From positions 1 to 61,601 of the forward strand of contig JAWCKG010000008.1 of NCBI GenBank assembly GCA_038852285.1: a stretch of 61,601 bases of DNA, read 5' to 3'. Made by a program: the position numbers and the translations under genes. Positions 1 through 61,601 of this stretch are shown here, piece after piece. The notes under the pieces are model-generated. The model was not told the DNA's origin. It saw only the letters and a program-made list of their open reading frames with translations, and ran no database searches. This DNA is from Candidatus Bathyarchaeia archaeon. GTDB lineage: Archaea > Thermoproteota > Bathyarchaeia > 40CM-2-53-6 > DTGE01. Within the stretch, counting starts at the first letter, position 1. Every line of letters begins with the position of its first letter.

Positions 1-905
1 AATATGACAGTAGCGTCTATTAAAACGCGTGGGCGGTCTCCGCGAATCTTCGTTAACATGATCAGTAGAAGCGTGTAAATCACGGCGACCACACCTATTC
101 GGGTTTCTGGAAACGCGTTCACAGTGAAGAAGTGTCCGAAAAACCAAGTGAACTCCCGGTTTCCGCCTACCGGCAACTCCATCAACAAGGCGATGAACCT
201 TCCCTGAAATTTCGCGATGAAGGGCAGGGCCGCCGCCACGAACCCAGCGGAGAAACCCGCCAGGACGCGGGTCGTCCGCCTCCACCCGCCTCGCCTCCAC
301 GTCGAAATCAGGAAGAACGGTAAAAACACCGCTGGGTAAAACCGGGCGAAAGCGCCTACCGCTAAGGACAGCCCGGAGAAAACATCTCTCCTCTTAAGAT
401 ACAGGTACATGGCGAGGGTGAGGAAGAAAGCGGACACAACGTCTATCGTCCCATCCATTTCAATCGATAAGGTCAAATAAGGGTTAAACAACCACAGCGC
501 TAGACCAAACACCGCCTCCCGCCTCTTACCTCCCAGCTCTAAGATGGATTTGTACACGACCCAGCCGGTTAATAGGTCGAATAAGATGATCGGCGATTTT
601 AAGGCTAGAATGTAGCCGACCACTCCTGGTGTGGGGCTACTCATGGTAAACTCTAACGCTTTAATGGGCGAAACATGCTCTACTGGAAGCCACATCCAAA
701 TCCGATAGAATATGTTCATCAAGTATCCGCTGAACGTGTAGGGGCCGTTAAAGTAGATTCCCATACGTGTGAAGGAGGCCATGAGCGATAGGTTCTTGAA
801 GTCCACCGAAAAGGTAGTGGCTGAGCATAGGGTCTTCACAGCCAAGGCTGAAAGGATTAAAGCGACCAGCCTTGCCCGGGACGTGGATTCAAGCGAGTGA
901 ACCAC
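1..905 (-). CDS. GT-C-type membrane glycosyltransferase, C-terminus cut by window edge
   Basis: About 301 codons are visible, open to the left window edge. The translation is strongly hydrophobic and aligns by eye with the neighbouring gene at 889-2187. Shared landmarks are a WLFNPYLTLSIEMDG segment (neighbour: WVLNPYVTLVVEMGG) and a following run ending ARFYP (neighbour: VKLYP). This looks like the GT-C superfamily (GT87/PIG-M-like), which transfers sugars from polyprenyl-phosphate donors on the outer membrane face. I propose a GTG start at 905, overlapping the end of the upstream gene by 17 bp, with GGAG just before it. Donor and acceptor are unknown. The pair probably arose by tandem duplication and is co-transcribed. 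Confidence 0.72.
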   Translation of the reverse strand, partial: MVHSLESTSRARLVALILSALAVKTLCSATTFSVDFKNLSLMASFTRMGIYFNGPYTFSGYLMNIFYRIWMWLPVEHVSPIKALEFTMSSPTPGVVGYILALKSPIILFDLLTGWVVYKSILELGGKRREAVFGLALWLFNPYLTLSIEMDGTIDVVSAFFLTLAMYLYLKRRDVFSGLSLAVGAFARFYPAVFLPFFLISTWRRGGWRRTTRVLAGFSAGFVAAALPFIAKFQGRFIALLMELPVGGNREFTWFFGHFFTVNAFPETRIGVVAVIYTLLLIMLTKIRGDRPRVLIDATVI

Positions 906-2187
906 GCTCCAACCGCCTCAGGAGGCTTAAAAGCCTTGGGGAGCCTTGAATCAGCAGTCTACCCGCTTGGTATAGGCTTACGGCGGTGAAGGCTGAGCGT
1001 AACAATGGCTCCAACACCAGCTTCACCACCACATGGGATGACCAGATTTGAAGCATCCCGGAGGCCGTTTTCATCCACTTAAAATATATTGGCACGAAGA
1101 ATAGGGTTTTCGTATAGCTGAAGTCGAAGGCCGACAGCTCGAAGAGAAACGCCAGAAAGATAAGGCCCAAGTACACACGTCTACTCTCACTGGAAACGTG
1201 AGTGTGCAACGTCATGAAGGCGATGAGGACTAATAAGTAACTGGGCCACCAGTTTAGGAAGGCGAAGTATACGAGTAGAAAGCCCATTAAGGCCGGAAGA
1301 ACCTCGCCTTCACTTCGACCCCAGTATCGATGTATTAGAAAACCGTAGATGAAGGCGGCCATGGTGGCCAAGCCGATCCTCGAGTCGTATGGGGTTAACA
1401 TAAACTCTGAGACGTGGAAGGTGATGGGTGAATAGTTTAGCAGGGAGTAGAGGGGGTCAACCCCCATTCTCCAAACCCAGTAGAAGTACAATCCCGCCCC
1501 AACCGTAGAAGCGATCAATACGGGTCCTCGGCGTTTCCAACCATTCTGAAAGATGAGGAGGATGGGCGAGATTAAAACGGGGTAAAGTTTAACCCCGACA
1601 CCGGCGAACAGCGAGGCAACCCCCAGCGTAGGTCGTTTGAACCGAGACGTTGTGTAAAGGAAAAAGGTTAGAACCATGAGGGTAACGGGTAAAACGTCCA
1701 TCGATCCCCCCATCTCAACGACCAATGTTACGTAGGGGTTAAGCACCCATAGGGCCAGGGTTCTCGGCCAATCCATCGAACCAAGCTTCCGGGCGTAAAG
1801 GGATAAAACCGCTCCACACGCCAGGTCGAAGACTAAGAGGGGTAGCTTGAGGAGGAATACGAGGAAGGAGCCTTCAAGCCCCAGAGGGGGTGCTTCACCC
1901 CTAAGCAGGGCTTCCGCAACCCCGGTGTGATCTAACGGAAGCCTCAACCATAAACGGTAGAATAGGCTTAAAAACCAAACCCATGGAGCCGTGTGGTATC
2001 CTACTCCCTTAAGACTGTAGTTAACCGCCTTGAAGGTTTGGGTGAAGTCGAACCCCCAAGGGGTTATGGTCATCAATGTAAGCTTTAACGCCAAGCCCAC
2101 GGTTAAGAGGAGGCTCCATCGCTTGTTCCCCACAAAGCTCAACCCCCAGAAATAAGGCATGGGTGAAGAATATAAAAAGTTAAGCAC
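889..2187 (-). CDS. GT-C-type membrane glycosyltransferase
   Basis: A 432-residue protein made largely of hydrophobic segments (about 9-11 likely helices). The first luminal-type loop contains DFTQTFKAVNY, and NPYVTLVVEMGGSMDVL near residues 149-165 resembles the conserved loop of GT87/PIG-M-type enzymes. Such enzymes use lipid-linked sugars for surface glycan or glycolipid synthesis. The GTG start at 2187 gives 432 residues. An ATG at 2160 would remove nine residues and is equally possible. The paralogue downstream overlaps its end. No sugar nucleotide genes lie nearby, so the glycan is unknown. Confidence 0.75.
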   Translation of the reverse strand: MLNFLYSSPMPYFWGLSFVGNKRWSLLLTVGLALKLTLMTITPWGFDFTQTFKAVNYSLKGVGYHTAPWVWFLSLFYRLWLRLPLDHTGVAEALLRGEAPPLGLEGSFLVFLLKLPLLVFDLACGAVLSLYARKLGSMDWPRTLALWVLNPYVTLVVEMGGSMDVLPVTLMVLTFFLYTTSRFKRPTLGVASLFAGVGVKLYPVLISPILLIFQNGWKRRGPVLIASTVGAGLYFYWVWRMGVDPLYSLLNYSPITFHVSEFMLTPYDSRIGLATMAAFIYGFLIHRYWGRSEGEVLPALMGFLLVYFAFLNWWPSYLLVLIAFMTLHTHVSSESRRVYLGLIFLAFLFELSAFDFSYTKTLFFVPIYFKWMKTASGMLQIWSSHVVVKLVLEPLLRSAFTAVSLYQAGRLLIQGSPRLLSLLRRLERGSLA

Positions 2188-2247
2188 CTTGAAACCTGTC
2201 TTTCAACGGCGTGAACTTGATCGCCGCCGGGAGCTCAAGGGGAATCG

Positions 2248-2257
2248 CTTATATACC
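2248..2257 (+). promoter_or_regulatory. TATA-box-like element before a possible 43-codon ORF
   Basis: The sequence CTTATATACC is a good archaeal TATA box. An ATG 24 bp further on (2281) opens a 43-codon frame that ends inside the start of the aIF1 gene. No family is recognised for that peptide. The site may instead drive a longer leader for aIF1. Confidence 0.35.
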
Positions 2258-2363
2258 TTAACATCGCAACTATGGGTTGTATGTATGTGAATGGGCTAGC
2301 ATTCAACCCCGATCAGTTTAAGCGGTCTACGGGCTTAAACAGTGGCCTCAACATCGAACCTAA

Positions 2364-2373
2364 AACTTATATT
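2364..2373 (+). promoter_or_regulatory. TATA box of the aIF1 gene
   Basis: AACTTATATT lies about 32-41 bp before the aIF1 ATG at 2405, the spacing expected for a nearly leaderless archaeal transcript. Confidence 0.5.
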
Positions 2374-2404
2374 CGAAAACTCAGCCTCCGAGATGTAGGT
2401 TTAA

Positions 2405-2713
2405 ATGGCTGACATATGCGCTGTATGTGGCCTTCCGAAGGATCTCTGCGTCTGCGAAACCATCAGCATGGAGCAACAATACATTAAGGTGCGGTTGGAA
2501 ACCAGGAAATGGGGCAAACCCACAACTGTCATCGAGGGATTCGACCCTAAAACCGTGAACCTCAGCGACCTAGCTACCAAGCTAAAGTCAACGTGCGCGT
2601 GCGGTGGAACCGCTAAAAACAACATTATACTCCTCCAAGGAGACCACAGGGATAAGGTTAAGAAGCTTCTTGTTCAACACGGATTTCCTGAAAGGATTAT
2701 TGAAGTACACTGA
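2405..2713 (+). CDS. translation initiation factor aIF1 (SUI1 family)
   Basis: 102 residues. The N-terminus has the archaeal SUI1 zinc-type CAVCGLPKDLCVC motif. The SUI1 fold follows, with the typical TKLKSTCACGGT stretch and a C-terminal HGFPERIIEV-like strand. aIF1 binds the small ribosomal subunit and monitors start-codon choice. The length matches the family. The ATG at 2405 directly precedes the conserved N-terminal motif. It is followed 8 bp later by a small zinc-ribbon gene, suggesting co-transcription. Confidence 0.95.
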   Translation: MADICAVCGLPKDLCVCETISMEQQYIKVRLETRKWGKPTTVIEGFDPKTVNLSDLATKLKSTCACGGTAKNNIILLQGDHRDKVKKLLVQHGFPERIIEVH

Positions 2714-2721
2714 GCGCCGCC

Positions 2722-2910
2722 ATGATGGGCAAACTGATTCAAACCTTGAGAAGGTTAAGGAGTGGAAAACGGTTCGTCGCTCTCTGCCCGCGATGCCGAA
2801 GCGAAGAAATTCGTCAAGCAACCAGCTTGAACGGCTGGCTAACCCCGCCGAGATATTTTTGTCCTAAATGCGGGTACATGGGCACGTTGATAATCGAGCA
2901 GGAAAGGTGA
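2722..2910 (+). CDS. small zinc-ribbon protein
   Basis: 62 residues. One zinc ribbon is formed by CPRC near residues 22-25 and CPKC near residues 47-50. The N-terminus is basic (LRRLRSGKR), suggesting nucleic-acid binding. It starts 8 bp after aIF1 and is probably in the same transcript. No specific family is recognised. A role in translation or transcription is only suggested by its neighbour. Confidence 0.65.
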   Translation: MMGKLIQTLRRLRSGKRFVALCPRCRSEEIRQATSLNGWLTPPRYFCPKCGYMGTLIIEQER

Positions 2911-2929
2911 GGGGCCAGACGCCTTACTG

Positions 2930-3145
2930 CTATTTAAGCTTTGAGCCGCATCGATGGCAGTAGACGGCTAGGCTGCTTACATCGCCTCCGCAGCGACCAC
3001 ACTTTACCATCCTAGAATTGCCCAACGGATTCGCGCCAAGTCTACTCCCACCGTTCGTGGATCGGCCGCCTCTGAAGAGCCTACCGGACCTAAGAAACAG
3101 GTTTAACTCCCAGTTCGCCTTCGCTAAACGATCTCTGAACCCCAT
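2930..3145 (-). CDS. small protein with C-terminal zinc ribbon
   Basis: 71 residues with an ATG start. The N-terminal half is basic and glycine-rich. The C-terminal half carries CGRC and CHRC, which would bind one zinc ion. It converges on the zinc-ribbon gene at 2722-2910. The Cys pairs make a real gene likely, but the N-terminal part has low complexity and the start could lie at the internal ATG before VKCGRC. Confidence 0.5.
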   Translation of the reverse strand: MGFRDRLAKANWELNLFLRSGRLFRGGRSTNGGSRLGANPLGNSRMVKCGRCGGDVSSLAVYCHRCGSKLK

Positions 3146-3311
3146 ATTTCGACCCCTCCACCAGGGTAACGTCGAGATAATATTGACTTTATTTCAATCG
3201 ACCTTTAAATCGCGGGTGGATAGACTTTGCCGCCTAAACCAATCCTTATAAAATGACCGCTATGTAGAGTTAGACTAAATATTCCAAGGGATTTTTCTGT
3301 CTGTTAACTGT

Positions 3312-3344
3312 AAAAAAAGGGGTTTTAGGGGTTTGTACTCCCCC
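3312..3344 (-). terminator. terminator of the binding-protein gene
   Basis: Downstream of the TGA at 3355-3357 the minus strand reads GGGGG, an 8-nt loop, CCCC, a second C4 block, then seven T residues. A GC stem followed by a T run fits an archaeal transcription terminator. Confidence 0.55.
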
Positions 3345-3354
3345 TTTAGCGGCC

Positions 3355-4905
3355 TCAACCCGCCTTGGCGTACGGTGAAACGCTGGCCCAGGTTTGAATG
3401 ATTGAATCGTGTTTGGCGGCCAATTCATCTAAGGCTGCTTTGACATTTGTGACTTGGCCTGCGAAGATCGCGTTCAACGTTTCGCCTTCGGTCAGCATTA
3501 GCTCATTGTATACTGGGACGTTCCAGAAGTCTTTTTGAATTCCAATCGTGTCTCTTACAGCCCTGTTCCAGTCAGCCGCGTTGATGAACCTGTCGGTGCG
3601 GAGGATTCTCAGCGAGGCCACGCCTCCTCCTCCATCAGACCACTTCCACTGCTGCTCCTCTTCAAACCAGTATATGAAGAAGGCTAAGGCCTCATCCTTA
3701 TACTTTGAATAGGCGCTAACGCACATCGGCTGACCGACGAGTTGCGTAACCTTATAATACTTCCCATCGGCGTATGGGCCGTGATCACGAACCATGCCAG
3801 GCCACATCGTGGTATGGACGACATCGGATACCTTGGATTTAGTGGGATCGTAGAGTGGAGCCATGAAGCCCACCGCGTTAATGGACATGGCCACCTTCCC
3901 CTGAGCCATCGCCGTTACGGCTTCGTCGAACCAGTAGTTTTCCGCTCCTGGAGGCTCGAAGGGCCTTAGGGAGGCGTACCATTCCGCGGCTTCTACGGCG
4001 AGGTCGCTGTTAATCCATCCTGAGGCCTTAAAGTCCGGTGGACCTGACCATATGTCTCCACCCATGCTCCACAAGTAGGCGTGGAACTGATACGCGCTGG
4101 AATCGTACTTCGCGTTCCATGTCGTAGTCCCGTAGAAGTCCTCGGTCAACGTTTCGCCGGCCAACTTTTGACCCGCCTTCCTTGTGAAGAACTCGGCGAA
4201 GTCTCTGAACTGGATCCAAGTAACCCAGTTCAACCAGTCATCATAAGTTTGAGGTAGATCGTACCCGTATCTGGCTTTGAAGGCGGCCCTTTCCTCTGGA
4301 TGGGTGAACAGGTCGACTCTCCAGTTTAAGGCCATAACGTCCGCTTCATGAGGTAGACCGAAATACTGGGCGGTGTCCAATTGTAGGTCTCCAGCCGCGA
4401 ACTTCTCTTCGTCGAATCTCCATACGGGATATGTGCAGAAGTATTTTATGAGCTTAGGTGGAAAGTCCCTCATGTCTATTTCCTTTCCTTGATGCGCCTT
4501 AATCCAGTCGTTTAGCTTAATGATGTGTCCGCCTTCAGCGAATTCTCCGACAAACTGACTGTCGGAGATCACCAGGTCGAAGTCGCTTCCTTTCGCCGCG
4601 AACACTGTGGCTAACCTGTCATGGTATGTGCCCCATGGGTTAAGGTCCATTTTCACCGTTACCCTGTAACCTAGTTTTTTCTCACTCCAGTCCGCGAAGC
4701 CTTTAGCGATCTCACCCGTTAACGACCCTGGCAACCACTCAGGGCTCGCGAAGACCAGAGTTACCGGGCCCTTCTTCGGGGTGATGGTAGTGTAATAGTA
4801 GACGCCGGCGATGATGGCGATGGCGATGATGATTATGGCCGCGGCGGCTTGGGCCTTTGTGATGGCGGATTTGCTGGTGAGAAAACGCTTCAGGAACATA
4901 CTCAA
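3355..4905 (-). CDS. ABC transporter sugar-binding lipoprotein/anchored protein (CUT1 type)
   Basis: 516 residues. A basic N-terminus and one hydrophobic segment (about residues 19-40, AAAAIIIIAIAIIAG) tether it to the membrane. There is no lipobox Cys after the segment, so it is probably anchored by this helix. The remainder resembles the extracellular solute-binding family 1 fold, including a GGGGVASLR stretch and repeated Trp/Tyr residues suited to sugar stacking. It is divergent from the permease and ATPase genes, with which it should form one importer. The ligand is unknown. Confidence 0.85.
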   Translation of the reverse strand: MSMFLKRFLTSKSAITKAQAAAAIIIIAIAIIAGVYYYTTITPKKGPVTLVFASPEWLPGSLTGEIAKGFADWSEKKLGYRVTVKMDLNPWGTYHDRLATVFAAKGSDFDLVISDSQFVGEFAEGGHIIKLNDWIKAHQGKEIDMRDFPPKLIKYFCTYPVWRFDEEKFAAGDLQLDTAQYFGLPHEADVMALNWRVDLFTHPEERAAFKARYGYDLPQTYDDWLNWVTWIQFRDFAEFFTRKAGQKLAGETLTEDFYGTTTWNAKYDSSAYQFHAYLWSMGGDIWSGPPDFKASGWINSDLAVEAAEWYASLRPFEPPGAENYWFDEAVTAMAQGKVAMSINAVGFMAPLYDPTKSKVSDVVHTTMWPGMVRDHGPYADGKYYKVTQLVGQPMCVSAYSKYKDEALAFFIYWFEEEQQWKWSDGGGGVASLRILRTDRFINAADWNRAVRDTIGIQKDFWNVPVYNELMLTEGETLNAIFAGQVTNVKAALDELAAKHDSIIQTWASVSPYAKAG

Positions 4906-4940
4906 CGTATTTTCCCCGAATATAACATTGAATGTGGCTT

Positions 4941-4950
4941 CATTTTTAAG
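4941..4950 (-). promoter_or_regulatory. TATA-like box for the binding-protein gene
   Basis: On the minus strand CTTAAAAATG lies 36-45 bp before the ATG at 4905. It is one half of a divergent promoter region of 184 bp shared with the permease operon. Confidence 0.4.
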
Positions 4951-5037
4951 GCTTTCGATGTGATTATGGATTCTCAGCTATTTTTTTAAAAGATAATCTG
5001 TTAAAAGCTTAAAGAGGTTAACTGTCAGCCTAGAAAT

Positions 5038-5045
5038 CTTTAAAT
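5038..5045 (+). promoter_or_regulatory. TATA-like box for the permease-ATPase operon
   Basis: CTTTAAAT lies about 45 bp before the ATG at 5090. A-rich flanks and the half-sites GTTAA and GTTAAC around 5000-5022 could be operator sequence, but no regulator gene is adjacent. Confidence 0.35.
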
Positions 5046-5089
5046 GGTTATTGTAACGCATGATAAACTAGATTTGGAGCTGGAGAAGT

Positions 5090-5986
5090 ATGAAAGATCA
5101 GTATCTTAAGTGGCTTCTGATAATTCCCACGGTGTTTGTTCTAATGTTCTGGGTCATATACCCTCTCTTATGGTCTTTGGGTTTAAGCTTCTACGAGTAT
5201 TCAATTATGGGAACATTCGCCGTGAAACCGGTTTTTGTGGGATTAGAGAACTACTTGAAGGTTATCACGGATCCCTCGGTTTGGCATAATTTTAAGGTGA
5301 CGGCTGAGTTCATCGCTTTAGCGGTTTCTCTGGAGTTTTTACTGGGCTTCGGAATCGCCCAACTCCTATATAAGGAGTTTCGAGGTAGAAGAATAATCAT
5401 CACGTTGATCCTCATACCCATGATGCTGGCCCCCATCGCGGTTGGAGTATTTTACAGGTTCATTTACGATTCCACCTTTGGAATCTTCACCTACATGTTA
5501 TCCAAGGTAGGGATTCCTGAATTCAGATGGTATACCTATGAGTGGGTGATACCATGCGTGGCCTTGGTGGATGTTTGGATGTGGACACCTTTCATGATGC
5601 TGATCATCCTAGCCGGGTTAACGGCGGTTCCCACATACCTTTACGAGGCGGCTGAAATAGACAGGGCCAGCTGGTGGATGAAGTTTAGGTACATCACGCT
5701 GCCAACAATCAAGCCGCTTATAGGAATCGCGTTGCTGTTCAGAACCATGGACGCCTTTAAACTGTTCGATGCACTCTTCATCTTGACGGATGGAGGGCCG
5801 GGAAACGCCTCAGAGGTAATATCCCTCAGAATATACCGAGAAGCCTTCCAATACTTCCATACCGGATTCGCCAGCGCCCTATCTTACATACTCCTCGTCA
5901 TCATCATCGTCTTAACAAACATATACCTTAGGTTTCTCACCCGACGGCCGGTAATGGCTCGCGTTGAAAGGGAGGTGGAGGTGTAA
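5090..5986 (+). CDS. sugar ABC transporter permease (MalF/UgpA type)
   Basis: 298 residues with about six membrane helices. The inner-loop EAA motif reads YLYEAAEIDRASWWMKF near residues 182-198, the contact site for the ATPase. This is the binding-protein-dependent permease family, CUT1 class. It is the first gene of a permease-permease-ATPase-ATPase-small membrane protein operon. The ATG at 5090 is preceded by GGAGCTGGAG. Confidence 0.92.
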   Translation: MKDQYLKWLLIIPTVFVLMFWVIYPLLWSLGLSFYEYSIMGTFAVKPVFVGLENYLKVITDPSVWHNFKVTAEFIALAVSLEFLLGFGIAQLLYKEFRGRRIIITLILIPMMLAPIAVGVFYRFIYDSTFGIFTYMLSKVGIPEFRWYTYEWVIPCVALVDVWMWTPFMMLIILAGLTAVPTYLYEAAEIDRASWWMKFRYITLPTIKPLIGIALLFRTMDAFKLFDALFILTDGGPGNASEVISLRIYREAFQYFHTGFASALSYILLVIIIVLTNIYLRFLTRRPVMARVEREVEV

Positions 5987-5990
5987 AACC

Positions 5991-6851
5991 ATGGATAAAC
6001 ATGTTAAGCGAAACCTCGTCAAAGGTGTAAAATATTTTCTAATAGCCATCATCACTGTGGTCTACGTGTTTCCGATCTACTGGCTTATCGTGACATCATT
6101 TAAAACCAGGCTGGACATGTTCGCCATGCCTCCGAAATGGGTTTTTAACCCGACGTTGACAAACTATCTAGACGTCTTCGTCGAGCGTAGATACGGGTTA
6201 ACACCCACCATAACTGAGTTTCCAAAATTCCTGTTCAACAGCATCTTCATCTCCTTGGCGAGCGTCGCTATAGCCGTCGCGTTTGGAACCCTCGCGGCCT
6301 ACAGCTTCTCAAGGTTCGAGTTAAAGGGAAAGGACACATGGCTCTTCTTCATCCTCGCCACCAGAATGCTGCCACCAATCGCAGTGCTGATACCCATATA
6401 CCTCATGTACAGGACATTGGGCTTCATCAACACATACCATGGGCTCATATTCCTCTACGTGATGTTCAACATGGCCTTCGCCGTCTGGATGACGAAGGGA
6501 TTCTTCGACGAAGTCCCCAGAGAGTTGGAGGAAGCCGCCATGGTCGACGGCTACTCTAGGATGAGAGCATTCATGAAGGCTACGCTGCCCCAAGCCTTAA
6601 CGGGCATAGCGGCTACGGCCGTATTCTGCCTCATCACATCATGGAACGAGTTCATGTTCGCCTACGTGACGTCGGGGTTTGACACCAGAACCGTCCCCGT
6701 CTCCCTGGCCAGGATTAGGGGTGAATCCGGCATCAACTGGGGCATCATCACAGCTTCAGAGGTCATCTACGTCCTGCCCGTGATAATCTTCACATTCCTC
6801 ATGCAAAAATACCTGTTGAGAGGCATAACCTTCGGGACGATCAGAAAGTAA
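5991..6851 (+). CDS. sugar ABC transporter permease (MalG/UgpE type)
   Basis: 286 residues from ATG 5991, which lies 4 bp after the previous stop and behind a strong GGAGGTG ribosome-binding site. Six helices are expected. The EAA loop reads ELEEAAMVDGYSRMRAF near the middle of the protein. The C-terminus LLRGITFGTIRK is typical of MalG-like subunits. It pairs with the preceding permease to form the membrane channel of the importer. Confidence 0.92.
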   Translation: MDKHVKRNLVKGVKYFLIAIITVVYVFPIYWLIVTSFKTRLDMFAMPPKWVFNPTLTNYLDVFVERRYGLTPTITEFPKFLFNSIFISLASVAIAVAFGTLAAYSFSRFELKGKDTWLFFILATRMLPPIAVLIPIYLMYRTLGFINTYHGLIFLYVMFNMAFAVWMTKGFFDEVPRELEEAAMVDGYSRMRAFMKATLPQALTGIAATAVFCLITSWNEFMFAYVTSGFDTRTVPVSLARIRGESGINWGIITASEVIYVLPVIIFTFLMQKYLLRGITFGTIRK

Positions 6852-6868
6852 ACAGGTGAGTTAGAGAG

Positions 6869-7960
6869 TTGGCGAATGTAAAGCTGGAAAACGTCACTAG
6901 AGAGAGAGGACTCCTATGCCCAGTCCACAATCTTACCATCGAAGTGGAGGATAAAAAGTTCGTCGCGCTTTTAGCCCCCTCAGGTTCCGGTAAAACCACC
7001 ATCATGAGGATTGTAGCGGGCCTTGAACCCGTTGAATCCGGTGACGTATACATTGGAGGAGAGAGGGTTAACGACCTCTCACCCGCCGAAAGGGACGTCG
7101 CATTGGTGTTTCAAACATACGCCCTATACCCTCACCTAACCGTGTATGAAAACCTCGCCTCACCTCTAAGGGCTGTTAAAGCCCCTGAAAACGAAGTGGA
7201 GGAAAACGTTAAACGTGTCGCTGAAACGTTAAACATCACACCCCTCCTCAACAAGCTGGCCACGCAGCTAAGCGGCGGTGAAATGCAGCGGGTCGCCATC
7301 GGGAGGGCGATCATCCGTAGACCAAAAGTCTACTTGTTCGATGAACCCCTAACCAACCTAGACGCCAAACTCAGGGTCCACATGAGGGCTGAGTTGAAGC
7401 GGCTTCAGAAAGACCTAGGCCAAACAGCCATATACGCCACCCATGACGAAGTTGAGGCGATGACGATGGCTGACAAAATCGCGGTGCTCAGGCATGGCAG
7501 GTTAATTCAGTACGATACCCCCGACGAGGTTTACCACCATCCTAGAAACCTCTTCGTCGCCGACTTCATAGGATCCCCACCGATAAACACGTTCGACTGC
7601 ACCTTCAAGGAAGAGGCGGATCGATGCCTACTGGACGCTGGGGAATTTACAGTGGCTGTCGATGAATATGGAGATTTGATAAAGAAAGCCGCGAAAAGCG
7701 ACGAGTTAATCCTCGGCATCAGGCCGAGTGACTTCACCTTGGAGGAAACGGCTAAGAAAAAAGACATCATACCAGCGGTGCTTTACGTCTCCGAGCCCAT
7801 GGGCGCGATGACGATTCTGGATCTAAAGGTAGGCGATAAATTGGTGAAGGTGAAGGTGAAGGGAAGATACGAGGCTGAAATCGGGAAGAAGGTGTGGCTT
7901 CACTTCAACAGGGATCGCATCCACATATTCGACAAGAAAACCCAGGAAACCATCGTATAG
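6869..7960 (+). CDS. sugar ABC transporter ATPase (MalK/UgpC type), first copy
   Basis: 363 residues, TTG start. Walker A APSGSGKTT, Q-loop VFQTYALYP, signature LSGGEMQR, Walker B VYLFDEP and H-loop THDEVEAM are all present. A C-terminal OB-like regulatory domain of the MalK type follows. The family powers CUT1 sugar importers. The Walker A begins with Ala instead of the usual Gly, which is tolerated. It is paralogous to the next gene and shares a 57-bp identical block with it. Confidence 0.92.
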   Translation: MANVKLENVTRERGLLCPVHNLTIEVEDKKFVALLAPSGSGKTTIMRIVAGLEPVESGDVYIGGERVNDLSPAERDVALVFQTYALYPHLTVYENLASPLRAVKAPENEVEENVKRVAETLNITPLLNKLATQLSGGEMQRVAIGRAIIRRPKVYLFDEPLTNLDAKLRVHMRAELKRLQKDLGQTAIYATHDEVEAMTMADKIAVLRHGRLIQYDTPDEVYHHPRNLFVADFIGSPPINTFDCTFKEEADRCLLDAGEFTVAVDEYGDLIKKAAKSDELILGIRPSDFTLEETAKKKDIIPAVLYVSEPMGAMTILDLKVGDKLVKVKVKGRYEAEIGKKVWLHFNRDRIHIFDKKTQETIV

Positions 7961-7974
7961 TAGGGGGAATAAAA

Positions 7975-9063
7975 TTGGCTGATGTGAAGGTTAAAAATTT
8001 GACAAAGGTCTTCGGGAAGGTCACAGCAGTAGACAACCTAAACCTGGAGGTTGAAGACAGAAAGTTCGTATGTCTTTTAGGTCCCTCAGGCTGTGGGAAA
8101 ACCACAACCCTGAGGTGCATCGCGGGGTTGGAAACCCCTGATAAGGGGGAGATCTACATAGGAGGGGAGCTGGTAAACGAGTTAACACCCTCCGAAAGGG
8201 ACATAGCCATGGTGTTCCAGTTCTACGCCCTTTACCCAACCTTGAACGTTTACGACAACCTAGCCTTCCCCTTAAAGGCTCAGAAAATCTCTAAAAGCGA
8301 GATAGACAAAATGGTTAAAGAAGTCGCGGAAACCCTGCGCATCACCGGAATTCTACATTTAAGGGCTGACCAGCTCACCCCAGGGGAGGCTCAGAGAGTC
8401 GCCCTAGGCAGGGCCATCATTAGAAGGCCGAAGGTGTACCTGTTAGATGAACCCTTAACCAACCTAGACGCCAAGTTAAGGGCCTACATGAGGGCTGAGT
8501 TGAAGCGGCTTCAGAAAGACCTAGGCCAAACAGCCATATACGTGACGCATGACCAACTTGAGGCGATGACGATGGCTGACAAAATCGCCGTCATGAATCA
8601 AGGCATCCTACAGCAATACGACACCCCTGACGAAATATACGACCACCCGAGAAATCTCTTCGTCGCAGGGTTCATAGGAAGCCCACCGATGAACTTCATG
8701 GAATGCGAGCTCCATAAAGACCATAAATATGTTCTGAAAACCAATGACTTCGAATACGATGTCACGGAGTATAAGGACCTATTTGACAAAGAGGCGGTTT
8801 CAGAGGAGGTTATTCTCGGCGTCAGGCCAGAAGACATAGCGGTCTCCAGGAGGAAGCCCGCAGGCCTAGCCTTCCAATCTGAGGTATACGTGGTCGAACC
8901 CATGGGAGACCAGATGATCGTTAACTTAAAGTCTGGAGGCCACGTCCTGAAGGCCGTCACCGAATACGACCCCGAGTTAAAGGTGGGTGAAAAGGTTTGG
9001 GCATCCCTAAACAGGGAGAAAACCCACTTCATAGACAGGAAAACAGAGAGAGTAATCCTGTAG
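7975..9063 (+). CDS. sugar ABC transporter ATPase (MalK/UgpC type), second copy
   Basis: 362 residues from a TTG at 7975, 14 bp after the previous stop and behind TAGGGGG. The start matches the MANVK-type N-terminus of its paralogue. Walker A GPSGCGKTT, Walker B VYLLDEP and THDQLEAM are intact, but the signature motif reads LTPGEAQR instead of LSGGQ. Two different ATPases next to two permeases suggest a heterodimeric motor with one consensus and one degenerate composite ATP site. Confidence 0.9.
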   Translation: MADVKVKNLTKVFGKVTAVDNLNLEVEDRKFVCLLGPSGCGKTTTLRCIAGLETPDKGEIYIGGELVNELTPSERDIAMVFQFYALYPTLNVYDNLAFPLKAQKISKSEIDKMVKEVAETLRITGILHLRADQLTPGEAQRVALGRAIIRRPKVYLLDEPLTNLDAKLRAYMRAELKRLQKDLGQTAIYVTHDQLEAMTMADKIAVMNQGILQQYDTPDEIYDHPRNLFVAGFIGSPPMNFMECELHKDHKYVLKTNDFEYDVTEYKDLFDKEAVSEEVILGVRPEDIAVSRRKPAGLAFQSEVYVVEPMGDQMIVNLKSGGHVLKAVTEYDPELKVGEKVWASLNREKTHFIDRKTERVIL

Positions 9064-9073
9064 GAGGATGATT

Positions 9074-9352
9074 ATGATGAGGCTTACGGAGAAGTGGAAG
9101 AGCATAATAGAGAAAATTGGAATCACCCTATCATTCTTCGGATTGTTCAGCATTCTTCAACCCATATCGATGACCCTTTACAGGTATGGGTTTCAGATTC
9201 TATGCCTCGGCGGCATCATCTACATCGTACTCGGGTACATACCTACAGGAGCGTCCCTCAAGAAGGGCCTAGCCCTCACCTTAGCGGTTCTAGCCGTATT
9301 AGCGGGCTTCTTAGCCCTAGGAATATTCGTGGCCCCCATCCTCGTAGGTTAA
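9074..9352 (+). CDS. small membrane protein of the sugar-transport operon
   Basis: 92 residues with three likely membrane helices. The ATG at 9074 is preferred because GGAGG lies six bases before it; an ATG at 9068 would abut the site. It follows the second ATPase by 10 bp and ends the operon. No known family is recognised. It may be an accessory subunit of the importer. Confidence 0.65.
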   Translation: MMRLTEKWKSIIEKIGITLSFFGLFSILQPISMTLYRYGFQILCLGGIIYIVLGYIPTGASLKKGLALTLAVLAVLAGFLALGIFVAPILVG

Positions 9353-9422
9353 AACTTTTATTCCTTAAACCCGAACACTAAGACCATGGAGATAAAAATA
9401 TGATGGGGTGGGATGATTTTCA

Positions 9423-10235
9423 TTGGGTAAAATAAGTTGCAACATAGATGCCTTCAGGCATTCAGACAAAACCTTCAACTACGCCGTTAAAAGGTTGAGT
9501 GAGCTTGGATTCGACGCTGTGGAGCCTGAGGTTTTAGATGGAAGGTGCATATACACGATATACCATTACTGTCCCTTAATAAGCCTGGAGGACGACCCCA
9601 CAGAGGTTAAGAGGCACGCGAACGATCACGGCCTAGAGATTTCATGCATCAGCGCCCACACGTCTCTGCTCAACTCCGAGTATGGGATAAGGTATTTGAA
9701 GAGGGCCATCGTCTTCGCCGACAAACTAGGTACAGGTATAGTGAACACCTCTGAGGGACCTAAACCCACCGGGATGAGCGATGAAGAGGCTTACAGGCTC
9801 ATGGAGACAAACATCAACGAAGTGTTGAAGATGGCTAAGAACTATGGGTTAACTTTAACCATTGAGCCCCACGGAGAATACACCACGAACAGCCAGGGCC
9901 TGTTGAAAATCATGGAAATGGCGAAATACGAGAATGTTGGGGTAAACTTTGACACCGGAAACGTATACTTGGCTGGAAACGATCCTCTGCAAACCTTGAA
10001 GGCGGTCAAAGAATACGTGAAATACGTGCATGTGAAGGACATCGGGGGAGCTTTGCTTGACAGCCGGGGGAAGGTTACGGGCACACCGGTGGGCGTCGCC
10101 ATAGGTAGAGGCAACGTTGACGTGAAGGGATGTGTCCAGGAGCTTCAAAAAGCCGGATACGCGGGTTATTACTCGATCGAGGCTTCGGAAGCGGATCTGG
10201 AGCAAAGCATAAAGTATCTGAGGGGTTTAACCTAA
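9423..10235 (+). CDS. sugar isomerase/epimerase, xylose-isomerase-like TIM barrel
   Basis: 270 residues, TTG start. Metal ligands expected for this superfamily are seen as Glu in TIEPHGE, Asp in NFDTGN, His in VHVKD and Glu in SIEAS. IolE/IolI-type and ketose epimerases belong here. It overlaps the convergent XylA-like gene by four bases. The substrate is not predictable. Four members of this superfamily in 4 kb argue for a multistep rearrangement of an unusual sugar. Confidence 0.85.
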   Translation: MGKISCNIDAFRHSDKTFNYAVKRLSELGFDAVEPEVLDGRCIYTIYHYCPLISLEDDPTEVKRHANDHGLEISCISAHTSLLNSEYGIRYLKRAIVFADKLGTGIVNTSEGPKPTGMSDEEAYRLMETNINEVLKMAKNYGLTLTIEPHGEYTTNSQGLLKIMEMAKYENVGVNFDTGNVYLAGNDPLQTLKAVKEYVKYVHVKDIGGALLDSRGKVTGTPVGVAIGRGNVDVKGCVQELQKAGYAGYYSIEASEADLEQSIKYLRGLT

Positions 10236-11500
10236 AACCCTTTCGCCTTCCCCTCCCATTTTTCGATAACGTTCCTAGGAACGAACATCGATGTGTCTAC
10301 GCCCCGCGCCCTAGCCAGCGTTAAGAGGTTCTCCAAGTCCCCCCTCTTTTTCTCAGGGTTAAAGTAATGCTCTAACACGGCTTCATGGTCAAGGTTGTCG
10401 ATCACCCCGTTAGCCAGGTGTACGGCGTTGAAGCAGTTGGCCAAGGCCACTTGCACGGGCATCTTCTCAGGGTTTATATCTATTCCAAGATACCCATCGT
10501 AACCGTACATCCTTAAAACGAACAGCAAGGCCTCAACGGTTTCCAAACCCACAACTCCCACGTTCAAATCCTGGTCAAAGTTTCCCAGAGGCTGACTGTT
10601 CAAATGGACGTGGGCCAGTCTAGCTTCACGCATCACTCTAGCGTACGCGTAAGCCACATCTTCAAATCCCATCCTCACATGCCCTACCTCAGGGTTTAAA
10701 CCAACAATGGCGTGCCCTTCTTCGATGAGTTTCCGGTTTACTGGGCTTTTCAGTCGAGCCTCCACATCCCTCGCCATAACGAGCCCGTCAGCCGTGTTCC
10801 GGTAAATGTTGTTGATGGCTGGTTCGTAGGGTTTCGGCTCGATCGCCACCCTGACACCTGGAACCTGGTCAAGCGCTTCAGCCAACGCGGACTCAAACCG
10901 ATCCCACATATCGTAGAAGTGTGTTCCAAGGGGATACGTGTACCCGTCGATTCCAGGCCATGAAACCCCTACGGCCTCAAGCTCCTTAACCAGCTTCAAG
11001 CCCTTGACTGTGGCCTCGACATATTTATCCCTCACCTCTTTTATCACGCTGGATGTAGTGCCGAACTGCGCGTCCACCTGCCTGAAGTCTCCGCCTATGC
11101 CACCGACCACTGAAACCTTTATCCCCACCCTTTTCTCCAGATCCCTGTACAGGTCGATGTTCTCCTCATTAATCTCCCATGGATAGTGGGCCTCAACGGC
11201 CCTCAGCCCGTAAGGGGCCATCTCAGCGGCGATGTCAAGCCTCTCCTGGACGGTTAGATCCCTCTTATAGGGGAGGTGAAACCTCGACGAACCCCCGGCG
11301 AAGAACCACACGCCCGCTGAAAACTTCGGCTCAAATGGATTCTCAAGCCTTTTAACATACTCTTCAGGGCTAAGTCTCAGGGCTTGAGCCCTTATGTCCC
11401 GGATGGATGTGCCGGGGACCAGCCTACCTCTACTCGCCTCAACCTCGACGCCGAACCTTAAAGTTAAACCGTAGTTTTCAAATCCGCTGTAAGAAACCAA
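10232..11500 (-). CDS. xylose isomerase-like protein (XylA/RhaI-like TIM barrel)
   Basis: 422 residues, TTG start. Motifs AIEPKPYEP, GLNPEVGH and HVHLNSQPLGNFDQDLNVG match the metal and substrate loops of xylose/rhamnose isomerases, with D and H ligands retained. These enzymes interconvert aldoses and ketoses. It lies 20 bp downstream of the 3-epimerase gene on the same strand, probably in one transcript. Whether it acts on xylose, rhamnose or another aldose is unknown. Confidence 0.85.
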   Translation of the reverse strand: MVSYSGFENYGLTLRFGVEVEASRGRLVPGTSIRDIRAQALRLSPEEYVKRLENPFEPKFSAGVWFFAGGSSRFHLPYKRDLTVQERLDIAAEMAPYGLRAVEAHYPWEINEENIDLYRDLEKRVGIKVSVVGGIGGDFRQVDAQFGTTSSVIKEVRDKYVEATVKGLKLVKELEAVGVSWPGIDGYTYPLGTHFYDMWDRFESALAEALDQVPGVRVAIEPKPYEPAINNIYRNTADGLVMARDVEARLKSPVNRKLIEEGHAIVGLNPEVGHVRMGFEDVAYAYARVMREARLAHVHLNSQPLGNFDQDLNVGVVGLETVEALLFVLRMYGYDGYLGIDINPEKMPVQVALANCFNAVHLANGVIDNLDHEAVLEHYFNPEKKRGDLENLLTLARARGVDTSMFVPRNVIEKWEGKAKGF

Positions 11501-11520
11501 ATTCGTCCCCGTTGAAGCCG

Positions 11521-12357
11521 CTACCTCATCAAGGCCTTTAGAAACTTTAACCCGTCTCTAGCCAGGGAATCCTGCGAGGGCGCTAGAGGTCTCCATATTG
11601 AAGCGGCCACAGCTATCTCCTTGATCCCAGGCTGAAAGGTTTCGATAACCATATACCCATCATATTTGATGGCCTTCAACGCTCCAGCGACCTCGCTCCA
11701 AGGGATATGTCCCGTGCCAGGTGTGCCTCTGTCGTTTTCGCAAGCGTGAAAGTGAACAAGGTTGTCTCCGCAGGCTTTAATGGCTTCTCCGATGGATTTC
11801 TCCTCTATGTTGGCGTGGAAGGTGTCGAAGTGAATCCTTACAAATGGGTTGTTTATTTCTTCCATCATTTTCAAAGCCTCCGCCACCGTGTTAACAAGGT
11901 GGTTCTCAAACCTGTTTATGGGTTCCAGGGCTAGGCATATGCCTCTATCCTCAGCGTATTTCGCTACATCCTTTAGCTCGTCCACCGCGATCCTCCACTC
12001 CTTTTCCTTATCCGGTATGGTGAGAGTTGGACCCACAGCCGAATAAAGAGGTCCGCCTACAACCTTACAGCCGAATTCTACGGCGAAGTCAACGCAACTC
12101 TTAATGTATTGTTTGGCTTTTTCACGGAGCGCTTTATCATCGCTTTTGATGTCCCTCTCAGGGCTGAGAACGCCGCAGATGGAGGAGCACTCGATCTTCG
12201 AGGAATTTAACGCCTCGACAATTTTTCCCTTATCCAGTATCTTCGGGTCCTCGACAGGGATCTCAAGCCCGTCGAAACCAGCTTCCTCAGCTTGGAACAC
12301 AGCCTTCGGGTCGAACGGGTAAAACCATACCCAGCTTATTACACCAAACTTAACCAT
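11521..12357 (-). CDS. ketose 3-epimerase (D-psicose/D-tagatose epimerase family)
   Basis: 278 residues. Family hallmarks are CGVLSPERD near residue 60, YSAVGP, ALEPINRFE (first metal Glu), HFDTFHANIEE, HACENDRGTPG and ETF, with a C-terminal IWRPLAPSQD segment. The enzymes epimerise C3 of ketoses with Mn or Co. ATG 12357 is chosen because GAGGAG lies eight bases before it; the longer TTG start has no such spacing. It is probably co-transcribed with the XylA-like gene. Confidence 0.87.
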   Translation of the reverse strand: MVKFGVISWVWFYPFDPKAVFQAEEAGFDGLEIPVEDPKILDKGKIVEALNSSKIECSSICGVLSPERDIKSDDKALREKAKQYIKSCVDFAVEFGCKVVGGPLYSAVGPTLTIPDKEKEWRIAVDELKDVAKYAEDRGICLALEPINRFENHLVNTVAEALKMMEEINNPFVRIHFDTFHANIEEKSIGEAIKACGDNLVHFHACENDRGTPGTGHIPWSEVAGALKAIKYDGYMVIETFQPGIKEIAVAASIWRPLAPSQDSLARDGLKFLKALMR

Positions 12358-12490
12358 AGGCAAAACTCCTCTTACAAATCCTCCACCTATATACTGTTAA
12401 GCTTGATATTTTAAGGTTAAGATCGTTTTAAATGAAGATCCGAAAGTCTTTTAAAAAAACCATGAACAATTCTTCATGGAGGAAAGCGTT

Positions 12491-13429
12491 ATGGCTAAAT
12501 ACTTGCTAGGATGCGGAACCTGGCCTTACATGTTTCCACCCTATTCGGCTAGACCGTACACGCTCGAAGAATGTTTAGAGATGATTTCAAGCCTCAAGTT
12601 CGACGGCGTAGAGCTTTCCGGGTTTAAACCTCACGCCCACCCAGACATATATAAAACCAAGAAGGATCGAAGCGACCTAGAGGCGAGAATTAAAGGGCAT
12701 GGCTTGAAGATTTCAGGCATAGCAGCCGACCTATCCACCTACCCAATAGCCTCCCCATTCAAAGAATTGAGGAAGAAACATGAGGAACTCTTCTCCACGT
12801 TCATAAAATTCTGCAACGACCTGAACATCGATGCGATGAGGGTTGACACGGTCACAGGCTACCAAGGCCCACCAGACCTCAAATACGAAGACGCTTGGAA
12901 AACCGTGGTGACCACATTTAAAAAATACGCTAAAAAAGCGAAAGACGCGGGGGTAAAACTCGTATGGGAGTTCGAGCCTGGCTTCATGTTCAACAAGCCG
13001 AGCGAAGTACTGAATCTTGTGAAGGAAGTAGACCATCCATCCTTCACAACCATGGTGGACACATGCCACGCCCACTGCTGCGGCATCGGGCTTAACCAGG
13101 GCAAGGAGAGGGAGCAGTTCAAAGGGTATCCAATCGAAGTGATCGATGTCCCGCTCAGCAGGATAGCCGCCGAGTTCGTCAGAAAGTTAAAGGGTCATGT
13201 GGGACATTTACACCTCATAGACAGCGACAACACCCTCAATCCTCATCACACCTCCACCCATGTTCCCCTAGGTAAAGGGGTAATAGACTTCGATGAAGTC
13301 ATGCACGCCTTGGCTGAGGTTGGATACACGGGCTGGCTGGTGCTGGATCTCTGCTTCTGGCCGGACGCTTGGAACGCCACGAAGTACTGCAAAACATACA
13401 TGGACAGCTTGCTCGAGAAGCATCGATGA
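12491..13429 (+). CDS. sugar isomerase/epimerase, xylose-isomerase-like TIM barrel
   Basis: 312 residues. Likely metal ligands are in WEFEPG, MVDTCHAH and HLHLIDSD, with a closing LVLDLCFWPDA strand. It is longer than IolE-type enzymes and has an unusual Cys/His-rich DTCHAHCCG loop. ATG 12491 is preferred because GGAGG lies eight bases upstream; ATG 12476 would include the ribosome-binding site. Its stop is immediately followed by the dehydrogenase gene, so the two are likely coupled. Confidence 0.82.
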   Translation: MAKYLLGCGTWPYMFPPYSARPYTLEECLEMISSLKFDGVELSGFKPHAHPDIYKTKKDRSDLEARIKGHGLKISGIAADLSTYPIASPFKELRKKHEELFSTFIKFCNDLNIDAMRVDTVTGYQGPPDLKYEDAWKTVVTTFKKYAKKAKDAGVKLVWEFEPGFMFNKPSEVLNLVKEVDHPSFTTMVDTCHAHCCGIGLNQGKEREQFKGYPIEVIDVPLSRIAAEFVRKLKGHVGHLHLIDSDNTLNPHHTSTHVPLGKGVIDFDEVMHALAEVGYTGWLVLDLCFWPDAWNATKYCKTYMDSLLEKHR

Positions 13430-13440
13430 GGCGAATACCC

Positions 13441-14499
13441 ATGAAGGCCGCCGTTCTAACAGGCGTGAAAAAGATAGAGCTTCAGGAAAAAGACCTCAAG
13501 CCGTTAAGATCGAACGAAGTACTCGTGAAGGTTAAGGCAGTCGGGGTATGCGGCTCAGACATCGCCTACTATCAAAGGGGTCAGGCCGACATACCCCCAC
13601 CCATCATCCTGGGACACGAGTTCACTGGGGAAATCGTAGAGCTTGGTCCAATAGCCAAGGATCTAGGGATCGTAAAGGAAGGTGAAAGGATAGTAGCGGA
13701 GCCAGTTCAGGCTTGCGGAGTATGCCAGCCCTGCAAAAACGCCTCTACAAACTTATGCGCTAAGCCCACAGTGTTGGGGGTTAACGTGGACGGAGGATTC
13801 GCTGAGTACTGTAAAGTCCAATACAACTACATTCACCCCCTGCCGAGAAACGTCTCCTACGAGGAAGGCGCGTTCACGGAGCCCCTTGCATGCGCCCTCT
13901 ACGGCGTGGGGAAGATGAGAATCCAACCTGGAGATTTCTGCGTCGTAGTCGGCCCAGGACCCATCGGGCTGATGATGCTTCAATACATTAAGGCCAGTGG
14001 ATCAGGGAAGGTAGCGTTGATTGGTACAAGAGATTATCGGTTAAAGCTAGGAGGTAAGCTAGGAGCAGACTACCTTATCAACACCAGGGAACGCGGCTCC
14101 AAGTACTTCGCTGAAAACCCCGTTGAAAGGATAAAAGAGTGGAGCGACGGCGCTGGAGCTGACGCCGTCATCGTCGCCACCGGGAACATCGAGGCCAACG
14201 AGCTGGGAATATCCGTCGCCGGAGCCAAGTCCAGGGTTGTGTTCTTCGGAGGCGCGGGCTACGGCCCAGAGGAGCAGGCGAGAATAAACCTATGGCAAGG
14301 CACCTTAAGAGACATGGAAATACACTACTCCTGGCTGTCTCCCTACACGTTTCCTAAGGCTATCAAAGCCATCAGCCAAGGTTTGGTTAAGGTAAAGCCC
14401 CTGATCACGCATACGTTCAACTTAAACAAGACCGCTGAAGCCATAGAAACCGTAGAGCAACGCAAAGGAAACCCGTTAAAGGTGCAGGTGAAGCCCTAA
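13441..14499 (+). CDS. zinc-dependent polyol/threonine dehydrogenase-like (MDR family)
   Basis: 352 residues. It has the catalytic zinc site CGSD and GHEFTGE, the structural zinc Cys set CGVCQPCKNASTNLC, and the NAD-binding VVGPGPIGLMM glycine motif. This MDR branch includes sorbitol, galactitol and threonine dehydrogenases. The start at 13441 gives the classic MKAAVLTG N-terminus with GAGGCG upstream; an ATG at 13426 overlapping the previous stop is also possible. It probably oxidises a polyol or sugar hydroxyl in the island's pathway. Confidence 0.88.
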   Translation: MKAAVLTGVKKIELQEKDLKPLRSNEVLVKVKAVGVCGSDIAYYQRGQADIPPPIILGHEFTGEIVELGPIAKDLGIVKEGERIVAEPVQACGVCQPCKNASTNLCAKPTVLGVNVDGGFAEYCKVQYNYIHPLPRNVSYEEGAFTEPLACALYGVGKMRIQPGDFCVVVGPGPIGLMMLQYIKASGSGKVALIGTRDYRLKLGGKLGADYLINTRERGSKYFAENPVERIKEWSDGAGADAVIVATGNIEANELGISVAGAKSRVVFFGGAGYGPEEQARINLWQGTLRDMEIHYSWLSPYTFPKAIKAISQGLVKVKPLITHTFNLNKTAEAIETVEQRKGNPLKVQVKP

Positions 14500-14525
14500 A
14501 GACCCCAGCGTTTCATAAACCCCCT

Positions 14526-15521
14526 TTAAACCTTTTTAATAGATGTCGCTGTCAAAATTTTTTCGCCCTGATCGGCTAAAATCCCATTCACATTCTCCTT
14601 CGTCACCGTGGTCGTGGTTCCAACACCCGACACACACGCCGCCCCTGAAGCCGAGGCGTAAAGCAAATGACGGGAAAGCATCCACCCATCCAGTTCATCA
14701 AACGCCCCTCCACCTGCTAACAGGCTTTTGAGCAAACCAGCGCAGAACGCGTCTCCAGCGCCCGTGGGGTCTACAACCCTGACCTGGAAGACTGGCATCT
14801 GAATCAGCAACTCCCTAAACCCTGCGATAAGCCCCCCTCCACCCAAAGTAACAACGGGCAAGGTTATTCCACCCCTTAAAAGACGCTTGACCGCCTCCTC
14901 CGCATGGGATTCTCCGGTTAAAGCTTGAGCTTCCAATCCATTGCAATGCAAAATGTCCACAAGCCCCTTAAATCGTTTGATGAGGACGTCGCCTCCGGTG
15001 GGGGGCATGATGGTGTCTAGGATGGTTTTAACCCCCATGCGTCGGACCCGCTTTAATAACTTGATGATTTTTAGATCGATTTCCTCGTTTAAGCCGATCA
15101 ACCCTACGTATAGCCATTCAGGGCTTTCTTTAAAGATCACCCTTCCAGCCTCGTCGAAGTCTACGTGAAGGTTCGCGCCTGGATCGAAGTGAAATCTCCG
15201 ATCCTCACCCCTTACCACGAGGATCATGTTTTTCGATGTTTCAGCTTCAAGCACACGTTGCACGTGAGAAACGATCCCAAACCTGGCTAACTCCTTCTCG
15301 GCGAAGTCTCCCAGCATGTCGATTCCAACGGCGCCGATGGCGCTGACCCCTCTACGTTTAACCCCGAGTTTTCGGAGGTCTATGGAAACATTGGCGCAAT
15401 GCCCCCCAATTTTCACCTTGATCCCGCTTTCAACCAAGACAAGCTTGCCAGGCTCAGCTACATTTGGGATGCCGGAGGCTATAAGGTCCACAACTATCAA
15501 TCCTAAGCATGTAACCAACAT
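14526..15521 (-). CDS. PfkB-family carbohydrate kinase
   Basis: 331 residues. The N-terminal IGGHCANVSIDLRKLG motif and the C-terminal DPTGAGDAFCAG anion-hole/catalytic Asp motif define the ribokinase/PfkB family. The Asp of GAGD is the catalytic base. Substrates in the family include fructose, ribose, KDG, nucleosides and fructose 1-phosphate. It is convergent with the dehydrogenase and divergent from the FGGY kinase. The substrate is undetermined. Confidence 0.88.
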   Translation of the reverse strand: MLVTCLGLIVVDLIASGIPNVAEPGKLVLVESGIKVKIGGHCANVSIDLRKLGVKRRGVSAIGAVGIDMLGDFAEKELARFGIVSHVQRVLEAETSKNMILVVRGEDRRFHFDPGANLHVDFDEAGRVIFKESPEWLYVGLIGLNEEIDLKIIKLLKRVRRMGVKTILDTIMPPTGGDVLIKRFKGLVDILHCNGLEAQALTGESHAEEAVKRLLRGGITLPVVTLGGGGLIAGFRELLIQMPVFQVRVVDPTGAGDAFCAGLLKSLLAGGGAFDELDGWMLSRHLLYASASGAACVSGVGTTTTVTKENVNGILADQGEKILTATSIKKV

Positions 15522-15574
15522 GCCGTTTAAACCCCATCATCATATTGCTTGATAGACGATAAATCTTATTTACT

Positions 15575-17059
15575 ATGCGTTGGAACACATTTTTCGGGGC
15601 GTGTTTGAGCTTTCTAATAGGCTTGGACCTTGGAACCACCGGGTTCAGATACGAATGCTACGACGTGGAAGGCAACGTGTTATCCAGCGGAAGAGCTGAG
15701 CTGAGGGGTCAAACCGTTGAGGAGTGGGTTAAAGCGTTTCTGAAAGCCGTTCCATCTAACCCCCCGTATGAAAGAGGTGGGGATGTAATTCTCTCGGCTC
15801 AGAGCACCTCAGGCACCATAGTTTTAGTGGACAAGTTTGGTAAACCGGTCTTTGAACCCCTCTTGTATTATGAAAAGGCTGTTGAAGAGTTTAAAGAACT
15901 CAGCCGATGGATCTCAACTAAGCAGCTGTCCGACATAGGCGTATCCATCTCCTCAACCTCACCCCTCCCAAAAATCTTAAGGATAAAAAGGAGGTTTCCT
16001 GAGCGGTTTAAAGATGTGAGATGGATTCTCTCTCCAACCACATGGCTTCTATACCGACTCCTCATAAAGGAGGGTGAAGAGTGGAGAGATGTGGAAACGG
16101 ACTGGACCAACGCCCTCAAGCTTGGCGAAGACATCACCGGGGCAAAACCGCGTTGGTTCACCCCCATATTTCAAGACGCGGGAATAGATTTAGACCTGCT
16201 CCCCCGTATCGTGCGATGCGGTAAACTGATCGGAGAGGCTCAGAGCCAACTGTCCAAGAAGAAGGGCCTAAAAGGAGCTCGAGTTTATCAAGGAATGACG
16301 GATGGCAACGCCTCAGCCCTAGCGGTAGGATGCTTAAACAACGGAGACTTCGGGTTCAGCTGCGGAACCACCACGGCCTTCAAATATGTAAGCCCAGAAT
16401 TGAAACCTCACCCAGCCATTTACTACCACCTACACCCTGTGAAAGGATACTTGGCTGGAGCTGCTCCTGTGACCGCTGGAATGCTTGAATGGTTCTCGAA
16501 AAAAATCATGGGAATCGAAACCGGCGAAGCCTTCAAACTGGCCGAGAAAGCGTCAAGCCGAGGAGAATTGGGCCTGTACTTCCCCCAAGGCGACAGAGAA
16601 CCATTCAACGACCCGATGCTCGGGGCTTCCTTTCTAAAGCTTTGGCCTATTGAGGTTTCAAGCCCTGAGGCTAGAGGCATGATGTTTAACGCCATGGTGT
16701 TAGGGTTAACCTTCTTTGAAAAGTATTACATCACGCTCTTCGAAGGCCTCTTTAACAAACCTATCACAGAGGCCAAGATCACGGGGGGAGGAACAAGATC
16801 CAGGTGGTGGAATAGGATCCGCGCCTCCATTTACGGGTTTGAAGTTAAGGTAATGGATGAGAGGTCTGGCATCGGCGCGGTGATGCCCGCAGCAATGGAG
16901 GAACACTTATACCCCAACTATAAGGAGGCCAGTGAAAAGCTTCTCAGGGTCGTTGAATCCTTTAAGCCCGAACAGGAGCTAGCCTCCAAGTATCGGAAAG
17001 AAGAAAGACTTTTTCTCAAGAGATGGCATGCCATTAAAAACGCCTCAGATATAGATTAG
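15575..17059 (+). CDS. FGGY-family carbohydrate kinase
   Basis: 494 residues from ATG 15575. A TTG twelve codons later (before SFLIGLD) is an alternative that fits family N-termini better. The phosphate-1 loop reads GLDLGTTG, and the second phosphate/adenosine region includes GFSCGTTT and ITGGGTRS. FGGY kinases phosphorylate xylulose, ribulose, glycerol, erythritol and others. It is divergent from the PfkB gene across a 53-bp spacer holding a TATA-like CTTATTTAC. Confidence 0.87.
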   Translation: MRWNTFFGACLSFLIGLDLGTTGFRYECYDVEGNVLSSGRAELRGQTVEEWVKAFLKAVPSNPPYERGGDVILSAQSTSGTIVLVDKFGKPVFEPLLYYEKAVEEFKELSRWISTKQLSDIGVSISSTSPLPKILRIKRRFPERFKDVRWILSPTTWLLYRLLIKEGEEWRDVETDWTNALKLGEDITGAKPRWFTPIFQDAGIDLDLLPRIVRCGKLIGEAQSQLSKKKGLKGARVYQGMTDGNASALAVGCLNNGDFGFSCGTTTAFKYVSPELKPHPAIYYHLHPVKGYLAGAAPVTAGMLEWFSKKIMGIETGEAFKLAEKASSRGELGLYFPQGDREPFNDPMLGASFLKLWPIEVSSPEARGMMFNAMVLGLTFFEKYYITLFEGLFNKPITEAKITGGGTRSRWWNRIRASIYGFEVKVMDERSGIGAVMPAAMEEHLYPNYKEASEKLLRVVESFKPEQELASKYRKEERLFLKRWHAIKNASDID

Positions 17060-17115
17060 AAACTACCTTAAAAGAGAATACGATTTATTACGCTCATACC
17101 TACATTCTTTACGAC

Positions 17116-17132
17116 TAGCCAAAAAAAGGCTA
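17116..17132. terminator. possible bidirectional hairpin between convergent kinase genes
   Basis: TAGCC-A7-GGCTA forms a 5-bp stem in the gap between two converging genes. It lacks a following T run on the plus strand, so the assignment as terminator is tentative. Confidence 0.25.
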
Positions 17133-17185
17133 CAGCGAGCAACCTTCAACAATTTTACGATTCTCATCGGAATAACCATTTGGCA

Positions 17186-18703
17186 TTAAGCAATAAACTG
17201 ATACCCTTTCTGGATCTCTTGATAAACCCTCCAATATTTTTCCTGTAACACCCTATATTTTCCCCGGTCACGACCGCCCGGCTTAAACGTTTTCTTCGCT
17301 TTCACCATCTTTCTCACAGCCTTGGAAACGCTACTGAAGGCTTCGGAGGCTAACCCCCCCAAGATGGCTGAACCTAAAGCGGCGGCGTCGGACACCTTCA
17401 TCACGGTCATCGGAATCCCTGTCGCGGAGGCTTTGATGGAGTTCCACAAATCGCTTCTGCTTTCCCCGCCTACGAGGGATGCTCTTCTCACATGTATGCC
17501 AAGCTCCCGCAAAATGTTTATTGTAGCCCCGTATTGATAGGCTACTCCTTCCAAGATCGCGCGGATAAAATGCCTTTTCGTGTGCGCCAGTGTAAACCCG
17601 TAAAAGCACGCCTTAGCCTGATCGTTGAAAACAGGGGATTTTCCACCCATCGGGTATGGATAGTATAGGAGGCCTTCGGATCCCGGGGGAACTTTCCCCG
17701 CCTCTTCATCCATGATCGTGTAGGGGTCAGCTTGAACTTCAAAGGCTTTCTTCAATTCTTCATGGCAGAAGTGGTCTCTAAACCACTTTAAAGAGGCGCC
17801 TGTTGTTAAAATTAATCCTTCATACTCCCATCTATCGGGAACCACATGGCAGCAACAGTCAAACCTTCCCTTTAAATCCACGACAGGTTTCTCTAAGGGG
17901 GCTGTTAAAACTGTACCTGTTCCAGTGCCTATGTTTATCTCCCCTGGGTTGATCACGGCAGCCCCTAACGCCTCGCACGGCCGGTCTCCTCCTCCCCCAG
18001 CCACTGGTGTCCCAACATTAATCCCAGTAGCCTTGGAGGCGCTTTCCTGTACTTCACCCACTTTTTCCCATGAGTCTTTAACCTCAGGCAAGGCTTCAAC
18101 CGGGATTTCAAGGCCTTCACATATCTCATCACACCAAGCGCGCTGGTTTATGTCGAAGAGCATGGTTCTGGAAGCCATGGAGTAATCTGTAACGTACTGG
18201 CCGGTGAGCTTGAAGATTATGTAATCTTTGGGGAACAGGATTTTCTTCACCTTCGAGAAGATCCTGGGCTTTTCCTCCTTAAACCATAGTATCTTTGGCG
18301 CTGTGTAAAAGTAGTCGATGGGCAACCCTGTCTTCTTCACCACGTATTCCCGGGGGAGCTTCTCCTCGATTTCCTTAGCCTGCTTCAGAGTTCTTCGATC
18401 CAGCCATATGATGCTGTTGGTGAGAGTGGTCCCGTGGCGGTCGAGGAGCACAGGGGCCTCTCGCTGGGAATCAACACCCACGCCTAAGATGCTTTCAGCG
18501 TCTATTCCAGTTTCCTGAATGATCGCCTTAACGCTTTCCGCCGCCGCCCTCCACCAGTGCTCGGGGCTCTGCTCAGCCCAGGTGGGTTTCGGATAGTGGA
18601 CTGGGTAATCCTTCGATTTAGACGCTACGACCTCGCCGTTCAGGTTGAAGAGTATGGTTTTACAGGATGTGGTTCCAGCGTCGATTCCTAAAAGATGCTC
18701 TAA
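17186..18703 (-). CDS. xylulokinase-like FGGY kinase with no canonical start codon
   Basis: The homologous frame runs from 18703 to 17186 (505 residues, the usual FGGY length). It begins LEHLLGIDAGTTSCK, the essential phosphate loop, and includes GIGTGTGTVL-type and LVGGESRSDLW motifs. No ATG, GTG or TTG exists in this frame before a GTG at 18481, which would delete 74 residues and the phosphate loop. A strong AGGAGGGAGG lies directly before a TTA at 18703-18701, where the initiator should be. I annotate the full frame. Explanations are a G-to-A change of a TTG start, a sequencing error, or a non-canonical start. It follows the cupin gene by 19 bp. Confidence 0.75.
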   Translation of the reverse strand, partial: LEHLLGIDAGTTSCKTILFNLNGEVVASKSKDYPVHYPKPTWAEQSPEHWWRAAAESVKAIIQETGIDAESILGVGVDSQREAPVLLDRHGTTLTNSIIWLDRRTLKQAKEIEEKLPREYVVKKTGLPIDYFYTAPKILWFKEEKPRIFSKVKKILFPKDYIIFKLTGQYVTDYSMASRTMLFDINQRAWCDEICEGLEIPVEALPEVKDSWEKVGEVQESASKATGINVGTPVAGGGGDRPCEALGAAVINPGEINIGTGTGTVLTAPLEKPVVDLKGRFDCCCHVVPDRWEYEGLILTTGASLKWFRDHFCHEELKKAFEVQADPYTIMDEEAGKVPPGSEGLLYYPYPMGGKSPVFNDQAKACFYGFTLAHTKRHFIRAILEGVAYQYGATINILRELGIHVRRASLVGGESRSDLWNSIKASATGIPMTVMKVSDAAALGSAILGGLASEAFSSVSKAVRKMVKAKKTFKPGGRDRGKYRVLQEKYWRVYQEIQKGYQFIA

Positions 18704-18722
18704 AGACCCTCCCTCCTGGGGT

Positions 18723-19832
18723 TCAAGGTGATTGAGGTGGGTAGCAGCATACCACGTCTAGGGGTTCATGGCCATCGTTGATTACGTCGAAAGGTGGAAC
18801 AGATGCGTGTATGAACAGGGATTTCCCCCTCTTGATGGTCAGGTCGCCGAATGGGCCTGAAAGCCTTCCAGCGCCCTTTAACGTAACCGCGCAGAAGAAT
18901 CCTCGGTCACGGGATAATCGCATTCGATCAGTGATGTTCAACCTTGTTACCCAGAAAAATTTTTTCGCCTCATCTGGCAATAGCTTGAACTCCACGTTTT
19001 CACCCTCCTTCCTCACGGGGAACGGCTTCCTCATCACATAGTTGTGCAAGTAGTCTAGATCCATCTCGGAGAAGTTGGCTGACTCTAGGGCCAGGTCCCA
19101 TCCGAGGCCGAGGTTTCCCTCCTCCCTTCCGTAAGGGAATCCTTTCCATTCCGCTAGAATATTCCAGTCCGTGGGCTCCTGCGGCTCGAGGATGCATAGG
19201 CCGCTGCCAATGGAGTGCACTATTCCAGCCCTCAAGTAGAACACATCGTCAACCTTTGGATTAACTTCGTGGAGGTGTCTCCTCATCTCCTGAGCATCCT
19301 GGGCCTCCATCCACTTCCTGAAGGCCTCTTTCTCAACCGGCTTCTTCCACCCTATCCAAGCCTTAGCCCCCGGCCTAGTTCCAATGATGATCCATGACTC
19401 GTTTTTCCCGTAAGGAGAGTTCAAGTGTTCCTTTGAAAACTCCGGGGTGGGATGCCAGTGCACTGGGATATGGGAGCCTTCGCCAACATCGAAAATCTTG
19501 ACCAAAATCCCAAGGTTGGCTCCGAAGCGTTCATAATGCTTTTTACCCAGAGTTTCCTCCGGAAACTCCTCTAAAAGCCTTTTCAGCAAAATGACTTCTC
19601 CACTGGGAAGCTTTATCCTGCTGAAGCCTTTATCCGGTGGATTATCCCTTCCAGGGGTGACGGCCCTGTTCGTGGAGAATATCCACTCCTCCGACCTATA
19701 GTCGTCTCTCGGGTTTTCCTCCCCCATGAACTCGGCCCTTAGCTTCCCTCCATTATAGAAGTGTAGGAAGGTGTTCGGCTCGAGGTAGATGGGCTTTTCC
19801 AACAGCTTCTCCATTTCCCTCCTCAAAGCCAT
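18723..19832 (-). CDS. class I mannose-6-phosphate isomerase-like cupin
   Basis: 369 residues. The metal site is suggested by HIPVHWHPT and the downstream NESWIII, plus GIVHSIG in the second half, as in type I phosphomannose isomerases. A C-terminal jelly-roll domain ends in a stretch rich in Cys and Pro. These enzymes interconvert aldose and ketose phosphates; plant-type sugar specificity is broad. It lies directly upstream of the FGGY kinase in the same orientation, so both may act on one sugar. Confidence 0.8.
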   Translation of the reverse strand: MALRREMEKLLEKPIYLEPNTFLHFYNGGKLRAEFMGEENPRDDYRSEEWIFSTNRAVTPGRDNPPDKGFSRIKLPSGEVILLKRLLEEFPEETLGKKHYERFGANLGILVKIFDVGEGSHIPVHWHPTPEFSKEHLNSPYGKNESWIIIGTRPGAKAWIGWKKPVEKEAFRKWMEAQDAQEMRRHLHEVNPKVDDVFYLRAGIVHSIGSGLCILEPQEPTDWNILAEWKGFPYGREEGNLGLGWDLALESANFSEMDLDYLHNYVMRKPFPVRKEGENVEFKLLPDEAKKFFWVTRLNITDRMRLSRDRGFFCAVTLKGAGRLSGPFGDLTIKRGKSLFIHASVPPFDVINDGHEPLDVVCCYPPQSP

Positions 19833-19867
19833 TTATCCTCCAACGAATCCCTCTCTAAGCCGGGTTT

Positions 19868-21706
19868 TTAAACTATCTCCTCCAGCCCGATCTGAGAGAT
19901 CGTTTCTTTTTTAGGTATTCCCTCATGATCCCAGCCTCTAAGCTCATAATACTCGTCAAGCATCTCGTTTAAGTGGACAACTTGGCCTCTCGCTGGGCCC
20001 TCAGGCAAAGGCTCCTCCAAACACCTATAGGGCAACGTATCGTCCTTTCTGCTGAATCCCTCCCTTACGTTGAAAAGCCTTGAGAGGGTGATAACGCGAG
20101 CTCCTAACTTCTTCAACTCATCAGGATCCTTATACTCAAAGCCTGTGGCTGAGACGACCATCTGGTATACCTCCTTTAACTTCATCCCATGCAAGGTGAA
20201 GAAGCATAGAACACTTGAGTCCACCACGGCCTTCTCGTCCTGTCTGTCGATGGCCAGTTGAACCTTCGCCCTATCGTAGGACAGGGGGTCCGCGCCACCT
20301 CCGTATCCGCATAGCTCAACGCCCGCTGTGTACGCTCTCAAGTGACAGGCGCCTCTCTCCGATACGGCGTAGCATAACCCCATCCCCTGGGCAGCCCTCG
20401 GCTCATAGCCGGGCATTTCAAGACCCTTCACATGCATGGCGAATTTTTCGCTTCCCGGATACTTCTCCGCCAAACTTTTCACACCCATCTGGAGGGTTTT
20501 TCCCACCCCCTCACCTTTTCCGATGAGCTCCGTCAACATCACCACGGCCTCACCGTCGCCGAAGATGGGCTTAATGGTTAGATCCTCATTTTTCAAATAT
20601 CCCTTTTCGTACAGCTCCATGTAGAAGCCTATGATGTTTCCAACACTGATCGTATCTATCCCGTAATAGTCGCATAGATAATTGGCGTACGCGATGGCTT
20701 CCTTATCGGACACACCGCAGTTGCTGCCTAGGCTGAATATTGTCTCGTAATCTGGGCCGTCCACGTAAACCTCCTCGCCGCCCCGCTTCACCTTCATGAT
20801 TTTACTACACCTGATGTTGCAGCCTAGGCAGCAGGAGAAGTCCCTTAACCAAAGCTCGCTTCTATAAGATTCACCGGAGATCGTTTCGGCTCCCTCAAAC
20901 CTGCCCGTCTGAAAGTTCCTGGTTGGGAGGGCGCCTGTTTCATTTATGGTGAGGAGAATGTTGTCCGTTCCGTACATGGGCAGGCTTCGAACAGTGACCT
21001 CGTTCATTCTAAGCGTTCTGAGGGCGATCCACACCATCCGCTCGAACATGGATTCATCATGTACCTTAACGCCCTTGGAGCCTCTCATGGCTATGGCCTT
21101 CAGGTTTTTCGATCCCATGACGGCGCCTAGGCCCCCCCTCCCCGCTGATCGAAGGTTGCTGAATACAGGCGCTATTGGAGACATTCGCTCACCCGCGGGG
21201 CCTATTACGGCGACCTTAAAGTCTCCACCTAGCTCCTCTAACACCTTTCTCTCCGCGGCCGAGGTGCTCATACCCCACAGACTTTCACACCTTTTAACCG
21301 AAACATCCCCGTTGTCCACGATCAGCATTGAAGGATGCTCCGCCCTTCCCGTTATCACCATCGCGTCGTATCCTGAGAACTTTAACTCTGCCCCCAGCCC
21401 ACCTCCCATGTAAGAGTCGTTTATGGTTCCGGTTGCCGGGCTCTTAGACGCGACGCATAGCTTTTGGCAGGGCGCTATAGTTCCGTTTAAGGGTCCTGTG
21501 GCCAGCGCTAATATGTTCTCAGGGTCCAAGGGGTTTACACCAGGCTTCAACATCCTGTAGAGAAGCCATATAGCCAAGCCTTTCCCGCCTAAAAGTCTGT
21601 AAACGACACGTTCATCTAAGCGTTGTTCAACGAACTTTTCTTGGGTGAGGTTTACGGTTAAAATCCTATTCATGTATCCTCTTTTTTCCAGATTCATTTT
21701 AAACAC
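19868..21706 (-). CDS. aldehyde:ferredoxin oxidoreductase (tungsten-pterin AOR family)
   Basis: 612 residues, the normal length. Recognisable are the N-terminal LLGGKGLA region, the pterin-binding GRGGLGAVMGSKNLKA motif, and the first Cys group of the [4Fe-4S] site, CLGCNIRC. AORs oxidise aldehydes to acids and pass electrons to ferredoxin, and are oxygen-sensitive tungsten enzymes. The start overlaps by eight bases the end of the aldolase-ferredoxin gene, so the two are translationally coupled. The aldehyde is probably the product of that aldolase. Confidence 0.92.
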   Translation of the reverse strand: MFKMNLEKRGYMNRILTVNLTQEKFVEQRLDERVVYRLLGGKGLAIWLLYRMLKPGVNPLDPENILALATGPLNGTIAPCQKLCVASKSPATGTINDSYMGGGLGAELKFSGYDAMVITGRAEHPSMLIVDNGDVSVKRCESLWGMSTSAAERKVLEELGGDFKVAVIGPAGERMSPIAPVFSNLRSAGRGGLGAVMGSKNLKAIAMRGSKGVKVHDESMFERMVWIALRTLRMNEVTVRSLPMYGTDNILLTINETGALPTRNFQTGRFEGAETISGESYRSELWLRDFSCCLGCNIRCSKIMKVKRGGEEVYVDGPDYETIFSLGSNCGVSDKEAIAYANYLCDYYGIDTISVGNIIGFYMELYEKGYLKNEDLTIKPIFGDGEAVVMLTELIGKGEGVGKTLQMGVKSLAEKYPGSEKFAMHVKGLEMPGYEPRAAQGMGLCYAVSERGACHLRAYTAGVELCGYGGGADPLSYDRAKVQLAIDRQDEKAVVDSSVLCFFTLHGMKLKEVYQMVVSATGFEYKDPDELKKLGARVITLSRLFNVREGFSRKDDTLPYRCLEEPLPEGPARGQVVHLNEMLDEYYELRGWDHEGIPKKETISQIGLEEIV

Positions 21707-22964
21707 CTTTTATGGGCGCTGTCAGCAACGCGTCTGTGGGGCAGTATTCCACGCATCTCGGATTTCCTTTACACATGTCGCATATGAACGGGTTCTTGGC
21801 GTCGTCGTTCCAGCCCACCACTTTGAAGGGGCAGGATGCGACGCATTTCCTGCATCCCTTAGGCCCGATGCATCGCTCTACGATAAGCTCAACGTAGTTG
21901 AGCTCAGGATTAAAGGTCAACGCTTGGGTTGGACATGCATCCACACATTTCCCACACAGGGTGCATGGGAACGGCATAAACTTATCAGGCAGCTCAACGT
22001 CAACCCTGATCCTGCTCTTCTTTAAAGAAATTTCGCCTTCATGGGAAAAACTGCAGACTGCTTGACATTCCCTACACCCCACACAGTTCTTAGCCCTCAC
22101 AAGGAGGCGTACAGGCCCACGGTAAGGTGAGACGATATCCCTGACGCTTTTCCCTTCATGAACCACCATTCTCACGGATGAGACGAATGTCTTAGGGTCC
22201 TCAGCTTGAACAACTTGTCTACCGAACACCACGCCTGATCCCCCAGCCATTAAGGCTTCCTCAACGACCTCTAAAGCGTCCCTGAGGGTCCTGGCCTTCG
22301 CCCCCCCGAGGACGAGGACCGGGACACCCGCGGAGCTCACAGCCTTTCTAAAACTATCCACATCTCCTGTGTAAGCGGTTTTGATGGCGTCAGCCCCCGC
22401 TTCAACCGCTATTCTCATACCCACAGAGATGAGCTGAGCGTAGTTAGCCCCAGTAACCCTCTCCCCGAAAGGCAACGACTCCACGATGAAGGGGAGACCT
22501 AGCTTTTCGCACTCCCTGGCGAAAATGGATGTGAGCTGAAAGTTATAAGCCTCGGTTTCATCTTCTGAATGCCCGATAAAATAGTAGGTAACTATCCCCG
22601 AGGCTCCTAGGGACAGCGCTCCCTTAGCGTTAGCCACGGCTACCCTTTTTATGCTTCTAGCCGGTAGCGTGTAGGTTTTATCCCTGAACGCGTTAGTCCA
22701 GTCAGCCCTAACAAGGAGCGCTGGCGCTTTCCTCCCTTTGAACAGGTGGTTAAGCCTTCTAGCCTGGCCTGGGCTGAGCAGAACGGCGTCGGGCCTACCC
22801 TCTACCACTTTAATCAACGTTTCCTCCAAGTTTACAACTCCCTTTATGGGCCCGAGCATGAAACCGTGGTCAGCGGCAACTACAACGGCTTTACCATCTT
22901 CAGGATCGATGATTCGGCTTAACCTAATCTCTTTCCCGGCGTTCCTCAACGAGTTAGCCTCCAT
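21699..22964 (-). CDS. DhnA-type class I aldolase fused to a four-cluster ferredoxin
   Basis: 421 residues in two parts. Residues 1 to about 275 are a DhnA/archaeal FBP-aldolase TIM barrel with AADHG and the Schiff-base Lys in DAIKTAY. Residues about 292-421 carry four Cys groups (CVGCRECQAVC, CTLCGKCVDAC, CIGPKGCRKCVASC, CDMCKGNPRCVEYC) typical of [4Fe-4S] polyferredoxins such as AOR electron-transfer subunits. The gene overlaps the AOR gene by eight bases and the second aldolase by 11. I infer an aldolase that holds the electron acceptor of the AOR which oxidises its aldehyde product. Confidence 0.88.
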   Translation of the reverse strand: MEANSLRNAGKEIRLSRIIDPEDGKAVVVAADHGFMLGPIKGVVNLEETLIKVVEGRPDAVLLSPGQARRLNHLFKGRKAPALLVRADWTNAFRDKTYTLPARSIKRVAVANAKGALSLGASGIVTYYFIGHSEDETEAYNFQLTSIFARECEKLGLPFIVESLPFGERVTGANYAQLISVGMRIAVEAGADAIKTAYTGDVDSFRKAVSSAGVPVLVLGGAKARTLRDALEVVEEALMAGGSGVVFGRQVVQAEDPKTFVSSVRMVVHEGKSVRDIVSPYRGPVRLLVRAKNCVGCRECQAVCSFSHEGEISLKKSRIRVDVELPDKFMPFPCTLCGKCVDACPTQALTFNPELNYVELIVERCIGPKGCRKCVASCPFKVVGWNDDAKNPFICDMCKGNPRCVEYCPTDALLTAPIKGV

Positions 22965-23742
22965 GTATGATGCTCCACACGCTTCTCACATTCTCAGCGA
23001 ACCCGGCCGCCTGCAAAGTTTTTCCGCCAAGGATTACTCCAGCCGCGTTTGATTCAATGGCGCTATGCGCCAACGCAGTGGAGTCCGATAGATCGGAGAA
23101 ATCTTCCAACACCATTAAGGGCGCTTTGGCCAGCTCAACCAGCTCCTTAAACAAGCTTTCTCCCCCTTTCTTCATGGGCGCGGCTATAAGGTCTCCGCCA
23201 ACCTCAACCGCCTGTCTTACCCCTAGCTTCACACAGTCAAAGTAGTTTTCTCCCGTCACCCTACCTCCAACCGGCAGGATCTGAACAAGAAGGGGTAACC
23301 CATATTCTTCGCACGCCCTAGCCGTTGAGGCAAGAGCCTCCATGTTGAAAGCCTCATCTTCATCTCGCTCATACCCCACTATGAGATAAGCGGCGACGGC
23401 GTCTGCTCCATGCCTCAAAGCGTCCTCCGGCGTGACTGTGCTGACGTACCTTAAGTCCACGGCGGGTAAAATGTAGTCGCCTCCTCGATAGGCGTTGGTC
23501 CAATCGGACCTTACAATTAAGCTAGCACCCTCCCTACCTTTAATGCATTCCAGCAACCTATCAACCTGTCCTAACGAGAGTATGAACGCATCCACCATCC
23601 TCGAGGCTTTCATAACCTTGTTCAAGTCTTCCAATCCTTGGACACCGCCGAGCATCGATCCTAAATCAGCCTCTAAGATAACCCCCTTTCCATCAACAGG
23701 GTTTAACACATGGCTTAGGCGCAGCTCTTTTCCACCGTTCAA
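22954..23742 (-). CDS. degenerate DhnA-family aldolase paralogue
   Basis: 262 residues, aligning along its length with the aldolase half of the next gene (shared VRSDWTNAYR, GGRVTGENY, LGGKTLQAA). The catalytic positions are changed: AADHG reads EADLG and the Schiff-base segment DAIKTAY reads DLIAAPM. It therefore probably lacks aldolase activity and may be a structural partner or regulator of the active paralogue. It is the first gene of the three-gene unit and ends with an 11-bp overlap. Its upstream region has a TATA-like TTTATAAATT on the minus strand near 23773. Confidence 0.75.
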   Translation of the reverse strand: MNGGKELRLSHVLNPVDGKGVILEADLGSMLGGVQGLEDLNKVMKASRMVDAFILSLGQVDRLLECIKGREGASLIVRSDWTNAYRGGDYILPAVDLRYVSTVTPEDALRHGADAVAAYLIVGYERDEDEAFNMEALASTARACEEYGLPLLVQILPVGGRVTGENYFDCVKLGVRQAVEVGGDLIAAPMKKGGESLFKELVELAKAPLMVLEDFSDLSDSTALAHSAIESNAAGVILGGKTLQAAGFAENVRSVWSIIHGG

Positions 23743-24092
23743 ACCTTAAACCTCCTTCACTTAACTGCCAAAGGAATTTATAAAATGCTTCGGTCCAGGC
23801 GAACGTCACTTAATTATGATCATATAACTTTTCTACACGTTTTACATTCAAAGAATTGCAATTGTAACCCCTCACCTCCCCTTTACTGGCGTCCAAGATA
23901 CGTTATGCTTCGAGTTATCAAACTCTAGTAGTTTAAATCAAAACCATGGAATTTAGTGGACCATGAATGCGGGTAATCTCCACGCGTTAACCTTATATAC
24001 TGGTTAAACGCGAGCAGACTAAGCAAAGATGGGCAGCATACGTTTATTGAGGCGAACTCGAGAAGACGACTTAAGGAAGGTAAACAACAGGA
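23743..24092. other. 350-bp divergent intergenic region with promoters
   Basis: No gene seen. On the minus strand a TATA-like ATTTTATAAA near 23775-23785 serves the aldolase unit. On the plus strand CCTTATATAC (23992-24001) is a good TATA box for the ATP-grasp operon, giving a leader of about 65-70 nt before ATG 24093. The leader is not obviously structured. Confidence 0.45.
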
Positions 24093-25223
24093 ATGCGTGT
24101 CGCGTTATGTTATAATAAAAAGCCAGAGTCAAGTTCTCAATCCCAGGATGAGTCAGAGGACGAATCGGATCCACCGCCCGGCAGAGTTTTCCCAGAAGCC
24201 TACGCTGAGCTGGACGACGAGCATACCGTTAAAGCGGTTGCAAAAGCGCTGAGCAGAGCCCACGAGGTGCAACTAGTTGAAGCGGATGAAAAGGCCTACT
24301 CAAAATTTCTTTATAACCGCCCGGATATAGTATTCAATATTGCGGAGGGCTTTAACGGGCCCCACCGGGAGGCGTTTATTCCATCGATCCTGGAGTTTCT
24401 TCAAATTCCCTACACGGGGTCGGATCCATTAACCCTCTCTATATGTTTAGATAAGGTATTAACGAAGCAGCTCCTCAACTACCATGGTATACCGACACCA
24501 GAGTTCACCTCAGCCACCTCAATTCAAGAGATTCAGGCCACTGTGAAAGCTTGGAGAAATTATCCATGCATCGTGAAACCTGTTCACGAAGGCTCCAGCA
24601 TAGGGGTGTGGAGCAGCTCAATAGCCGAAGACCCTGAGCAGCTTTCAGCTCAAATGAGAAAAAGCATCACCTTATACAAGCAGCCTGTCCTCGTGGAACG
24701 ACTCCTCCTTGGAAGGGAGTTCACGGTCGGCGTGCTGGGAAACGGAGACCAAGCGGAAATCCTCCCAGTAGTGGAGATTTGCTTCGACAACCTACCGAAG
24801 ACCTCGAGGCCCATATACTCCTACGAAGCCAAGTGGATTTGGGATACTCCGAAAAACCCGTTAAACATCTTCAAATGCCCCGCCCCAATCGATGAGGCCC
24901 TATACGAAAGCATCAGGGGCGTGGCGTTAAAGGCTTACAGGTCTTTAAGGTGCCGTGACTGGGCGAGGATCGATATCCGATTAGACAGGGAAGGACGGCC
25001 AAACATCCTTGAGGTGAACCCGCTTCCAGGCATCCTACCGGACCCAGAGGATAATTCATGCATGCCCAAGGCCGCTAGGGCGGCTGGCATAGAATACGAA
25101 GACCTCATCCTAACTGTTCTACGCATCGCCTGCGAAAGATACGGAATAAAAACGGAAACCCCGAAGGATGGAAAAGTCAGTTCTCAAAATGGCTTAAATG
25201 AATTAAGTCGTCGAGGCGTATGA
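24093..25223 (+). CDS. ATP-grasp ligase, D-Ala-D-Ala ligase-like
   Basis: 376 residues. ATP-grasp signatures include IVKPVHEGSSIGV, VERLLLGREFTVGV and the metal-binding ILEVNPLPG. A Ser/Glu/Asp-rich insertion sits near residues 11-30. The family joins a carboxylate to an amine with ATP. Archaea lack peptidoglycan, so D-Ala-D-Ala ligase is an unlikely true function. Its ATGA overlap with the aminomutase gene indicates tight coupling, so beta-lysine or a similar beta-amino acid is a plausible substrate. Confidence 0.83.
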   Translation: MRVALCYNKKPESSSQSQDESEDESDPPPGRVFPEAYAELDDEHTVKAVAKALSRAHEVQLVEADEKAYSKFLYNRPDIVFNIAEGFNGPHREAFIPSILEFLQIPYTGSDPLTLSICLDKVLTKQLLNYHGIPTPEFTSATSIQEIQATVKAWRNYPCIVKPVHEGSSIGVWSSSIAEDPEQLSAQMRKSITLYKQPVLVERLLLGREFTVGVLGNGDQAEILPVVEICFDNLPKTSRPIYSYEAKWIWDTPKNPLNIFKCPAPIDEALYESIRGVALKAYRSLRCRDWARIDIRLDREGRPNILEVNPLPGILPDPEDNSCMPKAARAAGIEYEDLILTVLRIACERYGIKTETPKDGKVSSQNGLNELSRRGV

Positions 25224-26356
25224 AATTAGTCGGACAAATGGAATTGAACGCCCAGGATAAAACAGCCCTATTCCAAAACGTTCCGGAAAGCGATTGGAAA
25301 GACTGGCGATGGCAGATGCGCCACAGGTTAAAAACCCTAGAAGAGCTTGAAAAATACTTCACCTTAACCGAAGAGGAGGTGAAAGGCGTAGAGTTAGCTA
25401 CAAGTAGAAAAACGCTGCCAATGGCTATCTCACCTTACTTCGCGTCACTAATGGACCCTGGAGACCCCCAGTGCCCCCTGAGGAAACAGGGGGTCCCGAC
25501 AGAGAAGGAAGGCATGTTCCAGCCCTCGGATATGAACGACCCCTTAGGCGAGGAAAGGGACTCCCCCGTCCCCCACCTTGTCCACCGCTATCCCGACAGG
25601 GTCCTCCTACTCGTAACAAACAACTGCGCCATGTTCTGCCGTTACTGCACTCGTCGACGAATCGTTGGGCGAATCGAAGAGGCGGGCATAGAGGAGCTGG
25701 AGCCCGCGTTCCAATACATTGAGGGGAAGAGGTCTGTTCGAGACGTGTTGATCTCAGGAGGTGACCCCCTCACGTTGTCCACTGAGAAACTGGAGCGAAT
25801 CATTCGGAGAATTCGGGAGATAAAACACGTGGAGATCATTAGAATAGGAACAAGGGTGCCCGTCACACTACCCATGAGAATTGACGAACAGTTAACATCC
25901 ATGCTTAAGAAATATCACCCCCTCTGGATGAGCCTCCACTTCACCCACCCCCGCGAGATCACCCCGCAGGTGGAGCAGGCATGCCGCAGACTCGCAGACG
26001 CCGGCGTACCCCTCGGAAGCCAAACCGTTCTCCTTAAGGGAATCAACGACTCTCCGCTCATCATCAGGAAGCTGATGCATAAACTGCTCACGCTCAGGGT
26101 GAGACCCTACTACCTCTATCAATGCGACCTCGCCCAAGGCATCTCCCACTTTCAAACCCCGGTGGAAACAGGTTTAAAGATAATGGAAAGCCTGAGGGGA
26201 CATACATCCGGCTACGCAGTCCCCACATACGTGATAGACGCCCCGGGGGGAGGGGGAAAAATACCAATAGCACCAAACTACTTAATCTCGTACGGAAACG
26301 GAAGGGCTGTGATGAGAAACTACCGGGGCGAAGTATACGAGTATAAAGAGGCTTAA
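25220..26356 (+). CDS. lysine 2,3-aminomutase-family radical SAM enzyme (KamA/AblA-like)
   Basis: 378 residues. Radical SAM CxxxCxxC is at Cys136, Cys140 and Cys143 (NNCAMFCRYCTRR). The PLP-binding Lys lies in APGGGGKIP, and Asp residues in QCDLAQG and VIDAPGG match those contacting the lysine amino groups. The family moves the alpha-amino group of lysine to the beta carbon, using [4Fe-4S], SAM and PLP. It overlaps the upstream ATP-grasp gene by four bases, and a second ATP-grasp gene follows 39 bp later. Confidence 0.9.
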   Translation: MKLVGQMELNAQDKTALFQNVPESDWKDWRWQMRHRLKTLEELEKYFTLTEEEVKGVELATSRKTLPMAISPYFASLMDPGDPQCPLRKQGVPTEKEGMFQPSDMNDPLGEERDSPVPHLVHRYPDRVLLLVTNNCAMFCRYCTRRRIVGRIEEAGIEELEPAFQYIEGKRSVRDVLISGGDPLTLSTEKLERIIRRIREIKHVEIIRIGTRVPVTLPMRIDEQLTSMLKKYHPLWMSLHFTHPREITPQVEQACRRLADAGVPLGSQTVLLKGINDSPLIIRKLMHKLLTLRVRPYYLYQCDLAQGISHFQTPVETGLKIMESLRGHTSGYAVPTYVIDAPGGGGKIPIAPNYLISYGNGRAVMRNYRGEVYEYKEA

Positions 26357-26395
26357 ATCGTGCTCATCTAAGGGTTATAAGACGGGCATTAAATA

Positions 26396-27898
26396 ATGTT
26401 TGTAGCCGTCTTATACAATCAGCCTCAACCCCTCCCATACGGCGAGGAAAAGGATAAGATATCCGAGGACGCGGTGTTAGAAGAGGTTTCCGACGTACAG
26501 CAAGCCCTCCAAAACCTAGGACACCAAGCCATCCTGATGCCTTTAACAAACGATGTGCCAAAGCTCGTTAAGGAGCTCTCCTCTACACCGCTGGACTGCG
26601 TCTTTAACCTATGCGAAGGCGCTTACGGGTGCAGCGTCCATGAAATGAACGTCCCATCTATCCTAGAGTTGCTGAGAATCCCTTACACAGGCTCCCCTTC
26701 AATGGCCTTAGGATGCTGCCTAGACAAGGCGACGGCAAAACGCATACTCATCGGCGCAGGTCTCCCCACTCCCAGCTTTACTGTTGCCCAGACATCTGTT
26801 ATGCCTGAGAAGATCCCCTCGTACCCTTTGATCGTCAAGCCAATCAGGGAAGATGGGGGTAGAGGCGTCTCTAGGGAAAGCGTCGTATACGATGAGGCGG
26901 CGCTCAAGGAGAGGATCCGATACGTGTGGGAGAAATACCGTCAACCCGCCTTGGTGGAAAGATTCATCGAGGGAAGAGAGCTGAACGTTTCCTTGATCGG
27001 CAACAGCTCTCCGGAAACGTTGGCCATATCCGAGGTGGAGTTCTCAGGGCTTCAAGACGGATCCCCGAGAATCCTCACCTACGATGGAAAGTGGCTTGAA
27101 GAAAGCCGCGAATACGCCTGGACGCCTGTTACCTGCCCAGCGAGCGTAGAAGATTCGTTAAGAGGAAGGCTTGAAGAAATCTCGAAAAAAGCCTTTCAAA
27201 TCCTCGGTTGCATGGGATACGCGAGGATAGATTTCAGAGTTGATCTTAAAGGGCGACCGTATCTCATAGACGTAAATCCTAACCCTGACATTTCAAGAAA
27301 GGCTGGGTTCGCCAACTCAGCTGAGAAAGCCGGCGTCCCCTACCCTCAGCTAATACAGAGGATAATGGACCTCGCCATCGAACGGCATTCAACCCTCAAA
27401 CCGATTCAGTTCGTTAAGATTCGAAAGATGGTGGAAACCGACGTTCCAATAGTGCTAAACCTTTTAGATATGATTCCGGCGTTCAAGAGGATGGAAGTCA
27501 CCGTTGCTAGGGAGGTCATCGAAGCGTACGTCAAAAAGCCTGAGGGCGGAGACTACTCCATCTACATCGCCGAGCACCCTGAGAGCCAAGTTGTCGGATA
27601 TGTTTGCTTCGGCCCGACCCCTCTAACAGAGGGAACCTACGACATCTACTGGGTCGCGGTAGAACCCAGACTCCATGGCCAAGGCGTCGGAGGAAAACTA
27701 TTAAGGTTCGCTGAACAGCTCATAAGGAGTCGGGGAGGAAGAAAAATCATCGTCGAAACCTCTTCGAAAGAAGAATATGAGGCGGCTCGAAACCTATACG
27801 AAGCGCACGGGTTTAAGGAGGTGGCTAAAATATCGAGCTTCTACGCTAAGGGAGACGACAAAATAATCTACGAAAAGAACCTATCAAACAATAATTAG
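26396..27898 (+). CDS. ATP-grasp ligase fused to GNAT acetyltransferase
   Basis: 500 residues. Residues 1 to about 335 form an ATP-grasp domain (IVKPIREDGGRGVS, VERFIEGRELNVS, LIDVNPNPD). Residues about 340-500 form a GNAT domain with the acetyl-CoA loop VEPRLHGQGVGGKLL. The fusion predicts ligation and N-acetylation of one molecule. In methanogens a GNAT (AblB) acetylates beta-lysine made by AblA to give an osmolyte; here two ligases are added. The product is unknown. Confidence 0.83.
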   Translation: MFVAVLYNQPQPLPYGEEKDKISEDAVLEEVSDVQQALQNLGHQAILMPLTNDVPKLVKELSSTPLDCVFNLCEGAYGCSVHEMNVPSILELLRIPYTGSPSMALGCCLDKATAKRILIGAGLPTPSFTVAQTSVMPEKIPSYPLIVKPIREDGGRGVSRESVVYDEAALKERIRYVWEKYRQPALVERFIEGRELNVSLIGNSSPETLAISEVEFSGLQDGSPRILTYDGKWLEESREYAWTPVTCPASVEDSLRGRLEEISKKAFQILGCMGYARIDFRVDLKGRPYLIDVNPNPDISRKAGFANSAEKAGVPYPQLIQRIMDLAIERHSTLKPIQFVKIRKMVETDVPIVLNLLDMIPAFKRMEVTVAREVIEAYVKKPEGGDYSIYIAEHPESQVVGYVCFGPTPLTEGTYDIYWVAVEPRLHGQGVGGKLLRFAEQLIRSRGGRKIIVETSSKEEYEAARNLYEAHGFKEVAKISSFYAKGDDKIIYEKNLSNNN

Positions 27899-28264
27899 CA
27901 TGGAGCCGGATGTGAGCCTCTCCGATCATTAAACTTATTCACGCAAGTTTTTCGCCGGTGCCTCCCTCGACCATATACATGAACTCACCGTCCATTCAGG
28001 TGAGGAGCATCTTCACATCCAAACCGATAACTATATCCGTGGCGAACTATCTTTTACCTTCTCTAAAACAACCTTATGTTAGCGGATATGGATTTTCCCA
28101 GCTAGTAGCGCTTGGCATATTCCCCTGGGTGTAAACCATTTCTCCGCCACGAGTCTGCTGTAAAGCTTCTAGGCATTATAACACACATTAAGCCTAACAG
28201 GTGGAGGATCGTTCGCTTTGATAGCCTAATCGAATCTTAAGCTGTTGAATGGGATTCGCCAAGC
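27899..28264. other. 366-bp intergenic region, no gene recognised
   Basis: Between the GNAT fusion and the converging KimA-like gene. Only short open frames occur and none has a recognisable motif or convincing ribosome-binding site. No tRNA-like or repeat structure was seen. Confidence 0.4.
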
Positions 28265-30106
28265 CTAGCGTCGTAGATGGTATGGGACATCTATGATCAC
28301 TCTTTGGTAGCCGTGACGCCGCCTACGGTATAGAAGTGCCTCTTTAATCAGCCGAGCGGTTTGATTATGGAGGAAGCTCTGCCACCAGTGGGCCGGAACC
28401 CACTCCGGCAATATCACCGCGGCCTGTTGTCCATCATCGCGTTTTCTGTCAGCTTCATCCAAGTAGCGTAGGAATGGTTCAACAACTGACCGGTAAGGTG
28501 ATTGCAACACCACCAAGGGTACGTTCGGCCACCAATGTTTCCACTGTTCGAGAACGCGTTGGCCACTACCAGGCTCCAACTCCACGCAAACCGCGGTGAC
28601 ATCCTTCGATATTCTCTTAGCGTACGCGATGGCGTAGGCTGTTGCCCGGTTAACGCCTGCGACTGGTACAACCACTCGTAGGGGTGGAAGTGGCTTCGGT
28701 AATGGGGGAAACGGGCCAGTTAAGCGAAGCTGACTGGAAACGGCTTGATAATGAGAGTGGATTCTTTGAAAGCCAAGCATCAACAGCGGGATCAGCAGAA
28801 TCGTAATCCATGCGCCTTCAATAAACTTGCTGACGCAGACGACGAGGAGCGTAATACCCGTGGCCAAGGCTCCGGCCATGTTTAAAGCTGCCTTCAATCT
28901 CCATCCCCTCCCCCGCGCATGGCGCCAGTGAACTACCATGCCCATCTGTGACAGCGTGTAGGCTAGGAATGCTCCTATTGCGAATAGAGGGATTAAAGCG
29001 TGGGTGTCTCCACTAAAAGCGACGATTAAAGCTCCAGTGCCGGCCGCGAGGAGCAGTATGCCATTAGTGAACACCAACCTATCCCCAAGGTTGGCTAGTT
29101 GACGTGGCATAAAACCATCAACCGCCAAGAGCGCTGCGAGGCGTGGAAAGCCCGCAAAGCTGGTATTAGCAGCTACCACCAGGATGAGCATCGTCGCAGC
29201 TTGAACCGTAAAATATAGGGGGTTAGTTCCCAGTAGGCGGCGGGCGAGGGCTGAGAGAATCGTTTCCTGAGACATGGGAACCACGGCTAGGGCTTGCGTT
29301 AACCCTACGCTTCCAAGGAATAGCGTGCTCATAAGTGAGGCCATGATGATGAGGGTTTGTCCAGCGTTCTTAGCTTCTGGAGATTTGAAGGCGGGGACAC
29401 CGTTGCTAATGGCTTCAATCCCTGTTAACGCTGTACATCCCGTTGAAAAAGTGTGTAGTAGCAAAAATGGTGTTAGGGGCTGGGTCGCCTTGGGGGTTGC
29501 GGTGGTTAAAGGCGTCGTTCCGTGAGTGATGAGAAAGCCTAACCCATAAGCTAGCATGGGCATGTATCCGATTAGAAACAGGTAAACGGGGATGGCCATA
29601 GACAACCCCATTTCACGTAAACCCCGTAAGTTAAGCAAGGTAATTATGGATAGGAATAGGAGGGACATCTCAACCCGGTAGGGCCACAGCTCTGGGAAGG
29701 CTGAAGCGATTGCTGCCGCGCCCGCGGTAAGGCTTACCGCCGCTGTGAGTATGTAGTCGATGATCAACGCCGCTGCGGCCACCAACCCCAACCTTGTTCC
29801 CAAGTTCTCCCGAGCCACGGTGTAGGATCCCCCACCAGACGGGTAAGCGTGGACAGTTTGAAAATAAGATAAGGCGACCACGCTGAGCAAAATCGTTATA
29901 GCCAGAGCGATTGGCATTGAATAGGATAAGCCAATGCTTCCAGCCACAGCTAAACCTATGAAAATTTCTTGGTTGGCGTATGCGATGGATGAAAGCGCGT
30001 CTGGCGAAAACGCGGCGAGGCCCCTTGCCTTACCCAGTTTTTCATGCAGGAACCGCCGGGTTGGTAAGGGTGAACCGAGCAATAGATGCTTAATTTTATC
30101 CCGCAT
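28265..30106 (-). CDS. KimA-like potassium/proton symporter (APC superfamily)
   Basis: 613 residues, close to the length of Bacillus KimA (YdaO). About 12 helices are followed by a cytoplasmic C-terminal domain. Family landmarks are FSPDALSSIAYANQE, YPSGGGSYTVARENLG, FSTGCTALTGIEAISNGVPAF and the C-terminal VVPVAGVNRAT and HNQTARL stretches. KimA is a high-affinity K+ importer in bacteria, inhibited by c-di-AMP. No c-di-AMP riboswitch was identified upstream here. A general amino-acid permease is the alternative, but the C-terminal domain favours KimA. Confidence 0.82.
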   Translation of the reverse strand: MRDKIKHLLLGSPLPTRRFLHEKLGKARGLAAFSPDALSSIAYANQEIFIGLAVAGSIGLSYSMPIALAITILLSVVALSYFQTVHAYPSGGGSYTVARENLGTRLGLVAAAALIIDYILTAAVSLTAGAAAIASAFPELWPYRVEMSLLFLSIITLLNLRGLREMGLSMAIPVYLFLIGYMPMLAYGLGFLITHGTTPLTTATPKATQPLTPFLLLHTFSTGCTALTGIEAISNGVPAFKSPEAKNAGQTLIIMASLMSTLFLGSVGLTQALAVVPMSQETILSALARRLLGTNPLYFTVQAATMLILVVAANTSFAGFPRLAALLAVDGFMPRQLANLGDRLVFTNGILLLAAGTGALIVAFSGDTHALIPLFAIGAFLAYTLSQMGMVVHWRHARGRGWRLKAALNMAGALATGITLLVVCVSKFIEGAWITILLIPLLMLGFQRIHSHYQAVSSQLRLTGPFPPLPKPLPPLRVVVPVAGVNRATAYAIAYAKRISKDVTAVCVELEPGSGQRVLEQWKHWWPNVPLVVLQSPYRSVVEPFLRYLDEADRKRDDGQQAAVILPEWVPAHWWQSFLHNQTARLIKEALLYRRRRHGYQRVIIDVPYHLRR

Positions 30107-30300
30107 CTACCTTGCTTTACCTCCCTCTTTGAAGGAACCAGTTAAGTCCACCTTTAAGCCTGTCTGACAGTGACAATATAAGGTTTTATCGACTCCTTAT
30201 TCTCCTCAAGGCTTGGCGATGCTGGATTATATGAGCTCGTTGTTATAGTTAAGAAGGTGGGTAAACTGGGTTAGCGTAAACGAGCCCATACTTAGATAAT

Positions 30301-30310
30301 CTTATAAACT
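30301..30310 (+). promoter_or_regulatory. TATA box of the Elf1-like gene
   Basis: CTTATAAACT ends 26 bp before the ATG at 30336, consistent with a leaderless or nearly leaderless transcript. Confidence 0.5.
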
Positions 30311-30335
30311 GGGGATTGAAGGAAACTTGAGGCAA

Positions 30336-30497
30336 ATGGCAGGCGAAGAGAGGTTCACGTGTCCTGAATGCGGCCGCAGATCGATGGTCAAGGTTAAAAA
30401 CGAAGAAAACAAAGGTACCTACACGTTGAAATGCCTGGAGTGCGGGTTGGTGTTAGGTCCTCTTCCCACGAAAAACGTTAAGGATCTAATATTGTAA
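30336..30497 (+). CDS. Elf1-like transcription elongation factor (zinc ribbon)
   Basis: 53 residues: a zinc ribbon from CPEC (residues 9-12) and CLEC (residues 33-36) joined by a basic strand MVKVKNEENKGTYTLK. Order and spacing match eukaryotic Elf1/ELOF1, where FxCPxCN and a Lys-rich strand precede the second Cys pair. Elf1 travels with RNA polymerase and chromatin. The gene is monocistronic, with a TATA box at 30301. The short length means a generic zinc-ribbon protein remains possible. Confidence 0.65.
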   Translation: MAGEERFTCPECGRRSMVKVKNEENKGTYTLKCLECGLVLGPLPTKNVKDLIL

Positions 30498-31032
30498 AGA
30501 CGGTTGAAGAATGGGAAGAGGAAAGCATGTTAAGAAGATAAAAGGGCATCTAATGAACAAAAATCGAGGTCGGAATCTTGCGCCACTAAATTACGTCTTT
30601 CCAAGCCATGCCCTCTCTGCTAGGTATTGAGTGTTCTAAACCTTAAAATATCACGTGGAGCCCAAGCCGCTCCATGAAAGCCTACTTGACACCCGCTCAC
30701 CATCAAAGATGCGGACTCGGAGGTCTGGGCATTGAATGGAGTGTTAAGATAGACATCTTCCTGGTTTCCTGTTAACTATGGATCCAAAAGAGTTCGCGGC
30801 CAATCTGCGCATCCTAGAGACGCTGTTCGAAAATCCCATCTTGAGGAGATGCTTCAAAGCATCTCCGAGCTGAACATATATAAAACTGGAAAAACCCGTA
30901 AAGGCCTCTACCTATCAACGCCGTGAAATGGATGAAGGGACGAGGTAAACCCTTAACGAACAGCAGAATTGTCAGTTTAACTTCAATCCAAACGTATTGA
31001 CAGTTTAAAGGTTCGTGGGAGAAGTTCAACGT
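30498..31032. other. 535-bp region with no clear gene
   Basis: Only short frames are present. A 31-codon frame from ATG 30778 begins MDPKEFAANLRILETLFENP, which reads like the start of a winged-helix protein, but it ends at a stop just after a perfect inverted repeat. It may be the remnant of a broken gene. A minus-strand frame at 30814-31029 has no recognisable features. Confidence 0.35.
30845..30866. repeat. perfect 10-bp inverted repeat
   Basis: GGAGATGCTT, a CA spacer, then AAGCATCTCC. The palindrome is exact and could form a hairpin in RNA or be a DNA binding site. No T run follows, so it is not a clear terminator. Confidence 0.6.
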
Positions 31033-31956
31033 TTATTTAGGAGCGGCTTTCACGGGGGCGGCTGTTCGAGCGTCAGCGTATATGGTGACCGTTTCCTTTG
31101 GGTTTGGATGCTCCTGAACGTAGGTGACTGGGCGATCCAAAGTTGGCGGATGCATGCAAGCGATTCTAAACGAGGCCAGCTGCCAGTTTAAGTCTCCTCC
31201 ATCGCAGTAAAGCTCTATCGTCTTGGCTTCAAGTATGGGTTTCATACCGATTGTTACGGCTCTAGGTGGTAGGCCGTATGGGTTTCCACCGATTCCGCAT
31301 AGGCTGTTGATGACGAAGGTGTCGGAGTTCAACTCTACGACCCTTGTCTTTGAGTTTTTAAACTCCTCAGGGGTCAGCCTCACGTAATATGTGTCCACCG
31401 GCTCGTTGAAGGCGATGTGTCCATGGTATCCGATGCCACCGTAGGCCGTATCCACCCCACCTAGCTCCCGAATCTTATCGTCAATCGCGTCTGGGTTGAA
31501 GGGATCTGGAAACCAGGCCTGATTCATTGGAATTCTTAACTCCTCTGAGATTAGGTTGAAAAGGTTCCTCTTCATAAAGCCCTTGAAGCTCATCGGGTGA
31601 TCTTCCGGTATAGGCCTTCCCTGCCAGTCCAAGTATTCATCCATGTTGAAGGTCCAAACGTTTTTCCAGCTGATCCTCTCCCTGTTGGTGATCTCAGCCA
31701 AGATCGGGTATTGGGGTGTTGGGCCCACCGGTAGGATAAGCTTCGTCAACTCGCCTCTTTCGTTGTTCGCCTTAATTTTTTCGGCGATGGACTTCGCGAA
31801 TGTCCGGTATAGCGTCTCAACATCAGGCAGGATCACGACTTTAACAGGACTCCAGCTGTCGATCTCCTCAGGCGGCATCGTTAAAAGCCTGTTCATATCT
31901 TCCTCCGTCAATACATATCGCTGTGGAATCCCTTTAAACCGAGGCAAATCAACCAC
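31033..31956 (-). CDS. glucosamine-6-phosphate deaminase/isomerase-like (NagB family)
   Basis: 307 residues. NagB-type landmarks are ILPVGPTPQYP (phosphate loop), TFNMDEYLDW (catalytic Asp and substrate loop) and GGIGYHGHIAFNEPV (general-base His and Glu). NagB opens and deaminates glucosamine 6-phosphate to fructose 6-phosphate. It is longer than bacterial NagB (about 266) with an N-terminal extension. It stands alone between long spacers, with no other amino-sugar gene close by. A related isomerase function is possible. Confidence 0.83.
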   Translation of the reverse strand: MVDLPRFKGIPQRYVLTEEDMNRLLTMPPEEIDSWSPVKVVILPDVETLYRTFAKSIAEKIKANNERGELTKLILPVGPTPQYPILAEITNRERISWKNVWTFNMDEYLDWQGRPIPEDHPMSFKGFMKRNLFNLISEELRIPMNQAWFPDPFNPDAIDDKIRELGGVDTAYGGIGYHGHIAFNEPVDTYYVRLTPEEFKNSKTRVVELNSDTFVINSLCGIGGNPYGLPPRAVTIGMKPILEAKTIELYCDGGDLNWQLASFRIACMHPPTLDRPVTYVQEHPNPKETVTIYADARTAAPVKAAPK

Positions 31957-32330
31957 TCCAACCCTCGTTTAACGCTTATTCCTTTAAAGCTAACCCAATA
32001 ATTTAGTTAGCACTTGCTCCCTTTTCACGTTAATCATTTTTTACGGTTTCATGTTTAAGGGGGACATCTTCAACCGCAGCCCTAAACATCTTTAACCCAC
32101 CCATCGCGCCGGCGATGAACGTTGCTGAGACCCCTAACCCTTAAATCGATCGTTATTCAAATCTCATATGCCGCTGTTTCACCTAAGTCGCTGATCGTGG
32201 AGCTTGACCTGTAAGTTAACATTGAGCCAGCTAAAGGTCCATCCTTCAGTTAACCCGCCTACACATAAAGTTAATAATATGATAGAATAAGGAGAGCTGA
32301 AACCTAGTATTCACGAAGGCTTGGGTTAAG
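31957..32330. other. 374-bp divergent intergenic region
   Basis: AT-rich near 32262-32290 (TTAATAATATGATAGAATAAGG), likely holding the promoter of the secreted-protein gene at 32331. No gene, tRNA or repeat seen. Confidence 0.35.
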
Positions 32331-33212
32331 ATGAATTGGCGTGTGTCAATCGCGGCGGCTTTACTCGCGTTCTTACTCCTTATCCCCTCGCCTGCCTTGG
32401 GGAGAGATGTGTCTGAAACGATTACATTCCGTTGGATGGAGGAGGTTAAGGTATATGATTCCATCATCCCAGTTGAGGTATCGATTCCAACGACGCTAAC
32501 CGTTGAAGGCCTTCCAGATCAAGCGAAGCCAGGTGAGGCATACACAGTTAAGCTTTCAGCCACGCTCCTTAAGGGTGCCCAAATAAAGATGGGAGAAGAG
32601 TCCTTCAACATAGACGAAGCATTGGCCTCGTCCAAGAAGTATGCGGGGGGCATTGATTTATCTTTGGTTAAACCATTGGTGAAAAAGGTTCTCGCGGACA
32701 TCATCGCCGCTGAGCTGAAGCTTGAGGAAGGGAAGGCCAAGGAGCTTTCATCGACTCTCGCAGAGTACACGAACCTTGAGTTGAAGAGTAGCTTAGAGGT
32801 GGAGGTTGAGATTGAAGGGAAAGCCGCCGCGGATCCTAGAAAACTAAAACTCTGGTTTGACGAGCCAGTAAAAGGGAAAATCACCATAGGTGAGGACGCG
32901 GAGGAAAAGGTCACGTTAACCTACGTTTCCCAATGGGGGCTCTTTCTCACCATTGACTTCGCGGCCTCGGTGTACGAGAACCCAACGGTTGGACCTTTAA
33001 TATCAAGGCTTTCAAGCCTGATCGGCCTACCTTTCGAAAGGGATCTAGGCAAATCTCGAGGAGATCAGACGATCAACCACTCGGTGATAATATATGTTCC
33101 GACTAGGCTTACCGCGACCCAGATTGGAATGATCGCAGCCCTCGTAGCGGCGGCCTGCATCATCGCCATAGCGTTGATAATCAAGCATCCGAGAAAACCT
33201 AAATGGCTTTAA
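32331..33212 (+). CDS. secreted or surface-anchored protein of unknown function
   Basis: 293 residues. A signal peptide (about residues 6-24, ending near PALGRD) and a C-terminal membrane helix (about 266-286) followed by a basic tail IKHPRKPKWL predict an extracytoplasmic protein anchored at its C-terminus. The middle has beta-strand-rich segments and a helical region rich in Glu/Lys/Ala (KKVLADIIAAELKLEEG). No known domain is recognised. It is upstream of a tRNA-binding-domain gene after a 52-bp gap and may be transcribed alone. Confidence 0.7.
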   Translation: MNWRVSIAAALLAFLLLIPSPALGRDVSETITFRWMEEVKVYDSIIPVEVSIPTTLTVEGLPDQAKPGEAYTVKLSATLLKGAQIKMGEESFNIDEALASSKKYAGGIDLSLVKPLVKKVLADIIAAELKLEEGKAKELSSTLAEYTNLELKSSLEVEVEIEGKAAADPRKLKLWFDEPVKGKITIGEDAEEKVTLTYVSQWGLFLTIDFAASVYENPTVGPLISRLSSLIGLPFERDLGKSRGDQTINHSVIIYVPTRLTATQIGMIAALVAAACIIAIALIIKHPRKPKWL

Positions 33213-33264
33213 GCCCTCAAATAATTTTTAAACCCCCGTGCCAAATATATCTTGGTCGTAAAAA

Positions 33265-33600
33265 ATGGTGGTCGATCAAATAGACATAACGGATTTTCAG
33301 AGGCTAGACCTCAGGGTGGGCACGGTTAAGGAGGTGGAGAGGGTGCCTAACACCAAAAAGCTCTACAGAATTAAAGTAGACCTAGGGGAGCTTGGGGTTA
33401 AACAAACCGTCGCGGGGCTGGTGGAATACTACCAGCCTGATGAGCTCCTGGGCAAGAAAATCGTTTTTCTATCCAACTTAAAACCCATAAAACTGGCCGG
33501 TGAAACCTCAGAGGGCATGCTTTTAGCCTCGGAGAGAAACGGGAAAGTAGCCCTCCTGACCGTTGACAGGGATGTTCCAGATGGCTCAAAAATCAGGTGA
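33265..33600 (+). CDS. tRNA-binding domain protein (EMAPII/MetG-C type)
   Basis: 111 residues, an OB fold of the tRNA-binding family. It begins ITDFQRLDLRVGTV and contains LVEYYQPDELLGKKIVFLSN and SEGMLLAS, all hallmarks of free-standing MetRS C-terminal or CsaA/Arc1p domains. It binds tRNA in trans, often aiding methionyl-tRNA synthetase. It overlaps the next gene by 20 bases. Confidence 0.9.
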   Translation: MVVDQIDITDFQRLDLRVGTVKEVERVPNTKKLYRIKVDLGELGVKQTVAGLVEYYQPDELLGKKIVFLSNLKPIKLAGETSEGMLLASERNGKVALLTVDRDVPDGSKIR

Positions 33601-34003
33601 AACAGTGAGCGGTGAAAGCGGAGAAGCGAAGCCTGAGGAAAAAGCCGTCGTCAGGAAGGGTGTGACTGAGCAAGAGATATTGGAGTTGATTAGAAACAGC
33701 CGTGACGAGGGCATCCTCCAATCAGAGCTTTGGAAGATGGTTAACGCTGACAGTAGGGAGGGTTCTAGGGCCATCCTCAGATTGGAGAAGAAAGGCTTAA
33801 TCGTCAGGAGAAAGGAGCTTCATCAAGGCAGATGGACTTACAGGGTCATCTCCAAGCTGAAGTTCTCGTCAGTCGACTCCATCATAGATGTCCCATGCGC
33901 GTTCTGCGACCTTGAGTCGAAGTGCGGTCGGGCGGCGATCTTGTCCCCCACTCGGTGTGAAAGGCTAACCGAATGGCTTGAAAAACTGGTTAACTCAGGT
34001 TAA
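33581..34003 (+). CDS. TFE-beta/RPC34-like transcription factor
   Basis: 140 residues from ATG 33581 (a TTG at 33563 would add six). A winged helix spans about residues 25-90 (TEQEILELIRN, SRAILRLEKKGLI). A C-terminal four-Cys motif, CAFCDLESKC plus one more Cys about ten residues on, resembles the cubane iron-sulphur site of archaeal TFE-beta and human RPC39. TFE-beta helps open promoter DNA. TFE-alpha is not in the window. It lies between tRNA-binding and FtsJ genes in one strand run. Confidence 0.68.
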   Translation: MAQKSGETVSGESGEAKPEEKAVVRKGVTEQEILELIRNSRDEGILQSELWKMVNADSREGSRAILRLEKKGLIVRRKELHQGRWTYRVISKLKFSSVDSIIDVPCAFCDLESKCGRAAILSPTRCERLTEWLEKLVNSG

Positions 34004-34021
34004 ATTTAAACGGACACCTCT

Positions 34022-34657
34022 ATGGGTAGGAAATCCGACGCATGGCTCAGGGAAAGGAGCAGGGACTATTACCGGAGGAAGGCCCTGGAGGAGGGTTACA
34101 GAAGTCGTGCAGCCTACAAGCTTATCGAGGCCGCTTCGAAAAGACCTTTGCTGGGTAGGGGGTTTAAGATTTTAGACTTAGGGTCGGCACCGGGCGGCTG
34201 GCTCCAAGTGGCTTCAGAGAAAACCGGTCGAAACGGCCTCGCCATAGGAGTCGATAAAAGGCCTATAGCGCCTTTTAAATCGAGAAACGTTAAAATCATC
34301 TTAATGGACGTGAAGAACCCACAGCTTACCAGCGTTGTGCTCAGCACGGCTAAGGGGAAGCTTCACACCGTCCTATCGGATCTATCCCCCAACATTTCCG
34401 GCGTCTGGGAAACAGATTCCGAGGTTCAGATGGACTTGGCTGAAACCGCCTTAAGGATCGCGGTGGAAACCTTGAAGCCAGGCGGCTGCTTCTTCGTAAA
34501 GCTGTTTCAAGGGCCTCGAACCAGGGAATTTTACAGGTCTGTTAAAAACCTCTTCGAGGAAGTCTCCTACTTTAAACCTAAAGCCAGTAAGTCCCGGAGC
34601 TCGGAAATGTACATCATGGCCATTAGCTTCAAACCTAAGGCCTCAACACGTACTTGA
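34022..34657 (+). CDS. FtsJ/RlmE-type RNA 2'-O-methyltransferase
   Basis: 211 residues. The catalytic K-D-K-E set is visible: Lys in AAYKLIE, Asp in LSDLSPN, Lys in FFVKLFQG and Glu in SSEMYI. The SAM-binding loop reads DLGSAPGGW. The enzyme methylates ribose in rRNA or tRNA. It starts 18 bp after the TFE-beta-like gene and overlaps the convergent Trm1 gene by 23 bases. Confidence 0.93.
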   Translation: MGRKSDAWLRERSRDYYRRKALEEGYRSRAAYKLIEAASKRPLLGRGFKILDLGSAPGGWLQVASEKTGRNGLAIGVDKRPIAPFKSRNVKIILMDVKNPQLTSVVLSTAKGKLHTVLSDLSPNISGVWETDSEVQMDLAETALRIAVETLKPGGCFFVKLFQGPRTREFYRSVKNLFEEVSYFKPKASKSRSSEMYIMAISFKPKASTRT

Positions 34658-35792
34658 TGAACTCGACGGGGGCGTCTGTTTTCAACCTATTACCTGGTAT
34701 ATGGACTCTGCAAGCCCTGTACCCTGAAGCCCTCAGCTTCTCGATAACCTCCTCTAACCTAGGTGGTTTAACCCTCAAAGCGCTTGAAAGGTCGTCTAAA
34801 ACGTAGTGGGTGGGGGGCATTCCATACTCCCCCAGCATTCGGGTTAGCATATCCTTAATGTGTTTTTTGAGTCGAAACCTCCTTCTCTCGAGATCCTTCA
34901 AAATCGAGGCCACTGTATCCCTGTTTGAGATCTCCCCCAACCATAACGGTCCTATCAACCTCAGTTTGGAGCCACATGTCTCACATCTTCCGTTGACGAT
35001 GGAGTTCGACTGTTCACGAAACCGGCATTGAACGCAGTGGAGAATGAACCCGATGTTTCGAAGGGAGCCATCCGCCTCTTCGGCCCCGTATCTCAAGACT
35101 CCGTAAACCCTTACATAATGCTTCCGGTGATAGCATAAGAGGGGTTTAAACCCCATTTTATGGATGGCTGCGACCCTGGATACGAAGGAAACCAGTATCC
35201 GAATCGCGTTTTCGAACGCGTACTCGGTTCTCAACGGCCTACTCCCATATCTTCGGTAGCATGCCTTTGAGGCCGCTCCAGTTAAAGCAGCTAGGTCTGT
35301 GGCGGTAAGGGCCAGTAGTCCTCCGCTTTTGAGGGCCCTCACCGATGAATCCACGTACGGCGCAGGCGACCCAAAGGGATCCACGTCCACCACGTCGAGA
35401 CGTCGTCTAGGAGACGAGTGTAAAGCCAGGAACTGGTTCGCCTCCATGTTATAAACCTCCACCAAACTCGTTTGATGGTTTAACTCCACATTCCTCCGGG
35501 CCACCTCCACCGCCAATCCGTTGACGTCGTTTAACAGGATTCGCCCCATTCCACGCACCTCCAAGGCCCACCTCAAACCCCTCACCCCGCATCCCGCCAT
35601 CAAGTCTGTCGCGGCTAATTTCACGCTCCTTGACCTCTGATGGTGTTGAAGCATCAAAACCGATATGTCTCTGTTCTCCTCCATTACAGGGTTGTAAAAC
35701 ACCTTCATTCTCCTCGTCGGGGCCTCGGCGAGCTCAGGCAACGTGAAAGTGGCCTTACCCTCTTTCATGAGGAGCGTTGACATCCTCCTCAA
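34635..35792 (-). CDS. trm1: tRNA (guanine26-N2)-dimethyltransferase
   Basis: 385 residues. It starts with the family pattern EGKATFTLP and FYNPVMEENRDISV, followed by the SAM site MAGCGVRGLRW, the catalytic VDVDPFGSPAPYVD and a Cys4 zinc motif CVQC...CETCGSKL. Trm1 makes m22G26 in tRNA and is nearly universal in archaea. It converges on the FtsJ gene with a 23-bp overlap. Confidence 0.95.
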   Translation of the reverse strand: MRRMSTLLMKEGKATFTLPELAEAPTRRMKVFYNPVMEENRDISVLMLQHHQRSRSVKLAATDLMAGCGVRGLRWALEVRGMGRILLNDVNGLAVEVARRNVELNHQTSLVEVYNMEANQFLALHSSPRRRLDVVDVDPFGSPAPYVDSSVRALKSGGLLALTATDLAALTGAASKACYRRYGSRPLRTEYAFENAIRILVSFVSRVAAIHKMGFKPLLCYHRKHYVRVYGVLRYGAEEADGSLRNIGFILHCVQCRFREQSNSIVNGRCETCGSKLRLIGPLWLGEISNRDTVASILKDLERRRFRLKKHIKDMLTRMLGEYGMPPTHYVLDDLSSALRVKPPRLEEVIEKLRASGYRACRVHIPGNRLKTDAPVEFIKYVLRP

Positions 35793-35847
35793 CCTTCATC
35801 TCCGTTAAAATACCTGAAGGCTTTTAATCATAGCTGGTGGAGGTTCG

Positions 35848-36405
35848 TTGGGTTACGGCGTCATTTTAACCGGCAGCCCCGGCGTAGGGAAAACAACCTG
35901 TGTTTTAAAGGTGGTTCAAAGCCTTAAAAGAAGCGGAGTTCAGGTAGGTGGCTTTTACACCCAGGAAGTAAGGGTGGAGGGTAGGCGAATTGGATTTAAA
36001 ATTGTCGACGTTCAGAGCGGACGTGAGGGCTGGCTGGCGAAAATAAATGGGGGGTCAGGGCCTCGAATTGGAAAATACTTGGTGATGCTGGGTGATTTGA
36101 ACGAAATAGGTGTTGCAGCTTTGCGTAAAGCTTTAACGGACCCCAGAGTTCAGGTGATCGTCGTCGACGAGGTAGGTCCGATGGAGATGGTTTCCGATGC
36201 TTTTAAGAAAACCGTGGAGGAGGTGACGCGTAGAGGAAACGTGTTCTTATTTACCGTGCATTGGAGCATGGCGGATCGATTCGCGGTTAAGGCTCGGGAA
36301 AAAGCCGCGATAACCCTGATCCACCTCACCTATATAAACCGCGATGAGGCCCCAGCGAACATCTTAAACATCGTTAACAGCTTCCTCAGGGATCGAGCAG
36401 AGTAA
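35848..36405 (+). CDS. THEP1-type nucleoside-triphosphatase
   Basis: 185 residues, TTG start. Walker A GSPGVGKTT at about residues 8-16, followed by GGFYTQEVRVEGRRIGF, and Walker B VIVVDEVGPME match the NTPase_1 (THEP1) family. These hydrolyse NTPs, with roles linked to nucleotide or RNA metabolism. It is divergent from Trm1 and convergent with endonuclease III. Confidence 0.9.
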   Translation: MGYGVILTGSPGVGKTTCVLKVVQSLKRSGVQVGGFYTQEVRVEGRRIGFKIVDVQSGREGWLAKINGGSGPRIGKYLVMLGDLNEIGVAALRKALTDPRVQVIVVDEVGPMEMVSDAFKKTVEEVTRRGNVFLFTVHWSMADRFAVKAREKAAITLIHLTYINRDEAPANILNIVNSFLRDRAE

Positions 36406-36426
36406 ACGAAGCCTACCGTTTTAAAT

Positions 36427-37119
36427 TCACGATTTAGAGGGGCAAAAATCTCCTACCGGGCATATTTCACACCTGGGGTTAACCGCTCTGCACACGTTTC
36501 TACCGAACTCGATGAGGGCGATATGCGTTTTAACCCTATCTTCAGGGGGAACATGGGCCTCCAACGCCGCCTTCACCTCTTCATAGCCTGCTTTTTCGCC
36601 CGTCACGCGTAGTCGTTTTGAAACCCTTGAAATGTGCGTGTCAACAGGGAGAATTGGATGGCCCGCTGTGAAGGCGAGGAACACATCAGCGGTTTTAGGC
36701 CCCACTCCCGGGAGCTTCATCAACTCCTCGCGGGCCTCCTTAATGTTCATCCCCATTAACCCGTTTAGGGTTCCACCAAACCTTTTCTTCACCGTTAAGG
36801 CTATTTGATGAATTCTCCGAGATTTTATGATGTGGAGGCCTGCTGGCCTAATCACTTTTGAAAGCCTTTGAGGCCCTAAGGCGAGGATGTCGTCTGGTTT
36901 AAGGTGTCCTCGGCGCTTAAGGTTGTTTAACGCGCGGTCAACGTTTTTCCAGCTCGTGTTCTGGGATAAGATTGTCGCTACCAGCTGTTCAAATGGGTTT
37001 AAACCAAGTTTAAACCGCTTACCCCCATAATTTTCACCTATGATTTTCAACGCGAGGGCGACCATGCTGTTGCTGGGTTTGGAGGGCGATGAGGAGTTCA
37101 AGCAGCTCGACACACACAT
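36427..37119 (-). CDS. nth: endonuclease III-like DNA glycosylase
   Basis: 230 residues. The helix-hairpin-helix reads LPGVGPKTADV, with the catalytic Asp after PVDTHI, and the C-terminal [4Fe-4S] Cys cluster is CRAVNPRCEICPVGDFC. The QNTSWKNVDRAL segment is typical of archaeal variants, while the catalytic Lys position of bifunctional enzymes (after the HhH) is occupied by K in GPKTADV. It removes oxidised pyrimidines. It is the last gene of an unrelated sulphur-metabolism run, with an 8-bp gap. Confidence 0.9.
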   Translation of the reverse strand: MCVSSCLNSSSPSKPSNSMVALALKIIGENYGGKRFKLGLNPFEQLVATILSQNTSWKNVDRALNNLKRRGHLKPDDILALGPQRLSKVIRPAGLHIIKSRRIHQIALTVKKRFGGTLNGLMGMNIKEAREELMKLPGVGPKTADVFLAFTAGHPILPVDTHISRVSKRLRVTGEKAGYEEVKAALEAHVPPEDRVKTHIALIEFGRNVCRAVNPRCEICPVGDFCPSKS

Positions 37120-37126
37120 CTATCGG

Positions 37127-37840
37127 TTAATTCTTCATTAGAAACAGGTTTAAAGGCTTCCCGGCGAGGCCTACATGCCTTTCCCTTATAATTACCACGC
37201 TTTCCAACCCCTCGATATCCCCAGCCTTATTCAACCCTTTTTCAATCGAGCCGGGTATGTTTGAGCCTTGAACATGGTTGCATATGGATGTGGCGGCGGC
37301 GTCGGCCAAGGCGGCGTTTTCAGCTATCACGGTCACCGAGTCCGCTTCCCCGAAGGTTAACCCCCCACCTACGGTCGCAGAGCTCGTTCCCACCCCTCTT
37401 GGAAACTTCCTTAAAGTGAATCCAAGCCTACGGCCTATTGGTGTTCGAGGGCCGGCGTAAATCATCACATTCAACTGAGTCTGTGAGTAGACAGCAACCT
37501 CTCCCCCGTTTTCTATGATGGCGGTGGATGGACGATACTTCATAACGCCGTTTAACGCCTCATCTATGATGGCTCCGGCCACCGCGGCCATGGGTCCCAC
37601 ACCCGCCCTCGTAGAGGCCTCCGCCATCCTAACGGCCACTTCAGGGGCGTCTTTTAAGGGGTTTAAAGGTGAAAGCGAATACTGAAATGATGGATGCCTT
37701 TTCAGATATTTTCTCAGCTCTAAGCGGCTATGTCGAATGATGGATAAAGCGTCGCGGATGACCTCTAGTTTATCGGATTTGACGACGCCTCGGCTTTCCC
37801 CAAAGCTGTAAGCCTTCACGTATAGGCCTTCCATGTTCAT
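37127..37840 (-). CDS. UPF0280/COG2122 protein of homocysteine biosynthesis
   Basis: 237 residues from the ATG that overlaps the previous stop as ATGA; a longer start at 37870 would overlap by 34 bases. Typical stretches are MAAVAGAIIDEAL, GTSSATVGGGLTFGEADS and ADAAATSICN. The fold is ApbE-like. In Methanosarcina this family acts with the two proteins encoded directly upstream in making homocysteine from aspartate semialdehyde. Confidence 0.85.
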   Translation of the reverse strand: MNMEGLYVKAYSFGESRGVVKSDKLEVIRDALSIIRHSRLELRKYLKRHPSFQYSLSPLNPLKDAPEVAVRMAEASTRAGVGPMAAVAGAIIDEALNGVMKYRPSTAIIENGGEVAVYSQTQLNVMIYAGPRTPIGRRLGFTLRKFPRGVGTSSATVGGGLTFGEADSVTVIAENAALADAAATSICNHVQGSNIPGSIEKGLNKAGDIEGLESVVIIRERHVGLAGKPLNLFLMKN

Positions 37841-38229
37841 GGGGGTAAGGTGATCGCCCGCATTGGACAAGCGTCAACGCATCTCCTGCATTGAACACAG
37901 TTTTCCTCATCCACCTTCAACGTGTAGTACTCGTCGAGTAGCAACGCCTTGGTTGGGCATAGGGTCACGCAGTGCCCACAGCTGATACATCTTTCGTTCA
38001 CCTCGATCAAAAGTCTCTTAACAACCTTAACCCCCTCTTGCTCGAAGGCCCTTAAAATCGCCTCGGCTCGGATGTCGGGGATTTCGACGAGAACCTTTCC
38101 ACCTTTATCGTTGATGTCCGCCCAAAGAATGTTTATCGGAGAGTTTTCTCTAATCGCGATCGTCGAGATCAGAGGCTTTGTTACAATTCTGTTGTTAAAC
38201 CTTAGCTCAGCCTTCAACCCGCAGTTCAC
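37837..38229 (-). CDS. NIL domain-ferredoxin protein of homocysteine biosynthesis
   Basis: 130 residues. The N-terminal part (about 1-75) is a NIL domain; the C-terminal part has two [4Fe-4S] motifs, CISCGHCVTLC and CVQCRRCVDAC. This matches the MA1822-type protein that supplies electrons or sulphur for homocysteine formation. It overlaps both the upstream and downstream genes by four bases. Confidence 0.9.
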   Translation of the reverse strand: MNCGLKAELRFNNRIVTKPLISTIAIRENSPINILWADINDKGGKVLVEIPDIRAEAILRAFEQEGVKVVKRLLIEVNERCISCGHCVTLCPTKALLLDEYYTLKVDEENCVQCRRCVDACPMRAITLPP

Positions 38230-39716
38230 CTCCTGAGAAGTCGGCTTATAACCTCGCTGGTGACGATGCCCATGACCCTGTTTCTCCTATCCACCACAGG
38301 TAAAGCGGATATGTCGTGGCGGCTCATCTTCTGGACGCATGACTCAACAGGCTCCTCAGGGTACGCTATAACCACTTTCCTCGTCATTATGTCCTCCAAT
38401 CGAGTTTTTCCTAAGGCTACAGCCTTCGTCACGTCAAAGGAGGTGACGATTCCTACAAGCTCGGTCTCCTTAACCACTACGATGTGGTTCACGTTGTGTT
38501 CAATCAGCTTAGACGCCACCTCCTCGAGGGATTCGTCGGGCTCGCAGGTTACGGCTTTAATCATGACTGAGCCTGCGGTGGGCAGCTCACGGGTGACCTT
38601 CATGGGCTTGAACTCCACGTTTAAAGGGAGGGTTTCCACAGGTTTGGTTAGAAGAAACTCGCCGTCCTCAATCCACTTCTTCAATTCTAAAGCTATCTCT
38701 CGGGCGATTTTGAGGCTAGATAAAGCCTCAACCGGTATTTCCCTATCCTCCCACACTATTTTTCCAGATTTTAACTCCTGATAGTCAGTCCGCTTCAAGA
38801 TGGGCCTCTCCCTTCTCGGCACCCCGTAGTCTAATAAGTTGGTTGAGATTTCTTCATCGCCGACACCGGTCTTCGCGGCCAACCCAACGTTCAACACGGG
38901 GATGGGTACACCAATTCCCACGTACATGCTGGTGCCGTACTTGGTGAAGGAGGCCCCCTTCAAGTATTTCGGATTCATTTGCTTCAAGTCGCCTTTCACC
39001 ATTAGGGTTCCGAAGCCGTTCTTCGGGTCATGTTGCGTGCCCTCACCGATCACATAGCCCACTCCTCCTCCTAGGAATATGCGCGTACCCACTCCTATGG
39101 TTTCATAGTCTGGGTCGTTCGAAAGAGGGTTGAGGCAGCCGGATCCAGAGTACGTCGCGTTGCCGTAGTCTGGAAGCAGCTTCCCCATGTAGGTGTAGAT
39201 GACTTCATCTCTCCCATTCGTAGCTGCGACGTATCTTTGATACGCGTTTCTCGGATTGCACAAGATGGCTTGGTTGAGGTCGTGGATGGTGATGTCCGTT
39301 TCCACATGTCTTCGTGGGTAGCAGTCGGTTCCATACGCAGTGGCTTCCAAGTGGATTGTTTTTCCCGCCACCAAGTCCTCTATAACATGTCCCCCGCCGT
39401 ACTCGAAGGGCCTTTCAGGGTCCATTCGGGTAACTCCTATATAACAGTCAACCGCGCTGTTTCCATGGTACGCTTCAACCCCGTTTAACGTTATCTTCTC
39501 CATTTTAATCGGTGGGTCCGAGTGCCCAAAGTTTAGGAAGGCGCCGGAACTACACATGGCTCCGAAGGTTCCTGTGGTGACCACGTCCACTTCCTTGGCC
39601 GCTACCTCAGGTCCTTTCGACTTCACCAGCTCCACCATCTCCTCGGCGGTGACCACAACGGCGTCGCCGCGTCTAATTTTCTCGTTGACTTCTTCAAACG
39701 TCCTCTTAACCGACAT
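38226..39716 (-). CDS. homocysteine biosynthesis protein (COG1900/DUF39 with CBS pair)
   Basis: 496 residues. Residues 1 to about 360 are the DUF39 domain with GTFGAMCSSGAFLNFGH, carrying the conserved Cys, and GGGVGYVIGEGTQHDP. Two CBS domains follow (about 375-496). This is the MA1821 family, which forms homocysteine from aspartate semialdehyde and sulphide in anaerobes. The CBS pair may sense adenosyl ligands. It is the first gene of the overlapping set. Confidence 0.92.
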   Translation of the reverse strand: MSVKRTFEEVNEKIRRGDAVVVTAEEMVELVKSKGPEVAAKEVDVVTTGTFGAMCSSGAFLNFGHSDPPIKMEKITLNGVEAYHGNSAVDCYIGVTRMDPERPFEYGGGHVIEDLVAGKTIHLEATAYGTDCYPRRHVETDITIHDLNQAILCNPRNAYQRYVAATNGRDEVIYTYMGKLLPDYGNATYSGSGCLNPLSNDPDYETIGVGTRIFLGGGVGYVIGEGTQHDPKNGFGTLMVKGDLKQMNPKYLKGASFTKYGTSMYVGIGVPIPVLNVGLAAKTGVGDEEISTNLLDYGVPRRERPILKRTDYQELKSGKIVWEDREIPVEALSSLKIAREIALELKKWIEDGEFLLTKPVETLPLNVEFKPMKVTRELPTAGSVMIKAVTCEPDESLEEVASKLIEHNVNHIVVVKETELVGIVTSFDVTKAVALGKTRLEDIMTRKVVIAYPEEPVESCVQKMSRHDISALPVVDRRNRVMGIVTSEVISRLLRR

Positions 39717-39792
39717 TGATGGATCCCTCTGGTGGAGGGAATTATTCTTATATTAATTGATTTTTGAACAAAAAATTCTTATAGGAATATCA

Positions 39793-40209
39793 CTACCTCA
39801 ACGCTCTACTACATCGAGGGCAAAACACATCTTGCTCATCCACAACCTCGCCGCAAAACCTACATTTCAACCCCTCAGACGCCGCTTCCTGAAACTCCTC
39901 ACCCCGCAAACCCGGCCTCGACACAGCCCCGGAGACGGATACAGCAGTTACCGCTGAAACGCTTAATAAGAACCCCATTATGGCGAGGATTCCTCCAACA
40001 TAGACCGCTAACGCGTTAAACAGCTCAGGACGAATGGACAAGTATGATAACGCTTTCGCAGCATATTTGGCAACCCACATATTGCCCTCCCGAACCACGG
40101 ACACACCGGTCTGATATATTAGAAACCCAACCACCAACAACACGCCGCCCATCGCGAGCCTCGCCTTCAACAGCCCACACCGCCTGACACCCACCAAAAC
40201 CAACGTCAT
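39793..40209 (-). CDS. two-helix membrane protein with C-terminal zinc ribbon
   Basis: 138 residues. Two hydrophobic helices (about 17-34 and 64-92) precede a short linker and a zinc ribbon of CRFC and CPRC at the C-terminus, predicted in the cytoplasm. No known family. Similar membrane/zinc-ribbon architecture is frequent in this window. It stands alone between the COG1900 gene and Hsp20. Confidence 0.65.
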   Translation of the reverse strand: MTLVLVGVRRCGLLKARLAMGGVLLVVGFLIYQTGVSVVREGNMWVAKYAAKALSYLSIRPELFNALAVYVGGILAIMGFLLSVSAVTAVSVSGAVSRPGLRGEEFQEAASEGLKCRFCGEVVDEQDVFCPRCSRALR

Positions 40210-40536
40210 TTATAAAAATTTATCTAAACTCGCCAGCCTAGTCTCTTTTAAATTAATACAGGTTAACTGAAAACAGGCGCGCGCTTGACCCAAGAGGACT
40301 TGAAAGGTGCCCGCAAATGAAGCGAGAGTTTTCTCTAGCAACCTCCCAAAAAGTTGGAAAACCTGAACAGGCAGCCTTATAGCGGCGGAAAACTGGTGAG
40401 GTGGTCGGGTGGTTAGGAGGCACCTCTACGCTTTCATCCACGTTGTGTGGTCTAATGGGCGGGGCGTCAATATCTAAGGGTTAGTAGAAAAATATAAGAG
40501 GTGGAGGGCCGAATAACATGTTGGAGGGTAGACTCT
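40210..40536 (+). promoter_or_regulatory. 327-bp intergenic region with the Hsp20 promoter
   Basis: No gene recognised. AAAAATATAAG at 40488-40498 is a TATA box about 40 bp before the Hsp20 ATG at 40537. GGAGGGTAGAC lies just before the start and serves as ribosome-binding site. A minus-strand open frame at 40253-40441 shows no features. Confidence 0.4.
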
Positions 40537-41136
40537 ATGTCATGGGATGATTTTCCTAACTGGTTTAGGCGGAGATGGAGAATGTTCCCATTTTTTACAG
40601 GTGGGTTCTTCGAGGACATCGACCGAATGATGGAGGAGATGTTCAAGGAGATACAAGAGTCCATACCTAAGGAGTTGGTCAGGGAGGAGAGGTTACCTGA
40701 CGGAAGTACTGTCCGTAGGGTTGGCCCGATCGTTTATGGGTATTCGATGACCATGGGACCGGATGGGAAGCCGATAATAAGGGAGTTTGGAAACGTTAAG
40801 CCGTCCACCAGGCCAAGCGCCTTTGGGCCTCCTAGGCCCGGCTTGGAAGTGAAGGTGGAGCGTGAACCCCTCGTGGACACCATAGAGGAGGACAGCACGA
40901 TAAAGGTAGTGGCTGAGGTTCCAGGCGTGGAGAGAGACGACATAAACTTGGAGGTCGCTGAAAACACCCTAATAATCTCAGTGGACACAGCGAGTAGAAA
41001 ATACTATAAGGAGGTCGAGTTGCCATCTCAAGTTAATCCTGAAAGCGCCAAAGCCTCCTACAGGAACGGCGTCCTAGAAGTAACCCTGACAAAGCAACGG
41101 GCTCGGCCAAAAGGTCAAAGAATAAAGATCGAATAA
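40537..41136 (+). CDS. Hsp20/alpha-crystallin small heat shock protein
   Basis: 199 residues from ATG 40537; a GTG at 40501 would add twelve. The N-terminus is rich in Phe, Trp, Met and Arg. The alpha-crystallin domain (about 110-199) includes VVAEVPGVERDDINLEV and the conserved ASYRNGVLEVTL. It is an ATP-independent holdase. The C-terminal IxI motif is represented by RIKIE. Confidence 0.92.
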   Translation: MSWDDFPNWFRRRWRMFPFFTGGFFEDIDRMMEEMFKEIQESIPKELVREERLPDGSTVRRVGPIVYGYSMTMGPDGKPIIREFGNVKPSTRPSAFGPPRPGLEVKVEREPLVDTIEEDSTIKVVAEVPGVERDDINLEVAENTLIISVDTASRKYYKEVELPSQVNPESAKASYRNGVLEVTLTKQRARPKGQRIKIE

Positions 41137-41270
41137 CCACCACCATTAAACATCTTTTTCTTATGGAAAAAGCTAAACCATCCTTGAAACATTGGTCAAA
41201 GTAAAATTGAATATGATTAAAAGCCTTTACTATTGAATAAGGTGTTGAATGTAGAAAGTAGGGACACCGA

Positions 41271-41477
41271 ATGGAAACCGGTAAGCTGTTCACAGACGAA
41301 GAATTGGAAAACATATTATTCCCTTCTAAAGTGAAATTCATCTATAATATTAAGAAAAAGATAAGGGACCTTATTAACGACTATCCCTTACAAACCTTAG
41401 GTCTCGCATTCGCCTTCGGCCTCCTACTAGGTATAGCCTTCTCAAACCCTATTTCCAAAGGGAATAGGGAACACTAA
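41271..41477 (+). CDS. small membrane-anchored protein
   Basis: 68 residues. An amphipathic, charged N-terminal half (KIKKKIRDLINDYP) is followed by one Gly-rich helix (about 43-60), resembling ElaB/YqjD-type tail-anchored proteins that sit at the membrane. The similarity is in layout only. It follows Hsp20 after 134 bp. Function unknown. Confidence 0.55.
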   Translation: METGKLFTDEELENILFPSKVKFIYNIKKKIRDLINDYPLQTLGLAFAFGLLLGIAFSNPISKGNREH

Positions 41478-41673
41478 ATCCTCACCTTACCCTCGGTGTA
41501 AATTCACAACCTCTAAAAAGAAGACCTGTTAATCGTGTTTGGTAAATTTTAACCCTTCGACCAAACTGACAAGCACGGGAATTTCAATTTACTCACGGCT
41601 AATTGAAGCTCAACCTTTAACTGAAACCCTAACAAACTTATTCAATAACTCATGAGCAAGGGTTGAGGCCCTT

Positions 41674-42216
41674 TTGAAGGAAATCAGGGTAAAGAGTAAA
41701 CGTTTGTTTAAGGGGCGGGTCATATCCCTCAGGGTTGATGAGACACTTCTCGGATCCAGGAAGGTAGTCAGGGAAGTTGTGGAGCATCCTGGCTCTGTGG
41801 CTATTGTCCCGATGCTCAGCGAAAAAGAGGTGATTTTAATAAAACAATATCGTTACGCGGTTGGCCACGAGTTGCTTGAGATACCGGCTGGAACCTTGGA
41901 GAAAAGGGAAAAACCGGTCAAATGCGCTGAGAGGGAGCTTTTAGAGGAAACTGGTTACAGGGCCCACAGCTTTAGGAGGCTGGGCAGCGTCTACTTAGCT
42001 CCAGGATATTGCAATGAGCTGATTCACATATATTTGGCTGAGAGCTTGGAGTACGTAGGGCAGAGGGCTGATGAGGATGAAAGGATCAGGGTCGTCGCTT
42101 TAAGCCTTGAAAAGGCTTTACAGGAGGTTTTAGGTCGAAGATTCTACGACGCTAAAACCCTGTGCGGGCTTTTCCTGGCTGTGAATGCCTTAGCATCAAA
42201 GGAAACCAATAAATAG
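41674..42216 (+). CDS. Nudix hydrolase, ADP-ribose pyrophosphatase-like
   Basis: 180 residues, TTG start. The Nudix box GTLEKREKPVKCAERELLEETGY fits GX5EX7REUXEEXGU, shown here in part as AERELLEETGY. Preceding EIPAG and the following PGYCNE match ADP-ribose pyrophosphatases, which release ribose 5-phosphate and AMP. It precedes a RAM-domain gene by 30 bp. Confidence 0.88.
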   Translation: MKEIRVKSKRLFKGRVISLRVDETLLGSRKVVREVVEHPGSVAIVPMLSEKEVILIKQYRYAVGHELLEIPAGTLEKREKPVKCAERELLEETGYRAHSFRRLGSVYLAPGYCNELIHIYLAESLEYVGQRADEDERIRVVALSLEKALQEVLGRRFYDAKTLCGLFLAVNALASKETNK

Positions 42217-42246
42217 GGTTTTAACCTTAAGGTTAAACGGATCGAC

Positions 42247-42480
42247 ATGGCTATGGCATACGTTTTAATCAACTCTGAGGTGGGAAAAGAAACTGAGGTT
42301 ATCAAGCAGTTAAATGAGATGGAGGAAGTTAAAGAGGTTCACTTCGTATATGGGGTTTACGACGTAATCGCCAAAGTTGAAACAAAGGATGTGAAGGAGC
42401 TAAAAGAAGTCGTTATAACGAAGATCAGGAAGCTGGAGCATGTGAAAAGCACTTTAACCATGATAGTGATGGGAAGTTGA
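42247..42480 (+). CDS. stand-alone RAM (Lrp/AsnC effector) domain protein
   Basis: 77 residues, a ferredoxin-like alpha/beta fold with VYGVYDVIAKVET, the standard RAM signature. It has no helix-turn-helix. Such proteins bind amino acids and form oligomers, sometimes modulating Lrp-type regulators elsewhere. ATG 42247 or 42253 may be used. Confidence 0.85.
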   Translation: MAMAYVLINSEVGKETEVIKQLNEMEEVKEVHFVYGVYDVIAKVETKDVKELKEVVITKIRKLEHVKSTLTMIVMGS

Positions 42481-42686
42481 AAAAGCGGCGACTCAAAAGC
42501 GGTATACTCCCGCCTTTTGACCAACCTTCAAATGGATTAAAATTCCCGTGAGTCAACTCTCAATTTACAGGTTAAACAATAAAATCCGCCCACTAAAACA
42601 GATTTACGATTTCACCTAAATTTTCATTTTAAACCCACAGCCTTTAATATGTCCTAGGTAAAGACGTTCTATTAGAGGTGGATAAT

Positions 42687-42908
42687 TTGCCCTTTGTTGA
42701 AATATCCATGGGGGCTGGCGCGTTTACAACCCAGGAAAAGGCTGAGCTATCCAAGGCTGTATACGATGCTGTGGCTGGGTTCTATCATAGGATGAAAGGG
42801 GTTACGCCTCACGTCTGGGTTGTGATCCGTGAGGAGCCGGCTGAAACATGGATTGTGGACGGCGAATTTCTAACAGAGGTAAGGAAAAAAGCTCAAGCAA
42901 AGAAATGA
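42687..42908 (+). CDS. 4-oxalocrotonate tautomerase-like protein
   Basis: 73 residues. The TTG at 42687 is chosen because it places Pro directly after the initiator, as needed for the catalytic amino-terminal Pro1 of this family, and AGAGGTG lies seven bases before it. The GTG at 42678 would bury the proline. PHVWVVIREEPAETW is the conserved C-terminal part. The substrate is unknown. Confidence 0.82.
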   Translation: MPFVEISMGAGAFTTQEKAELSKAVYDAVAGFYHRMKGVTPHVWVVIREEPAETWIVDGEFLTEVRKKAQAKK

Positions 42909-42996
42909 TGTCGTCTAATAAATGTAAGCCGTTGAAGTGCAACATCCCCTTTTCTTATACCGCTTTTTTAATGGGGAAACCCCCGCTTGGTATGGC

Positions 42997-44376
42997 TTAG
43001 CTTGGAATTAAGATTAGTGAGATGTCGTTGACGTTTGTTCCTGTGGGGCCACATATGATTAGGTCTCCCAGATTTTCAAAGAAGGTGTATGAGTCGTTAT
43101 TGAGGAGGTAGTCCTCGGCCCTTAGACCCCTCTCTTCCGCTCTTTTGATGGTTGTATGATCGATGACTGCGCCGGCGGCTTCGGTGGGTCCGTCAACGCC
43201 GTCAGTTCCAAAGCTTGCCATTAAGATGGGGACTTGATTTGAGATCCTCGTTGAGGCGGCTAAGGCCAGCTCCTGGTTTCTCCCTCCTTTGCCGCCGCCT
43301 CGAACAGTAACAGTTGTCTCCCCGCCGCATATGAGTGCTAAAGGGGGTTTTAATGGGTTGCCTGATGAAGTCGCCTCCAAAGCGATGGAGGATAGAAGCT
43401 TTCCCACCTCCCTTGCCTCTCCTTCCATTCTCGAAGTCAACACGATGGAATTGCATCCTCTTTTCTTATAGAAGCGCTTCAGCTCCAAGCATATTTCAAG
43501 GTTGCTTCCAACGATGTAGTTATAAACGGATTTGAAGCAGGGGTCCTCAGGTTTCGGTGTTTCAGGCAATATTCCCTCAACGCCTTTCGTTAAAAACTCT
43601 TTAACCGTGTTTGTTAGGTCGTTCCAAAGGCCGTATCGCCTAAGGATTTTGACGGCCTCCATGTAGGTTGACTCATCAGGGCTTGTTGGACCCGAGGCGA
43701 TTACGTCGACCCGATCTCCGACGACATCGGATATTATGAGGGATATGACTGTAGCCGGGCTTGCCTTCTTAGCCAGCCACCCTCCTTTAATTCTCGAAAG
43801 ATGTTTCCTCACGGTGTTTATCTCGTGTATGGTGGCCCCGGATAGGATCATTTTATCGGTGATGAGCCTTTTCTCCTCCAAGGTTAAGCCCTCAGCTGGA
43901 AGGGGTAAGAGCGATGATCCCCCTCCTGAGATAAGGCATATGATCAGATCTCGCTTCTCAGCTCCCACGGCGACTTCAATCATCTTCTCCGCGCCTCGTA
44001 AGCCCTCTTCATCTGGGATCGGATGCCCCGCTTCATTTAACTTAATTATCCTAGTTTTGAAAAGGGGCTTCGTGCCTCTAGGCACGTTAACGTATCCTTC
44101 GGTTATCTTATCGCCGAGAAGCTGTTCGACTCCCTCAGCCAGATGGCCGCTTGCCTTCCCAGCTCCTAGGATGAAAACTCGTTTAAACGAATCCAGCTCC
44201 CAAACACCCCCGTCGATCCGGAGTTTTCCATCGGTTACGGCGACATGTTCGCGAAGGAAATTCAGTGGGTGGGCGGCTTTTAAAGCGTATTCAATCCCTT
44301 CGACAAGAAGGGACCTCCACGCTTTCAAATCGGGTGTTAACGCGTTTTCAAGTAGCTCTAACCTGTTCTTTATCAA
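42997..44376 (-). CDS. glycerate 2-kinase (MOFRL/GckA family)
   Basis: 459 residues. Motifs include VFILGAGKASGHLAEG, LISGGGSSLLPLP, and the C-terminal MOFRL domain with GGRNQELAL and SFGTDGVDGPTEAAG. The enzyme phosphorylates glycerate to 2-phosphoglycerate. It could process glycerate made by the aldehyde-oxidising island at 20-24 kb, though it is not linked to it. It is divergent from the deacetylase gene. Confidence 0.92.
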   Translation of the reverse strand: MIKNRLELLENALTPDLKAWRSLLVEGIEYALKAAHPLNFLREHVAVTDGKLRIDGGVWELDSFKRVFILGAGKASGHLAEGVEQLLGDKITEGYVNVPRGTKPLFKTRIIKLNEAGHPIPDEEGLRGAEKMIEVAVGAEKRDLIICLISGGGSSLLPLPAEGLTLEEKRLITDKMILSGATIHEINTVRKHLSRIKGGWLAKKASPATVISLIISDVVGDRVDVIASGPTSPDESTYMEAVKILRRYGLWNDLTNTVKEFLTKGVEGILPETPKPEDPCFKSVYNYIVGSNLEICLELKRFYKKRGCNSIVLTSRMEGEAREVGKLLSSIALEATSSGNPLKPPLALICGGETTVTVRGGGKGGRNQELALAASTRISNQVPILMASFGTDGVDGPTEAAGAVIDHTTIKRAEERGLRAEDYLLNNDSYTFFENLGDLIICGPTGTNVNDISLILIPS

Positions 44377-44438
44377 TGAGACCGCCTCTGGAGGCGTTAA
44401 GATTTATCTTTGGTTAGCGCATTTAAATTTTGAAGTCT

Positions 44439-45515
44439 ATGAACAGAACCTGCGTCATATACTCTCCCAGGTACTTGGACCATGATACTGGAACCTATCA
44501 CCCAGAATCTCCGAGTAGGCTAACCCGGTTGCTGGAGGAGTTGCGTCGATCCAACGTTTTCAAAGAAGGGGTATGTGAGCTGCGTGAGCCTCGGAGGGCG
44601 TTACAAGAAGAGATCACCCTTGTCCACGAAAAAGAGTATTACATGAAGGTGAAGAAGATCGCGGACGCTGGCTTCGGCGCTCTCGACCCTGATACACCGG
44701 TTTCAAAGGGCAGCTTTGAAGCCGCCGTGATGGCGGCGGGAGGAGTGTTGAAGGCATGTGAACTCATAATGGCCGGGGAATTTAAAAATGGGTTCGCGTT
44801 GGTAAGGCCTCCTGGGCATCATGCCGGGGTTAGAGGTCGAGCGTTGGGGGCTCCTACAGCCGGCTTCTGCATCTTCAACAACGTAGCTGTTGCAGCTCAA
44901 AGTCTCTTGAAGCATCGAAGCGCCCAAAGAGTATTGGTATTGGACCTCGATTGCCATCATGGGAACGGAACCCAAGAGATATTCAACGAAAGCGAAGAGG
45001 TCATGTATGTAAGTCTCCATCAAGACGGCAAGACACTTTATCCCGGAACTGGCTCCCTCAACGACATTGGGGTAGGAGAAGGGGAAGGATACAAAATAAA
45101 CATCCCACTTCCTCCCGGCTCATGCGATGATGTTCACTTAATGGCGTTTGAGGAGATTCTCGTCAAGATTTCATCGCAGTTTAAGCCCGACTTCATCCTC
45201 GTGTCAGCTGGATTTGACTCTCATCACGAAGACCCCTTGACGAACATGGGTGTGTCGATTGAAGGGTTCAGGAGAATGTATTTAGAAGCCTTGAACATGG
45301 CTGAAGAGCTTTGTCAAGGAAGATTGGTGGCGTCTTTAGAGGGAGGCTACGGCGTAAAGTTCGCATCCTCAGCCGCGACTGCGATAAGAGTGTTAGCCGG
45401 CCTACCCGTTAAACCCGTTGAAGAATTTAAGTACAGCGACCCTGGAATCGTTGAGGAGGTTAAATCCACACTAAACGCGTTAAAGAACCTGTTAAGCTCA
45501 TACTGGAGCCTTTAA
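44439..45515 (+). CDS. histone deacetylase-family amidohydrolase
   Basis: 358 residues from ATG 44439 (TTG 44430 would add three). The active-site pieces are RPPGHHAG, FNNVAVAA, LDLDCHHGNGT and SAGFDSHHEDPL, and LEGGYG closes the pocket, so the zinc ligands Asp-His-Asp are intact. Archaeal members may deacetylate polyamines, Alba or other lysine residues. It overlaps the radical SAM gene by four bases. Confidence 0.92.
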   Translation: MNRTCVIYSPRYLDHDTGTYHPESPSRLTRLLEELRRSNVFKEGVCELREPRRALQEEITLVHEKEYYMKVKKIADAGFGALDPDTPVSKGSFEAAVMAAGGVLKACELIMAGEFKNGFALVRPPGHHAGVRGRALGAPTAGFCIFNNVAVAAQSLLKHRSAQRVLVLDLDCHHGNGTQEIFNESEEVMYVSLHQDGKTLYPGTGSLNDIGVGEGEGYKINIPLPPGSCDDVHLMAFEEILVKISSQFKPDFILVSAGFDSHHEDPLTNMGVSIEGFRRMYLEALNMAEELCQGRLVASLEGGYGVKFASSAATAIRVLAGLPVKPVEEFKYSDPGIVEEVKSTLNALKNLLSSYWSL

Positions 45516-46543
45516 CCCTCGAAATCTAGATCATACACGATCAAAGAGCAACAATGAGGTTTATGGATGACTTTAATTCCAAGGTCTTTCACGCCGGTTA
45601 AGACAGATTTTGATGGGAAGGCAATCCCATCGATTCCAGTTTGAACCGCCCTGAGATCCAAATGGTCACGGTAAAGCCCGGAAGGTCTCATGCAACCCAA
45701 AGCCACCGGCCTATCCTTCATCTTGGATTTCCCATAAGCTATCAGCTCCGATACGTGCTCCAAGGGTGGCGGATTCACGTCCTCCATGGCGGTTCCCCTC
45801 AGAGGTGTGAAGACGATGAATATCAACGCGTCTGGTTCTTGGTTTACCGCTAATTCGACGGCTTTCCACTCCCCTCGAATCTTCCCGTAATGAAGCCCAA
45901 TAAGAATGTGGGGGGTGATTTTCAACCCAGCATCCTTCAAAAGCTCTAAAGAGCTTTCGAGGTCAGCTACCTTAGCTTTAAGGTGGTATATTTCCCTGAG
46001 GGTGTCATCGCTTCCAACCACATCCATGGAAACGCAGTCTACGCCTGAACCCTTCAAGACTTCCACGTCCTCCACATCCACTAGCCCCGTGTGAACAACT
46101 ATCCTTAGTCCCAGATTCTTCGCCTCCCTTAACGCCCTAGAAAAGCGTTTCAAGGGGACCTTACCATCTGAGGTGCAACCCCCACTAACCAAGCAGCCTA
46201 CGCCACCCCTTGCTTTTAACTCCACGCATTTCTCTATCAACATCTCAGGCGACGTAGCCTCCTCCATGGTTGAGAGAAGCCTCTTAGAGCAATGCAGGCA
46301 ATTCAGGTTACACCATCTACCCGTAACGCTGAACGATGGGAATAAGTCGTGCGGCCACCCAACGCTGGAGGAAGGATGAGGCAATGATGGGAAGTAAACG
46401 ATTAACCTATCAACCTTCTCCTGAATCCTTAGAGACAAAATCGCACACCTTAATTTAATTCGCACATGCTCAGTTTGAAGCCTCTCCAGATATCGGCTAT
46501 CAGACCTCTGGAATCCACCGGCGTTGCAATGGTGAACGGTCAA
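45512..46543 (-). CDS. radical SAM protein, biotin-synthase-like (COG1856 type)
   Basis: 343 residues. The Cys motif CNLNCLHC sits at residues 78-85, the CxxxCxxC of radical SAM enzymes. Following CLVSGGCTSDGK and FTPLRGTAMED segments resemble biotin-synthase-like archaeal proteins of unknown substrate. The start may lie further in, because the first 60 residues are not clearly conserved. It converges on the deacetylase gene. Confidence 0.82.
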   Translation of the reverse strand: MTVHHCNAGGFQRSDSRYLERLQTEHVRIKLRCAILSLRIQEKVDRLIVYFPSLPHPSSSVGWPHDLFPSFSVTGRWCNLNCLHCSKRLLSTMEEATSPEMLIEKCVELKARGGVGCLVSGGCTSDGKVPLKRFSRALREAKNLGLRIVVHTGLVDVEDVEVLKGSGVDCVSMDVVGSDDTLREIYHLKAKVADLESSLELLKDAGLKITPHILIGLHYGKIRGEWKAVELAVNQEPDALIFIVFTPLRGTAMEDVNPPPLEHVSELIAYGKSKMKDRPVALGCMRPSGLYRDHLDLRAVQTGIDGIAFPSKSVLTGVKDLGIKVIHKPHCCSLIVYDLDFEG

Positions 46544-46689
46544 CCCTCCACGTTAATATACAATTCATAAACTATATAACCTCTAGGCTCCAAGCAGCTT
46601 GGGAAAAGATCTGTCCTATGACATGAGAAAATCCGTGAATGGAAACTTCAAAACGTTTATTAAACTTGACTTAGCCATCGTAATTTCAG

Positions 46690-47100
46690 ATGGTTGAGAT
46701 GTCGCGAAAAATTAAGGTCAGAATATACACGGAGAGCACCGGATTCGTAGAGGCGGAGCTTATGGAAGAGAAGAATCCTGAAACGGTTAAAGCCATACTC
46801 GCCGCGCTTCCCCTTCGGTCGAAGGTGAACAGGTGGGGAGATGAGGTGTACTTCACCATACCTGTTAGCCTTGGGGAGGAAAACGCCCAAAGAGAGGTAG
46901 AAGTTGGAGATTTAGGATACTGGCCAGAGGGTAAATGTTTTTGCATCTTCTTTGGAAGAACGCCTGTCAGCGATGGGGATAAACCGGTAGCCGCCAGCCC
47001 AGTGAATGTGTTCGGAAAAGTCAGGGGCGACCCATCCATTTTTAGGAAAGCGAAAAGGGGAGAAACAATCCGCGTCGAGAAACTTGACTCCCCAAATTAA
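46690..47100 (+). CDS. cyclophilin-like fold protein (COG2164 type)
   Basis: 136 residues. It has the pattern of the Cyclophil_like family: NRWGDEVYF, DLGYWPEGKCFCIFFGRTP and PVNVFGKV. The family has a cyclophilin-like beta barrel without proven prolyl isomerase activity. ATG 46690 and 46699 are both possible. It is transcribed alone. Confidence 0.8.
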   Translation: MVEMSRKIKVRIYTESTGFVEAELMEEKNPETVKAILAALPLRSKVNRWGDEVYFTIPVSLGEENAQREVEVGDLGYWPEGKCFCIFFGRTPVSDGDKPVAASPVNVFGKVRGDPSIFRKAKRGETIRVEKLDSPN

Positions 47101-47211
47101 CAAGTCTTCATAAATGATTAAACGTGGGGGCACGTTTTTTCTGAACTTTTCCATACTTTAAAGAAGACTTAACGGTTTGAGAGTTACATTAAGGTTGACG
47201 GGGTTTGAGTT

Positions 47212-47988
47212 TTGAACGAACACTCTAGAAGAGGTTTCGCCGCAATGGACCTAGCGAGGAGGGCGGGAAAGCATGTGGCTTCAAGCTTTCTTAAATCATC
47301 GAGCACTGACTTTCGGTTTAAATCGAAACATGAGATTGCGACGGCTGTTGACTTGGAAGCCGAGTCCATAATACTGGAGGGCATTAAATCAATATTTCCC
47401 GGCGACTCTATTCTAAGCGAAGAGTCGGGGGTGAAAGGTGAAGGGGATGCGTTTACATGGATAGTGGATCCCCTAGATGGAACAACAAACTTCCACGTCG
47501 GGAACCCAGTTTTCACCACCTCTGTAGCCCTGGCTTATCGAGGGGAAATCGTCTTAGGCGCCACCTATCATCCAATAATTGATCAGATGTTCTACGTTGA
47601 GAAGGGTAGAGGCTTCTATCTCAACGGCGAAAAGCGGGTTGTAAGCCGGGTTTCGAGGCTGGAGGAAGCTTTCGTCGCCTTCTGCCATGGTGCTGACCCG
47701 AAAAGCGTTCAAAAGATGATCAAGGCTTACGCCGTCCTTAAACCTCGCTGTGTAAGCCTCAGACAGATGGGCGCCGCCTCCTTTGAACTAGCCTTGCTGG
47801 CCTCCGGGAGGATAGACGCCTTCGTCATGCCTGGGGTTAGGCCTTGGGATGTGGCGGCGGGTGTGTTGATGGTGAAAGAGGCAGGTGGGTTGGTAACGGA
47901 CTTTACTGGAAGGGAGTGGAGCCTTAGAAGCAGCGACCTCGTGGCGAGTAATGGGTTAATTGGAGACGAACTTCTCCAGATTATTTAG
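47212..47988 (+). CDS. inositol monophosphatase-family phosphatase (IMPase/FBPase)
   Basis: 258 residues, TTG start. Metal-binding motifs SEESG, DPLDGTTNFH and the C-terminal PWDVAAG are complete. Archaeal members often act on both inositol 1-phosphate and fructose 1,6-bisphosphate, and could serve gluconeogenesis or inositol lipid synthesis. The gene is monocistronic. Confidence 0.92.
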   Translation: MNEHSRRGFAAMDLARRAGKHVASSFLKSSSTDFRFKSKHEIATAVDLEAESIILEGIKSIFPGDSILSEESGVKGEGDAFTWIVDPLDGTTNFHVGNPVFTTSVALAYRGEIVLGATYHPIIDQMFYVEKGRGFYLNGEKRVVSRVSRLEEAFVAFCHGADPKSVQKMIKAYAVLKPRCVSLRQMGAASFELALLASGRIDAFVMPGVRPWDVAAGVLMVKEAGGLVTDFTGREWSLRSSDLVASNGLIGDELLQII

Positions 47989-48199
47989 GCTTTTCCAGTT
48001 GCTTCAACGCACTTAACTATTTTGAATCCACCTCGTCTTCTCATATTTTAAGGTGAGGTATCCTCTATTTACATAGATCTTGAAGTCCGGCAGTTTAACA
48101 TCCATCCTGTAAAAATGTCTGAATGAAAAGACAGGGTTTACATGAACCGCTTAAAATACGCTTTTAAACGTGTCTACTTCATAGACCCTCAAGGGTTGA

Positions 48200-48427
48200 G
48201 TGATGAAGTTCCGAGAATTGTTCAAGCGGAAAAGCTCCTCGTCCAAACGAGAATGGCAGAAAATATTCTACTGCTCAAACTGTAACAGGGAAGTGTTCCT
48301 TGACATGAAGTTCTGCGACGAATGCGGGGGAGAGCTGGAGTGGCCTGAAGAGTACAAGCACTTAGTAGAGGCTGTCAAGGAAGAAAGGGGGGAAAGGGCT
48401 CAGGAAGCCACGATCTCCATGAAGTGA
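48200..48427 (+). CDS. small zinc-ribbon protein
   Basis: 75 residues (GTG 48200; ATG 48203 is adjacent). A basic N-terminus rich in Lys and Ser is followed by one zinc ribbon, CSNC and CDEC, then an acidic C-terminal helix. No family is recognised. It follows the IMPase gene after 211 bp. Confidence 0.6.
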   Translation: MMKFRELFKRKSSSSKREWQKIFYCSNCNREVFLDMKFCDECGGELEWPEEYKHLVEAVKEERGERAQEATISMK

Positions 48428-48498
48428 CGTATCTAATCGGCTGACCCATGATTCAAAGCCGTGTTTTACTGGAATTGATCGACAACGACCAATAGTTT

Positions 48499-49050
48499 TC
48501 AAAGTCCTATAAGGGGGCCTATCTTTTTCATGCTGTTCAGGGCGAGTTCGAAAAACTCTTCTCTGGAAAGTTCGACTTCCTCATGAATTCCTACACGGCT
48601 TCGATCGACCCCCCTAGCGAAGTCCTTTTGCTTAAACTTCTTCAGCAAGGTTTCTACGGTCACTTCATCCACCTTTTTAGAAGGCAATACCAGAGCGGAA
48701 GCTACGATGAGGCCTGAAACAGCGTCTGCGGCAATTAAGGCCTTCTCCATTCTGGACTCAGGTTTCACCCCGGTGTGATCATAGTTATGGGATTTAATGG
48801 CCTTCACAATGTCCTCGGACACCTTTCCCTTCAAGAGTTCCTCCGCCCTTAACCCATGATGAGCCGGCGCGTTCTCAGTCTCCTCGAAGTCAATATCGTG
48901 AAGGAGTCCCAGTAAACCCCACTTCTCCCCATCTTCCCCAAAACGCTCGGCGAGATCTTTCATAATGGCCTCGACCGCCAGCATATGGTTTATCCAGTTC
49001 CTCTTTGAAACATGCTCCTTAACTAAGGCTAGGGCGTCCTCTCTACTCAT
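48499..49050 (-). CDS. HD-domain phosphohydrolase
   Basis: 183 residues from the ATG at 49050; a GTG at 49077 would add nine. HD metal residues are visible in NHMLAVEAIM, GLLHDIDFEE and IKSHNYDH. The family hydrolyses phosphate esters of nucleotides or cyclic dinucleotides. The substrate is unknown. It is co-oriented with the flavodoxin gene but separated by several hundred bases. Confidence 0.83.
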   Translation of the reverse strand: MSREDALALVKEHVSKRNWINHMLAVEAIMKDLAERFGEDGEKWGLLGLLHDIDFEETENAPAHHGLRAEELLKGKVSEDIVKAIKSHNYDHTGVKPESRMEKALIAADAVSGLIVASALVLPSKKVDEVTVETLLKKFKQKDFARGVDRSRVGIHEEVELSREEFFELALNSMKKIGPLIGL

Positions 49051-49344
49051 CAAAGCATTAACCCTCCAATTACACACTTATCCTTATTAATCATCCACTA
49101 TTTAACACATTAAATTTTTAGGTCACGCCCATTTTATGCGGCCCTACCTTAATCATGTCTGTGGAACAAAGCCGAACTAGCCTTTGAGGACTTTTAACGA
49201 GAAGATGCGATCACCGTCGACTCTAAAATTCTAGATAAGTTGGCTGAACGCTTTCATCCCGAACATTCCATTCCTCAACCTTCTCTTCCTGGCATAGCCG
49301 TGGAAGCGGTTGGACGTGAATGGCTTCAATGTCCATGTTCGGTT

Positions 49345-49824
49345 TCATGTGGTGTGAGTCATCTTTTTCACAAGTTTGGCAACCCTTTCGCCGTACTCTA
49401 AGCATAGCTTTCTACTCCTTTCATCCGGTTTGCCCACAGATACGGGTCCATAGTGATCTCCTTTAGGTGTTCCTTGAACCACCATTCCATGGATAAGCAT
49501 GGCTTTGAGAATGTCCATCACCGTAGTTTCGTTTCCTCCACCAATGTTGGCTGATGAGCTGAACGCTCCCCCAACCTTACCATCCAGCTTTCCATGAAAT
49601 CTTACGCTTTCGTCGATAAGCCTTTTCACATCCGCAGCCATTGTACCGTAGTAGGTAGGTGAACCAATGATGATTCCATCGTATCTCAACAGCTCCTCAG
49701 CCTTCGTTTCTCGAACATCTTTGACACTCACTTCGCCGCCGAGCCTTCGAGCTCCCTCACCTATCAGCTCAGCCATGGCCTTAGTGTTGCCTGTCTTAGA
49801 GTAGTAAGCGACTAAAATCTTCAT
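49345..49824 (-). CDS. flavodoxin/WrbA-like flavoprotein
   Basis: 159 residues. The FMN phosphate loop YYSKTGNTKAMAE is at residues 7-19, followed by GIIIGSPTYYGTMAADV and FSSSANIGGGNETT. WrbA-type proteins reduce quinones or carry electrons. It ends within a region that also holds a 60-codon shadow frame. It is divergent from UPF0261. Confidence 0.88.
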   Translation of the reverse strand: MKILVAYYSKTGNTKAMAELIGEGARRLGGEVSVKDVRETKAEELLRYDGIIIGSPTYYGTMAADVKRLIDESVRFHGKLDGKVGGAFSSSANIGGGNETTVMDILKAMLIHGMVVQGTPKGDHYGPVSVGKPDERSRKLCLEYGERVAKLVKKMTHTT

Positions 49825-49963
49825 CGACTATTTATCCCCTCCATCACAACTGACGAGTTGACTCTAATTGTTTAGGCGTTGATTTATAAATAGGTTGAAG
49901 ACGTTAAATCTTAAAGCGTAATTCACCGTGAATGTTCTTATGTTTGGATGAAGTGATTCGAAA

Positions 49964-51268
49964 TTGAAGAGCATCGTCATAATCGCGACGCTGGATACTA
50001 AGGGTACTGAGGCCTTATATTTAAAGCGTCTCTTCGAGGACGGGGAGTTCCAAGTCGTTTTAATCGATGTCAGCTGTAAACCCCACGAAATGCCTGGGGC
50101 TGACATCTCGAACCGTGCGGTAGCTGAAGCTGGGGGATTCAAGCTTAGCAGCGAGGGTTTGAAGAGGGAGACGGCTGAAAAAATGGCCGAGGCAACTTCA
50201 GCAATCCTAGCCAGACTGTACTCTGAAAACCGGTTGGACGGGGTGATAGGAGTGGGAGGAAGCGTAGGAGCTGGAATATCAACCACGGCCATGAAAGTCC
50301 TTCCATTCGGTGTTCCGAAGCTCTGCGTCACCACCGTCCAAAACACTGCCCCCCTAGTCGGAGGGAAGGACATAGCCGTGCTATACCCGGTAACAGACCT
50401 GTCAAACGGGGAGCGTTTAAATCGATATGAGCAGATCATCCTCAGCAACGCCGCGGGAGCCATGATGGGAATGGTGAAGATCCGTAAACCGAAAACGGAC
50501 ACCGGTAGACCGCTGATCCTCGCCTCGATGTTCGGCTCCACCACTCCCTGCGTGGCCCATGCGAAGAAGATCCTGGAGGACCATGGATACGAGGTAGTGG
50601 TATTCCACGCCCAGGGCTCAGGTGGAAGGGCCATGGAGGAGTTTATCTCCACAGAAAAGGTAAGCGGTGTCTTAGACATCACCACCCATGAGCTTGTTGA
50701 CGAGGTCGCAGGGGGGGCCCTTTCAGCCGGCCCAGAAAGATTGGAGGCAGCGGGAAAAGCCGGTATCCCTCAACTCATATGTCCAGGAGCCTTAGACATC
50801 ATCGTATTCTTCGGGTTCTCATCCATACCCCCTCAGTACAGGCGCAGACGATTCTACCAACACACCCCATACATAGTGAACATGAGGGCTTCAACCAGGG
50901 AAATGACTCTGCTAGCGAGGATCATGGCTGATAAACTCAACAAGGCTAGAGGTCCCACAACCATCGCCATCCCTATGCGGGGATGGAGCGAATACGATGT
51001 CGAGGGTGGGATAACTTGCGTAAGCTTTAAAGGTGAACCGTTAGAAGAGCGTTGGTTCGACCCCGCTTCAAACGAGGCCTTCACATCCACCCTTCAAAAA
51101 AGGCTGGATAAGCATAATCCAAACCTCAAGTTGATCAAAGTCGACGCCCACATCAATGACCCCGTATTCGCGTCAACGATCGCCCAAGAAATAATCGAAC
51201 TCCTCGAACTCAGGCAAAGAAGCGCAAATGTTAAGCTACACCAAACCTTAACCAGCAAGGAATCGTGA
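49964..51268 (+). CDS. UPF0261 (Tm-1-like ATP-binding) family protein
   Basis: 434 residues, TTG start. Landmarks are IATLDTKGTEALYL, VIGVGGSVGAGISTTAM, FGSTTPCVAHA and FHAQGSGGRAMEE. The plant Tm-1 protein of this family binds ATP and viral replicase; bacterial and archaeal roles are unknown. It is convergent with RuBisCO across 75 bp. Confidence 0.85.
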   Translation: MKSIVIIATLDTKGTEALYLKRLFEDGEFQVVLIDVSCKPHEMPGADISNRAVAEAGGFKLSSEGLKRETAEKMAEATSAILARLYSENRLDGVIGVGGSVGAGISTTAMKVLPFGVPKLCVTTVQNTAPLVGGKDIAVLYPVTDLSNGERLNRYEQIILSNAAGAMMGMVKIRKPKTDTGRPLILASMFGSTTPCVAHAKKILEDHGYEVVVFHAQGSGGRAMEEFISTEKVSGVLDITTHELVDEVAGGALSAGPERLEAAGKAGIPQLICPGALDIIVFFGFSSIPPQYRRRRFYQHTPYIVNMRASTREMTLLARIMADKLNKARGPTTIAIPMRGWSEYDVEGGITCVSFKGEPLEERWFDPASNEAFTSTLQKRLDKHNPNLKLIKVDAHINDPVFASTIAQEIIELLELRQRSANVKLHQTLTSKES

Positions 51269-51343
51269 GTATAGGCGCATCCAACGCGTGCTAAGCTAGA
51301 TGGGTTCGCCCACTCTCCGCGCCGACATCGAGACTTTACCGGT

Positions 51344-52717
51344 TTAACGTCCCTCAGGCGGCCACCAGATTACGTGGGTCCTAAGCTCTTCGGGGATTTG
51401 AAGGATCCTCCACTTTTCCAGAGCTTTTCTCAGCTCGATGCTTTCCTTAGCCCCATCCTCTAGTTTAACGCCATTAAGGATGAAGTTCAACGCTTCCCTC
51501 GCCGCTTTCGCCCCCGCCTTCGCTCCATCTGGATGCCCGTGGATGCCTCCACCCATGTTGACCGTGAGGTCGAGGCCGAGGAAAGCGATGTTCCAATGCA
51601 AGTTTCCGGGGTGAACCCCTCCTGAGGCCACTGGCATGACGGGTTTTAGGTGAAGCCAGCTTCGCTTCAACGCCCGGTTTATGGCTTGAGCCTCGGTGAT
51701 TGAACCATGCATTTTTCCAGCTGCGGTTCCGGTGTGCAGTTGGTCCCCTCCCGCGATCCTCACCAGCTTAGACAACGCCAGTAAGGTCATCCCATGGGTT
51801 CGACTTCGGGTGAAGGCCGCATGGCCCGCCCTGTGGCAGTGTATGGGCAGCTTGATGGAGGGATCCTCGGCTAGCGCTTGAACAGCCGACAACCCGGCCC
51901 AAACGAAGTCAACCATCAGTAGAACGCCCTTCCCAGCGTTTCTCTGAACCTTTTCCGCGACCTCGAGGATTTTATGCGCCGGGCTTGTTATGTTCAACGC
52001 GTACATTGACTGCCGTCCTGTTTCCTCCCTAGCGGTGTCTAACGCCTCAGAGCACGCGACGACCCTGTCCTCCAACCTGTTGTAAGGTGGGTTGACGAGG
52101 AGCTCATCGTCCTTGACGAAGTCGCATCCCCCTGAAGCGGCCTCGTAAACAATTTTCGCATGGGTTTTACACTCGATGCCGAAGTTTGGTTTAACAATCG
52201 TTCCGAGGTGCGGCCTCCTATCGATGTCGGTGCCCACGATCTTTCTGACGCCTTCTAACCCGAATTTTGGACCTTTAAATGCATTCAACCAGTTTTTCGG
52301 CAGGTGAAAGTCCAGCAATCTAATATTTTTGAAGTCAGCCATGCCGTAGATGTTGCCGGCGACGCAGGAGAGTAGGTTCGGTAGGCCGCCGATCTCTGGG
52401 TCGTAGTTTTCAGCTGGAAACGCTATGTCGGCGATGGCGGCGTTTGGGTTATCCGGCGAAGCGAATAGCCTAAAGACTTTTCCACCGTATTTTTGCCTCA
52501 CCTCAGGTGTTTCATGTTCCACAGGAGTCCATGTGCCCGTGCTCTGCTCGGCTGCTATGTGCTCGGCGGCGATTTGCAGGGACGTACCCTCCTTTACCTC
52601 GTAGTAGAAGGTGGCGACGATGTTGTTTTCAGTGTCAACGCCCAGCGATTCGAATGTGTCTACAAGCCTAGCTTCCTCGGTGAAATGCCATATTGTTTCG
52701 GTTACAGCCTTCTCCAT
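51344..52717 (-). CDS. RuBisCO large chain, archaeal form III-type
   Basis: 457 residues. Carbamylated Lys and metal ligands are intact in GGCDFVKDDE (Lys202, Asp204, Glu205), as are the HCHRAGH, loop 6 GTAAGKMHG and GGGIHGHPDG phosphate sites. The position after the first active-site Lys is unusual: TIVKPNFG has Asn where most enzymes have a second Lys (KPK). In archaea form III RuBisCO acts in AMP salvage, fixing CO2 on ribulose 1,5-bisphosphate. The partner AMP phosphorylase and R15P isomerase are not in the window. Confidence 0.92.
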   Translation of the reverse strand: MEKAVTETIWHFTEEARLVDTFESLGVDTENNIVATFYYEVKEGTSLQIAAEHIAAEQSTGTWTPVEHETPEVRQKYGGKVFRLFASPDNPNAAIADIAFPAENYDPEIGGLPNLLSCVAGNIYGMADFKNIRLLDFHLPKNWLNAFKGPKFGLEGVRKIVGTDIDRRPHLGTIVKPNFGIECKTHAKIVYEAASGGCDFVKDDELLVNPPYNRLEDRVVACSEALDTAREETGRQSMYALNITSPAHKILEVAEKVQRNAGKGVLLMVDFVWAGLSAVQALAEDPSIKLPIHCHRAGHAAFTRSRTHGMTLLALSKLVRIAGGDQLHTGTAAGKMHGSITEAQAINRALKRSWLHLKPVMPVASGGVHPGNLHWNIAFLGLDLTVNMGGGIHGHPDGAKAGAKAAREALNFILNGVKLEDGAKESIELRKALEKWRILQIPEELRTHVIWWPPEGR

Positions 52718-52748
52718 GAAGACGCCTCAACGTTGGAGTAGATTAAAC

Positions 52749-52761
52749 ATATTTATAAAAC
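52749..52761. promoter_or_regulatory. near-palindromic TATA region between RuBisCO and PurC
   Basis: ATATTTATAAAAC reads as a TATA box on both strands, 32-44 bp before the RuBisCO ATG and 23-35 bp before the upstream PurC start. One site may serve both divergent genes. Confidence 0.45.
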
Positions 52762-52783
52762 TGGTGTCTTATGGTCAGTTGGA

Positions 52784-53845
52784 TTGAAGGGGTTAACGGG
52801 AAGCCTTATGGGTAGCGTGAAGGACTTGCAGGTTTTAGCGGAGCCTCGAAAGGATAGGCTGGGTTTAGGAAGGTTTGTCTTCTCAGACCGATACTCGGTG
52901 TTCGACTGGGGGGAGATGCCAGATCTCATACCTTTTAAAGGCGCCTCGCTTTGCTTGATATCCGCTTATTTTTTCCAGAAAATGGAAGGCGTATGCAATA
53001 CGCACTACCTCGGCGTTGTCGAGGGAGGTCGAATGAAGGCGTTAGATGAGTTGGAGTCTCCTACTAACGTGATGGAAATAAGGCTGGTCAGGGTGTTAAG
53101 GCCCAGGTTGAGGAATGGGGAACTCGACTATACGGTTTTCAAAAAGGAGAGGTCAAACTTCCTGATCCCCCTTGAAATAATATATAGGAACAGCCTCCCC
53201 CCAGGTTCAAGTGTCTTTAAGAGGATTCAAAGAGGCGAAGTATCCTACCGTGACCTGGGCTTGGACAGTTATCCAAAGCCTGGATGTAGGCTTGAGAAAC
53301 CCATCCTCGACGTGAGTACGAAGCTGGAGGACCCAGACAGATACTTAACTTGGGATGAGGCTCGAGAAATCGCTTCGCTCAGCGTCGAGGAGGTGGAGGA
53401 GGTTCGGAGGCTTACGTTAAAGGTCAACTCGTTGATCACAGCGGAGGTTCTAAAGGCGGGTCTTTTCAACGAAGATGGGAAGATAGAGTTAGCTTTCGAC
53501 TCGAATCGAAGACTCATGGTCGTCGATGCCGTGGGGACTCCGGATGAATGTCGATTCACGTTAAACGGCTTCCATGTGAGCAAAGAGGCGGCGAGGGAGT
53601 TTTACAGGGGAACTAAATGGTTTAAAGAGGTTGAAATGGCCAAGAAGGCCTGGGGAACGGGGTGTCAAGGAGACTGGAGGTCTCATGTGAGGTTGAAACC
53701 TCCCCCCCTCAGCCCCGATGTGAAAAGGCTAATATCCAATCTGTACGCGGCATGTGCCAATGAGATCACGGGTAGGAGATGGTTCGACGTTCCCCAGCTG
53801 AGGAGTGTAGTCGAAGAGTATGGGTCGATGGTGAAGGATCGGTGA
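52784..53845 (+). CDS. purC: SAICAR synthetase
   Basis: 353 residues from TTG 52784; ATG 52808 gives 345. VFSDRYSVFDWGEMPDLIPFKG and the central VFKRI and LEKPILDVSTKLE segments match the SAICAR synthetase ATP and aspartate sites. The reaction is step eight of purine synthesis. It is longer than bacterial PurC (about 240), with an extended C-terminal part. No other purine gene is adjacent. Confidence 0.88.
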   Translation: MKGLTGSLMGSVKDLQVLAEPRKDRLGLGRFVFSDRYSVFDWGEMPDLIPFKGASLCLISAYFFQKMEGVCNTHYLGVVEGGRMKALDELESPTNVMEIRLVRVLRPRLRNGELDYTVFKKERSNFLIPLEIIYRNSLPPGSSVFKRIQRGEVSYRDLGLDSYPKPGCRLEKPILDVSTKLEDPDRYLTWDEAREIASLSVEEVEEVRRLTLKVNSLITAEVLKAGLFNEDGKIELAFDSNRRLMVVDAVGTPDECRFTLNGFHVSKEAAREFYRGTKWFKEVEMAKKAWGTGCQGDWRSHVRLKPPPLSPDVKRLISNLYAACANEITGRRWFDVPQLRSVVEEYGSMVKDR

Positions 53846-54131
53846 GCGCTGTTTTAGCTTTAGAGGATCGTACATTCATCGGGGAGGGGGTTTCAGCGTT
53901 AAAGGCTTGGCTGAAGTAGAATGACCTTAAACGCCTACATGGCAAGCTACGTGGAGTACTTAAAAAATCCCTCCCTACGCGGGGCAAACCCTCATGATGA
54001 CATGCCCCCTCATCGACAGCCACGGTGCCATGGAAGGGAATTAACCGACTATATATGCGTTGAGGGGTTAGATTCTAGGGAGCTATGGCGATCTCCTGGC
54101 AACTGAAAGTCGTAAAAGAGGTTGGTGCGAA

Positions 54132-55220
54132 GTGGTGAAGTTGACCAGCTCATTGGACGACGCAAAGAAAACGGTGGTTTACAAAGTTAACCCCCTCCGA
54201 CCCGAATGTGAGATAATCCGAGCGGCGGCGAAAGTGATTAGAGAGGGAGGAATCGTGGCTTTTCCCACCGAGACGGTTTACGGATTAGGGGTGAACGCCC
54301 TAGACCCCGAAGCGGTTAAGAAGGTTTACGAAGTCAAACGCCGTCCAGCTGACAACCCTACGATCGTCCACATCGCCGATAAAATGGAGGCGCAGCGGCT
54401 GGCGGCGGAGATCCCTGAAATAGGATACGAGTTGATGGAGAGATTCTGGCCCGGACCCCTAACATTGGTGCTGAAAAAATCTGAGATTGTTCCATCGATT
54501 ACAGTCGCAGGACTGGACACGGTGGCTGTACGTATCCCAAAACACAGGGTCGCCTTGATGCTGATTAAGGAAGCCGGAGTGCCTGTCGCCGCGCCCAGCG
54601 CGAACCTCGCTGGTAAACCCAGCCCCACCCTCGCTGAGCATGTGATCCGAGACCTAGACGGTAAAATAGACATGGTGCTCGACGGGGGCCCCACCGAAAT
54701 CGGAGTTGAGTCTACGGTCCTAGATTTGACAACTCCCCAGCCCCTAGTGCTAAGACCGGGAGGCGTAACCCTGGAGGAGTTGAGAAGAGTTTTAAGGGAA
54801 GTCCAATTACACCCTGTTGCGGTGACCATGGAGAAACTTAATCACGAACTGGCACGGTCACCCGGCATGAAGCATAAACACTACGCGCCCAACGCAGAAA
54901 TGATCCTCGTCGAAGGAGAAAGGCGTGAAAGGGTTAAGGAGAGGATTCGGGAACTTGTTGAAGAATATGTGGGTAAAGGGTTGAAGGTAGGTGTGTTGGT
55001 CGCTGGGAGATGGGAGTCAAGTGTTGGACATGAGGTTAGGATCCTCGGCCCAGAAAAAGACTTGAAAACCATCGCGAAAAACTTGTTTAAGGCTCTTCGA
55101 GAGCTGGACGAGAAAAAGGTAGACATCATCGTCGCTGGAGATGTAAACTTTGAGGGTCTAGGGTTGGCTGTGATGAACAGGTTAAGAAAGGCTTCAGGAT
55201 ATAGAATATTAAAAGCTTAA
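54132..55220 (+). CDS. threonylcarbamoyl-AMP synthase (Sua5 type)
   Basis: 362 residues, GTG start. The YrdC domain (about 15-225) has FPTETVYGLGVNA, KRRPADNPTIVHI and PSANLAGKPSPT; the Sua5 C-terminal domain follows after SPGMKHKHYAP. It makes the threonylcarbamoyl-adenylate used for t6A37 in tRNA. A doubtful 61-codon frame lies upstream at 53921-54106 in the 286-bp gap. Confidence 0.93.
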   Translation: MVKLTSSLDDAKKTVVYKVNPLRPECEIIRAAAKVIREGGIVAFPTETVYGLGVNALDPEAVKKVYEVKRRPADNPTIVHIADKMEAQRLAAEIPEIGYELMERFWPGPLTLVLKKSEIVPSITVAGLDTVAVRIPKHRVALMLIKEAGVPVAAPSANLAGKPSPTLAEHVIRDLDGKIDMVLDGGPTEIGVESTVLDLTTPQPLVLRPGGVTLEELRRVLREVQLHPVAVTMEKLNHELARSPGMKHKHYAPNAEMILVEGERRERVKERIRELVEEYVGKGLKVGVLVAGRWESSVGHEVRILGPEKDLKTIAKNLFKALRELDEKKVDIIVAGDVNFEGLGLAVMNRLRKASGYRILKA

Positions 55221-55502
55221 CGCATATGGTTAGAACGCTTGCTTACGCCATATTAAAGGGCCTGTCTTTCAAGGATAATTATTTTGATTTTAACGGAGCT
55301 AAGCATTAAAATGGATGGTTAATGTTAAATGTTTCAAAAACGTAGGATGAGTCGTCCAACGAGGCCTCGTAAGCCAATAAATCCAATTATCGATTTCACC
55401 GAAAATCCACAACAACGTGACTTATAACAGACAACCTATCGCCACTGAATTAAATGTTCGTAGGTGTCGCCGATCCTAGAAAATGAAAACTTACCTCCTG
55501 CA

Positions 55503-55599
55503 GATTCATCTTCGGTGAATCAGTTAGCGGAGCGTCCGCCAACCTAAGGGCGATGCCCGAGTCCCCGAAGGCAAGGCTCCTAGTGACGGGCGCTCGAAG
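55503..55599 (+). ncRNA. candidate structured RNA between Sua5 and a SHOCT membrane gene
   Basis: In a 427-bp gene-free stretch, this GC-rich segment can form several hairpins in series: 55503-55521 (GATTCA/TGAATC closed by C-TTCG-G), 55527-55539 (GCGGA/TCCGC), 55548-55558 (GGGC/GCCC) and 55559-55579 (GAGTC/GGCTC). The flanks are AT-rich. It does not match a tRNA, 7S or RNase P RNA, nor clearly a known riboswitch. It ends about 50 bp before the next gene. Strand is assumed from the downstream gene. Confidence 0.3.
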
Positions 55600-55647
55600 A
55601 AATTTTATCGGCCTTCATATAAAGTTTATCTGGAACATTATCCCAAA

Positions 55648-56100
55648 ATGGCTTTAACAGGTGTACGTTTGTTGGCTGTAAGGCGCATTAATGAAGATGT
55701 CCGTGAATTTTTCAGTGCCGTAATAATCATCCTTAAGGTGTTGGCAGGCATTTTCATAGCCTTTTTAGCGGTCTTACTCCTCGTTTATTTGTTGCCTTTG
55801 GCGTTGCGGGCGGCGGGGAGCCCAGCTTACATTTCCCTACCTGAGGCTCTTAGAGAGTTCACGAGAGGGCTTGGGACTGTGATGGGTGGGCTACTGTGGG
55901 CGATCTTCGGGGTGATCATCGCCATCATCGTCATCTGGGTTATCGCTGCGATTTTTCCCGTGTTCATGAAGGCTAAGCCTTGGAGGCATATTAAGTGGAG
56001 GGATGAGGCGTTGGAAACCTTGAGGCTACGGTACGCGAAAGGGGAAATCACGGAAAAGCGATACTTGGAAATGAAGCGAATCTTGGAAGAGGAAACGTAG
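55648..56100 (+). CDS. two-helix membrane protein with C-terminal SHOCT motif
   Basis: 150 residues. Two strong helices (about 24-52 and 75-108) flank a short external loop. The C-terminal stretch ETLRLRYAKGEITEKRYLE fits SHOCT, a short module found at the ends of many prokaryotic membrane proteins. Function is unknown. It is preceded by a candidate RNA and followed by a 380-bp gap without genes. Confidence 0.75.
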   Translation: MALTGVRLLAVRRINEDVREFFSAVIIILKVLAGIFIAFLAVLLLVYLLPLALRAAGSPAYISLPEALREFTRGLGTVMGGLLWAIFGVIIAIIVIWVIAAIFPVFMKAKPWRHIKWRDEALETLRLRYAKGEITEKRYLEMKRILEEET

Positions 56101-56480
56101 CATCCTCAGAAGGTGTGAGTTTAAACTCGGGTCCTCCTGGATCGTTTCCTACTAGTTTAAGCATTCGGTTAATGTGAATGAAGCCAGGTGGATACGCGAC
56201 AACTGAAGCCTTTGAAACTTCGGCCAATCCTTGGAGAAACGAATAAATATGGGCGTATTAATCACGGTTAACTCCATTCTCAGAAGCGAAATACACTTCA
56301 ACTCTTCCCTCTGTATAGGTGTATGAATCGATTGAAAGCTAATCGAAGCCAGCTTATCAACAGGCTTATAAAAATAATTCAAACCGCGAGAAATTTGACA
56401 TAAAGCGATGAATGAATATCGATGAATTATGGTTTTTAGCTTAAACAAGCCGAAAATAATCTTAAAGAAGAGATTTTTGA
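56101..56480. other. 380-bp gap without a recognised gene
   Basis: AT-rich and free of long frames on the plus strand; the minus-strand open frame here overlaps the tRNA and has no protein features. It contains the region downstream of the tRNA on the minus strand. Confidence 0.35.
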
Positions 56481-56584
56481 TGGAGCCCCGGGCGGGCTTT
56501 GAACCCGCGACCTCCGGCTCTCCAGCTTCGTTACCAAGCCGACGCCCCACCAGTCTAGGCTTTCCCGCCAAACGGCACCGGGGC
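56481..56584 (-). tRNA. tRNA-Thr(GGT) with two predicted introns
   Basis: The minus strand folds as a tRNA. Acceptor GCCCCGG (56584-56578) pairs perfectly with CCGGGGC (56491-56485), with discriminator T and encoded CCA (56483-56481). The T arm is GCGGG-TTCAAAG-CCCGC. The D arm is GCCTAGACTGGTGGGGC. The anticodon stem TCGGC/GCCGG encloses a 19-nt loop, 12 nt too long, read as loop TTGGTAA with a 12-nt intron after position 37. Another 15 nt are in excess between the acceptor and D arm. Removing 27 nt leaves exactly 77 nt. Anticodon GGT and U73 fit archaeal tRNA-Thr. Exact splice points are not certain. Confidence 0.83.
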
Positions 56585-56802
56585 CTTTTTTGGGGCTGGC
56601 TTCACATCGTATGTGAATAAACGCGCTGTTAATAAGATTTTCATTCCGATTAAAATGTTTGGTTAAAAAAGCTTGGGCTTATAAAAACAATTTTACTTAC
56701 ATAGTGCCAATCTTTTTAATAGAAACATTTAACGTGGAAAGGTTTAAGAATGAATTAAACAGTAATAAAGGACTGTAGAAGCATAATGGAGGAGAGTTGA
56801 AA

Positions 56803-57567
56803 ATGGTGAAAAAATGTCCGACCTGCGGAGCCAACAACAGAGATGACGCGGCCTTCTGCTCAGCTTGTGGTGCATCCCTAACCGTCGCTGCTCCTTTCGC
56901 TGCTCCTACGGTGAAGCCTGTTCCCTCTGTTAGGGTGGTTTCGCCTGTAGCCCCTGCGATGGCCCCTGCGCCTGTCAGGGTTCCGCCTCCAGGCATGTGT
57001 TACTACCATCCCAACTTGCCCGCCGTCTACGTGTGCAATCGATGCGGCCGACCCATATGCCGAGACGACGCCAAAGCCTACAGCGACCTCATCCTATGCC
57101 CACAATGCTACCTGATGGTTCCACCCCCCGCCTACTACGCCCCTGTTCCAGCCGCACCTCCACCAGTGATGGCACCCCCACCGCCAGCCATGCCCCCTCC
57201 GGCGCCCGCAGCCGTGTATCCCCCTGCGAGAGCCACCTGGGGATTCCTAACCTCGCTGATCGCTGGCATTATGATCATCATTAACGCCGCTGCGTTGCTG
57301 TCATTGGGGTTCTACACGTTTTGGTCGGGGATATTTCCATGGATCACGTATTTCGGCGCCTTCCCGCCTTGGATGCTGTTCGCGATCGGCATCATCCTAG
57401 GCGTAATCGTGTGCATCGGATCAGTTCTGATGATCCTCGGCTACGGCACAATAGGAGCGGTAGTGGTGATGCCTGCGGCGATCATATCCCTCATACTGGG
57501 CGGCGGCTTCATAGTTGGCTTTGTGCTTGGAATCGTCGGCGGAATACTTGGAATGCTTGGAAGATAG
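56803..57567 (+). CDS. membrane protein with zinc ribbon and B-box-like zinc finger
   Basis: 254 residues from ATG 56803 (TTG 56797 would add two). Order: zinc ribbon (CPTC at 5-8, CSAC at 19-22); a Pro/Ala/Val linker; a B-box-like finger with Cys66, His69, Cys78, Cys81, Cys86, Cys99 and Cys102; a Pro-rich stretch; and about four helices (143-254). B-boxes are related to RING fingers. The gene precedes the ubiquitin-like operon by 105 bp, and its linker shares an exact 115-bp repeat with the gene after the E1. Candidate membrane adaptor or ligase-like partner, by inference. Confidence 0.78.
   Translation: MVKKCPTCGANNRDDAAFCSACGASLTVAAPFAAPTVKPVPSVRVVSPVAPAMAPAPVRVPPPGMCYYHPNLPAVYVCNRCGRPICRDDAKAYSDLILCPQCYLMVPPPAYYAPVPAAPPPVMAPPPPAMPPPAPAAVYPPARATWGFLTSLIAGIMIIINAAALLSLGFYTFWSGIFPWITYFGAFPPWMLFAIGIILGVIVCIGSVLMILGYGTIGAVVVMPAAIISLILGGGFIVGFVLGIVGGILGMLGR
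56883..56997 (+). repeat. 115-bp exact direct repeat, copy 1
   Basis: Identical base for base to 61487-61601. It encodes the Pro/Ala/Val linker up to the start of the B-box-like finger. Confidence 0.95.
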
Positions 57568-57672
57568 TCGAAAACCCCCCACTTAAACCCCCCTATTTTT
57601 AAATAAAAATATTTAGAGGATAATATAGTGAAATTACGTCGATTCGCTGATTAATTACGACGGTGGAGGAGG

Positions 57673-59256
57673 TTGACTTCTCTCAATGTTGACAGCAAGG
57701 TTATCGACAAGATAATTGAATCCTCGAATAAAACGGAGGACGGCCGCGTCATCGGGTTGCTGATAGGATCCGTAGAAGGCGACGAAATACTCGTCCAAGA
57801 TGCGATTCAAACAAGGCATCTGCAGGAGGAGCGGGGCATTAAGATACATCCGAACGACATAGCTGAGATCGCTCAGAAACTTTTGGATAAGAAAATAAAG
57901 GGAAATGTGATCGGCTGGTTCCACACCCATCCGGGCTACGGAGCCTACATGTCAGATGTTGACGTTCAAACTCAAAAGGTTTTACAGCAGTTCTCACCTT
58001 TCATGGTCTCCCTCATAGTCGATCCGAAGAAAAAGGAGGCTAAGTTTTTTACCTTAAATGAAGATAATAAGGTTAAGGAGTTTAGAGGTGGAAAGTTGAA
58101 CCGCGTAGGCAAAGGTGAGGGCGTCATCCAACGGTTGCGGGAAGGCGCATCAGCGGCGCCAGCTCCCTACCCCACAGCCCCCACCAAACCACCCCTTTCG
58201 AAAAGGCAAGTTTACCTACTTATCACTACCTTAGTGCTGGTAGGCGTGTTATTAGCCGGCATATTCACCGTATTCGCCTTAAAGGCTCCGGCTGCGTACA
58301 CCCTTCCCACCATTCAGCACACTCCGGTTCAAAGGGGGGAGGTGGGAAAGGAAGTTACATTGAAAGCCAAGGTGACAGGGGGAGAGGGTGGGATCCACAA
58401 CGTCACATTATCCTACGAGTGGAGTGAGTGGACGCTTACCAGTGAAGGAACGCTCTCAACCATCGAGCATCCGTGGAAAACCGCGTTAATGCTTCTCGTC
58501 GCCGCAGGCGGCGACGAATACGCTTACACAATCCCCTCCAGCGAGGTCGCGGGCGACGTAGACTACTTCATAACCGCCTTCGACAAAGCAGGACACACAG
58601 TCAGCACCTTAATATACACCATTAAGGTAGCCGACTTCCAAATTGAAGCTGAAACGGATACGTTGATTGTTCACTTAGGCGAAGCCCAACGAACCAGCGT
58701 CGTCGTGAAACCCATAAACGAATTCCAGTCACCCGTCGAGCTGAGAACTGAGAAAACACCCTATGGAATCCAAGCCACCGTTAAACCCAGTAGTGTCACT
58801 CCGCCTAAAGGAGGGGAGGTTAAGGCCACCCTTGAAATCTCCGCCGCCGATTACCCCGGAACTTTCAGAGGCCAATTCGACCTTTTAATCTACGGGAAAT
58901 CAGGTAAAGCCGAGCATAAAACCTCGATCACCGTCGTAGTCCCATACTACGAGGTCACCGTGTCACCCAGCTCCATCACAATCACCAAGGGTCAGACAGC
59001 CACCTACGATATTAAACTCAACCCATCCCAACACTTCACCAAGGAGGTGGGCTTCACTCTATCCGGGCTACCATCCGAGGAAATAGGATGGGAGATAGCG
59101 TTAAAAGGAAACAAGATCAACATCGCCTCAGCCACCGATCTAGCCTTGAAAATCACCACCACGCAGAAGACCCCGACAGGAACCTACAACTTGACGTTGA
59201 AAATCGAGGGAGGTGGCATCAAAAACCAGATAACCCTCACCTTGACGATAAAATAA
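57673..59256 (+). CDS. membrane-anchored Rpn11-like JAMM metalloprotease with beta-rich ectodomain
   Basis: 527 residues, TTG start behind GGTGGAGGAGG. Residues 1-140 are a JAB/MPN+ domain with a complete JAMM motif (His84, His86, Ser94, Asp97 in FHTHPGYGAYMSDVD; Glu38 the likely catalytic base). The motif closely matches proteasomal Rpn11 (HSHPGFGCWLSSVD). One helix follows at about 179-203. Residues about 210-527 are beta-rich, with repeated VSPSSITITKGQ- and VKPSSVTPPKGG-type segments typical of Ig-like or NEW3-like surface modules. The protease side should be cytoplasmic. It probably trims and removes the modifier encoded next. Confidence 0.88.
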   Translation: MTSLNVDSKVIDKIIESSNKTEDGRVIGLLIGSVEGDEILVQDAIQTRHLQEERGIKIHPNDIAEIAQKLLDKKIKGNVIGWFHTHPGYGAYMSDVDVQTQKVLQQFSPFMVSLIVDPKKKEAKFFTLNEDNKVKEFRGGKLNRVGKGEGVIQRLREGASAAPAPYPTAPTKPPLSKRQVYLLITTLVLVGVLLAGIFTVFALKAPAAYTLPTIQHTPVQRGEVGKEVTLKAKVTGGEGGIHNVTLSYEWSEWTLTSEGTLSTIEHPWKTALMLLVAAGGDEYAYTIPSSEVAGDVDYFITAFDKAGHTVSTLIYTIKVADFQIEAETDTLIVHLGEAQRTSVVVKPINEFQSPVELRTEKTPYGIQATVKPSSVTPPKGGEVKATLEISAADYPGTFRGQFDLLIYGKSGKAEHKTSITVVVPYYEVTVSPSSITITKGQTATYDIKLNPSQHFTKEVGFTLSGLPSEEIGWEIALKGNKINIASATDLALKITTTQKTPTGTYNLTLKIEGGGIKNQITLTLTIK

Positions 59257-59310
59257 AATGGAGGAAGTGAAAATAAGCTTGATATTAGAAAACGAAATGG
59301 GGAGGTCTCA

Positions 59311-59562
59311 ATGAAGCTGTTTGTTCAAGCGCCGATTGGGCCCCAGACGGGGTTAGCTGAAATAGAGGTCATACCAGACCACACCATCGGAGAGATTAAA
59401 CAGCAGGTCTGCGCCTCCTTCGGCGTCGACCCTTCAACGGTGGCCCTCATGTACGGGGGTATGGTCCTCGACGAGGGAACCACCGTCTCCCATGCTGGTA
59501 TACCTGAAAACGCCCAGCTGGCCCTCATGCCGTACAATATAATCGGCGGCAAGCCTAATTGA
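59311..59562 (+). CDS. ubiquitin-like modifier with masked di-glycine
   Basis: 83 residues of beta-grasp type, starting MKLFVQAPIG (ubiquitin MQIFVKTLTG), then HTIGEIKQQV and LMYGGMVLDEGTTVSHAGI, which align with ubiquitin TIENVKAKI and LIFAGKQLEDGRTLSDYNI. The C-terminus IIGGKPN has Gly79-Gly80 followed by three residues, so processing is needed to expose Gly-Gly, as for eukaryotic ubiquitin precursors. The upstream JAMM protein is the obvious candidate. It overlaps the E2 gene by four bases. Confidence 0.9.
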   Translation: MKLFVQAPIGPQTGLAEIEVIPDHTIGEIKQQVCASFGVDPSTVALMYGGMVLDEGTTVSHAGIPENAQLALMPYNIIGGKPN

Positions 59563-60125
59563 ACCTGCAACTACTATACGATGAAAAAAAGTTCGTCAAC
59601 CATCAATTCCCCACAGTCACGGCGATAGGGGACCCTCCAACCATATACGAAGGTCTACTACGCTGCGAGAAAGGGGAAGTAAAAAAACTTGCTGAAAAAG
59701 ACATATGGCCATTCACCGAGTACGTGAGCTGGCATAAATTTAAGCTGGAGCTTCCCAACGATTATCCGCTTACCCCTCCAAAGGCCACATGGCTAACGGA
59801 CATAGCCCACCCGAACATCGTCCCAAACATACCTGGAGCGGTGTGCATCTCCATTCTAGGTGAAGGTTGGAGACCAGACCTAAAGATCGTTTCCGTAATT
59901 AACGCCTTATACTACCTCCTTTCAGACCCAAATCCAGACAACGTCTTCGACCATCCAAGGTGCCTAGAGGCCGCGGAAATATGTAGAAAATACGGATTTC
60001 CTAAGCATAGGATTGAAAGGAAAGAAGAGGAAACAGCCAAGTTTAACATCATACCCATCCCAACCGCCACGCCGAAGACCCAGGACGTAGGCGACATCCT
60101 TCGGTTCAAGCTTAGGGACAAGTAA
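59559..60125 (+). CDS. E2 ubiquitin-conjugating enzyme-like protein
   Basis: 188 residues, TTG start overlapping the modifier's stop. A UBC fold is supported by LPNDYPLTPPKATW, the HPN motif at 84-86, the active-site Cys96 in GAVCISILGEGW, and LLSDPNPDNVF, all in the eukaryotic order and spacing. The last 40 residues after the fold are polar. It should accept the modifier from the E1 encoded 15 bp downstream. Position and motifs favour a true E2 over an RWD-type relative. Confidence 0.93.
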   Translation: MNLQLLYDEKKFVNHQFPTVTAIGDPPTIYEGLLRCEKGEVKKLAEKDIWPFTEYVSWHKFKLELPNDYPLTPPKATWLTDIAHPNIVPNIPGAVCISILGEGWRPDLKIVSVINALYYLLSDPNPDNVFDHPRCLEAAEICRKYGFPKHRIERKEEETAKFNIIPIPTATPKTQDVGDILRFKLRDK

Positions 60126-60140
60126 TGCAGAGGAAAATCG

Positions 60141-61370
60141 ATGAAAGTAGAGGTTGAAATTCCCCGTTTAAAGAAAATCATCATCGATGTGGACGAAGAA
60201 TCGACGGTAGAGCAGCTGAAGAAAAGGCTATGCGAAGAGTTATCCCTAGAAAGCTCCTTAACCACGATCCTTCAAGGAGGAAAACCCATACCGGAAGGTC
60301 AGCAGTTAAAGAATCAGAATGAGGGGAAATTTGAGCTAGACTACCTTTGGTCCAGGCAGGCGCTAATATGGGGCTTAGAGGGGCAAAAACTTCTTCGAGA
60401 ATCTAAGGTTTTCATCGCGGGGGCAGGGGCCTTGGGAAACGAGACAGCTAAAAACCTAGCATTAATGGGAGTTGGCCATATAACCATAGCCGACCACGAT
60501 AAGGTGGAAACGTCAAACCTGAGTCGATGCGTCTTCTTCGATAAAAAGGATGTGGGGAAGTTCAAGGCCCACACCCTAGCTCAGAAGCTGGGAAAAAAGT
60601 TTCCCTACGTGAAGTTCAAGGCCTACAACATGAGGGTGGAGGAAGTGCCTGAGGAGGAGTTCCTTTCCTCTAACGTTTTAATCAGCGGCCTAGACAACCT
60701 CACCTCCAGAGCCTACATGGCCTCTCTTGCTAACAGGTATAACATACCTCTCGTGGATGGAGGCATGGTCGGTAACCTATGTAGAGTTCAGAGCTTCAGC
60801 CCCGGACAATCACCATGCCCCATATGCATGGTACCCGTACTGGATTACGGTCAGCTTACAGGGTTAAGAAATCCATGCTCAGCCCCTCTGGAGGAGACAA
60901 CCATCCCATCCTTCATAACAGCCACCTCCCTCGTGTCTGCCGTTCAAAGCTCCGAAGCCGTAAAGCTAATACTCAAGGGGGCTAACAGTCTCCGCGAAGA
61001 TTTGAACCTCCGCCCGTTGGAGGGGGTTCTCATCATCGATTTACAGTTTAACAGGTTTTCACTCATGCCTCTCAAGAAAAATCCAAACTGCTTCGTGTGC
61101 GGGATCCGGGGGATCGCGAAGAACCACGTAAGGATTCTTGAACTTAACTTCAACGGGCAACCCGTTCCATACCGTCTATTAATCGAGAAAATTAAGGAGA
61201 AGCTGGAAGCTGAAGAGCTCCACCTATACGAGAGAAAAAATGGACGTTACATCAATTTAGTGAAGAATCAACGTGCAGATGAGAAAAGAATAAACACAGG
61301 AAGCTACATACACGTTATATTTAAAAACAGAAAGGACGAATATAGGGAGACAATTATCAAGCTCATATAG
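60141..61370 (+). CDS. E1-like activating enzyme with N-terminal ubiquitin-like domain
   Basis: 409 residues in three parts. Residues 1 to about 66 are ubiquitin-like (STVEQLKKRL, ILQGGKPIPEGQQL). The adenylation domain has the ATP loop AGAGALGNETAKNLALMG, Cys pairs CPIC and CFVC for zinc, and the probable thioester Cys in RNPCSAPLEET before IPSFITATSL. The C-terminal about 80 residues are of unclear fold, perhaps a ubiquitin-fold domain that binds E2. Free-standing ThiF/MoeB proteins lack the N-terminal domain. The next gene begins 9 bp later. Confidence 0.9.
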   Translation: MKVEVEIPRLKKIIIDVDEESTVEQLKKRLCEELSLESSLTTILQGGKPIPEGQQLKNQNEGKFELDYLWSRQALIWGLEGQKLLRESKVFIAGAGALGNETAKNLALMGVGHITIADHDKVETSNLSRCVFFDKKDVGKFKAHTLAQKLGKKFPYVKFKAYNMRVEEVPEEEFLSSNVLISGLDNLTSRAYMASLANRYNIPLVDGGMVGNLCRVQSFSPGQSPCPICMVPVLDYGQLTGLRNPCSAPLEETTIPSFITATSLVSAVQSSEAVKLILKGANSLREDLNLRPLEGVLIIDLQFNRFSLMPLKKNPNCFVCGIRGIAKNHVRILELNFNGQPVPYRLLIEKIKEKLEAEELHLYERKNGRYINLVKNQRADEKRINTGSYIHVIFKNRKDEYRETIIKLI

Positions 61371-61379
61371 AGGAGATCT

Positions 61380-61601
61380 ATGATGGTAACTTGCCCAATA
61401 TGTGGAAGGGAAATCTATCCCCAAGCCACGTTCTGCGCGTATTGCGGTACGCCCTCAGCTGGCCCCACTCCCTTCGCCACCCCTCTCGTCGCTGCTCCTT
61501 TCGCTGCTCCTACGGTGAAGCCTGTTCCCTCTGTTAGGGTGGTTTCGCCTGTAGCCCCTGCGATGGCCCCTGCGCCTGTCAGGGTTCCGCCTCCAGGCAT
61601 G
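61380..61601 (+). CDS. zinc-ribbon protein, partial at window end
   Basis: 74 codons are visible. ATG 61380 (or 61383) follows AGAGGAG and is 9 bp after the E1 stop, so it belongs to the operon. A zinc ribbon of CPIC and CAYC leads into the same linker as in the gene at 56803, and the frame runs into the beginning of the region encoding the B-box-like finger there. The protein probably has the same full architecture, but this lies beyond the window. Confidence 0.75.
   Translation, partial: MMVTCPICGREIYPQATFCAYCGTPSAGPTPFATPLVAAPFAAPTVKPVPSVRVVSPVAPAMAPAPVRVPPPGM
61487..61601 (+). repeat. 115-bp exact direct repeat, copy 2, reaching the window edge
   Basis: Identical to 56883-56997. The first mismatch is one base before 61487. 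The right boundary cannot be seen because the sequence ends inside the repeat. Confidence 0.95.

Follow-up and report, generated by a model that had tools for sequence, protein, structure and literature searches.

A class I aldolase fused to an AOR-type polyferredoxin in a conserved archaeal gene cassette with a tungsten aldehyde oxidoreductase and a pseudo-aldolase

In the 61,601 nucleotides of Candidatus Bathyarchaeia archaeon DNA analysed here (the window), a single gene encodes a class I aldolase of the DhnA type joined to a four-cluster ferredoxin, and this gene lies between one for the catalytic subunit of a tungsten aldehyde oxidoreductase (AOR) and one for an aldolase paralogue lacking the catalytic lysine (Table 1). 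The gene structure of this cassette, its conservation and its monophyly are established, as are the retention of the Schiff-base and tungsten-site residues and the homology of the ferredoxin to AOR small subunits. We propose that the three products may form an archaeal enzyme that splits a ketose phosphate and oxidises the resulting aldehyde on the attached AOR, a reading to which we give an even chance of being right. The parts of the cassette belong to known families and their combination is new: literature searches found no aldolase-AOR or aldolase-ferredoxin fusion, a review of AOR/WOR enzymes does not mention an aldolase, and to our knowledge no enzyme with this layout has been described.

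Table 1. Features of the cassette and of the two genes downstream of it, in window coordinates
Feature	Coordinates	Strand	Remarks
FGGY carbohydrate kinase	17186..18481	-	XylB 324 bits, below cut-off
Mannose-6-phosphate-isomerase-like cupin	18723..19832	-	~35 nt downstream of AOR; PF21621 24.3 bits, just under the 27-bit cut-off
Tungsten AOR catalytic subunit	19868..21697	-	ATG start preferred; ORF extends to GTG 21706
Fusion gene, DhnA-type class I aldolase + four-cluster AorA-type ferredoxin	21699..22964	-	421 aa, single uninterrupted ORF
Fe-S domain, residues 287-418	21711..22106	-	16 Cys for four [4Fe-4S] clusters, AOR small-subunit type
Aldolase domain, residues 8-279	22128..22943	-	Asp32, Lys195 (codon 22382-22380), G220-G221, G248-R249, loop 86-103
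Standalone DhnA paralogue, pseudo-aldolase	22954..23742	-	Ala187 at the Schiff-base Lys position, phosphate motifs lost

An earlier, sequence-only reading of the window had seen in one gene the fusion of a DhnA-type aldolase carrying a Schiff-base lysine with a four-cluster ferredoxin. All of this was confirmed: the uninterrupted frame recurs in 14 intact copies from 12 archaeal genomes (48-61% identity), in the alignment Lys195 stands opposite Lys184, the Schiff-base residue of MJ0400, and beyond a short linker the second domain carries its 16 cysteines. Pfam and NCBIfam models assign the second domain to the four-cluster ferredoxins. In Pfam the first domain falls into the DeoC/DhnA aldolases (PF01791, E 2e-33), and in NCBIfam the fusion reaches 205 bits with the ADH-synthase model NF005556, under its 241-bit cut-off, remaining likewise under the curated equivalog cut-offs of TIGR01949 (170 of 299 bits) and NF040816 (157 of 430 bits). 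Among solved structures, the best sequence match of the aldolase part is the ADH synthase MJ0400 (2qjg, E 2e-43), and the top fold matches of the AF2 model of the fusion (pLDDT 84.0, pTM 0.72) are the same ADH synthase in 2qji, 2qjh and 2qjg (TM 0.88 of target and E 7e-23 for 2qji). On this model the fused aldolase domain is a predicted TIM barrel of the ADH synthase type.

AorA-type subunits are present in only a few AOR clades. The four best PDB matches of the fused Fe-S domain are all AOR small subunits (8c0z_C, E 1.2e-20; 6x1o_B, 5.8e-20; 6x6u_B, 6.4e-20; 9mqx_E, 2.3e-18), and 15 of its cysteines are invariant across the 14 sequences, with C337 kept in at least 90%. The C-terminal filament helix of the Aromatoleum aromaticum subclade is absent, the chain stopping ~13 residues past the last cysteine, and the AF2 model has no C-terminal helix. 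In the AOR of A. aromaticum, clusters FS1/FS2 of AorA connect to the AorB cluster at 11.9 Å, and AorA-type subunits take electrons from the tungsten site of AOR across four clusters (PMC10413684). Being homologous to these subunits, the fused ferredoxin should dock on AOR alike and so bring the aldolase into the complex; a physical aldolase-AOR complex is thus supported by homology. The view that the fused half is the electron-transfer partner of AOR is supported both by its resemblance to the small subunits and by the AOR gene that always adjoins it.

The AOR gene matches PF02730 (E 9e-69) and PF01314 (E 6e-134), and among its best solved relatives are 1aor (E 1e-142), followed by 9mqx, 9g7j and 8c0z. 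For the roles of individual residues in Pyrococcus AOR, as in MJ0400 and the T. tenax FBP aldolase, we assume here what is held for these families. Equivalents of Cys288/291/295/494, Glu313 and His448 are kept in the window AOR and in every complete cassette AOR; these proteins retain the residues needed for aldehyde oxidation and are predicted to be of the aldehyde-oxidising AOR/WOR type. Glu332 and His383, presumably ligands of the bridging iron in the Pyrococcus homodimer, are replaced in all cassette AORs covering those positions, and 8c0z likewise lacks Pyrococcus-type iron-bridge ligands. Fusion and AOR genes had been thought to overlap; they are indeed directly adjacent, but an overlap of 8 nt arises only with the GTG start at 21706. 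The ATG at 21697 is 1 nt past the fusion stop, behind the ribosome-binding-like AAAAGGTG, which makes abutting genes the likelier arrangement. When 39 AORs are placed in a tree, those of the 14 cassettes group as one clade (SH-aLRT 100). The genomes examined have several AORs each; in those with a cassette, no other inspected AOR gene has a DhnA gene beside it, and three other AORs come with a separate ferredoxin subunit (L071, L073, L075). The cassette neighbourhoods inspected revealed no recognisable FAD/NAD subunit, which makes ferredoxin the likely acceptor.

Within the fused barrel, Asp32, GG220/221 and GR248/249 are kept in all 14 fusions, and the Schiff-base lysine on strand 6 in 12. 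The other two have glutamate there; they are second cassette copies from two genomes of one genus (L032:1946-3175, minus strand; L033:10787-12016, plus strand), and at least these copies cannot do Schiff-base chemistry. With a dN/dS of 0.024 for their aldolase domains they are strongly constrained, so they are not decaying and their chemistry must differ. Moreover, Tyr153 of MJ0400 (Tyr146 of the T. tenax FBP aldolase), which we take to be the general acid/base of these enzymes, is replaced in every fusion, and acid/base catalysis must consequently differ as well. A clade-specific loop follows strand 3 (residues 86-103, with R86, D88, W89, R94, Y98, L100, P101 and R103 invariant); the AF2 model, good elsewhere, has its lowest confidence in this loop and shows it as disordered. 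The suggestion that an aldehyde released by aldol cleavage is oxidised in the same complex gains from the resemblance between the fused ferredoxin and AOR small subunits and from the ferredoxin's constant position beside AOR, but in its plain form it runs against the missing tyrosine and the glutamate variants, the main reasons why our confidence goes no further than even. The loss of the tyrosine in all fusions, as in LsrF (with no tyrosine in the aligned stretch), the loop, disordered yet with invariant residues and suggesting a rebuilt active-site chemistry, and the constraint on the glutamate copies, which counts for a chemistry other than retro-aldol cleavage, would all suit a barrel that is catalytic through Lys195 in another Schiff-base reaction of a phosphorylated keto compound (such as LsrF-like C-C cleavage, isomerisation or dehydration), with AOR using a different or later product. 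We regard this as unlikely, given that the fusion as a whole matches ADH synthase far better than LsrF (152 versus 79 bits) and that its phosphate-site residues are those of aldolases of the dihydroxyacetone phosphate (DHAP) type.

The third gene overlaps the fusion gene by 11 nt (ATGGAGGCTAA). In all 14 cassette paralogues the Schiff-base lysine is alanine and the phosphate-binding motif is lost, whereas the predicted fold is intact in the AF2 model (pLDDT 84.3, pTM 0.88). By its residues the paralogue is a pseudo-aldolase without the catalytic lysine, and it is probably a structural partner of the fusion. The sequence-only reading had caught the fusion/AOR pair and missed both this invariably lysine-less paralogue and the isomerase and kinase genes downstream. 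All parts of the cassette are under purifying selection, dN/dS in six close pairs being 0.024-0.092 for the fused aldolase, 0.13-0.19 for the Fe-S domain, 0.05-0.09 for AOR and 0.13-0.33 for the paralogue; the fused aldolase is the most constrained part in five of the six pairs, and most or second-most overall. Between the three genes, pairwise distances show a correlation of ~0.92, as expected for co-inherited genes. Related DhnA enzymes are decamers. Such large rings, together with a partner that is lysine-less in all cassettes and two fusions that are lysine-less too, could mean that barrel and dead paralogue serve mainly as a scaffold or substrate-binding device that assembles or gates AOR, any aldolase catalysis being vestigial; however, the strong constraint on the aldolase domain, and the retention of lysine, aspartate and both phosphate motifs in 12 of 14 fusions, render this decidedly improbable.

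In the ketose phosphate-splitting enzyme that we propose, the AOR catalytic subunit would pair with the AorA-type four-cluster ferredoxin bearing the class I aldolase at its N-terminus, and the live aldolase domain would have the dead paralogue as its partner. A phosphorylated ketose, perhaps produced in the window genome by the cupin isomerase and the FGGY kinase encoded downstream, would bind Lys195 as a Schiff base and split into DHAP and an aldehyde. The tungsten site of the attached AOR would turn this aldehyde into the acid, with electrons passing from the [4Fe-4S] cluster of AOR itself through the four tethered clusters to free ferredoxin. The physical complex, the partner role of the pseudo-aldolase, retro-aldol activity, the identity of the aldehyde and its transfer by proximity are points that we infer. 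A fuller version, advanced more tentatively and in our view rather less than an even bet, has an aldolase/pseudo-aldolase hetero-oligomer on AOR turning ketose phosphate into DHAP, acid and reduced ferredoxin with no free aldehyde, the L032 and L033 copies having been re-tooled by the change from lysine to glutamate.

In aldolase-dehydrogenase channelling, as found in DmpFG and BphI-BphJ, a pyruvate aldolase works with an NAD/CoA-acylating dehydrogenase; the working is similar, an aldolase being tied to the oxidiser of the released aldehyde, but these proteins are non-homologous and use neither tungsten nor ferredoxin. Fucose/rhamnose-type pathways employ an isomerase, a kinase, a class II aldolase and a lactaldehyde dehydrogenase, steps that succeed one another just as we suggest for the window operon, whereas in the cassette the aldolase is of class I and fused to a redox subunit, and AOR replaces the NAD-linked dehydrogenase. 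With MJ0400 (2qjg, 2qjh, 2qji) and the archaeal class I FBP aldolase (1ojx, 1w8s) the fusion has in common the barrel fold, the Schiff-base lysine, the aspartate and the phosphate motifs; unlike them it is ferredoxin-linked, lacks Tyr153/146, has an extra conserved loop and stays below the NCBIfam cut-offs. Sampled standalone enzymes of the ADH synthase/FBP aldolase type group apart in the aldolase tree. AOR enzymes are widespread in anaerobes, and few have a known physiological aldehyde; by connecting one AOR clade with a specific upstream reaction, the covalent fusion with an aldolase opens the substrate of that clade to testing. AorAB(C) of A. aromaticum (8c0z; PMC10413684), WOR5 (6x1o, 6x6u) and 9mqx likewise combine AOR with a four-cluster polyferredoxin, both parts being homologous to those of the cassette, which differs from them in the N-terminal aldolase of its polyferredoxin, in the added pseudo-aldolase gene and in that no FAD/NAD subunit was recognised. 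If the proposal is true, the cassette would give the known channelling complexes of aldolase and dehydrogenase a counterpart based on tungsten and ferredoxin, would clearly exemplify an aldolase retained with a dead paralogue, and would show how uncultured archaea draw electrons from sugars at the ferredoxin level.

On the same strand of the window, the genes read as isomerase, kinase, aldolase and AOR. The cupin, which also matches TIGR00218 below its cut-off (E 7.5e-11), is a possible aldose-ketose isomerase. The kinase frame (17186-18715, minus strand) is open upstream and encodes the missing N-terminus (LLGIDAGTT...) with no ATG, GTG or TTG before the GTG at 18481, pointing to an unusual start codon or a base error. 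Farther along the window there are a sugar-type ABC transporter, four xylose-isomerase-like barrels, a dehydrogenase, a second FGGY-type gene and a PfkB kinase. Beside the cassette in the Brockarchaeota-like genomes L010 and L011, and facing away from it (L010:2409-6201; L011:1903-6176), stand a second AOR, a class II aldolase scoring above the PRK08660 cut-off and a relative of lactate racemase (3 bits under the LarA cut-off in L010), with an IolO-like epimerase also near. This pairing of AOR with two unrelated aldolases supports an AOR that consumes an aldolase product. Neighbouring sugar genes vary between lineages, so that a single conserved sugar pathway could not be reconstructed from the cassette neighbours and no substrate can be assigned from context. 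Acid reduction is uphill under most conditions, and it is very unlikely that the cassette runs in reverse, AOR reducing an acid with low-potential ferredoxin and the aldolase trapping the aldehyde with DHAP to yield a sugar or precursor. ADH synthase relatives do act in biosynthesis and AOR catalysis is reversible (PMC12096430), but nearby genes for sugar transport, kinases and glycosidases speak for breakdown and the genome has a separate ADH-synthase-like gene. That copy (L035) lies among aromatic-pathway-like genes, as judged by eye, and the fusion was accordingly rejected as the cell's ADH synthase.

Other neighbourhoods gave further observations. AOR and a class II aldolase also occur together in another genome (G064, L049), and in four genomes (G009:C42, G041:C22, G033:C57, G057:C47) a gene of the lactate-racemase family lies ~1.5 kb from a different AOR type. 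Two genera of one family have a DUF6785/DUF6784 protein, possibly a transporter, next to the cassette (L015:13218-15251; L033:7874-9913). On the plus strand of the window, positions 24093-27898 encode in a row a D-Ala-D-Ala-ligase-like ATP-grasp protein, a lysine-2,3-aminomutase-like radical SAM protein and a second ATP-grasp fused to a GNAT domain, and positions 57673-61370 a ubiquitin-type run of JAB protease, ubiquitin-like protein, E2 (UQ_con) and an E1-like ThiF protein, whose ubiquitin-like N-terminus was guessed from sequence.

Sought in other genomes, as the sequence-only reading had suggested, the fusion adjoins an AOR gene (full or contig-truncated) in all 14 copies from the 12 genomes, each associated with a DhnA paralogue. 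The order is always standalone DhnA, fusion and AOR; in B26-2 it is deduced from three genes on the ends of two contigs (L018/L082, L009/L081). Hosts are Bathyarchaeota B24 and B26-2, a Brockarchaeota MAG and its relatives, a Thermoprotei MAG and other members of the phylum. Occurrence is patchy, with the fusion in 10 of 398 genomes sampled across the phylum, in 3 of 257 of the class once weak matches are set aside, in four of seven in the order of G041 and in four of 12 in the class of G007. A peptide-pattern scan of the collection was moderately sensitive, missing several copies caught by whole-genome searches, and does not imply restriction to these archaea. The aldolase domain alone, searched against the 398 genomes, retrieved nothing but fusions at identities of at least 50%, then cassette paralogues at 39-42% and then standalone enzymes at 34-36%; it brought up no separated close relative of the fused aldolase and no separate halves unlinked to AOR genes, which would have spoken against the sequence-only reading. 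That two genes were joined by a frameshift or by the assembly, a reading for which no supporting point was found, has a negligible probability, since 14 intact copies with the same order in 12 genomes exclude chance or artefact and the lack of a separated relative excludes a frameshift. A broken cassette (L017:1588-3233, plus strand; up to 71% identity to the window aldolase) lies on a contig binned with Phycisphaerae, which is probably a misbinned archaeal contig.
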